From assembly GCF_025352645.1 (NCBI RefSeq), contig NZ_JANXSO010000087.1:1-34530 (forward strand): DNA of 34,530 bases, in the 5' to 3' direction. This document shows positions 1-34,530 of the stretch, one piece after another. This DNA is from Iodobacter sp. Its GTDB lineage: Bacteria > Pseudomonadota > Gammaproteobacteria > Burkholderiales > Chitinibacteraceae. The first letter of the stretch is position 1. The number at the start of each line of letters is the position of its first letter. A model generated the notes under the pieces. The model ran no database searches. It was not told where the DNA came from and saw nothing but the letters and a program-made list of their open reading frames with translations. Position numbers and translations under genes: made by a program.

Positions 1-156
1 AAGTCAGAGTTCTTCTACTTAGAAAAATTCACTAGTCTTGAGCAACTAGAGCAAGGCATCGTGGATTACATTCATTACTATAACCACGACCGAATCAAGT
101 TGAAGTTAAAAGGGCTGAGTCCTGTGCAATACAGAACCCAGCTCTTGAGTACCTAG
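1..156 (+). CDS. IS3-family transposase OrfB, C-terminal fragment
   Basis: Reading frame 1 is open from the window edge to a TAG at 154-156 and encodes the last 51 residues of an integrase-type DDE transposase. The segments DYIHYYNHDRIKLKLKGLSP and VQYRT are the hallmark end of OrfB in the IS150 group of the IS3 family. This end contains the last part of the rve integrase domain; the catalytic D, D and E residues should lie upstream, outside the window. The inverted-repeat-like end that follows at 166-190 fits this assignment. Whether the complete element is intact cannot be judged here. Confidence 0.9.
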   Translation, partial: KSEFFYLEKFTSLEQLEQGIVDYIHYYNHDRIKLKLKGLSPVQYRTQLLST

Positions 157-165
157 CTTTTATAC

Positions 166-190
166 TGTCCAACTAATTGGGGTCAGTTCA
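166..190. repeat. Terminal inverted repeat (right end) of the IS3-family element
   Basis: This 25-bp segment matches the usual IS150-group terminus (TGAACTGACCCC when read from the complementary strand). Its partner at the left end is not in the window, so the inverted-repeat length is approximate. Confidence 0.7.
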
Positions 191-329
191 TGCTTACATA
201 AAGCAGTGGGCTTTTTTATTACAGCTCGCCTTGCTGTCGCCAGATTGAGACAAACGTAAGCCATAAACTAGGGCGGGCCGATGAAATCGTCATACAATCC
301 ATGATTATCCTCGCCCGCAGTGCAGATCT

Positions 330-1091
330 ATGCGTGAATACATGCTGCAAACCCAATGGCATCAAATTATGGGAATTGGCGTGCTTTTTTTTGCCGCCCT
401 GTATTTTGGCTTTGGTACGCTCAATCTACTGCTTAGCCATAAGTGGCTACCTGCCATTCATTACGGCCATGTACTCGACCCACGCCCCTTGATGCCCGCG
501 CAAAGGCGTAAGGAAATAAAGCTTTCTATGCTCACCATTGTCTTATTTGGCACGGGCATGGTTTTCCCTTGGGGCCTGCTGCAATTAGGCTGGGCACGGC
601 TGGCCATCAACGCACCGCCCGCCCAGCTTGCCATAGAAATGTTTGCCTTGATCGTCTGGAATGAAATCCATTTTTATATAAACCACCGCTTACTTCACAC
701 GCCTTGGCTAAAGCGTTTTCACCTACCCCATCACCGCTCTATAGTCACCACCGCATGGTCCACCTATAGCTTTCATCCCGTTGAAGCCATTATGCTGGGC
801 AATGTGATTATGCTGCCGATGCTGGTGCATGATTTCTCTATTTACTCGCTGGCTGCTGTACCGGTTTTCAGCATTATTTTTAATAATATTGGCCATTCCA
901 ATTACGATTTTTTACCCGATGCCGATCACGATCGCTGGTGGCTTAATGGCGCGCGCCGCCACCATTTGCATCACGCCTGTTATCAAGGTAATTACGGTTT
1001 TATGTTCCCCTTTATGGATCGTTTACTTGGCACAGCGCTGCCCGCAGATGCAGCAAAACATAAAATTGAACGTAGCCGTCATGCTTTATAA
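330..1091 (+). CDS. Sterol desaturase / fatty acid hydroxylase superfamily protein
   Basis: A 253-aa integral-membrane di-iron enzyme of the fatty acid hydroxylase (sterol desaturase) superfamily. It carries the expected histidine clusters: HRLLH at 119-123, HLPHH at 131-135 and HHLHH at 211-215, with extra conserved-type histidines at FHP (149) and GHSN (189). Hydrophobic segments near residues 15-35, 65-85, 100-118 and 155-185 frame the clusters. Family members hydroxylate or desaturate lipid acyl chains, sterols or carotenoids using O2; the substrate here is unknown. The gene overlaps the next one, a desaturase, by 11 bases, so they are probably co-translated. ATG at 330 and ATG at 342 are both possible starts, and neither has a good Shine-Dalgarno. 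It is the first gene after the IS3 end and may lack its native promoter. Confidence 0.88.
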   Translation: MREYMLQTQWHQIMGIGVLFFAALYFGFGTLNLLLSHKWLPAIHYGHVLDPRPLMPAQRRKEIKLSMLTIVLFGTGMVFPWGLLQLGWARLAINAPPAQLAIEMFALIVWNEIHFYINHRLLHTPWLKRFHLPHHRSIVTTAWSTYSFHPVEAIMLGNVIMLPMLVHDFSIYSLAAVPVFSIIFNNIGHSNYDFLPDADHDRWWLNGARRHHLHHACYQGNYGFMFPFMDRLLGTALPADAAKHKIERSRHAL

Positions 1092-1950
1092 GCAGCGAGA
1101 TTGGCAAAGCTTGCTTTATCTAGGCATGCAGCCGCTATTAATGCTTTATTTGTGGCAAACGGGGCTCACCTCAACCATCAATAAACTGCTATTTTGCCTG
1201 CTGCTTTTTCTTACGCTTGGCATTAGTGTTATTCACCATAATCACTGCCATTTACATATCTGGCGGAATAAGCAGCTCAATAGAATCACAGATATTTGGA
1301 TTACCCTGCTGCAAGGTCACCCTAGCTTTGTGTTTTATCCGGCGCATATTGCCAATCACCATCGCTATCATCATGGCCCCAAAGATGAGGCGAGAACCTA
1401 CCGCTTTGGTAGCGATAGCAATAATCTGCTTGGCTATGTATTACACCCACTACAAGCGGCATGGGTGCTTTACCCACTTTTTATAACTTGGTTAATACGC
1501 ATAAAGCATAAAAAAACCAACGTTTTTTATTACTACCTGCGTCAATATTTAGTGCTTGGCCTCGCTTGGATCATTTTGGCGACGATTGATTACCACAAAT
1601 TTTTAACTTTCATTTTGCTGCCGCAATTACACGGCTTGCACTGGCTATTAGCCACCAATTACTTACAACATGCCCACGCTAATGGCCATTCACGCATCAA
1701 CTTTGCCCGCAATTTTGAGGGCTGGGTCAATCCACTGCTGTTTAATATTGGCCTACATACAACGCATCATCGCCATCCCAGAGCGCACTGGTCTGAACTT
1801 AGCAGCTTACATCCACACTACCGCCAGCAAGTTGATCCGCGTTTAAATGCGGGCCCGCTACTGGCGTATATGTTTCGTACTTATTTTTTGAGCTTATTCC
1901 GCCCCCGCTGGCGCAGCCAAAGCCTGATGCAACACCATAAGGATGCATAA
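1081..1950 (+). CDS. Membrane fatty acid desaturase
   Basis: I start this gene at ATG 1081, inside the end of the hydroxylase gene, giving 289 aa. The frame stays open further upstream, but there it only shadows the hydroxylase. The protein has the three histidine boxes of acyl-lipid/acyl-CoA desaturases: HHNHCH at 52-57, HRYHH at 94-98 and HTTHH at 226-230. Hydrophobic segments lie around 12-50, 125-140 and 155-190. It would introduce a double bond, or in divergent relatives a hydroxyl or acetylenic bond, into a fatty acyl chain at the inner membrane. Its stop (TAA, 1948-1950) overlaps the ATG of the ketosynthase gene by one base, which argues for an operon and a shared acyl substrate. Regioselectivity cannot be read from sequence. 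Confidence 0.87.
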   Translation: MLYKQRDWQSLLYLGMQPLLMLYLWQTGLTSTINKLLFCLLLFLTLGISVIHHNHCHLHIWRNKQLNRITDIWITLLQGHPSFVFYPAHIANHHRYHHGPKDEARTYRFGSDSNNLLGYVLHPLQAAWVLYPLFITWLIRIKHKKTNVFYYYLRQYLVLGLAWIILATIDYHKFLTFILLPQLHGLHWLLATNYLQHAHANGHSRINFARNFEGWVNPLLFNIGLHTTHHRHPRAHWSELSSLHPHYRQQVDPRLNAGPLLAYMFRTYFLSLFRPRWRSQSLMQHHKDA

Positions 1951-3809
1951 TGCCGATTCAGTTTGAACACGTTTATCTATCCGCTGCGGGCCTCTATTTG
2001 CCTGGGCCTGCGATTGGCAATGAAGAAATGGACGCCTTTATTGCGCCCATAAATAAAATATCCAAGCGCATAAAAGCCAGAATACTCGCCGAAAATGGCA
2101 TCAAAACCCGCCATTACGCTATTGATGCCGAAGGAAAAACACGGCAAAACCACGCACAAATCGCCGCTGCAGCGGTGCATCACTGCTTAGACTTGGCCCA
2201 AAGCAGCCTCGATAAAGTCTCATTACTGGCCGTTGGCTCATCAGGGGGCGACGCGCTGATGCCAGGCTTTGCCAATATGATTCAAGGCGAGCTGGGCGCA
2301 CCGCCCATGCAAACCGTTTCTTGCCAAGGCGTGTGCGCGGCGGGGGTCAGCGCCATCGAATTTGCTGCCCAAGCCATTGAGCTAGGCGCGCACCAGCAGG
2401 CCTTAGCCGTGGCCGCCGAAATGCCATCTCGAATGTTTAAGCAAAGCCGCTTTGCCCCACGTGGCTATCAAAGCGATTTTGACGCGCATTTTTTGCGCTG
2501 GATGTTATCCGATGGCGCAGGGGCCATGCTGCTCAGCCGCCAGCCAAAGGCCGGCCTTAATATTAAGCTTAAATGGATACACCAAAAGAGTTTCTCAGGG
2601 GATTACCCCGTGTGTATGCAACTGGGGCTAACGGAAGATCGCAGCCAATCTTTTTTAGACTTCGCCTCATCTGGCGAAGCAGAAGCCGCGGGCGCATTAT
2701 CGCTGCGACAAGATATCCGCATGCTGCCGCATTTATTTGATATCTGTATTCATGAATACGTGAAGCTGGTAGACGAAGGTTGGATTAGCTCGAACCAGAT
2801 TGATCACTTTCTTTGCCATTACTCATCAGCCAAGTTTATGCCGGTAGTAGAAGAGCTACTCGCCAAGGCGGGGCTCAGCATTCCGCCCGAGCGCTGGTAC
2901 AGCAATCTAAGCCATCGTGGCAATACCGGTGCAGCCTCTATCTTTATTATGTTGGCTGATTTCTTAAAACAAAAAACCATCAAAGCAGGTGAAAAGATTT
3001 TTTGCTTCATCCCCGAATCAGGCCGTATTTCAGCAGCCTATATGCTGTTTGAGGTAGAAGACGGCAACGCCATGCAATCTGCCACGCCGCGCACTCATCC
3101 TGTTCTCTTTGATCCGCAAATCCCCGCGCCGCATCAACCAAGCACCGCGCCACTGGCCCTGCAGCCGCTACTCACCCAGCTAGCCAGCCTGTGGCAAGAC
3201 TATCGCTCGCAAGTCTGGCGCACGCCCGTGATCCAATCGCTGGTGAATGGCCGCTTTGACGAAGCGGCTTACCAGCGCTGGACAGCCGCATGGGTGCCGC
3301 AAGTCAGGGAAGGCAGCCTGTGGATGCGTGAGGCGGCGGCATCGCTCAGTGGCGATCTAGCCGTCTTAGCCAGCTTAATCGACCTGCACGCCGATGATGA
3401 GCAAAACGATTTTCAGATCCTTTACCAAGATTACCAAGCTGCAGGTGGCCAGCTCGCCTTAGATGATTTACGCCGTAATCCAGGTGGCGAAGCGCTCAAT
3501 AGCTATCTGCACGCCCTAGCCGCCACGCCCAATCCCATCGGCTTACTAGGCGCGATTTATATTATTGAAGGCACGGGCCAGCGCATCGTCCCCACCCTAT
3601 TGCCCTTGCTGCGTGCCCAACTGACGCTGCCCGCACAAGCCTTTCGCTTTTTGGAATATCACGGTGCAAACGATGAACACCACCTTGCCCGCTGGCTAGG
3701 CGCAGTAGAAATCACCCTTGCCATAGACCCAAGCGCAGCGCCGGCTATCTTGGCCACGGCCAAACGCTGCGCCCAGCTGTATTTAATGCAATTTGAGCAT
3801 ATTGAATAA
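1950..3809 (+). CDS. FabH-like ketosynthase III fused to a haem-oxygenase-like di-iron oxidase domain
   Basis: A 619-aa two-domain protein. Residues about 1-370 are a thiolase-fold KAS III (FabH-like) domain. The likely nucleophile is C125 in SCQGV (C129 is the alternative), with H290 in LCHYSS and N325 in RGNTGAAS completing a Cys-His-Asn triad. A Pro/Ala-rich linker (about 375-405) leads to a C-terminal helical domain of about 210 aa. That domain resembles haem-oxygenase-like diiron oxidases (HDO, iron-containing redox enzyme family): E540 in YIIEG and H571-x3-D575-x2-H578 match the spacing of the family's metal ligands. HDO relatives such as UndA and CADD cleave C-C bonds or insert oxygen. 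The inferred role is condensation of an activated acyl chain followed by oxidative processing of the product. The usual helix-1 histidine ligand is not evident after E484. The fold assignments are recognised by motif and the product is unknown. Confidence 0.82.
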   Translation: MPIQFEHVYLSAAGLYLPGPAIGNEEMDAFIAPINKISKRIKARILAENGIKTRHYAIDAEGKTRQNHAQIAAAAVHHCLDLAQSSLDKVSLLAVGSSGGDALMPGFANMIQGELGAPPMQTVSCQGVCAAGVSAIEFAAQAIELGAHQQALAVAAEMPSRMFKQSRFAPRGYQSDFDAHFLRWMLSDGAGAMLLSRQPKAGLNIKLKWIHQKSFSGDYPVCMQLGLTEDRSQSFLDFASSGEAEAAGALSLRQDIRMLPHLFDICIHEYVKLVDEGWISSNQIDHFLCHYSSAKFMPVVEELLAKAGLSIPPERWYSNLSHRGNTGAASIFIMLADFLKQKTIKAGEKIFCFIPESGRISAAYMLFEVEDGNAMQSATPRTHPVLFDPQIPAPHQPSTAPLALQPLLTQLASLWQDYRSQVWRTPVIQSLVNGRFDEAAYQRWTAAWVPQVREGSLWMREAAASLSGDLAVLASLIDLHADDEQNDFQILYQDYQAAGGQLALDDLRRNPGGEALNSYLHALAATPNPIGLLGAIYIIEGTGQRIVPTLLPLLRAQLTLPAQAFRFLEYHGANDEHHLARWLGAVEITLAIDPSAAPAILATAKRCAQLYLMQFEHIE

Positions 3810-3842
3810 GAAGGACATTTAAAAAAACTGTAGGCACCAATC

Positions 3843-3979
3843 AGAACACAGAGCACAAAAACTATGTGTCGACGAAAAGCACTAAATACACGAAAAAAAC
3901 ATACATGCTTTTTTAAATGGCATTATTTAAACCCATCACAGGACAATGGTAATACGGTGTTTATTCGTGTTTTTAGTGG
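3843..3979. repeat. Intergenic repeat with ACACAGAG and TACACGAA-type modules
   Basis: In the 245-base gap between the ketosynthase and the next gene, an AACACAGAGCACA segment (3844-3856) is followed by CACTAAATACACGAA (3880-3894). That 15-mer returns inverted at 3964-3978 (TTCGTGTTTTTAGTG, 14 of 15 positions complementary). Tandem ACACAGAG / CACGAA modules flanked by an inverted copy are typical of dispersed intergenic repeats found in many environmental bacteria. The two arms are about 70 bases apart, so a long stem-loop or a degenerate miniature element is possible. No coding sequence is visible here. Confidence 0.5.
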
Positions 3980-4054
3980 CCTACGTCTTTATTGATCTTG
4001 CTGCGTAATATCTGTGAATAAAGTTAACTCCATCTACAATTAAACGGCCCCACC

Positions 4055-4936
4055 ATGCCCAAAGATGATTTCTTGCACACAGCCCACGATCCACGTGACC
4101 CCAGCCCTTGGCTCGCGATGTATCTAGACCAAAGCACGCCCCTACCCGATCATGTAAAACAAGCATGGCTCAGTGATTTAGCCTCGCCTTCACGGCAGTT
4201 TTTACTGCCATTTGTGCGGCCTCTCGCCAAGCTTTCGATGATTTTGATTCAAATCCTCAAGCTACTTTTACCCAAGCGCTGGGCCGCATCCAAAGCGCTG
4301 CACCGGCTTTTAGTCTGGGGCTTAAAAGGCTTTGTATCGCCCGAGGCCAATTGGCTCATCCTGCGTCATTTTCATTTAGGAGCGCAGATTATCGAGTTTG
4401 TAGAACGAAACGCGCCCGTCAGCGTGCCACTTTCCCCCCTCAAGCCCCTGACGATTGATGCACTTGCCGATGAGCTTTTTCTTAAACACGATTTAAACCT
4501 GTTTAATTTTATTATCCGGCTAGGGCAAGCCTTAAGAGATGAAGACAAAAAGCTGACTGCAGTGGCTGAAGTTGATTTCAGCATGATTACCGAGCCGCCA
4601 TTGGCATTAAACGCGATGCCACAAACCAAGCTCAATTGGATCGACGTGCAAACCGCTATCGAGATCTTTACACCGGTTTACCAGTTGTTTCTGACCGATA
4701 ACGATTTTTGGCGTGCCGCAAATTCACTACAAATGGACGAAACCATGGGGGTGTATGTCGCCACTCTTCTCAACACACCACAACATCTACTCTTACTGAA
4801 TAATAAACACCCACTGGTCCCCCTTTCCACCCTACACGCAGGGCATAGATTGGTATTACATGGGCTATCTACCGAGATGCTGCACTGCCTACTTAGCGAA
4901 ATGAAGCGAACAAACGCAAGCAGTAACGCCCATTAA
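4055..4936 (+). CDS. Conserved-looking hypothetical protein associated with the lipid cluster
   Basis: A 293-aa protein that I cannot assign to a family. It starts at ATG 4055 in a plausible context and its composition is that of a real soluble or membrane-peripheral protein. A hydrophobic/amphipathic stretch at about 52-75 (rich in L, I, K and P) could contact the membrane. Other notable segments are RHFHLGAQIIEF near 104-115, a region rich in L, D and F around 130-160, and a Trp-containing helix NDFWRAANS near 216-224. No nucleotide-binding, metal-box or signal-peptide motif is seen. It lies 245 bases after the ketosynthase on the same strand, separated by a repeat, so membership in the same pathway is an inference from proximity. 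It may be a partner or carrier-like accessory protein; no function is claimed. Confidence 0.7.
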   Translation: MPKDDFLHTAHDPRDPSPWLAMYLDQSTPLPDHVKQAWLSDLASPSRQFLLPFVRPLAKLSMILIQILKLLLPKRWAASKALHRLLVWGLKGFVSPEANWLILRHFHLGAQIIEFVERNAPVSVPLSPLKPLTIDALADELFLKHDLNLFNFIIRLGQALRDEDKKLTAVAEVDFSMITEPPLALNAMPQTKLNWIDVQTAIEIFTPVYQLFLTDNDFWRAANSLQMDETMGVYVATLLNTPQHLLLLNNKHPLVPLSTLHAGHRLVLHGLSTEMLHCLLSEMKRTNASSNAH

Positions 4937-5170
4937 ACCCATAACTGCACAATAATTTTATTTTGCCAATGTTTTAGACAAACGGCAGATTGTTGGTGTT
5001 AAAACAAAGCCAGCCCTGCAAGCATGCGGCATCGGCCTCTTTTAGCGCCGCACAAAACACACCGTCGCAAACACAATGTGATTAAGTCTTTAAGCCAATG
5101 TTAAATAAGGAAGTTTAACTAAGAAAAATCATCTGTTAGTCTAGCGCACACGCTTTTTTCGGTTCTTCCT

Positions 5171-6496
5171 ATGCCACGTATTATTCAAGATTTTGTGAAA
5201 AGAATCAGCAATCATTCTGTCAGTATTACGCCACAGTTTATTCATAGAAGCTGGCTTATCATCTTAATCCCTTCTTGTATTACGCTTACTGCCTATGGCG
5301 TTGCCGAGCTTGGCCCTAAAGAAAAGATTGCTATCAGTACCCGTACCGAAGCGATTGCCACCCCCATTTTACCAAGCAGCATCACAGATAGCCCCATCTG
5401 GCATGAGGATGTGATTCGTGCGGGGGATACTTTATCGGCAGCACTTAACCGGCTAAACGTAGACGATGCTCAAGCCAGCCAATTCATTCGCAATGATCCG
5501 ATTGCTAAGGCCTTATTTGAGCTACACCCCAGCCGTAGTTTACGGGCCAAGACAGATCGAGAAGGCAAGCTGCTAGAGCTATACTACTTAAATAATAAAA
5601 ACCAAGAGCTAAGCATCAAACGTCAAGATACTGGGTTTATTGCCTCAATGAACGATGCAACAACCCAACTACACACCGTGGTTAAATCGGGCACTATTAC
5701 CAGCTCGTTTTACGCCAGCACCGATCAATTGGATATTCCCGACGATATTACCAAGCAATTGATTGAGATTTTTTCTGGTCAGATCGACTTTCACCGTGGT
5801 TTAAAAGTCGGGGACCGCTTTAGCCTAGTGTACGAAAGCTTTACGCATGACGGCTTAGAAATCAAAACCGGCAAAATTCTTGCCGCAGAATTTAGCGACC
5901 AACACAAAACACTACAAGCCATGTGGTACACCCCACCAGGCAGTAAGGAAGGTGCTTATTACACGCCTGACGGCAAAAGCTTGAAGCAATCTTTCTTAAA
6001 AAACCCCGTAGAATTTTCAAGAATTAGCTCTGGCTTTCAGATGCGCTTTCATCCCGTGTTAAAATCATGGAAGCAGCATAAGGGTATCGACTTTGCCGCA
6101 TCAACCGGCACCAAAATCATGTCAACAGCAGATGGAGTGATTAGCAAAATAACCCAAGACAATAGTGGCTATGGTAAGCATATTGAAATTAATCACGCAG
6201 GCAAATACAGCACCCTCTATGCACATATGTCCGCCTTCAGTCCCGGCCTAAAAACCGGCTCTAAAGTCAAACAAGGCGAAGTAATCGGGCTAGTTGGCGC
6301 CACAGGCCGTGTCACCGGCCCCCATTTGCATTACGAATTTAAAATTAATGGGCAGCAAGTGAATCCAGTTGCATTGCAGCTCCCCACCGCCCAGCCAATT
6401 GAAAGCCGCTACTTAGCGCACTTTCAACCAATCGCTGCGCAGACCAAAAACCAGTTAGCTTTCTTACAACGAATAGAGCAGGCCCGCGCTGAATGA
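5171..6496 (+). CDS. M23-family peptidoglycan DD-metallopeptidase (MepM/OapA type)
   Basis: A 441-aa envelope protein. It has a short cytoplasmic N-terminus, one membrane anchor at about 27-44, an OapA/LysM-like segment at about 76-115 (VIRAGDTLSAAL), a middle domain, and a C-terminal lysostaphin-type M23 domain. Zn ligands are visible as H303-x3-D307 in HKGID and H385-x-H387 in GPHLHYEF. M23 endopeptidases of this type cut peptide cross-links in the periplasm to allow sacculus growth. The gene overlaps anmK by 4 bases (ATGA), and an M23 peptidase next to anmK is common in proteobacteria, linking wall cleavage to recycling. No clear Shine-Dalgarno precedes the ATG. Confidence 0.93.
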   Translation: MPRIIQDFVKRISNHSVSITPQFIHRSWLIILIPSCITLTAYGVAELGPKEKIAISTRTEAIATPILPSSITDSPIWHEDVIRAGDTLSAALNRLNVDDAQASQFIRNDPIAKALFELHPSRSLRAKTDREGKLLELYYLNNKNQELSIKRQDTGFIASMNDATTQLHTVVKSGTITSSFYASTDQLDIPDDITKQLIEIFSGQIDFHRGLKVGDRFSLVYESFTHDGLEIKTGKILAAEFSDQHKTLQAMWYTPPGSKEGAYYTPDGKSLKQSFLKNPVEFSRISSGFQMRFHPVLKSWKQHKGIDFAASTGTKIMSTADGVISKITQDNSGYGKHIEINHAGKYSTLYAHMSAFSPGLKTGSKVKQGEVIGLVGATGRVTGPHLHYEFKINGQQVNPVALQLPTAQPIESRYLAHFQPIAAQTKNQLAFLQRIEQARAE

Positions 6497-7581
6497 GCCG
6501 TTTGATTATTGGATTAATGACCGGCACCAGTTTAGATGGCATTGATGCCGCGCTGGTTGATTTTACCAGTACGCCCCCTCAGCTCATTGCCGCCAAAGGC
6601 ACCGTGCTGAGTGAGCCATTGCGGGCGCAGCTACTTGCGCTGCAATCCCCACAAGCCAATGAGCTGCACTTGGCCCAGCTTGCCGCTAATGCCCATGCCG
6701 ATGCTTGCGCCGATGCGGTGCACAAGCTACTGGCCCAAACCGGCTATACGGCGGCAGATATCGAGGCGATTGGCAACCACGGGCAAACCATTCGGCATCG
6801 CCCCGAATGCAGCTACACCTTGCAAATCAGTAATAACGCCCGCTTAGCCGAGCAAACCGGCATCAGCGTGGTGGGCGACTTTCGCTCCAGAGACGTAGCG
6901 GCAGGCGGCCAGGGTGCGCCGCTTGTGCCCGCCTTTCATCAAGCGATGTTTAGCAACCCCATGCAAAAACGCGCCCTCGTTAATATTGGCGGCATTGCCA
7001 ATTCATCGCTGCTGATCGCAGGCCAGCCCACCACCGGCTTTGATACGGGCCCTGGCAATGTGCTAATGGATTTATGGATTGACCAGCAGCAGGGCCAGCG
7101 CTACGATAAAGACGGCGCATGGGCGGCAACGGGGCAAATCTTGCCTGATTTATTAGCACAGTTTTTAAGCGATGCTTACTTTGCTTTGCCTGCCCCCAAA
7201 AGCACAGGCCGAGATTTATTCCACCAAGCTTGGTTAGACCATCATTTAGCACAACGTAGTGATGCCCCAGCCGATGTACAAGCCACGCTTTGTGCCTTAA
7301 CGGCGCGCAGCATTGCCAATACGCTGCGGGAGCAAGCACTGGATGCGGTCTATATTTGCGGCGGTGGCGCGCACAATGTAACCCTGATGCAAATGTTAGC
7401 GCTGGAGCTGCCACAAACCCATGTGTGCAGCAGTGCCACGCTGGGGGTTGATCCAGACTGGATGGAAACCTATGCCTTTGCTTGGCTCGCAAAATGCTGC
7501 CTAGACCGAATCCCCGCCAACCTACCACGGGTTACAGGGGCGCAAGGGCCACGCATCTTGGGTGCTATTTGGCCCGCATAG
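6493..7581 (+). CDS. anmK: Anhydro-N-acetylmuramic acid kinase
   Basis: A 362-aa protein of the ASKHA-fold AnmK family. It starts with the diagnostic phosphate-binding segment GLMTGTSLDGID (7-18). The family's FDTGPGNVLMD segment and a later GGGAHN segment are present, and the length is normal. AnmK phosphorylates 1,6-anhydro-MurNAc with ring opening to give MurNAc-6-phosphate, the cytosolic step of cell-wall recycling. The ATG overlaps the stop of the M23 peptidase gene, so the two are translationally coupled. A 103-base gap with no clear terminator separates it from the LplT-PlsC gene downstream. Confidence 0.97.
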   Translation: MSRLIIGLMTGTSLDGIDAALVDFTSTPPQLIAAKGTVLSEPLRAQLLALQSPQANELHLAQLAANAHADACADAVHKLLAQTGYTAADIEAIGNHGQTIRHRPECSYTLQISNNARLAEQTGISVVGDFRSRDVAAGGQGAPLVPAFHQAMFSNPMQKRALVNIGGIANSSLLIAGQPTTGFDTGPGNVLMDLWIDQQQGQRYDKDGAWAATGQILPDLLAQFLSDAYFALPAPKSTGRDLFHQAWLDHHLAQRSDAPADVQATLCALTARSIANTLREQALDAVYICGGGAHNVTLMQMLALELPQTHVCSSATLGVDPDWMETYAFAWLAKCCLDRIPANLPRVTGAQGPRILGAIWPA

Positions 7582-7684
7582 CTGATAGGCCATTAGCAAT
7601 CTTGATGCAGCAGACGTAAATAGCCGTTCTAAATCAGCCGCTTCTCAGTTAGACTTGGCCCCGATTCCCTGCGGATAAGATTTT

Positions 7685-9565
7685 ATGCACCAGACAAACC
7701 AGTTTGATCTACTCAAGACTCGTCGCTTCTTACCCTTATTTATTACACAATCACTCGGGGCATTTAACGACAACCTATTTAAAAATGCCCTCTTGGTGAT
7801 GATCACCTTTCACGGCTTATCTGCCGCAGGGCTCAGTGCCGGCTCGCTGGTTAACGCTGCTGCAGGTATTTTTATTCTGCCGTTTTTCTTGTTTTCATCT
7901 TTTGCTGGGCAATTAGCTGAGAAATACGATAAAGCGCGCGTAGCTCAATGGGTAAAGCTACTAGAAATTGCCATTATGCTAGCGGCTGGGATTGGTTTTT
8001 GGCAAAAAGACGCCGCGATTTTAATGAGCTGCCTCTTTATGATGGGCGTGCACTCTGCCTTATTTGGGCCATTAAAATACTCAATCTTGCCGCAATATCT
8101 AAAAGATCAAGAATTACTTGGCGGCAATGGCCTGATTGAAATGGGCACTTTTGTTGCTATTTTATTAGGGCAAATTGCGGGCACAATGATTATTCAGCAC
8201 CAGCCACATGGTGAGTCCCTGATTATTTGGGCCTGCTTGGGCGTTGCCATTTTGGGCTGGCTAAGCAGCCGTAGCATGCCAGCGGCCCCCGCCCCTGTTA
8301 AAGATTTAAAGATAAACTGGAATGTTTTTTCAGAGACGTGGCACATTGTTAAGCATGTTAAACAAAACAAAACAGTATTTAATAGTTTATTGGGCATTTC
8401 ATGGTTCTGGTTTTTTGGCGCGGTCTATTTAACCCAGCTCCCTAGCCTAGCAAAAGATGTACTGGGCGGTGATGCCGCAGTCTACACACTACTGGTTGCA
8501 TTGTTTTCTGTGGGGGTTGGCCTTGGCTCCGTACTTTGTGAAAAACTATCAGGGCGGAAAATTGAATTAGGCCTCGTGCCATTTGGCTCTTTAGGTTTGT
8601 CGTTTTTTGGCATAGAGCTATTCTTTGCTATTGGCAATGCACCTAGCGGGCAATTTACACTTTCGCAATTCATTAGCGCAGCGCCACATTGGCGCATCAT
8701 GGCCGACATTGGCTTGATGGGTGTATTTGGCGGTTTATTTATCGTTCCCCTCTATGCCTTAGTGCAAATGCGCACTGAAAAAGAATTCACCTCACGCGCC
8801 ATTGCCGCAAATAACATTTTAAATTCGCTCTTTATGGTAGTCGCAGCAGGGATGAGCATCGCCATACTCAGCGCGGGTATTCCTATTCGAGGCCTACTAT
8901 TAATTGTGGCTTTAATGAATATTGGCGTGTCCATTTATATCTACACGCTTATTCCCGAATTTATGATGCGCTTTTTGGTGTGGATCATGACTCATACCCT
9001 CTACCGCGTAAACCATCAAGGTTTAGACAATATCCCAGATAAAGGGCCGTGCGTTTTAGTTTGCAACCACGTTAGTTTTATGGATGCAATGATTATTGCT
9101 GGCGCAATACGCCGGCCGGTGCGTTTTGTCATGGATCATCGTATTTTTAAAATACCGGTGCTTAATTTCATCTTTCGCACCGCAGGCACGATCCCCATTG
9201 CCCCGATGCGTGAAGACCCAAATATGAAGGGCCAAGCTTTTGATAAAGTGGCTCAATACTTAGATGAAGGTGAAATTATCTGTATTTTCCCTGAGGGGAA
9301 AATCACCCACACTGGCGAAATCAACACCTTTAAACCTGGCATTGATGAAATTATTAAACGCACCCCCGTACCAGTCATACCCATTGCGTTGCAAGGCCTA
9401 TGGGGCAGTTTCTTTAGCCGCAAAGATGGCGCAGCAATGATGAAGATGCCGCGCAATATCTGGGCTAAAGTTGGCTTTATTGTAGGGGAGCCTGTTCCGG
9501 CAGCCCTTGCTACCCGCCAATACTTAGAGCAACAAGTCAGGGTATTACGTGCTGATTGGAAATAA
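7685..9565 (+). CDS. LplT-like MFS lysophospholipid transporter fused to a PlsC acyltransferase
   Basis: A 626-aa fusion. Residues about 10-430 are a 12-helix MFS transporter of the LplT type (FNDNLFKNAL near the N-terminus). Residues about 440-626 are a PlsC/LPLAT acyltransferase with the catalytic HX4D box (H462 to D467, HVSFMD) and the acceptor-binding FPEG motif (535-538). LplT flips lysophospholipids to the cytosolic face of the inner membrane and the acyltransferase reacylates them. In E. coli the acyltransferase is fused to an acyl-ACP synthetase (Aas), and some bacteria have a triple fusion. Here the protein ends after the PlsC domain, so the acyl donor must come from elsewhere (acyl-ACP or acyl-CoA). 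It ends at a strong terminator. Confidence 0.93.
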   Translation: MHQTNQFDLLKTRRFLPLFITQSLGAFNDNLFKNALLVMITFHGLSAAGLSAGSLVNAAAGIFILPFFLFSSFAGQLAEKYDKARVAQWVKLLEIAIMLAAGIGFWQKDAAILMSCLFMMGVHSALFGPLKYSILPQYLKDQELLGGNGLIEMGTFVAILLGQIAGTMIIQHQPHGESLIIWACLGVAILGWLSSRSMPAAPAPVKDLKINWNVFSETWHIVKHVKQNKTVFNSLLGISWFWFFGAVYLTQLPSLAKDVLGGDAAVYTLLVALFSVGVGLGSVLCEKLSGRKIELGLVPFGSLGLSFFGIELFFAIGNAPSGQFTLSQFISAAPHWRIMADIGLMGVFGGLFIVPLYALVQMRTEKEFTSRAIAANNILNSLFMVVAAGMSIAILSAGIPIRGLLLIVALMNIGVSIYIYTLIPEFMMRFLVWIMTHTLYRVNHQGLDNIPDKGPCVLVCNHVSFMDAMIIAGAIRRPVRFVMDHRIFKIPVLNFIFRTAGTIPIAPMREDPNMKGQAFDKVAQYLDEGEIICIFPEGKITHTGEINTFKPGIDEIIKRTPVPVIPIALQGLWGSFFSRKDGAAMMKMPRNIWAKVGFIVGEPVPAALATRQYLEQQVRVLRADWK

Positions 9566-9568
9566 AAA

Positions 9569-9604
9569 AACCAGCTCATTTAAAGCAATTTAAATGGGCT
9601 GGTT
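9569..9604. terminator. Bidirectional rho-independent terminator
   Basis: A 16-bp stem (AACCAGCTCATTTAAA at 9569-9584 with its near-perfect complement at 9589-9604, one G:T pair) has a GCAA loop and is flanked by an A-tract upstream and a T-tract downstream. It sits between the convergent LplT-PlsC gene and the 568-aa gene and should serve both. Confidence 0.93.
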
Positions 9605-9619
9605 TTTTTAGCAGGATAT

Positions 9620-11326
9620 TTATTCTTGGCTTAATACAAATACCGTGACCCAAATCCAATCAATGCCTTTTTCAATCACGGATCCTAAACGCACCATAAA
9701 AATCCGCTCGCGCGCTTGAACACGGTAAATTTTGTTACCACCATAATCAGCCGAATGCAAAATAAGCGTATTTACATTTTTTGCATCCACTTGATGCGGT
9801 AAATACAAAGCCGTGCGCACATTTGGCAAATCAGATACACCAAATGTACTTTCTTCGGCCAAGGAAATACGCTCTTTTCGCTCTTCTTTTTCCATATATA
9901 AATTAACGGCAACAGGAGCAACGGCCAGTGATTGAATCCCCACATAGACTTCATCGTCTGCTAAACGATTAAGGCGGCGAATCACACCAAGCTGCCAGTT
10001 TTCATTACGACCCAAGCGATTAGCCAGCAATAAGCCAGGCCTCACCCATTCATTTTCTGAAAACTGTACTACCGCACCATAACCACCCGCGCTTTCGTTT
10101 TCTATACTCCACACAAACCAATCATTCTGTTTATTTTCGATTTGCTTAGCTGGTGATACTTTTTCTTTAGTGCGAGTAGAAACAAAACCATATAAACGCA
10201 TATCCATGATTTCATCATAATCGACATGGCCTCGCTCATCTGTGGCTGATTTACGCATAAACTTATCGTTATCTAAGCGTATATGGCCAACAATGCAATC
10301 TAGACCGCTAATGATATCGGCAATTTTAGCGACTTTTTTACGCTCACTTCTTTGCACTACGCTATTTCTAATACTTAATGACCAAAACATATCTAAATGT
10401 TTGAGTAATTCTAGAGCCAATGGCGCAGGGCAATCTTTGCCCATACCAATATCTCGCGGCAGACTGCCCGTTTCTAAACGGCGTAATAAATCAGTGACTT
10501 CCTGCATTAAATCATGCAAACCCCAGTATCTGAATGGCTCCCCTTCACAATCAGGCTGAATTTTTTGCGCCCCTTCTGGGGCCTGTAAATTCACGCAGAA
10601 ATGATAGCGCCCTTCTTGAAATTTCCGTGATAGCTGAATAAGTTTTGACCACTGATTAAGCCATTGATCGACCCAATCAATTTGCCGCACAGAGAGGTTA
10701 TTGCTAGACAAAGAGCCCAACATTAACATTTGGATATATTCATCCGCGCAAGAAGTCACCTCTTTACCGTGCAAGTTATAAAGAGGGAAGGGATTACTAT
10801 CGCAGCCTTCTATTTCAGATAGGCGATAAAGCTGATGGGATAAAATCCATAATTTAGGCGGTACTTTTTCAAATTTAAAATAATGCCACTTGGCTTGAAT
10901 TGATAAATAATGCAAGCTTCTAGCCAATACCTTGGGCATAAGCAGAGCAAGCTCTGCTTTTTTGCCACCATCAACTTCTGCTTGAACAAAGCACTGGTAA
11001 ATAACCACCATATCCGCAGCAAATTGAGTAATTTGTTTCCAAAGTTTAATCTCAATATCTTTCGACATCCGAGGATTAGAAATGTATTGGTAACAAACGG
11101 CCTCATAAGACAGCTGAGCAGCATCATCAAGCAATAGTAAAACATGTAAGCTTTCTAAGCTTGCCACTCTCTGCTCATTAATAAATGCGGCGACCGCCTG
11201 ATGTATTTTAAGCTGCTGTGATTGTGTATCAATCTCTTGCAAACGTTTACACCACGACGTAGCCGCCTTTACGCTAGCAAATGGCGATTTATCTTTTGAA
11301 AAAATAGTCGTTAAAAAATTACGCAT
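9620..11326 (-). CDS. 568-aa protein with a C-terminal PilZ-like region
   Basis: A soluble 568-aa protein. The first about 315 residues are helical and contain no motif I recognise. A region of about 325-480 resembles a divergent PilZ domain: basic RSERKK (326-331), then NESAGG (410-415, matching the N/DxSxxG signature), then a hydrophobic barrel-like stretch with NWQLGVIRRL and YVGIQSLAV. PilZ domains bind cyclic di-GMP, but the canonical RxxxR spacing is not clean here, so ligand binding is doubtful. The gene follows a SpoIIAA/STAS-like gene by 14 bases and is probably co-transcribed with it. It ends just before the bidirectional terminator. A signalling role is inferred from the domain resemblance only. 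Confidence 0.7.
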   Translation of the reverse strand: MRNFLTTIFSKDKSPFASVKAATSWCKRLQEIDTQSQQLKIHQAVAAFINEQRVASLESLHVLLLLDDAAQLSYEAVCYQYISNPRMSKDIEIKLWKQITQFAADMVVIYQCFVQAEVDGGKKAELALLMPKVLARSLHYLSIQAKWHYFKFEKVPPKLWILSHQLYRLSEIEGCDSNPFPLYNLHGKEVTSCADEYIQMLMLGSLSSNNLSVRQIDWVDQWLNQWSKLIQLSRKFQEGRYHFCVNLQAPEGAQKIQPDCEGEPFRYWGLHDLMQEVTDLLRRLETGSLPRDIGMGKDCPAPLALELLKHLDMFWSLSIRNSVVQRSERKKVAKIADIISGLDCIVGHIRLDNDKFMRKSATDERGHVDYDEIMDMRLYGFVSTRTKEKVSPAKQIENKQNDWFVWSIENESAGGYGAVVQFSENEWVRPGLLLANRLGRNENWQLGVIRRLNRLADDEVYVGIQSLAVAPVAVNLYMEKEERKERISLAEESTFGVSDLPNVRTALYLPHQVDAKNVNTLILHSADYGGNKIYRVQARERIFMVRLGSVIEKGIDWIWVTVFVLSQE

Positions 11327-11340
11327 AATTCGCCTATCAG

Positions 11341-11703
11341 TTAGGCATTGAGTTCAGAGGATTGAACAAGCCAAGCCTTAGCATCATCAGCATCATCGAA
11401 TATACCAATTTCAGCATCAGTAAACATACGGCTTAACCAAGCAGACCAAGTTACCCATTGATCCGAAGTAACCACAGCGATGCGATTAAATTCTTGCCCA
11501 TGTTCACGAACAAATTTGAGTTCTTCTAAAGCCACATCAAGCGTATAGCTTAGCATTCCATGCAAATCAAACAATAATGCCACTGGCCCATGAAACTTGG
11601 ACTGATAAAGCACACTTTCTTCAAATTCACGATAGTCTTGCAAAGTAAATTCACCCAAAACGGTGGTCTGGATATAATCGCTTTCTTGTGAAATGCTAAT
11701 CAT
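11341..11703 (-). CDS. SpoIIAA/STAS-like protein
   Basis: A 120-aa protein. I start it at ATG 11703, which has an AGGAG Shine-Dalgarno 6 bases upstream; the in-frame ATG at 11739 has none. The alternating hydrophobic strands and helices, GEFTLQDYREFEESV early, LLFDLHGM in the middle and EIGIFDDADDAKAWL at the end, match the SpoIIAA-like/SEC14-like STAS family. That family covers small single-domain proteins that bind lipids or act as anti-anti-sigma-like switches. No anti-sigma kinase is nearby. It is the first gene of a likely two-gene unit with the 568-aa PilZ-like protein. Confidence 0.75.
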   Translation of the reverse strand: MISISQESDYIQTTVLGEFTLQDYREFEESVLYQSKFHGPVALLFDLHGMLSYTLDVALEELKFVREHGQEFNRIAVVTSDQWVTWSAWLSRMFTDAEIGIFDDADDAKAWLVQSSELNA

Positions 11704-12065
11704 CGCGGACTCCTGCCCAAGAAAAAAACTAAAATACAATGTCTACTAGCTAGTTTACTTAGCTTTCCCCTGCCTCGACAAGGATTACATTTTTTTAATT
11801 ATTTATAGCAATTTAAAATTAATGCGTCCGCTTTTGTTTTACCGCAAGGTTTTGTTAACTCTGCATAAAAGAGAGTGCTTTAAAGCAAACCACAATTAAA
11901 TACGAAACGATTTAAGTATTTGCTAATTCAGAGAAATGACCAAATTGAATGATCACCCCAGATAAACGCGGATTATTGCCGCATAATGGATCAATCAATT
12001 CTAGACCCTATTGTGACATTCTTCACCCCTGCCCTGCAGGCAAGCGATGATAAATACTTTGCCAA
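11704..12065. other. Non-coding gap downstream of recO
   Basis: These 362 bases lie between the recO stop and the STAS-like gene, both on the minus strand. The gap is AT-rich near the STAS gene and presumably carries its promoter, though I cannot pick out convincing -35/-10 boxes. A short palindrome (CCTGCAGG) lies near 12033. No classical terminator follows recO. I see no gene; in many betaproteobacteria pdxJ would follow recO here. Confidence 0.5.
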
Positions 12066-12785
12066 TTAAAGCTTTTGCAAATCAATTAAAAGCTGGCGGG
12101 TATGCAAAGGCGCATCGCCCAAAATAGCCGCGAATGCCTGTCTCATTAATAACTTACCCTGAGTTGCCACGCTGGCATAATCACCGGTGGCAAAGGCGAG
12201 CAAAGCCTGCCCCTGATACTGAGGCAAATGACTTTGCACTGGAATAATACCAAGTGTTGGATCAAAGCCATATGTGCGCCCAGCCAGCACCGGCTGGCCC
12301 TCACACTGCCCCCAATCAACGCCATAACCCATCGCATCGAGCAAAACACGCTCAAACTCACGCAAAACCGGCTCTACCCCTAAGCCATCACTAGGTAAGA
12401 TAGACAGAGCGCGAATCGCCTCAAAATAGCTGGCAAACAATAAAGCATGGGGTTCATCGCGAGGCAGAAGACGTAGCAGCAGCTCATTCAAATAAAAGCC
12501 GCACAGCAGCGGCAAGCCGCGTAATTGGGGAATGCCCCCCTGCCAATCTGCAGAGTGTAGAGTTTTAAGCTCCCCCACACCAAACCAAGACAGCAGCACG
12601 GGCTGAAAGCCTAATAAAATACTACGCAGCTGCGAACCGGGGCGTTGGGCCCCCCGAGCCACCATCATGACACGACCATGATCGCGGCTAAATACATCGA
12701 GCAGGCGGCTGGTTTCTTTGTATGGGTACTGATGCAGTACAAAGGCCGCCTGCGTATCAATGCGCTGCTTTAGGGGTCTTGCCAC
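12066..12785 (-). CDS. recO: DNA repair protein RecO
   Basis: A 239-aa RecO-family protein. The N-terminal OB-fold begins FVLHQYPYKETSRLLDVFSR (15-34), typical of the family. The helical C-terminal part contains LCGFYLNELLLRLLPRDEPH, also typical, and the length is usual. RecO works with RecR and RecF to load RecA on SSB-coated single-stranded DNA. The start is GTG at 12785, five bases after the era stop and without an obvious Shine-Dalgarno, so translation is probably coupled to era. It is the last gene of the lepA-lepB-rnc-era block. Confidence 0.95.
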   Translation of the reverse strand: MARPLKQRIDTQAAFVLHQYPYKETSRLLDVFSRDHGRVMMVARGAQRPGSQLRSILLGFQPVLLSWFGVGELKTLHSADWQGGIPQLRGLPLLCGFYLNELLLRLLPRDEPHALLFASYFEAIRALSILPSDGLGVEPVLREFERVLLDAMGYGVDWGQCEGQPVLAGRTYGFDPTLGIIPVQSHLPQYQGQALLAFATGDYASVATQGKLLMRQAFAAILGDAPLHTRQLLIDLQKL

Positions 12786-12790
12786 GGGCT

Positions 12791-13717
12791 TTATTCGTAA
12801 CCGTACTGACGAACCAAGCGGGTATCATCCGCCCAGCCGTTTTTCACTTTGACCCACACTTCCAAGAACACTTTAGCGTCAAAGAGTTTTTCCATATCTT
12901 GCCGTGCTTCAGTGGCGATGCGTTTCAGCTTTTCACCATTTTGGCCGATCAACATGGCCTTTTGTCCATCCCTATCCACCAAGACGGCAGCATGGATACG
13001 GCGTAGCTCACGACCATCACGCATTTCATCATCTTCAAATTTTTCGATTTCTACCGTCATGGAATAAGGCAGCTCCTCCCCCATTAAGCGGAAAATCTTT
13101 TCACGAATGATTTCTGACGCCAAAAAGCGCTCATTGCGATCGGTCACTTGATCTATATCGTATAAAGGCACCGATTTAGGCAGCAGTGGCTCTACCACTT
13201 TAAGCAAGACATCCACGCTTAGATTCTTTTGTGCGGAAATAGGCACAATGGCATGAAAATCAAAACGCGCATTCATCGCTTCAATAAACGGGAACATTTC
13301 GTTTTTATCTTTCAGCTCATCAATTTTATTCAGCACCAATAACACCGGGCGATTAGTCGGCAATAGCTTCAGCACTTCTTCATCGGCGGGGCTAAAGTAA
13401 CCCGCTTCAATCACATACATAATCACATCAACATCAGCCAAGGTGCTGGTTACGCTGCGATTCATGGCTTGATTTAAAGCGTTTTGGTATTTGGTTTGAA
13501 AGCCAGGCGTGTCTACGAATACAAACTGAGCAGTTTCTGAGCTATGCACACCCGTAATACGGTGACGCGTTGTTTGTGCTTTACGTGATGTAATGCTGAT
13601 CTTCTGGCCAATCAATTGATTAAGTAGCGTTGATTTACCTACATTTGGGCGGCCTACAATGGCCACGAAGCCACAACGAAAATCGTTTACTTCGTTTTGA
13701 ATATCTATCTCGCTCAT
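12791..13717 (-). CDS. era: GTPase Era
   Basis: A 308-aa Era GTPase. The P-loop GRPNVGKST is at 22-30, with switch II DTPGF, the NKID specificity motif, and a C-terminal KH domain with the [10 protein letters not shown] loop. Era binds the 3' end of 16S rRNA and assists 30S ribosome maturation, coupling it to cell-cycle progress. Its ATG overlaps the rnc stop by 4 bases, the conserved rnc-era coupling. Confidence 0.98.
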
Positions 13718-14451
13718 GCGCTTTTACCTTTGGCTAGCTTGCTAGCTGCGTGCTTACTTTTTAGCGGGAACTTATCCTGCAAAATGGTGAGGGCTGATTC
13801 GGCGGCAAGCTGCTCAGCGGCGCGGCGACTTGTGCCAACGCCTTTGGTTAGCAACTTCACTTCAGCGATACAACAGCTCACTTCAAAAATCTGATCGGGC
13901 GATTCGCCATCCTGCCGAAGAATAGTGTACGCCGGCAGCGTATAACGGCGAGCTTGCAGCCACTCTTGCAAGCTGGTCTTGGCGTCTTTTGCACCAAGCA
14001 GCGGATCAATGGCAGCAATTCTGGATGCAAATAGCGCTTGCACCACAGCTGAAACCGCATCGAAGCCACCATCTAACCAAATCGAGCCTAAAATTGCCTC
14101 TAAGGCATCCGCTAAAATGGATGGACGCCGATGGCCGCCACTTTTTAGCTCGCCCTCGCCCAGCCAAATAAAATCACCGAGATTAAGCTCGGTGGCAATA
14201 CTGGCTAAGGCTTCTTGGCGTACCAAACTTGCCCGTAAGCGGGATAAATCCCCTTCAGGCAGCTTAGGAAACGTCTGATATAAAGCCAATGCAATCAAGG
14301 AATTTAGAACACCATCGCCAATAAACTCTAAGCGCTCATTATGCGTAGAAGAAAAACTACGATGCGTTAAAGCTTGTTTAAATAGCTTTGGTTCTTTAAA
14401 AGAATAAGAGAGCACCCTTAATAGGCGCTCTGGGGGAAGAACAACACTCAC
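13714..14451 (-). CDS. rnc: Ribonuclease III
   Basis: A 245-aa RNase III. The signature [14 protein letters not shown] (37-50) includes the metal ligands E42 and D46. A second active-site segment [10 protein letters not shown] is present, followed by a C-terminal dsRNA-binding domain that ends in a Lys/Ala-rich tail. It processes rRNA precursors and structured mRNAs. The start is GTG at 14451, two bases after the stop of the DUF4845 gene and without a clear Shine-Dalgarno, suggesting translational coupling. Confidence 0.97.
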
Positions 14452-14453
14452 GA

Positions 14454-14828
14454 CTAATTACCCGCAGCTTGCTGCGTATTCGATTTTTGGATATCAAAAG
14501 CGAACAACAGACTCATATTTCCCACGATTGGAACAACCCGCTCGTAGCTTAAACTTACCGTTGTACCACTGCTAGCCTGAGAAATCTGTAATTCAGCAGC
14601 ACTAATACCCCGGATATTATCAACCGATGATTGGCGCCCAAAAGCCTCTCTAATTGCAGCGGGCTGCTGTGCACCATATTCTTTAACCGTACGTTCAATG
14701 GCTTTTTTAACGGTAAAGTACTCTAAATAAGTCGGCACCACTTTCAGCGCCGTAATGGCAATGACCGCACCCACAATTGCAAACATTAGAAAAGAGCCAA
14801 AAGACAAACCACGCTGCCGACTATGCAT
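14454..14828 (-). CDS. DUF4845 family membrane protein
   Basis: A 124-aa protein with a basic N-terminus (MHSRQRGLS) and one transmembrane segment at about 10-29, leaving a periplasmic domain with the typical KVVPTYLEYFTVKKAIE segment. This family is regularly found between lepB and rnc in beta- and gammaproteobacteria. Its function is not established. A pilin-like membrane-anchored fold has been suggested from the N-terminal shape, but no processing site is evident. Confidence 0.88.
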   Translation of the reverse strand: MHSRQRGLSFGSFLMFAIVGAVIAITALKVVPTYLEYFTVKKAIERTVKEYGAQQPAAIREAFGRQSSVDNIRGISAAELQISQASSGTTVSLSYERVVPIVGNMSLLFAFDIQKSNTQQAAGN

Positions 14829-14839
14829 TATTAATTTCC

Positions 14840-15799
14840 TTAACGAATAGAGGTGCCAACGCGCCCCATATCCTTAAAATTAAGCCAAATAAGAAACGCT
14901 TTACCGACTACGTATTTATCAGGAACAAAGCCCCAATAACGGCCATCGGCACTATGATCACGGTTATCGCCCATCATAAAGAAATGGCCTTCTGGCACTT
15001 TGCAGCTAAAGCCTTCTTCATCATAGCGGCAATCTTCGCGAAAAGGAAAATCACGCACTTCACCCATATTTACCGATGGCACATCCGCCATGGCTAAAGT
15101 AGAGTAATCATGCAAACCTAGCTTTTCATTGTATTGCTTATTATTAATTAAATAAGTCCCCTGCTCTACATACTGATGGTCTGGCATATCAGTGGTTGGC
15201 ACAGGTTTACCATTAATCGTTAGCTTTTTATTGCGATACTCAACGGTATCCCCAGGCAAACCAATCACCCGCTTAATATAATTAAGCGATGGGTTTTCAG
15301 GGTAATTAAACACCATCACATCACCATGCTCTGGCTTACCTACAGGCACCATCACATTATTAATCACAGGCGTGCGCAAACCATAAGCAAATTTATTCAC
15401 TAAAATAAAATCACCCACCACTAAGCCAGGACGCATTGAGCTAGATGGAATCTGAAAAGGCTCTACAACAAATGAGCGCAATACAAATACCGCTAGCAAT
15501 ACAGGAAAGAAACCACGGCCATATTCAACCCAATCGGCAATCGGTGTTTCACCACGCTTCTTTGCCCAAATAAACCGATCTAAGCCCCAAATTACCCCCG
15601 TCACCAATACAAAAATAAGCATGGCAGCAGAGATAGAGCAGTATTGTACTAAGACAATAAATAAGCCCATCACCACCGCAAGATAGCCGTACTGCACTAA
15701 AGAAGGTGGCTCACTGCCTTTACGCTCATGCTTGGCACCGATTGCTACCAACACGGGCCCTAAAATGACGAAAACAATTCCGAGCAACAACCAGTTCAT
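14840..15799 (-). CDS. lepB: Signal peptidase I
   Basis: A 319-aa type I leader peptidase. Membrane segments lie at about 2-20, 36-52, 56-72 and 96-110. The catalytic serine is S121 in IPSSSMRPG and the catalytic lysine is K176 in YIKRVIGLPGD. The conserved box GDNRDHSADGRYWG follows near the C-terminus. It removes signal peptides of exported proteins at the periplasmic face of the inner membrane. The gene lies directly downstream of lepA, the conserved arrangement. Confidence 0.97.
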   Translation of the reverse strand: MNWLLLGIVFVILGPVLVAIGAKHERKGSEPPSLVQYGYLAVVMGLFIVLVQYCSISAAMLIFVLVTGVIWGLDRFIWAKKRGETPIADWVEYGRGFFPVLLAVFVLRSFVVEPFQIPSSSMRPGLVVGDFILVNKFAYGLRTPVINNVMVPVGKPEHGDVMVFNYPENPSLNYIKRVIGLPGDTVEYRNKKLTINGKPVPTTDMPDHQYVEQGTYLINNKQYNEKLGLHDYSTLAMADVPSVNMGEVRDFPFREDCRYDEEGFSCKVPEGHFFMMGDNRDHSADGRYWGFVPDKYVVGKAFLIWLNFKDMGRVGTSIR

Positions 15800-15908
15800 C
15801 CGCTTTCCTTTTTATAGGGGAGTTCTCTAGCAAAGCACACCAACACAGGCAGTACTTTGAATACGCCAAGTAAATACAACAATGCTAGAAAATTTTTTGT
15901 CTAGTAAT

Positions 15909-17702
15909 TTACTTATCGCTCACTTGCAAGATTGCAAGGAAAGCTTCTTGTGGGATTTCAACATTACCCACTTGCTTCATGCGCTTCTTACCCGCTTTTT
16001 GCTTGTCCAGCAGTTTACGCTTACGTGAAACGTCACCACCATAACATTTTGCCAATACATCTTTACGAGTGGCTTTTACCGTTTCACGCGCCACAATCTG
16101 GCTACCAATCGCCGCTTGCACCGCCACGTCATACATCTGGCGTGGAATCAGCTCGCGCATTTTAGCCACCAGCTCACGGCCACGATACTGGCTACTGCTG
16201 CGGTGAATAATCAGGCTTAAGGCATCGACGCGCTCGCCATTCACCAGTACATCTAGCTTAATCAAGTCAGCCACTTGGAATTCTTTAAAATCGTAATCCA
16301 AGGACGCGTAACCACGGCTCACTGATTTAAGACGATCAAAGAAATCCATCACCACTTCAGCCATTGGCAGATCGTAGCTCAGCATCACCTGACGGCCCAT
16401 ATACTGCATATTGCGCTGATTACCGCGCTTTTGATTACACAGCGTCATCACCGCGCCCACGTAATCTTGTGGCACCAAGATAGTGGCGGTAATAATCGGC
16501 TCACGGATTTCTTCGTATTTAGAAGGGTCCGGTAGCTTAGATGGATTTTCGATATGCACCACTTCGCCTGACTTAAGCAGCAGCTCATACACCACCGTTG
16601 GCGCGGTGGTGATCAAGTCCATATCGAATTCGCGCTCTAAGCGCTCTTGCACGATTTCTAAGTGCAACAAGCCCAAGAAACCGCAACGGAAACCAAAGCC
16701 CAGCGCCTGCGAAACTTCCGGCTCGTAATGTAGCGAGGCATCATTCAGCTTGAGTTTTTCTAAGGCATCACGCAGTTTTTCGTAATCATGGCCTTCGATC
16801 GGGTAAAGCCCCGCGAATACCTGAGATTTCACTTCTTTAAAGCCAGGCAAAGGCTCAGTAGCAGGGTCTTTAGCCGTGGTGATGGTATCGCCAACCTTCG
16901 CATTGGCAATTTCTTTAATCCCCGCAATCACAAAGCCTACTTCACCGGCTTTCAACACGGTTCTTTGTACTGTTTTTGGGGTGAATACGCCGACTTGTTC
17001 GCAAAGATGCTGCGATTTATTCGACATAAACATGATTTTTTCTTTCGGGCTAATCTGCCCATCCACCACCCGCACCAACATCACCACGCCAACGTAGTTA
17101 TCAAACCACGAGTCCACAATCAGCGCCTTAAATGCACCATCAGGATTGCCTTTAGGGGCGGGCACTTTAACGATCAGCGCCTCAAGAATATCTTCGATAC
17201 CAATACCGCTTTTGGCGGAGGCATGAACTGCATCTGTGGCTTCGATGCCGATAATGTCTTCAATTTCTTGAATCACACGCTCAGGATCCGCCGCTGGCAA
17301 GTCAATTTTATTCAGTACAGCCACCACTTCCACGCCTTGCTCCAGCGCGGTGTAGCAGTTGGCGACAGTTTGAGCTTCAACACCTTGCGAGGCATCCACC
17401 ACCAACAGCGCGCCTTCACAAGCAGCCAAAGAGCGGCTGACTTCGTAAGAGAAGTCAACGTGTCCTGGGGTGTCGATCAAATTAAGGTTATAAATTTCAC
17501 CATTACGGGCTTTATAAGATAGCGCAGCCGTCTGCGCCTTGATCGTGATGCCGCGCTCTTTTTCGATATCCATCGAATCGAGCACTTGCGCGCTCATCTC
17601 ACGCAGCTCTAGGCCACCACAGAATTGAATAAAGCGATCAGCCAGCGTACTTTTGCCGTGATCGATGTGAGCGATGATAGAGAAATTACGAATATGATCC
17701 AT
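15909..17702 (-). CDS. lepA: Elongation factor 4 (LepA), translational GTPase
   Basis: A 597-aa LepA/EF4. The P-loop AHIDHGKST is at 11-19, with DTPGH and NKIDLP motifs following. EF-G-like domains II, III and V and the LepA-specific C-terminal domain ([16 protein letters not shown]) complete the protein, and the length is normal. LepA acts on stalled or mis-translocated ribosomes and in 30S biogenesis. It is followed after 109 bases by lepB. Confidence 0.98.
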
Positions 17703-17792
17703 TGGTCTGCCAGAAACTCACGTAAAAAAGGGGTACGAAAGAGCTGTACCGAATTTAAAAATCTTCAGGATTCAAGCTATCAGCGGCAACGC

Positions 17793-17814
17793 AGCGCGCT
17801 CATATCAGCGCGCT
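17793..17814. other. Small GC-rich hairpin in the lepA leader region
   Basis: AGCGCGCT occurs at 17793-17800 and again at 17807-17814. The 8-mer is its own complement, so the pair can form a stem with a 6-base loop. It lies in the 196-base gap between the glutaredoxin-like gene and lepA on the minus strand, with no T-run after it. It may be a weak attenuator or leader structure. Confidence 0.35.
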
Positions 17815-17898
17815 GTGATGCTGTAAGCTTGATCTGCCGTCGATTTTTGAAAATCCGATAGCTCGCTTTCGCACCCCAGATATTAATTTGCAGTGATT

Positions 17899-18144
17899 TT
17901 AACGGAAATTAGCAAGATAGGCATCAAGTGCTGCTTGATCAAGGTGGTAATGGCATATTTCCACCCCGTCCGCAGCGGCCAAAACCGGCACCCATTCGCC
18001 ATACTTCTCTTCTAAATGATCGACATCATCGATATCAATCCATTCTAAAACAAAGCCCTTAGCCACGGCCTGCTGCTGCAAAGCATCGCGCATCACCAAG
18101 CACAGCCCGCAATATTCGCGGCCATATAATTTAAGAGCAATCAT
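17899..18144 (-). CDS. Glutaredoxin-like (DUF836) thioredoxin-fold protein
   Basis: An 81-aa thioredoxin-fold protein with the redox motif CGLC (12-15) after a first strand LKLYGREY, then WIDIDD, and the cis-proline in WVPVL. This fits the glutaredoxin-like PF05768/DUF836 family, often found between degP and lepA in betaproteobacteria. It presumably handles thiol-disulfide exchange in the cytosol; its partner is unknown. The start overlaps the degP stop by 4 bases, so it is part of the same transcript. Confidence 0.9.
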   Translation of the reverse strand: MIALKLYGREYCGLCLVMRDALQQQAVAKGFVLEWIDIDDVDHLEEKYGEWVPVLAAADGVEICHYHLDQAALDAYLANFR

Positions 18145-19550
18145 TTCGCTGGCGCACGAATAGTCATAAACATCGAAGCATCGCCACGAATCACCCGCAG
18201 TGCACTGGCTTCATTTGGCTTAAGCGCGGTCAGTAGCTGCTTTAACTGGCCAAGGCTGGTGAGCTCTTGATTGGCCACCGCCACGATTAAATCGCCGGCC
18301 TGCAAGCCTGCCTTTGCTGAAGGGCCACGCACCGCTTGTACTTGAACGGCAAATTTTAGGCCCATAGCCTTAAGCTGTGCCGCCTCAACTGCCTGCAAAG
18401 ACAAACCAAAGCGCCCGCCTTCATCATTTTGATTGCCGCGGTATTCACGCTCTGCATTGATGCGATCGGATTGCTCAAGCACACCAATTGTCACAGCAAC
18501 ATCACGCAGTGCTTTATCACGCCAAACCTGTACTGGCACTTTGGTGCCTGGGCGAACAGCGGCAACATACTTAGGCAAATCGCTCGATGTAGTGACAGCC
18601 TGACCGTTAAATTTCAAGATCACATCGCCAGGCTTTAAGCCTGCTTTATCGGCGGGGCCGTCTTTTTCTACGCTAGCCAGCAGTGCACCGCTTACTTTGC
18701 TTAAACCAAAGCTTTTAGCTAAATCATCGTTTAGCTCTTGAATAGCCACACCGATTCGACCACGCGTGACTTTGCCGGTGGCTTTTAATTCATCCGCCAC
18801 CTTCATCACCACATCAACCGGAATCGAGAACGATAGCCCCATAAAGCCACCCGAACGGCTGTAAATTTGCGAATTAATCCCAACCACTTCACCGGCCATA
18901 TTAAATAGCGGCCCGCCTGAATTACCTGGGTTAATCGCCACATCAGTCTGAATAAACGGCACAAAGGTTTCATCTGGCAGGCTGCGGCCTTTGGCTGAAA
19001 CAATGCCCGCTGTCACCGTATTTTCAAAGCCAAATGGCGAGCCAATCGCCACCACCCACTCACCCACTTTGAGCTTATTTGCATCGCCAAGCGTGACTTT
19101 GGGCAAGCCTGTGGCATCAATTTTAAGTAAAGCCACATCAGTACGGGCATCCGCCCCAATCACTTTGGCTTTAAATGTGCGCTTATCTGTTAACTTAACG
19201 GTGATTTCATCAGCCTGCGCAATCACATGGGCATTGGTAAGAATATAACCATCCGCCGCCATGATAAAACCAGAGCCTAGAGATTGCGCCTGACGCTCAC
19301 GAGGCTGCTGATGCTGGCCATTTCGCGGAATCATTCGCGGCACAGGAAAACCAAAACGGCGGAAAATATCCATACCGTCTTCATCGCCCACTTGCTGCGG
19401 CTGCTCTTTGATAGTGGACGTGGTTGAGATATTCACCACGGCACGGCCTTCTTTTTCGACCAGCTGGGTGAAATCAGGCAGGTTAGCTGCCGCAAAAGAG
19501 GCACTCGCTACAAAACCCAAACTTAAACTGGCAATTAGTTTTTTCATCAT
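18141..19550 (-). CDS. degP: DegP/MucD-type periplasmic serine protease
   Basis: A 469-aa HtrA-family protease. A signal peptide covers about 1-21 (cleavage after FAA). The protease domain carries the triad H108 (TNAHVI), D138 (RTDVALL) and S211 (NPGNSGGP), and two PDZ domains follow at about 265-365 and 375-465. It degrades or refolds misfolded envelope proteins and is a standard member of the envelope-stress regulon. The start is ATG 19550 or the adjacent ATG 19547; either way it overlaps the rseC stop. In Pseudomonas the gene at this place is called mucD. Placement right behind rseC suggests direct control by RpoE. Confidence 0.95.
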   Translation of the reverse strand: MMKKLIASLSLGFVASASFAAANLPDFTQLVEKEGRAVVNISTTSTIKEQPQQVGDEDGMDIFRRFGFPVPRMIPRNGQHQQPRERQAQSLGSGFIMAADGYILTNAHVIAQADEITVKLTDKRTFKAKVIGADARTDVALLKIDATGLPKVTLGDANKLKVGEWVVAIGSPFGFENTVTAGIVSAKGRSLPDETFVPFIQTDVAINPGNSGGPLFNMAGEVVGINSQIYSRSGGFMGLSFSIPVDVVMKVADELKATGKVTRGRIGVAIQELNDDLAKSFGLSKVSGALLASVEKDGPADKAGLKPGDVILKFNGQAVTTSSDLPKYVAAVRPGTKVPVQVWRDKALRDVAVTIGVLEQSDRINAEREYRGNQNDEGGRFGLSLQAVEAAQLKAMGLKFAVQVQAVRGPSAKAGLQAGDLIVAVANQELTSLGQLKQLLTALKPNEASALRVIRGDASMFMTIRAPAK

Positions 19551-20020
19551 GATTTACGTTTCATCTGACAAGGGCTAAGAAACGGCGAGGGGCTTAATTG
19601 CCTACTCGCCACAATGACTGGTTCGGCAGAGGCCGCCAGCTGGTGCTGCTGCTTAAGCAAAACAAAACCCACTACAAATCCGATACACGCGCCAAGGACA
19701 GAATATGCAGGCGATTGAGGCATAAGCCATTGCCCTAGAGCCGCCCCTGCAATCAGCAACAGCAGAGGCACACCATAAGCCCACACGGCGGTTTTAAGCA
19801 GCTGTTGCTCTGCCACAGCCACAGTCACCAAATCACCCGCCTTAGATGACAACGGACTTTGCACTCGAAAGCCTTCTTGAGCCTGTGCAAACAAGCGGCT
19901 CACCGCCACCGATTTGCAACCGGTTTTAGGATCGCATTGCCCGCAAGGCGTATGTGGCTTGATTTTAACCCAAGCATGCCGCCCATCGACGCGAATCACC
20001 TGTGCTTCAGTTTCAATCAT
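19547..20020 (-). CDS. rseC: RseC/MucC family protein
   Basis: A 157-aa inner-membrane protein. The N-terminal domain has a Cys cluster (C26, C29, C35 in CGQCDPKTGC) and a beta-rich core, and two transmembrane helices lie at about 78-99 and 104-122. RseC/MucC proteins modulate the sigma-E system, and some relatives help reduce SoxR. The gene sits between rseB and degP and overlaps degP. Confidence 0.92.
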   Translation of the reverse strand: MIETEAQVIRVDGRHAWVKIKPHTPCGQCDPKTGCKSVAVSRLFAQAQEGFRVQSPLSSKAGDLVTVAVAEQQLLKTAVWAYGVPLLLLIAGAALGQWLMPQSPAYSVLGACIGFVVGFVLLKQQHQLAASAEPVIVASRQLSPSPFLSPCQMKRKS

Positions 20021-20026
20021 GCTTAT

Positions 20027-21001
20027 TTACTTTTGTGGATTAAAAGCAAGCGCAAAGGCCTTTACCGTATCGGCAGGTACTTCACCCAATACTGTGACCA
20101 TTTTTCCATCAATTTGCCGCACAAACATATGCATAGCACTTTGATGAGAAGCGCCTTCTTTGACTTCAGCGATGGCAGGCTCTAAAAACACCGACACCGT
20201 CACCAAGCCATCGCTATACAAATGCTGCACAACCGGCATTTCTTTGCCGATCAAAGAGCGCTGAATACTTTTAAGAAAGCGAAAACCACGTGGCAAATGC
20301 TCAATCTTCCATGAAGGCTCAACGGGGCTGCTGGCTACGCCTTGATTGGATTCCATCACCACAGCGCGCAATGGATTAACAGGGCTAAGCAAAGCGCGAT
20401 CAATCTTGCCGAGCACAAGGTTTGAAAACACAAATAACTCAACCGGCTGCGAATAAGGCCCAAGACGCTCAGATTTAAGAATTAAGCCACTTTCAGTGTG
20501 CATCCATAAACGCATAGGGAATCGAAACACATCCCGCGGCTCCAGCTCAAGCACCTGTGCATTTAGGCCAGCAACCCGCTCCATGCCTAATTTCTTTAAC
20601 TTGTAATTAAGCAGCACCGCTTCGGCTGTTTCTGGCAAATGCTGAGGGAAAAGTTTTGAGCTAAAGCGGCGATCTAAAGAAACTGGCCTTTTAGAAGGCA
20701 AGTAAATGCTGATTTGATCGCCTTTTCTCACGTACTCACGGCGTGGACCATCTAAGGATTCACGACGCTCAATCTCAAGCGGCTCACTGCCTACATGCAC
20801 AATTCGGAAAGTTTCTGTCGCATCACCATGCTGATGCGTGAACGTACCTTGAAAATCAGCTTGCTTGGCCGCAGCCACCATCCGATTCAGCAAAACAGCC
20901 GCGTCTGCGTTATTTAGCTCAGACGCAGCCCAAGCACTCACCGGCAAAAACAAACTTACACATAATACAAGGGGTTTTAATCTATCCAGCAAGTCGCTCA
21001 T
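20027..21001 (-). CDS. rseB: Sigma-E factor regulatory protein RseB (MucB)
   Basis: A 324-aa periplasmic protein with a signal peptide at about 9-26 (ending AWA). The two-domain MucB/RseB lipid-binding body contains FQGTFTHQHGD near 55 and the LEPRDVFRFPMRLWMH segment near 160. RseB binds RseA in the periplasm and blocks its cleavage until displaced by envelope stress signals. The ATG directly abuts the rseA stop. Confidence 0.94.
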   Translation of the reverse strand: MSDLLDRLKPLVLCVSLFLPVSAWAASELNNADAAVLLNRMVAAAKQADFQGTFTHQHGDATETFRIVHVGSEPLEIERRESLDGPRREYVRKGDQISIYLPSKRPVSLDRRFSSKLFPQHLPETAEAVLLNYKLKKLGMERVAGLNAQVLELEPRDVFRFPMRLWMHTESGLILKSERLGPYSQPVELFVFSNLVLGKIDRALLSPVNPLRAVVMESNQGVASSPVEPSWKIEHLPRGFRFLKSIQRSLIGKEMPVVQHLYSDGLVTVSVFLEPAIAEVKEGASHQSAMHMFVRQIDGKMVTVLGEVPADTVKAFALAFNPQK

Positions 21002-21487
21002 TTAGCGCACAATCTCCGTGCCAAAATCAGCGTAAACGATATCTCGCTCCGCCAAAACATTGCCAGATTCTTGGCTATGCGCCGCCAAATAAGCACGCAC
21101 GGCTGGCGCTTTTGCCACCATTTTATGATTACTCTGCACCGCAACCATTGCAGGAGCAGTGTTTAAAACCGTATTAGATTGCCAAACTGCTACACCGACA
21201 AAGGCGATCGATGCCGCTGCAGTTAAAGGCACCAGTAGTTTTTTCATCCCCGAACTACGCTTTAAGCGCTGTGGCGCAACCACCGTTGGCTCGGCGGCCA
21301 ATCGCGCAGAAAAACGCTGCATAAACTGCGGCGACAAGAGCGGATGTTCTTGTAAGCTATCGCTGGCCAGATGCCAATCGTACCAAGCATTCGTTAACTC
21401 AGGCTTGCGTTTCATTTCAGCTAATAAGCCATCCATCTCTGAGACATCCAGCTCGCCATCCATCAAGGCGGAAAGTTTCTCTTTCAT
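21002..21487 (-). CDS. rseA: Anti-sigma-E factor RseA (MucA)
   Basis: A 161-aa single-pass membrane protein. The cytosolic N-terminal anti-sigma domain starts MKEKLSALMDGEL, which is characteristic of RseA. A transmembrane segment lies at about 84-102, and a periplasmic tail follows that would be cut by DegS-type proteases. It sequesters RpoE at the membrane. It lies 30 bases downstream of the rpoE stop. Confidence 0.93.
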   Translation of the reverse strand: MKEKLSALMDGELDVSEMDGLLAEMKRKPELTNAWYDWHLASDSLQEHPLLSPQFMQRFSARLAAEPTVVAPQRLKRSSGMKKLLVPLTAAASIAFVGVAVWQSNTVLNTAPAMVAVQSNHKMVAKAPAVRAYLAAHSQESGNVLAERDIVYADFGTEIVR

Positions 21488-21517
21488 CGTATTTCCCTCT
21501 CATATCTTATGCAAAGC

Positions 21518-22129
21518 TTACCAGCGCTTATCTCGACCAACGATATCCAATAAGGGCCTCAGCTTGCTTGCTATTGCCTCTCGGGCGCGAAAAATACGTG
21601 AGCGCACCGTGCCGATGGGGCAATTCATCACCGCAGCGATGTCTTCATAACTTAAACCATCCATTTCACGCAAGGTAATCGCTGTACGTAGCTCAGATGG
21701 CAACTCATCCACCACTGCATTTACTGTAGAGACAATCTGCCGGTTAGAGAGTTCAGTTTCAGGCGTATGGTAATCCGGTATTTGTGCCGCAGCATCCAAC
21801 GACTCACCCTCTTCGTCCTCGTAATCCGCCAATAGCTGCGGACGACGGCCTAAAGTCGACAAATGATTTTTTGCGGTATTGATAGCAATACGATAAAGCC
21901 AAGTATAAAAAGCACTTTCCCCACGAAAGGAAGGCAAGGCACGATAGGCCTTGATAAAAGACTCTTGTGATACGTCTTCAATTTCGTTTTGATCACGAAT
22001 CAGACGCGACAATAGCCGCGCCACACGACGCTGGTACTTCACCACCAACAGCTCAAAAGCACGCTTATCACCTGCCTGCGCCCGTACTACAAGCTCCTGA
22101 TCGATGTCACGATCGGTACGCTGAATCAA
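21518..22129 (-). CDS. rpoE: RNA polymerase sigma-E factor (RpoE/AlgU)
   Basis: An ECF sigma factor of about 203 aa. Region 2 has VSQESFIKAYRALPSFRGES and FYTWLYRIAINTAKNHL. Region 4 has LPSELRTAITLREMDGLSYE and IGTVRSRIFRAREAI. I place the start at TTG 22129, which has GGAGG five bases upstream. A longer reading from TTG 22141 would begin inside that Shine-Dalgarno, and there is no suitable ATG. It directs transcription of envelope-stress genes and normally its own operon. I could not identify a convincing sigma-E promoter in the upstream region. Confidence 0.95.
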   Translation of the reverse strand: MIQRTDRDIDQELVVRAQAGDKRAFELLVVKYQRRVARLLSRLIRDQNEIEDVSQESFIKAYRALPSFRGESAFYTWLYRIAINTAKNHLSTLGRRPQLLADYEDEEGESLDAAAQIPDYHTPETELSNRQIVSTVNAVVDELPSELRTAITLREMDGLSYEDIAAVMNCPIGTVRSRIFRAREAIASKLRPLLDIVGRDKRW

Positions 22130-22326
22130 GGATACCTCCAAAATAAATTTCTAGCTGTCTGTCAAAATTAAGCACCCACAAGGCATGGTGTCTTGCTTAA
22201 AGACGCCCACAAACCTTGAAGTGATGTGTTGGCACGCAAGATAAAATGCGTAGCGCATAAGAAAATCAGTTTCCCACAACAAATCCGCCTTAATTCTGAC
22301 AGGCTACCTGTGACATGGGGCTAACC

Positions 22327-22340
22327 ATGATCTTTATCAA
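22327..22340. promoter_or_regulatory. FNR/ANR-like palindrome upstream of nadB
   Basis: ATGATCTTTATCAA matches the FNR/ANR consensus TTGAT-N4-ATCAA with one mismatch (first base). The inner TGAT-N4-ATCA is perfect. It lies about 100 bases before the nadB start in the 309-base region shared with divergent rpoE. The rest of that region (22130-22438) shows no gene. Binding is not demonstrated; one such match by chance in this window is possible. Confidence 0.35.
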
Positions 22341-22438
22341 GTCAATCTGCACTTATACGAACAGATTTGGCTTTATACACGGCTACGTAAGTCTGGCCTC
22401 TGTTAATATTTCATTTTTCTGGGAATGGAACATCAGCA

Positions 22439-24022
22439 ATGCGGGAATTTGATGCGTTAATTATTGGCAGCGGTCTTGGCGGGATGACCATGGCACTGCA
22501 CTTAGCTGACCACATCAAAGTGGGTCTGGTCACCAAACGCGAATTGCGCGATGGTGGCAGTGGTTGGGCACAAGGCGGCATTGCGGCAGTACTTGATGGC
22601 ACCGACAGCGTAGAGCTGCATATCCGTGACACCCACGTTGCAGGCGCAGGCCTGTGCGATCACGACAGCACACGCTTTATTGTGGAACACTCCAAAGAAG
22701 CGATTGATTGGCTCATTCAAATGGGCGTGCCCTTCACCAAAGACACCGAAGGCGATAGCGCTTATCAAGGCTACCACCTCACCCGCGAAGGCGGCCACAG
22801 CCACCGGCGTATTATTCATGCTGCAGATGCTACTGGTGCTGCCGTGATCGACACGCTGGCGCATAAAGTAGCCTCCCACCCCAATATCACCGTGCTTGAA
22901 TCACATATTGCCGTTGATTTAATTACCGACCAAAAGCTAGGTCGTGAAGGTAAGCACTGCTATGGCGCTTACGTTTACAATAAAGAAACGGACCACGTTG
23001 AAACCATCGTCGCCCGTTCTACCGTGCTGGCTAGCGGCGGTGCGGGCAAAGTTTACCTCTATACCACCAATCCCGATGTAGCAACGGGTGACGGCATTGC
23101 TATGGGCTGGCGTGCAGGCTGCCGCGTTGCCAACATGGAATTCATCCAATTTCACCCCACCTGCCTTTATCACCCGCACGCCAAATCATTTTTGATCACT
23201 GAAGCCGTACGTGGTGAAGGCGGCATATTAAGACTACCTGACGGCACCCGCTTTATGCCCCTGCACGACGAACGTGCCGAGCTGGCTCCGCGTGATATCG
23301 TGGCCCGCGCTATCGACTTTGAAATGAAAAAAGGCGGTTTTGACTGCGTTTATCTGGATATCTCCTATAAACCCGCCGCGTTTATTAAAGAGCACTTCCC
23401 AAATATCTATCTCCGTTGCTTAGAGCTGGGCATCGACATCACCAAAGAGCCCATCCCCGTTGTGCCTGCCGCACATTACACCTGCGGCGGCGTAGTGAGC
23501 GACATGGCTGGCCGCACCGATGTTGCCAGCCTCTATGCCGTGGGCGAAGTCGCCTGCACCGGTCTACACGGGGCAAACCGCCTTGCCTCCAACTCCTTAC
23601 TGGAATGCATGGTTCTTGGCAAAGCTGCCGCCACCGACATCTTAAAAGCCGCCACCACTGAGCGCCCAAATATCCCCGAGTGGGATGAAAGCCAAGTCAC
23701 CGATCCCGACGAAGAAGTAGTGATCTCGCACAACTGGGATGAATTACGCCGCTTTATGTGGGATTACGTGGGCATTGTGCGCACCAACAAGCGCCTAGAG
23801 CGCGCCCTGCATCGCATTGAGCTACTGCAGCATGAGATCGACGATTACTACAGCAACTTCCGCGTTTCTAACGATTTAATCGAGCTGCGCAATCTAGTGC
23901 AATCGGCCGAGCTGATCGTGCGCTGCGCCATGGATAGAAAAGAAAGCCGCGGCCTGCATTACAGCCGCGATTATCCAGGCATGCTAAACGAGGCAAAAAG
24001 CACCATTCTGAGCCCAGATTAA
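22439..24022 (+). CDS. nadB: L-aspartate oxidase
   Basis: A 527-aa flavoprotein. The FAD dinucleotide motif [13 protein letters not shown] is at 8-20. NadB segments [23 protein letters not shown] and [15 protein letters not shown] are present, and the C-terminal helical domain ends the protein. It oxidises L-aspartate to iminoaspartate, the first step of de novo NAD synthesis, using O2 or fumarate as electron acceptor. It diverges from rpoE, as in several other proteobacteria. nadA and nadC are not in the window. Confidence 0.97.
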
Positions 24023-24044
24023 AAGACTTCTGCTCTGCAAAAAT

Positions 24045-24073
24045 AAAACCCCGTGATTACTTTACGGGGTTTT
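24045..24073 (+). terminator. Rho-independent terminator of nadB, overlapping the convergent kinase gene end
   Basis: A perfect 10-bp inverted repeat, AAAACCCCGT (24045-24054) and ACGGGGTTTT (24064-24073), with a 9-base loop. It starts 23 bases after the nadB stop. It also includes the last codons and stop of the convergent kinase gene, and the A/T flanks allow function in both directions. Confidence 0.88.
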
Positions 24074-26423
24074 GTGCTTTAAAGGCGTCAAGCTCACTGC
24101 GTAGTTTTGCGACTAAATATTGTAAGTCTGCTACTGGCTTATTAGCGTTCACAAAGCACCGCTCTAGGTGCACAGCCACATCAGCAATTGCATCCGCTCC
24201 TACCACCAGCGCCGATCCATAGATTCGATGAGCATGCTCCCTTGCTTGTATATAATCTGAACACTGCAGAGCAATCGTTAAACCATCCCAATCAAGCAAT
24301 GCGGCATCAATAAATAATTTTGATAAGTCTTGAGGGATGGAAGAAACAGATTCATTCAAAGGTAAAACTTTATCCCCCAGCCAAAGGCGCAATAATTTCT
24401 CCAGCTCAACAATACGCAATGGCTTAGATAAAACCCCATTCATTCCCGCTTTTATACATTGTTCACGGTGCTGATCATCAATCGCGGCTGAGATAGCAAT
24501 AATAGGCAGGGGAGCTAAACAATGCAGCTCTTCATGGGCTCGAATACGCCTTGCCACCTCATAGCCATCCATTTTTGGCATAAAACAATCAAGTAGAATC
24601 ATGCCAATTTTTTCTCTTTCATCACCATTAAGAAGGGCAAGGGCAATTGGCCCACTTTGCGCAATCGAAACAGGATAACCCAGCTCTTTAAGCTGATTGC
24701 CTATGCTTACTTGGTTCAATGGGTGGTCATCAACCACTAACACCGTAGCCAGCCCCAATTTAGGAGCAACAAAAATATCTGCATTCTCACCATCTACAGA
24801 TAAAGCAGAATAAGTAACTAATTCAATAGGCAATGAAAGTAATACTTCTGTACCTCTGCCCTGCTGGCTTTTTAGCTGAATATCCCCACCCATTAGCTTA
24901 ATTAGCCGCTTACAAATTGCCAGACCTAAGCCTGATCCGCCAAAGTTACGTGTGGTAGAGTTATCTGCTTGCACAAAAGGGGTAAATAAATTTAACTGCC
25001 GCTCTTGAGAAATACCAATTCCAGTGTCTATTATTTTAATGCATAAAATTATGCTGCCATCTTCTAGTTTATTTAATTCTGCAGCGAAAACAATTTCTCC
25101 TTCGCTGGTAAATTTAATTGCATTAGAAAGCAAATTAGACAGTATTTGCTGCAAGCGGTATGAGTCGAGCATTGCGAATTTATTATCCAATTCAAGCAGA
25201 CAAAGTATAAATTTTAAATGTTTCTTTTCGGCAGAAATACGATGAATATCTGCAATAGATGTAAATAGTGAAGTTAAAGCGATGGGGCGCAATTCTAGCT
25301 CTACTCTATTTGAGCTTATTCTTGAAATATCCAGTACATTATCCAGTAGCTCAAGCAAAGCAGAGCCTGATGCATTAGCGATACTCATTAATTCTTTTTG
25401 CTTGGGAGTAAGCGGCGTGCGAAGCAATAGCTCTACCGAAGATAAAATTGCATTCATAGGGTTACGAATTTCATGGCTTATTACCGCCAAAAAAGTTGTC
25501 TTAATCTGTTCACTATATTCGGCTTTCTTTCTTGCTACTCTGGCCGTATGTGCAAACTGGATTGCCACTATAAACACCAACAAAAAAATCAACACACTAT
25601 ATCGGTAGTAATACAACACAGAAAACAAAGATGGCGCACCATGATTTGCATCATCCATCCATCGAAGATACATTTTATTTGTAGCATATGCGGTCATATT
25701 ATTGAGTGATTTATTAATAATAGAGCATAGTATTTTTTGTGATTTTTTAACACCAAAGGCATAGCTAACAGGAAATGATGCAATTGAGCCGCCTATACTC
25801 AACACCCCCGCATACTTTCGCTGTAAAACAGGCAAGATGATTGAATTTATTCCTATCATGGCATACATTTCGCCACGCGCAACAGCAGCCAATCCATCAT
25901 CAATTGAGTTAAATGCTACTAAATTGACTCCTGACAGCAACTCCTTTTGCATGTTTATATAAACACTATCTTTAATTACTGCAACTTTTTTTCCAACAAG
26001 CCCTTTAACATCCAAAGTAGCTGTTTCCATCGCCTTAGTTATAATGTATGTAAATCCTGTATAATATGGCTGAGTAAATAACATATCTTTTTTATTTAAT
26101 GTATTTTGAGTAATGGTAGCAGCATGCATATCTAAGTCACCACTACTCACTCTTTTTCTGGCCTCTGCAATCGTATTAGTGGGTATAAATACAAAAGACA
26201 AACCCGTCATTTTTTCTAATTCTTCAATATATTCTTTTGCATATCCTTTATGTACCCCGCCCTCAATATAGTCCATTGGATACATAGATGCTGCTGCGGT
26301 ATAATAAACAGTAGGGTGTTGCTTCATCCATTGGTATTCTTCAGCTGAATAGATCCCTCCAATTGCTTGGCGGCAATATAAATTTAAACTTAGCATTAGG
26401 ATTAATGCAGTCAATCTATGCAT
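24057..26423 (-). CDS. BvgS/EvgS-like hybrid sensor histidine kinase
   Basis: A 788-aa protein from ATG 26423 (an in-frame GTG at 26432 would add 3 residues but has no Shine-Dalgarno). In order it has a signal peptide (about 1-22), one periplasmic SBP_bac_3 (Venus-flytrap) domain (about 33-250), and a transmembrane segment (about 273-290). A HisKA domain with H317 in ISHEIRNPMNA and a HATPase follow (NLLSNAIKF, DTGIGIS, GGSGLGLAI). A receiver domain with phospho-acceptor D612 (LLDCFMPKMDGYE) precedes a C-terminal HPt domain with H732 (AHRIYGS). It should sense a small solute and run a phosphorelay. BvgS and EvgS have two flytrap domains; here there is one and no PAS. No DNA-binding response regulator is in the window. 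It lies 162 bases downstream of the fimbrial operon on the same strand, so control of the fimbriae is plausible but inferred. Confidence 0.92.
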   Translation of the reverse strand: MHRLTALILMLSLNLYCRQAIGGIYSAEEYQWMKQHPTVYYTAAASMYPMDYIEGGVHKGYAKEYIEELEKMTGLSFVFIPTNTIAEARKRVSSGDLDMHAATITQNTLNKKDMLFTQPYYTGFTYIITKAMETATLDVKGLVGKKVAVIKDSVYINMQKELLSGVNLVAFNSIDDGLAAVARGEMYAMIGINSIILPVLQRKYAGVLSIGGSIASFPVSYAFGVKKSQKILCSIINKSLNNMTAYATNKMYLRWMDDANHGAPSLFSVLYYYRYSVLIFLLVFIVAIQFAHTARVARKKAEYSEQIKTTFLAVISHEIRNPMNAILSSVELLLRTPLTPKQKELMSIANASGSALLELLDNVLDISRISSNRVELELRPIALTSLFTSIADIHRISAEKKHLKFILCLLELDNKFAMLDSYRLQQILSNLLSNAIKFTSEGEIVFAAELNKLEDGSIILCIKIIDTGIGISQERQLNLFTPFVQADNSTTRNFGGSGLGLAICKRLIKLMGGDIQLKSQQGRGTEVLLSLPIELVTYSALSVDGENADIFVAPKLGLATVLVVDDHPLNQVSIGNQLKELGYPVSIAQSGPIALALLNGDEREKIGMILLDCFMPKMDGYEVARRIRAHEELHCLAPLPIIAISAAIDDQHREQCIKAGMNGVLSKPLRIVELEKLLRLWLGDKVLPLNESVSSIPQDLSKLFIDAALLDWDGLTIALQCSDYIQAREHAHRIYGSALVVGADAIADVAVHLERCFVNANKPVADLQYLVAKLRSELDAFKAQNPVK

Positions 26424-26594
26424 AATTTTCACTCAAAAGACAACATCCCCATAAGGGAGATTGCCGTACCTCTTAAGCTTATTAAATATTTAAGCTAAAC
26501 CCTGCCGCACATCTAGCAGATCAACGTAGCACAATTCAAATCACACACTTAAAGCGCGCTAGATATACTGATCTACGCTGCTGATTTCCAGCAA

Positions 26595-27248
26595 TTATTG
26601 CAGCATTTTTTCAACAGTCAGCTCATTACTTAAAAACAACTTAGCGCCAGATAACGACACACTATCCACCCGCATTTCACCGCCAGGCGCCAAATAACGC
26701 TCTGCAATACAGGACTCTGTCTTGCTTGTATCCGTGCAAACCCCTTCCACATAAGCCAAGTAAGCGGTATTGCCAGTATTTTTTAATACATTATTTTCAA
26801 TCACATACGCCTGCTGTGCTTGCCGAGGCTGCACCACTAAAATGGTACTAAGGCTAGCCGAGCCAGAAAACCCAGCCCCTTGATAAGCTTTTACATAACC
26901 TGGACGCTCATGAAACGTCACACGGTAAAAGCGTGGCTGATTATCAGCGGGGCCTTGGTAATAAAGCTTTAACCATTTGCTTTCATTTGGGCGCAGTAGC
27001 AGCTGCTTAGGGCCATACATCAGCGCCCCCTTCTCCACTTTTTTTAAAAGTGCCCCAGCATAAGGCGGATCGGTTTCTTCTACCGTCACCTGATAAAACC
27101 GCGCTTGACTAGAGTCATTGCTAACGCTTTTTGCCAAAAAAGCACTTTTCGCCCCCATAAAGTAGGTCATCTCCCCTACCGACAAACTCCACGCAGGTGC
27201 ACATGGCACTAGCAACAATAAGCATACGAAGTATTTTATTATGCGCAC
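26595..27248 (-). CDS. Second fimbrial periplasmic chaperone (PapD-like)
   Basis: A 217-aa PapD-like immunoglobulin-fold chaperone. It has a signal peptide (about 1-22, ending WSL), then strands with YQVTVEETDPPY, LLLRPNESKWLKLYYQG (the G1-like basic region) and FYRVTFHERPG. The start is GTG at 27248 with GAGG upstream. These chaperones complete pilin subunits in the periplasm by donor-strand complementation. It is the last gene of the fimbrial set, 252 bases after the adhesin. It is clearly related to, but divergent from, the chaperone at 31814-32491, so it may be dedicated to the tip adhesin. Confidence 0.85.
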   Translation of the reverse strand: MRIIKYFVCLLLLVPCAPAWSLSVGEMTYFMGAKSAFLAKSVSNDSSQARFYQVTVEETDPPYAGALLKKVEKGALMYGPKQLLLRPNESKWLKLYYQGPADNQPRFYRVTFHERPGYVKAYQGAGFSGSASLSTILVVQPRQAQQAYVIENNVLKNTGNTAYLAYVEGVCTDTSKTESCIAERYLAPGGEMRVDSVSLSGAKLFLSNELTVEKMLQ

Positions 27249-27500
27249 CTATTTATCACCTCAGAATAAATATTTCCAATAGAAAAAACAATCTGACTAT
27301 GCCGCTTTCTCAATCTCATTATAAATATTGTAAGGCGAATGAAACTCGCGTTTTTATTCAGCATTGCTCGCGGTTCTTACCCGCCCTACAAACTCTAAAA
27401 CCAAGGCAAACACTCAAGAAATCCATTTACACGGAGTCCATTGAGCAAGAGGCATAATCAGAAAAAATAAAACAAATGACTTTAATGAGTACTTAATAGT

Positions 27501-29066
27501 CTATTTCCAAGTGGCTTCCACCGTCACATCGCCTGTCGCCTTAGCCGAGCCATTCCAAAAATCACCATTTACATCGTATGAAACATTACTTGAAGATAAA
27601 TCAAACAATAAATCCAGCCATAAGGATGATTCATACTGACTACCGCCCAATACCTCAGACCAAGGCATATTTAAAATATCAATTGCTGTACCACGGCAAT
27701 CAGATGCTATTTTCTGGGGCTTAGCGCCCCCCTTTTCGCTAAAGGCTAGCGTCAGCGAAATAGCAATATCTTGCTTTGCAGCAGTAGAAAACTTGCAATA
27801 AGAACGCCCGGCTATATCAACATGAGGGCCAGATACTTTTAATGTTATTTTGGTGGCTTTAGATGGACCAGATTGTTTAATTTCATAAGGAATTTTTATT
27901 TCAGGATCTTTACCAACAACGCCCTGATAGAAACCGTTTATTGCAGAGCCTAGATTACGCTCCGTAATAGCAATCGCATAGTCCACTCGCTTAAGGGTAA
28001 GGCTATTAAAATAAAACCCATTAGATTTAAATTCAGGTGTTTTTGTTGCATACATAGAAATTTCAGCCGCGTCTAATACTTTACTTGCATCGGTGGGACC
28101 CAAGGCCTTAGCAAGATAATCAGAAGAGATAAAAATCTTAGCTTTATTAGATATTTCATTACCCACAAGCTTAGCAACATGCCCTGCTCCTAGCTCCTTG
28201 ATAAAATTAACACCAGGCGTTTTTGATTCTATAGTCATATCTTTCCATAGCACTCCATTGTCGATATTTATTGGGCACAACACACCGGCAGGGGATATAG
28301 ACTCCTCACAAGCAGTAGGGAAACTCAATATCTTTTTTTGAGAACTAATAGTTATTGTTTCATTTTCTATATTTCTAAAATAGAATGTACCCATAAAAGA
28401 CAAGCGTAAAGAAGACCTATTTTGCCCCCAGTCTCTAGCATTTTTTTCCAAAGCACTCAGACTCCCTACCGCAAATGTATTGTAAATATCAACAGATGTA
28501 ATTTTTGAGATATTATTGCCCTTTAGGTTTTTTAAAAATTCACCTTTATTTATTTGTATTTGCAAGCCACGTGGATTATTTGACGCACTATCAGCATTTT
28601 TATAGTTTGGGTAGTTAGCAGCGTGAAAAACAACTCTGTTATACAGAAGGGAAGAAGGATAGCTACTAGGGACAGTCCAAGCAAATGGATAATTAGAAAC
28701 CACATTATATTTAGTACTTCCATTAGGGATTAATGAAATCACCACGCCTGAACTTTCATAATAAAAACCTACGCTCATATTCCTATTCCATGCGCCTGAA
28801 CCTGAAAAAGGGTAGGAAACAACGATTGCTCCTTTCTGTTGTGTAGCATTCCAGCTACCAAACACACCTCCAGACTTAAAATCACCGTTTGTGATAATAA
28901 GATTGTCTTTTCCAAACTCAACAACACCAACGCTTACTGTTGTATTTAAATCACCAACAAGCCTTACCCCCTGCACTAAACCGGGATTAGCTAAATCTAT
29001 TGCAGCAAACACCGGGCAACAAACCATCATTAATAAAATACAAAATAACTTGGCTACTTTCATCAT
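27501..29066 (-). CDS. CfaE/CblD-like fimbrial tip adhesin
   Basis: A secreted protein of 521 aa from ATG 29066 (ATG 29063 is equally possible). Its signal peptide ends near VFAA. The placement directly after the usher, the length, and a C-terminal pilin-like domain ending in alternating hydrophobic residues (DVTVEATWK) fit the minor tip subunit of class 5 fimbriae (CfaE/CooD/CblD). It is much longer than the roughly 360 aa of CfaE, implying an enlarged N-terminal receptor-binding part. Cysteines near the middle (ACEESISPAGVLCP) and in the C-terminal half (YCKFST, SDCRGT) could form disulfides. The gene is visibly AT-rich. The receptor is unknown. Confidence 0.75.
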   Translation of the reverse strand: MMKVAKLFCILLMMVCCPVFAAIDLANPGLVQGVRLVGDLNTTVSVGVVEFGKDNLIITNGDFKSGGVFGSWNATQQKGAIVVSYPFSGSGAWNRNMSVGFYYESSGVVISLIPNGSTKYNVVSNYPFAWTVPSSYPSSLLYNRVVFHAANYPNYKNADSASNNPRGLQIQINKGEFLKNLKGNNISKITSVDIYNTFAVGSLSALEKNARDWGQNRSSLRLSFMGTFYFRNIENETITISSQKKILSFPTACEESISPAGVLCPINIDNGVLWKDMTIESKTPGVNFIKELGAGHVAKLVGNEISNKAKIFISSDYLAKALGPTDASKVLDAAEISMYATKTPEFKSNGFYFNSLTLKRVDYAIAITERNLGSAINGFYQGVVGKDPEIKIPYEIKQSGPSKATKITLKVSGPHVDIAGRSYCKFSTAAKQDIAISLTLAFSEKGGAKPQKIASDCRGTAIDILNMPWSEVLGGSQYESSLWLDLLFDLSSSNVSYDVNGDFWNGSAKATGDVTVEATWK

Positions 29067-29116
29067 ATAAAATCTCAATTTTAAATAATATTTAATTATG
29101 GTGAAGCCACAATCGA

Positions 29117-31762
29117 TTAGCGAACAGTCGGCTTAGCACAACTCACCTCATTCACCCACATCGCTCCTTTGGCCGCACTTAAATCAAAATTAATCTGACA
29201 AGTATTATTGGCGGCCACTTTATAGCTTACATTTGGGTGATCGGTGTCCACATCAACAGCAAAGGCACCATCTGCAGCGGTGATAGTGCTACCAATATGG
29301 TTATGCAGGCGTACGCCCACTTTAGGGATGCCGTTTTCGGTGAGCACGCCAAATACGGTGACTTGGCGGCGTAATCTTGGCTTAAGGGTGGCCACATTCC
29401 CAGGGTAGAGCACTAGCGCTTTTTCACCATTTTGAATATCATAATTTTCTGGTGATTTAGCACTGCTTTGTACCGATATCGGCGCAGCGCCAAAAGCAGG
29501 TAGCGCCACAAATGAGGATGTGCTTTCTAGTGGGCTACTGCGGCCATGCAGGTATAAATCGAGTTGACCACGGGCATCGTCATCAATTTTTACAATCACC
29601 CCTGCGTCTGAGCGCTGGCTGGCCCAGCCCATACCATCGCCATTACCTGCCAGACTTCCGCTCACATTACCGCTCATACTTAAACCATCAGCACTGCTGT
29701 TTTTACCTACCGTGGCATCCCAGGCAAAGATGCGGTTGGCACCATTGGCGCGCAGGTCTAAATTGGTGCTGCTTTCATTGCTGGCTAAGCTGCGGCTGCG
29801 CGAGACCGCGGCACCCAGATAATCTAGGCCATTGACCGTGGTTGGCGTCCAAGCTCCGTGTATGCCCATGTTTTCTGAATCGATACTGCGCGAGTAATCT
29901 ACTCCGCCCGAGCCAAAGCTAAAGTTCATATTGACCGTGGCATACAAAGATTGCTTGCTACTGCCATCCTCACGGCTTTGCCAAGATTTACCTAAATTAA
30001 GCCGCAAATCCACCCATTTATTGCTATAGAGACCTTGGCTCCAATCCAAGCGGGAATCATGGCTACCGCTGATTTGATCGTAACTAAAATTACTGGTAAG
30101 GCTGGAGGTTTTTTCCAGCGTCAACGGGCCTTGTAAATCTAGCGTTGCCCCCACGCTGATATAGCGTCGATCAGTGCGATAGCTATCCACAGCATGGCCA
30201 GACCCTGATCGCTCTAACATCGTCCAAAAACTAGCGGGGCCTAGATTTAGGTTGGCAGAAATATTGCTGGAATAGCTGCGATCAGATGCCAGCCCTAACT
30301 GGCCATTAATCGAGCCATAGCTAAAGCTTTTTTGAAAGCTAGGCTCAATCACGGTTAAAGAGCCGTATGAATAAAGTGAAGAAGCCAGATCAACCCAAGG
30401 GGTAGACATGCGCCCGCTTACACCGACCAGATGGGTGAGTCTGCCATCGCCGCTGTCTTGGTAACGGCCAGCAAACATTTGAATCTGCTTATCTTTGCCA
30501 CCACTACTCATTTTATAAACAGACTCTTGCTTACTGGAAACAACTTGGCCATTAACCACCACATCTAGCCGTACGGTATAGCTACCCACCGGCAACGGGC
30601 GGGTATCTATTTCTTGATTACCAATGGCAAGCTGCTGCACATTCAGCAGCTTGCCATCACGGTAGATGGATAGCTGCCCGCTGGCAGGCATAAACACAAA
30701 GATGGGCTTTTGGGACAAGCTGGCATCTGATTTTTCTGATTGGCCGTTATTACCGGCCGTTACCCCCACAAACTTACCGCCACGGGTAAAAGAAAGGCTG
30801 CCTAAATTATTCATCGCCCACAGGCTTAAATAGCCTGCAGATACATTAAAACCTTCAAAATCACGGGTTAAACGGGCTTCGTAAATGCTGCCGTTTTGCT
30901 GCGTACGGGCATCAGCATCCAGATACAAATAGCTAGAGCCAAATGAGGTGGTTGATTGCGCATGCAAATAAGCATCTGCATCTCGCCCATCTGTTTTCAT
31001 CATCGACATATTGTAGTTAAGCACCGAGCTTAAATGCTGCTCTGTGCTCTCTGGCAGGGTCAAAACTCTAGAGCGGGCAGCGGTGTCAAAAGCTTCTTTA
31101 GGCAAAGAGGCTATTAATTCGAAAGTCATTACATCAAAACACATGCCTAAATCATCAGCCGCTGGGGCTGCTAAGGCCTGCTCAGCGGGGTTATTTTCTG
31201 CAGTAGATGCCATAGCTGCAACCACAGGGCTGTGCTCGCAAGAGCTGGCACGCAGTGGCTTGCCATATTGCGCTTTAAATAAAGCCAGATAATCCAAGCT
31301 CAGTTTTGATTTATTCAAAGAAAGTGAATCAAGGGTTAAAAAGCTGCCTGTATAGCGAATTTTTGCCCGCCCAGCTTCCTCTACCCCAGTTGGCGTGCGT
31401 AGCAGAAAAGGGATATCTACCCCTTGCTGCAAAAGCGCAAAAAATTCAGGTGGAAAACTTTTTTGATCAACACGAACATCTGCGCTGCCACTGCCTGCTA
31501 CTACTTTGGCATGAAGTGGCACGGCTGCATCAGAGGATTTAACAAGGGGTACTGCGGCCGCAGCGTCTTCATCGATGGAGGTGAGTGTCGCTTCATTTAC
31601 CATCTCGCCACTCGTTACTACCGCGCTTTGGCTAATTGCATAAGCCACACCCATATTAAAATAGCCACAGGCCATCCCAAGCAAGGTGCGCTTGACACTT
31701 TTTCCCAGGAAAGAGCCCTGTTTTAATTTAATGACTTTGCTAACAACAAGACTCTTTTTCAT
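29117..31762 (-). CDS. Outer-membrane usher of the class 5 (CS1/CooC-like) fimbrial system
   Basis: I choose ATG 31762 (MKKSLVVSKV), giving 881 aa. The frame is open 11 codons upstream but without a sensible signal sequence. After an N-terminal region, a long stretch of alternating hydrophobic/aromatic strands (about 270-740) forms the expected beta-barrel. A plug-like segment with ASGQLSIYRDGKLL and LPVGSYTVRLDV lies near 360-400. The C-terminal domain has VFGVLTENGIPKVGVRLHNH and a Cys pair. This is the TcfC/CooC usher type of the alternate chaperone-usher pathway rather than a PapC/FimD usher. It channels subunits across the outer membrane and nucleates assembly. Confidence 0.87.
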   Translation of the reverse strand: MKKSLVVSKVIKLKQGSFLGKSVKRTLLGMACGYFNMGVAYAISQSAVVTSGEMVNEATLTSIDEDAAAAVPLVKSSDAAVPLHAKVVAGSGSADVRVDQKSFPPEFFALLQQGVDIPFLLRTPTGVEEAGRAKIRYTGSFLTLDSLSLNKSKLSLDYLALFKAQYGKPLRASSCEHSPVVAAMASTAENNPAEQALAAPAADDLGMCFDVMTFELIASLPKEAFDTAARSRVLTLPESTEQHLSSVLNYNMSMMKTDGRDADAYLHAQSTTSFGSSYLYLDADARTQQNGSIYEARLTRDFEGFNVSAGYLSLWAMNNLGSLSFTRGGKFVGVTAGNNGQSEKSDASLSQKPIFVFMPASGQLSIYRDGKLLNVQQLAIGNQEIDTRPLPVGSYTVRLDVVVNGQVVSSKQESVYKMSSGGKDKQIQMFAGRYQDSGDGRLTHLVGVSGRMSTPWVDLASSLYSYGSLTVIEPSFQKSFSYGSINGQLGLASDRSYSSNISANLNLGPASFWTMLERSGSGHAVDSYRTDRRYISVGATLDLQGPLTLEKTSSLTSNFSYDQISGSHDSRLDWSQGLYSNKWVDLRLNLGKSWQSREDGSSKQSLYATVNMNFSFGSGGVDYSRSIDSENMGIHGAWTPTTVNGLDYLGAAVSRSRSLASNESSTNLDLRANGANRIFAWDATVGKNSSADGLSMSGNVSGSLAGNGDGMGWASQRSDAGVIVKIDDDARGQLDLYLHGRSSPLESTSSFVALPAFGAAPISVQSSAKSPENYDIQNGEKALVLYPGNVATLKPRLRRQVTVFGVLTENGIPKVGVRLHNHIGSTITAADGAFAVDVDTDHPNVSYKVAANNTCQINFDLSAAKGAMWVNEVSCAKPTVR

Positions 31763-31813
31763 TAGAAACCTACATACATTGATGCAATAAAACAAAGCGG
31801 ATCAATACCTGAA

Positions 31814-32491
31814 TTACTCTGCAGCTATATATTTGTATTTCATTCCACGCCAGAGGCCATAACCTTCAAAAATATCCATTTTTTTTGAGAAATCAACGCT
31901 CTCGCCAGGCAATAAAAAATCATCACGGGAACAAGAAGTTAATATGGCATTTTTTTTACCCTCTTCAGAGCACTTTCCAATGGCAAGTGCTTGAATAAAG
32001 GTATTACCCGTATTTTTTAAAAGGCCTTTGCCATTCACTTCGTATTTAAAATTAATTTTACGCGGGCGCACCACCAATACTGTTCCGATACTAATTTTTT
32101 GCTGCGCATCAATACTGGTACTTTCTGTTAAATGAGAGGCCTTACTCATATTTTGTTCAATAAAAAACAACTGGTAATAACGTTCTTTGTCATCTGCCTC
32201 CCCTTGGTAATACACTTTTAAATTGGCGTTTTTATTTGGCCCCACTAATAATGTTGCGGGAGACACCAATACTTGAGCAGGCGTACTGAGTGGAACCATG
32301 CTTTTAGGGTTATCCACTTCAATCACTTTGGTGGTTACAAACTTAGCAACGCTCTCTTGATTTTTTATTTCTTTTGCTACAAAGAATTGATCATCCTGAA
32401 TTTCCGTCGTCAAAACACCAACATTAATTGCAGAAGCATTTACATACAAACCACTAAGTAAGCAAGCAATAAACCCACGCGCAATATTCAT
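31814..32491 (-). CDS. Fimbrial periplasmic chaperone (CooB/CblB-like)
   Basis: A 225-aa chaperone from ATG 32491, which has GAGGAA five bases upstream (an upstream in-frame ATG lacks one). A signal peptide (about 1-19) is followed by an immunoglobulin-like domain with KFVTTKVIEVDNPKS, LLVGPNKNANLKVYYQG and RYYQLFFIEQ, the pattern of PapD-like chaperones. It should protect and prime the pilins encoded just upstream. Its relation to the second chaperone (26595-27248) suggests duplication followed by divergence. Confidence 0.87.
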   Translation of the reverse strand: MNIARGFIACLLSGLYVNASAINVGVLTTEIQDDQFFVAKEIKNQESVAKFVTTKVIEVDNPKSMVPLSTPAQVLVSPATLLVGPNKNANLKVYYQGEADDKERYYQLFFIEQNMSKASHLTESTSIDAQQKISIGTVLVVRPRKINFKYEVNGKGLLKNTGNTFIQALAIGKCSEEGKKNAILTSCSRDDFLLPGESVDFSKKMDIFEGYGLWRGMKYKYIAAE

Positions 32492-32510
32492 AATTTCCTC
32501 GGTTAAATAA

Positions 32511-32540
32511 CAAAACAAGAAAATTTTTTTCCTTGTTTTG
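32511..32540 (-). terminator. Intra-operon hairpin after the second pilin gene
   Basis: CAAAACAAG at 32511-32519 and CTTGTTTTG at 32532-32540 are perfect 9-bp complements, extendable through A/T pairs with one bulge. The hairpin lies 12 bases after the pilin stop and 20 bases before the chaperone start. It is not followed by a strong T-run on the minus strand, so partial termination or 3'-end protection is more likely than full termination. Confidence 0.6.
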
Positions 32541-32552
32541 CATTGAAATTAA

Positions 32553-33182
32553 TTATTTAGACCAAGTTGCAACAAAGCTAATTGAAACCACACCAGAGTA
32601 ACTACCGTCTGGCACCTTCTCTAGATCTTTACCGGCGGTCACTGCCACATTGCCATTCATGCCTTTTAAAATATCAAACTTTATATTCACATTACTTGCC
32701 TCGAAATAAGTAATTCCATTTAGTGTTAAGTTTGGGCCGGCAACAGCTAAATTCATTCCTTCTAGCCCCGCAGCGGCAGCCGTCACTTTTTTATCATCAC
32801 CTTTTAAAATTTCTACGGGTACAGCAGCTAATTGAATGCCCCCCAAAAAGCCTGAAACTTCTAAAGAACCTACCGAGCCACCAGAAATATGATTTAATTT
32901 CTTATCCGACATTGCAGCAGTAATCTTATAGCCGCTTGAACCAGGTTTACCTGCTACTTGTATCGTTAGCGAACTGCTTGGTGAGCTAAATGCTTTTTGG
33001 GATGGATTCCATTTAAAAGCCAAAGCATCAGTGCTCGCAAATACATTTAACTCTACATCTGCTTTTTTAATGGCTTCTGCATTCCATCTCACCGTTGCGG
33101 TAGCCGTTGTATCTGCAGCAAACACAGCATTAGAGGCAAAAAACAAAAAAATAACTATTAATTTTTTTTTAGTGGTTTTCAT
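32553..33182 (-). CDS. CS1-type fimbrial pilin, paralogue 2
   Basis: A 209-aa pilin from ATG 33182 (MKTTKKKLIVIF). The open frame extends 30 codons upstream without a signal-like start. The signal peptide is about 1-24 (ending VFA). The mature protein begins ADTTATATVRWNAEAI and holds the blocks DVELNVFASTDAL and FKWNPS that it shares with its neighbour. It ends with DGSYSGVVSISFVATW, the donor-strand beta motif of class 5 (CS1/CFA/I/Cbl) major pilins. It is paralogous to the upstream pilin, with near-identical N- and C-terminal blocks and a diverged middle. It may be a second major subunit or an alternative one. Confidence 0.88.
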   Translation of the reverse strand: MKTTKKKLIVIFLFFASNAVFAADTTATATVRWNAEAIKKADVELNVFASTDALAFKWNPSQKAFSSPSSSLTIQVAGKPGSSGYKITAAMSDKKLNHISGGSVGSLEVSGFLGGIQLAAVPVEILKGDDKKVTAAAAGLEGMNLAVAGPNLTLNGITYFEASNVNIKFDILKGMNGNVAVTAGKDLEKVPDGSYSGVVSISFVATWSK

Positions 33183-33244
33183 ATCTACTCTCAATAAAAA
33201 ATTATTTAATTTAATTAATAAGACATTGAACAGTCGCAATTGCA

Positions 33245-33266
33245 GGTGGGTTATAAAAACCCCACC
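33245..33266 (-). terminator. Hairpin between the two pilin genes
   Basis: GGTGGG (33245-33250) pairs with CCCACC (33261-33266), with adjacent TT/AA pairs and a one-base bulge. It lies in the 212-base gap downstream of the first pilin. It resembles an attenuator or mRNA 3'-end stabiliser; no long T-run follows on the minus strand. Confidence 0.5.
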
Positions 33267-33394
33267 CAGCAAAAATTAAATCAGAGCAATTAAAAACTGA
33301 CTTTTAGCACTTTGTAATTAAGGATAAAAATTCAAAAGCGACATTTTTAAACTACTTAGTTTTACCTGCAGTAAAACCATCTAGCTCAGCTCCT

Positions 33395-34027
33395 TTACCC
33401 ACCAACTGCGGTATCAGCCCACTTAGCCACAAAACTCATGCTAACAACACCTGAATAGGTACCGTCTTCTACTGCATCTAGGTCAATAGAACTATTGCCT
33501 TTGCTGGCAGTAAAAATCTTAAATTTCACAGGAATACCTGTCGCCTCATGATATGTCCCTTTAGGTGTAACATTTGGACCCGCCTTAGCCAGATCCATAT
33601 TATTCAAGCCCGCAATAGACGTTTTCACACCACCCGCATCTCCATTCAAGATATTCACAGGGGTTTTACCAATATCAAGCGCACCCAGCTCTGCTGACAC
33701 ATTCAAAACACCTTTTGCAGCGCCGCCCTCATGCACCAGAGTTACATCTACCAACTGTGTGGTAATGCTATAAGCAGTAGAACCTGCTCTACCGGCAGCT
33801 TGAATAGTTAAATCACTAGTAGGTGTAGTAAAAGCTTTAGTAGATGGGTTCCATTTAAAAGTTAGCGCATCTGTACTTGCAAATACGTTCAGTTCTACGT
33901 CAGTTTTTTTTGCAGCCGTACTATTCCATTGAACCTTGGCAGTTGCCACTGAGTCTGCTGCAAATACAGCCGTAGAGGCAAACGCAGCAAGCACGGCACC
34001 GATAATTAGTTTTTTAGTATGCTTCAT
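33395..34027 (-). CDS. CS1-type fimbrial major pilin, paralogue 1
   Basis: A 210-aa pilin. I start at ATG 34027 (MKHTKKLIIGAV), which has GAGG about six bases upstream, rather than at the ATG five codons earlier. A signal peptide (about 1-23, ending VFA) precedes a mature protein that starts ADSVATAKVQWNSTA. It holds the shared blocks DVELNVFASTDAL and FKWNPS and ends with DGTYSGVVSMSFVAKW plus a short tail. This fits the CS1-type fimbrial major subunit family. As the first gene of the operon it is probably the main shaft subunit. Confidence 0.9.
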   Translation of the reverse strand: MKHTKKLIIGAVLAAFASTAVFAADSVATAKVQWNSTAAKKTDVELNVFASTDALTFKWNPSTKAFTTPTSDLTIQAAGRAGSTAYSITTQLVDVTLVHEGGAAKGVLNVSAELGALDIGKTPVNILNGDAGGVKTSIAGLNNMDLAKAGPNVTPKGTYHEATGIPVKFKIFTASKGNSSIDLDAVEDGTYSGVVSMSFVAKWADTAVGG

Positions 34028-34145
34028 AACAACCTCACCCATATGGGATAATAAATTGACAACGATTTTTTGCGTTTAGATACAACGACTATCGCTCATC
34101 GCTGAACAGCGAACGAATAGTATTAACTTACCAATATTCAATAAA

Positions 34146-34159
34146 TGAGAATCTTCTCA
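34146..34159. promoter_or_regulatory. Candidate operator upstream of the fimbrial operon
   Basis: TGAGAATCTTCTCA is a dyad with 6-bp arms (TGAGAA/TTCTCA) and a 2-base centre, about 120 bases upstream of the first pilin ATG. The position suits a transcription factor site. No protein is assigned. Confidence 0.3.
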
Positions 34160-34371
34160 AAAATTTCAGCACAAGAAATGGGTGTGACTTATTTCACAAA
34201 CAAAAAAATAAAAAAACGATCAATTAATTAATTTTAAATTCATCAACACGTATATTTATATGTATTGTATTAATAAAAAAACAAACTATGCTAAAAAATA
34301 AAGCCAGTGCAATAGCAAGCAGCTTTTGTGCAGACCGCAAATTATTTATTTTTTACGGAGTATTCTTACCA

Positions 34372-34398
34372 ATGAAGACCACAAAAAATATAACCTGA
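34372..34398 (+). other. Possible start of a divergent gene cut off near the IS1595-like element
   Basis: An ACGGAG Shine-Dalgarno-like sequence is followed by ATG at 34372 and eight codons (MKTTKNIT) before a TGA. The beginning resembles a signal-peptide N-terminus and the neighbouring pilin start (MKTTKKK). The reading could be the 5' end of a gene interrupted by the IS that starts shortly after. It is too short to be certain. Confidence 0.25.
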
Positions 34399-34443
34399 TT
34401 ATGTCTCTTGCTCCGGAACCCTTGATTTAGCAATTCGTGCGGC

Positions 34444-34470
34444 GTAAAGTGAACGAACGTTCTGCTTTAC
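34444..34470 (+). repeat. Hairpin in the transposase leader
   Basis: GTAAAGTGAACG (34444-34455) pairs imperfectly with CGTTCTGCTTTAC (34458-34470) around an AA loop. It ends right before the GGAGGT Shine-Dalgarno of the transposase. A structure here could limit transposase translation or read-in transcription from outside. Confidence 0.5.
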
Positions 34471-34481
34471 GGAGGTGAATC

Positions 34482-34530
34482 ATGTCCGTCAATGGCATCC
34501 AAATGCAAAAGGGCTTGTCTTTGCCTGAGT
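34482..34530 (+). CDS. IS1595-family transposase, N-terminal fragment
   Basis: ATG 34482 lies 6 bases after GGAGGT, and the frame stays open to the window edge: MSVNGIQMQKGLSLPE, 16 residues. The IQxQKGLSLPEF-type opening is typical of IS1595-family transposases, where a zinc-ribbon and an ISXO2-like DDE domain would follow. Only the start is visible, so the family call rests on this short match. Confidence 0.65.
   Translation, partial: MSVNGIQMQKGLSLPE

Follow-up and report, generated by a model that had tools for sequence, protein, structure and literature searches.

A gene in the 34,530-nucleotide stretch of Iodobacter sp. DNA analysed here (the window) encodes a ketosynthase (KS) of the KS III type joined to a haem-oxygenase-like di-iron oxidase (HDO) domain. 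This KS-HDO protein is a conserved, uncharacterised bifunctional enzyme encoded in a conserved operon, and each of its halves is a variant of a known family. It belongs to a gene set that recurs in many proteobacteria, which suggests an as yet unstudied pathway to an oxidised small molecule of fat-derived origin.

The source genome comprises 4.39 Mb in 181 contigs. The initial annotation of the window placed both domains in one polypeptide, and the open reading frame (ORF) agrees on this with three Pfam matches above curated cut-offs: ACP_syn_III (residues 126-202, 1.2e-6), ACP_syn_III_C (residues 279-351, 4.4e-10) and Haem_oxygenas_2 (PF14518, residues 514-611, 3.1e-10). The AF2 model of the protein (mean pLDDT 83.7, pTM 0.59) has an all-helical C-terminal half. 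Its pLDDT drops below 50 in the linker (Table 1) and at residues 165-175, and averages 72 over residues 571-580, the site of the helix-3 ligands discussed below. The 50 best Foldseek rows of the full-length model are KS entries. The annotation knew of no characterised enzyme with this architecture, and the literature searched, in which we found no characterised member, does not contradict it.

Table 1. Features of the KS-HDO gene and its operon in the window, with the residues considered for the HDO metal site.
Feature	Position	Strand	Basis or remark
Membrane fatty-acid hydroxylase (PF04116)	330..1091	+	First operon gene on contig
Membrane fatty-acid desaturase (PF00487)	1081..1950	+	Start taken as ATG 1081
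KS-HDO ORF	1950-3809	+	619 aa, no internal stop
Ketosynthase domain, StlD/DarB type, residues 1-370 (~7-369)	1950..3059	+	NCBIfam, PDB, Foldseek, invariant triad
Variable linker, about residues 371-404	3060..3161	+	Low conservation; AF2 pLDDT <50 at 377-386
HDO domain, about residues 405-619	3162..3806	+	PF14518; profile matches; 96/96 conservation
HDO candidate metal ligands	H480, E484, D487, E540, H571, D575, H578		Conserved 96/96
HDO possible extra carboxylate	E454		Acidic in 96/96 (93 E, 3 D)
DUF6999 (PF22523) protein	4055..4936	+	Pfam; 80/80 fused loci

Elsewhere in the window, positions 1-155 (+), where the contig starts, appear to encode the C-terminal end of an IS3-type integrase; the hydroxylase gene follows ~175 bases downstream. 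A 568-aa protein at 9620-11326 (-) matches nothing in NCBIfam and reaches the cut-off of no Pfam family, and a fimbrial operon at 26595-34042 (-) encodes a TcfC/CooC-type usher, EcpB-type chaperones and MatB-like fimbrillins.

Distribution of the fusion and its operon

A domain-architecture search for KS III and HDO fusions, which the annotation had suggested as a check, was answered by a scan of genome contigs in which the best 80 of 124 confirmed relatives were kept. All 80 carry the fusion, span the query at 61-87% identity and are free of stops over its length, so a missed stop between KS and HDO was rejected. Fused loci lie in beta- and gammaproteobacteria and include members of Iodobacter, Collimonas, Deefgea, Chitinibacter, Chitinimonas, Cellvibrio, Azoarcus, Rhodoferax, Ottowia, Variovorax, Achromobacter, Bordetella and Lysobacter; the gene of Iodobacter sp. 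BJB302, for example, is at NZ_PDZG01000101.1, 2902-4767. Within the family of the window, the fusion occurs in 16 of 43 genomes and 7 of 11 genera, counting the window's own genome. Across the class, 26 of 369 genomes gave a match, of which three have the fusion, two have adjacent separate KS and HDO genes, 20 have a KS alone and one is weak. We examined 16 of the 20 KS-only loci, leaving out those of G283, G173, G128 and G146; the match in G067 is a weak KS III match. One metagenome-assembled genome (C7_D7_9) holds two copies of the fusion on two contigs (L034 and L041). The locus L020 (JANYCY010000052.1), from a genome labelled as a Janthinobacterium MAG, gives a KS-HDO BLAST result identical to that of G033 (L006), a genome of the window's own genus, so its label looks doubtful.

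KS, HDO and DUF6999 are encoded by separate neighbouring genes in nine genomes, three from the class of the window and six from another class (probably Alphaproteobacteria), so the association of KS with HDO predates the fusion or extends beyond it. The functional tie between KS and HDO that the annotation had supposed is borne out by the 80 fused loci, the best of 124 confirmed relatives, together with these nine genomes. At one split locus (L128, 10209-15187), CRISPR type I-F cas1 and cas2-3 genes directly adjoin the KS, HDO and DUF6999 genes.

A KS tree was built from a hand-chosen sample of 21 fused, four split and 16 KS-only sequences and one FabH. All 21 fused rows group in a single clade (100/100) next to the split pair L127 and L171, and the 16 KS-only rows (DarA-linked, see below) fall to one side of a branch with support 97/74. 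The split KSs of L128 and L170 have long branches without a firm position, so HDO-linked KSs as a whole need not be a single clade. The tree is most simply explained by a single fusion event. The single fused clade and the 80 stop-free relatives exclude a chance or artefactual fusion.

The operon order is hydroxylase, desaturase, KS-HDO and DUF6999. In the window the desaturase gene overlaps that of the hydroxylase by 11 bases, its stop shares one base with the KS-HDO start, and DUF6999 begins 245 bases after KS-HDO. Three clusters from the neighbourhood analysis (3, 5 and 6) were judged on inspection to be spurious ORFs, and partner counts were therefore redone by tblastn. At the 80 fused loci this found the hydroxylase in 79, the desaturase in 78 and DUF6999 in all 80; even lenient thresholds gave no hydroxylase at L072 and no desaturase at L090 or L098. 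Order and strand agree in all 74 loci with every partner readable whole, and the successive genes overlap or are separated by at most 60 bases in 75/77, 78/78 and 72/77 cases. Downstream genes for an M23 peptidase, AnmK and an MFS-acyltransferase were rejected as operon members, each occurring in just five loci. The operon lacks genes for a reductase, a carrier protein, a ligase and a thioesterase, and a PDB sequence search with the hydroxylase and desaturase gave no match.

Homologues of the window-type hydroxylase and desaturase were not seen at the nine split loci or at the fused locus L130, which reduces the core to KS, HDO and DUF6999. At L127 (2623-3189) and L171 (11441-12007), a membrane-like, His/Glu-rich protein of 188 aa is encoded directly upstream of the split KS. 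The two proteins are 55% identical and have no Pfam family, and they may stand in for the hydroxylase. At L169 a desaturase match at 11461-12302 (-) lies in two frames beside a fused KS-HDO gene, and may be broken; no hydroxylase was seen beside that gene.

DUF6999 is the strangest part of the operon. Its AF2 model is all-helical (pLDDT 86.8, pTM 0.86), and of 87 rows in a Foldseek search of the PDB none reached E <=0.001 (best E 1.4). Polar residues invariant among the proteins of the window, L148-L171 and L199-L208 include H105, H145, D146, D215, D228, E229 and H252. The domain was found in 19 distinct genomes (7/369, 9/398 and 6/190 in overlapping sets), and KS and HDO adjoin it in 17 of these, which gives this domain a context. 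The exceptions are G116, where it stands alone, and G094, where only broken remnants occur; a control match in Caulobacter vibrioides fell outside the loci inspected. In G116 (L156, 8389-9447) the gene has neither KS nor HDO nearby and adjoins a transposase-like ORF, and in G094 (L157) a C-terminal KS fragment accompanies DUF6999 in pieces.

Variant features of the two domains

The annotation called the N-terminal domain FabH-like. The KS III type holds, but the label is too loose, because the closest kin in NCBIfam, PDB and Foldseek searches alike are StlD (the Photorhabdus stilbene ketosynthase) and DarB (the dialkylresorcinol cyclase). The best NCBIfam family is NF005293 StlD/DarB (5e-100), the best PDB sequence match is StlD (5gk0, E 7e-63), and the best Foldseek rows for the AF2 model are also StlD (5gk2, 35% identity, TMt 0.86). 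At 335.2 bits for NF005293 (curated cut-off 450) and 268.7 bits for NF053539 DarB (cut-off 550), the domain scores below both cut-offs; we therefore call it StlD/DarB-like and assign it to neither curated family, and its reaction may accordingly differ. Kinship to StlD/DarB favours a ring-forming condensation over formation of a simple beta-keto acid. By analogy with these enzymes, we infer that the KS would form a 1,3-cyclohexanedione-type product from two acyl thioesters.

The proposed catalytic cysteine, C125, proved wrong. C129 aligns with the catalytic Cys of StlD, within the motif GACAAG, and position 125 is Cys in only four of 81 fused proteins. Cys occurs at position 129 in all fused (81), split (9) and DarA-linked (16) KSs, and the C129-H290-N325 triad is intact in these 106/106 sequences. 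The remaining residues named by the annotation (H290, N325, E540, H571, D575 and H578) are as claimed, and all are invariant among the relatives compared. The structure alignment A1 took 52 of the 81 fused proteins.

For the HDO half, a profile of the KS-linked domains matches 3dde, which has a haem-oxygenase-like fold, at 5e-13. A wider profile of 20 rows (15 unlinked and five KS-linked HDOs) matches 3dde, CADD, MboA (6e-6), UndA (4wwj 8e-5, 6p5q 1.3e-4) and TenA homologues, in line with the kinship to UndA and CADD that had been proposed. Profiles of KS-linked and unlinked HDOs align to each other with an hhalign probability of 99.6.

All seven candidate ligands in Table 1 are invariant in 96/96 KS-linked HDOs (87 fused and nine split, not all independent, since L166 and L055 cover one and the same piece of DNA). 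The four that the annotation had named stand, and the helix-1 pair, which it had left unnamed, departs from UndA and CADD. In the alignment with UndA, the E-x2-H ligand pair, which we take to be E101 and H104 of that enzyme, falls on E484 and position 487. The histidine is replaced by Asp (D487) in 96/96 KS-linked proteins, giving E484-x2-D487. Other HDO relatives in the class (20 from genomes without a KS match, and L178, L194 and L197 with a KS match on another contig) have Glu at 484 and His at 487 in 23/23 cases. At position 480 these 23 proteins have Tyr (20), His (2) or Asp (1), and position 454 is acidic in none of the 22 with a letter there.

Compared with the 3H/3C ligand set, five of six positions are kept and the helix-1 His is D487. 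H480 may stand in for this missing histidine. The acid at position 454 could be an SznF-like extra carboxylate of the 3H/4C variant; SznF was matched by neither HDO profile search, and the two positions are therefore not equated. The ligand sets described in the sections of a recent HDO review available to us (PMC13108848) are 3H/3C, 3H/4C and a mononuclear variant, and the predicted H480/E484/D487 set of helix 1 would not be among them. The words ketosynthase, fusion and fused are absent from the main text of that review.

DarA and the neighbourhood of KS-only genes

In the dar cluster of Azoarcus sp. BH72, as given in the accessible part of PMC3949708, the DAR cyclase gene darB lies beside darA, the gene for a DAR aromatase, and a BtrH-like protein is encoded by darE. 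We labelled as DarA a protein of ~315 aa in the same placement as in the dar table of that source; the label follows from its location beside the KS and close to a BtrH_N protein and does not imply a sequence match with any named DarA. Of the 16 KS-only loci, 15 have such a neighbour and 14 a BtrH-like protein; the locus without the DarA neighbour (L136) starts 349 bases from its contig end. Neither neighbour turned up at the 93 remaining loci searched, of which 91 carry KS and HDO, and the DarA query found no match at five further loci with KS and HDO (0/96 for DarA in total). Conversely, window-type HDO, DUF6999, hydroxylase and desaturase found no match at any of the 16 KS-only loci. Genome-wide, DarA was detected in 5/5 DarA controls and 1/17 genomes with KS and HDO (G770), and the genome of the window gave no DarA match. 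The DarA-like proteins have no NCBIfam or Pfam family, and a search of the PDB gave just two weak sequence matches (best E 0.12).

Cyclohexanediones are intermediates of the dialkylresorcinol pathway (PMC4414361, in the portion available). From these intermediates and the neighbourhoods in which DarA and HDO occur, we infer that HDO occupies the oxidative place of DarA. The case for this replacement is built on gene context rather than on function, and G770, which holds both KS-HDO and DarA, counts against it.

A proposed pathway and its alternatives

Our preferred reading, which we rate at somewhat under an even chance and which draws on analogy to the dialkylresorcinol pathway, is that KS-HDO serves an uncharacterised, lipid-derived biosynthetic pathway with both of its activities, the KS forming a ring and the HDO oxidising the product in the place of DarA. 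The KS, like StlD and DarB, would condense two acyl thioesters drawn from fatty acid metabolism to give a ring of the 1,3-cyclohexanedione type. The tethered HDO would then oxidise this product with O2 at a di-metal site, either aromatising it or oxygenating the ring, perhaps with a carboxylate being lost, and so fill the place that DarA has in dialkylresorcinol clusters. The membrane hydroxylase and the desaturase would tailor the chains, and DUF6999 would be a required third component. A bolder proposal, which we consider doubtful, is that the ring-forming KS, an HDO with a metal site outside the ligand sets given in the review sections cited above, and the helical DUF6999 without a structural match would yield a new proteobacterial class of oxidised, fatty-acid-derived aromatic or quinone-like compounds, through O2-dependent aromatisation that replaces DarA.

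The annotation had suggested that a condensed beta-keto product is handed on for oxidative cleavage or decarboxylation. In an UndA-like scheme of this kind, the KS would supply a precursor, either a beta-keto acid or a ketone, for oxidative cleavage or decarboxylation by the HDO to an alkene or a shortened chain. UndA decarboxylates a fatty acid (PMC13108848, in the sections available), and the wider HDO profile does match UndA and MboA. That profile, however, is dominated by unlinked HDOs (15/20 rows), the E-x2-H of UndA is E-x2-D in every KS-linked protein, and the StlD/DarB type of the KS favours ring formation. The changed helix-1 ligands weaken the UndA analogy, and together with the KS type they disfavour the suggested scheme, which we regard as unlikely.

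It is also rather improbable that the HDO acts before the KS and provides it with an oxidised acyl substrate for condensation, such as an unsaturated or hydroxylated thioester. The operon encodes two further oxidative enzymes upstream that modify acyl chains, so pre-condensation oxidation could be a theme of the cluster. However, L130 and the nine split loci retain KS, HDO and DUF6999 with no visible homologue of either enzyme, which argues that the HDO does not depend on them, and DarA, its presumed counterpart, acts after the KS. A protective or regulatory HDO, as proposed for the HDO-like DtpC of Acinetobacter, which can limit oxidative stress (PMC13232832, in the part available), is very unlikely given the fusion and the strict linkage to KS, fused or adjacent, in 17/19 DUF6999-bearing genomes.

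Few members of the fast-growing HDO superfamily have a known reaction, and here fusion and conserved operon narrow the likely substrate to the product of the KS, which is directly testable. The conserved ligand change also provides a natural test of the role of the helix-1 histidine.

Three known systems invite comparison. StlD and DarB share their fold, sequence and Cys-His-Asn triad with the KS of the window, which differs in being fused to an HDO and in having no DarA or BtrH-like neighbour. Fused KSs also carry F107, H180 and Q224, where DarA-linked KSs have H, D and Y, among several positions that are fixed differently. UndA, CADD, MboA and the 3dde protein have in common with the window HDO the helix-2 Glu and the helix-3 H-x3-D-x2-H motif. 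Unlike them, KS-linked HDOs have Asp for His in helix 1, have gained H480 and an acid at position 454, and are fused to a KS or encoded beside one. Dialkylresorcinol clusters are built around a KS of StlD/DarB type and draw on two intermediates of fatty acid metabolism for their products (PMC3949708, in the part available), as KS-HDO loci presumably do, but they encode DarA and a BtrH-like protein where KS-HDO loci have HDO and DUF6999.
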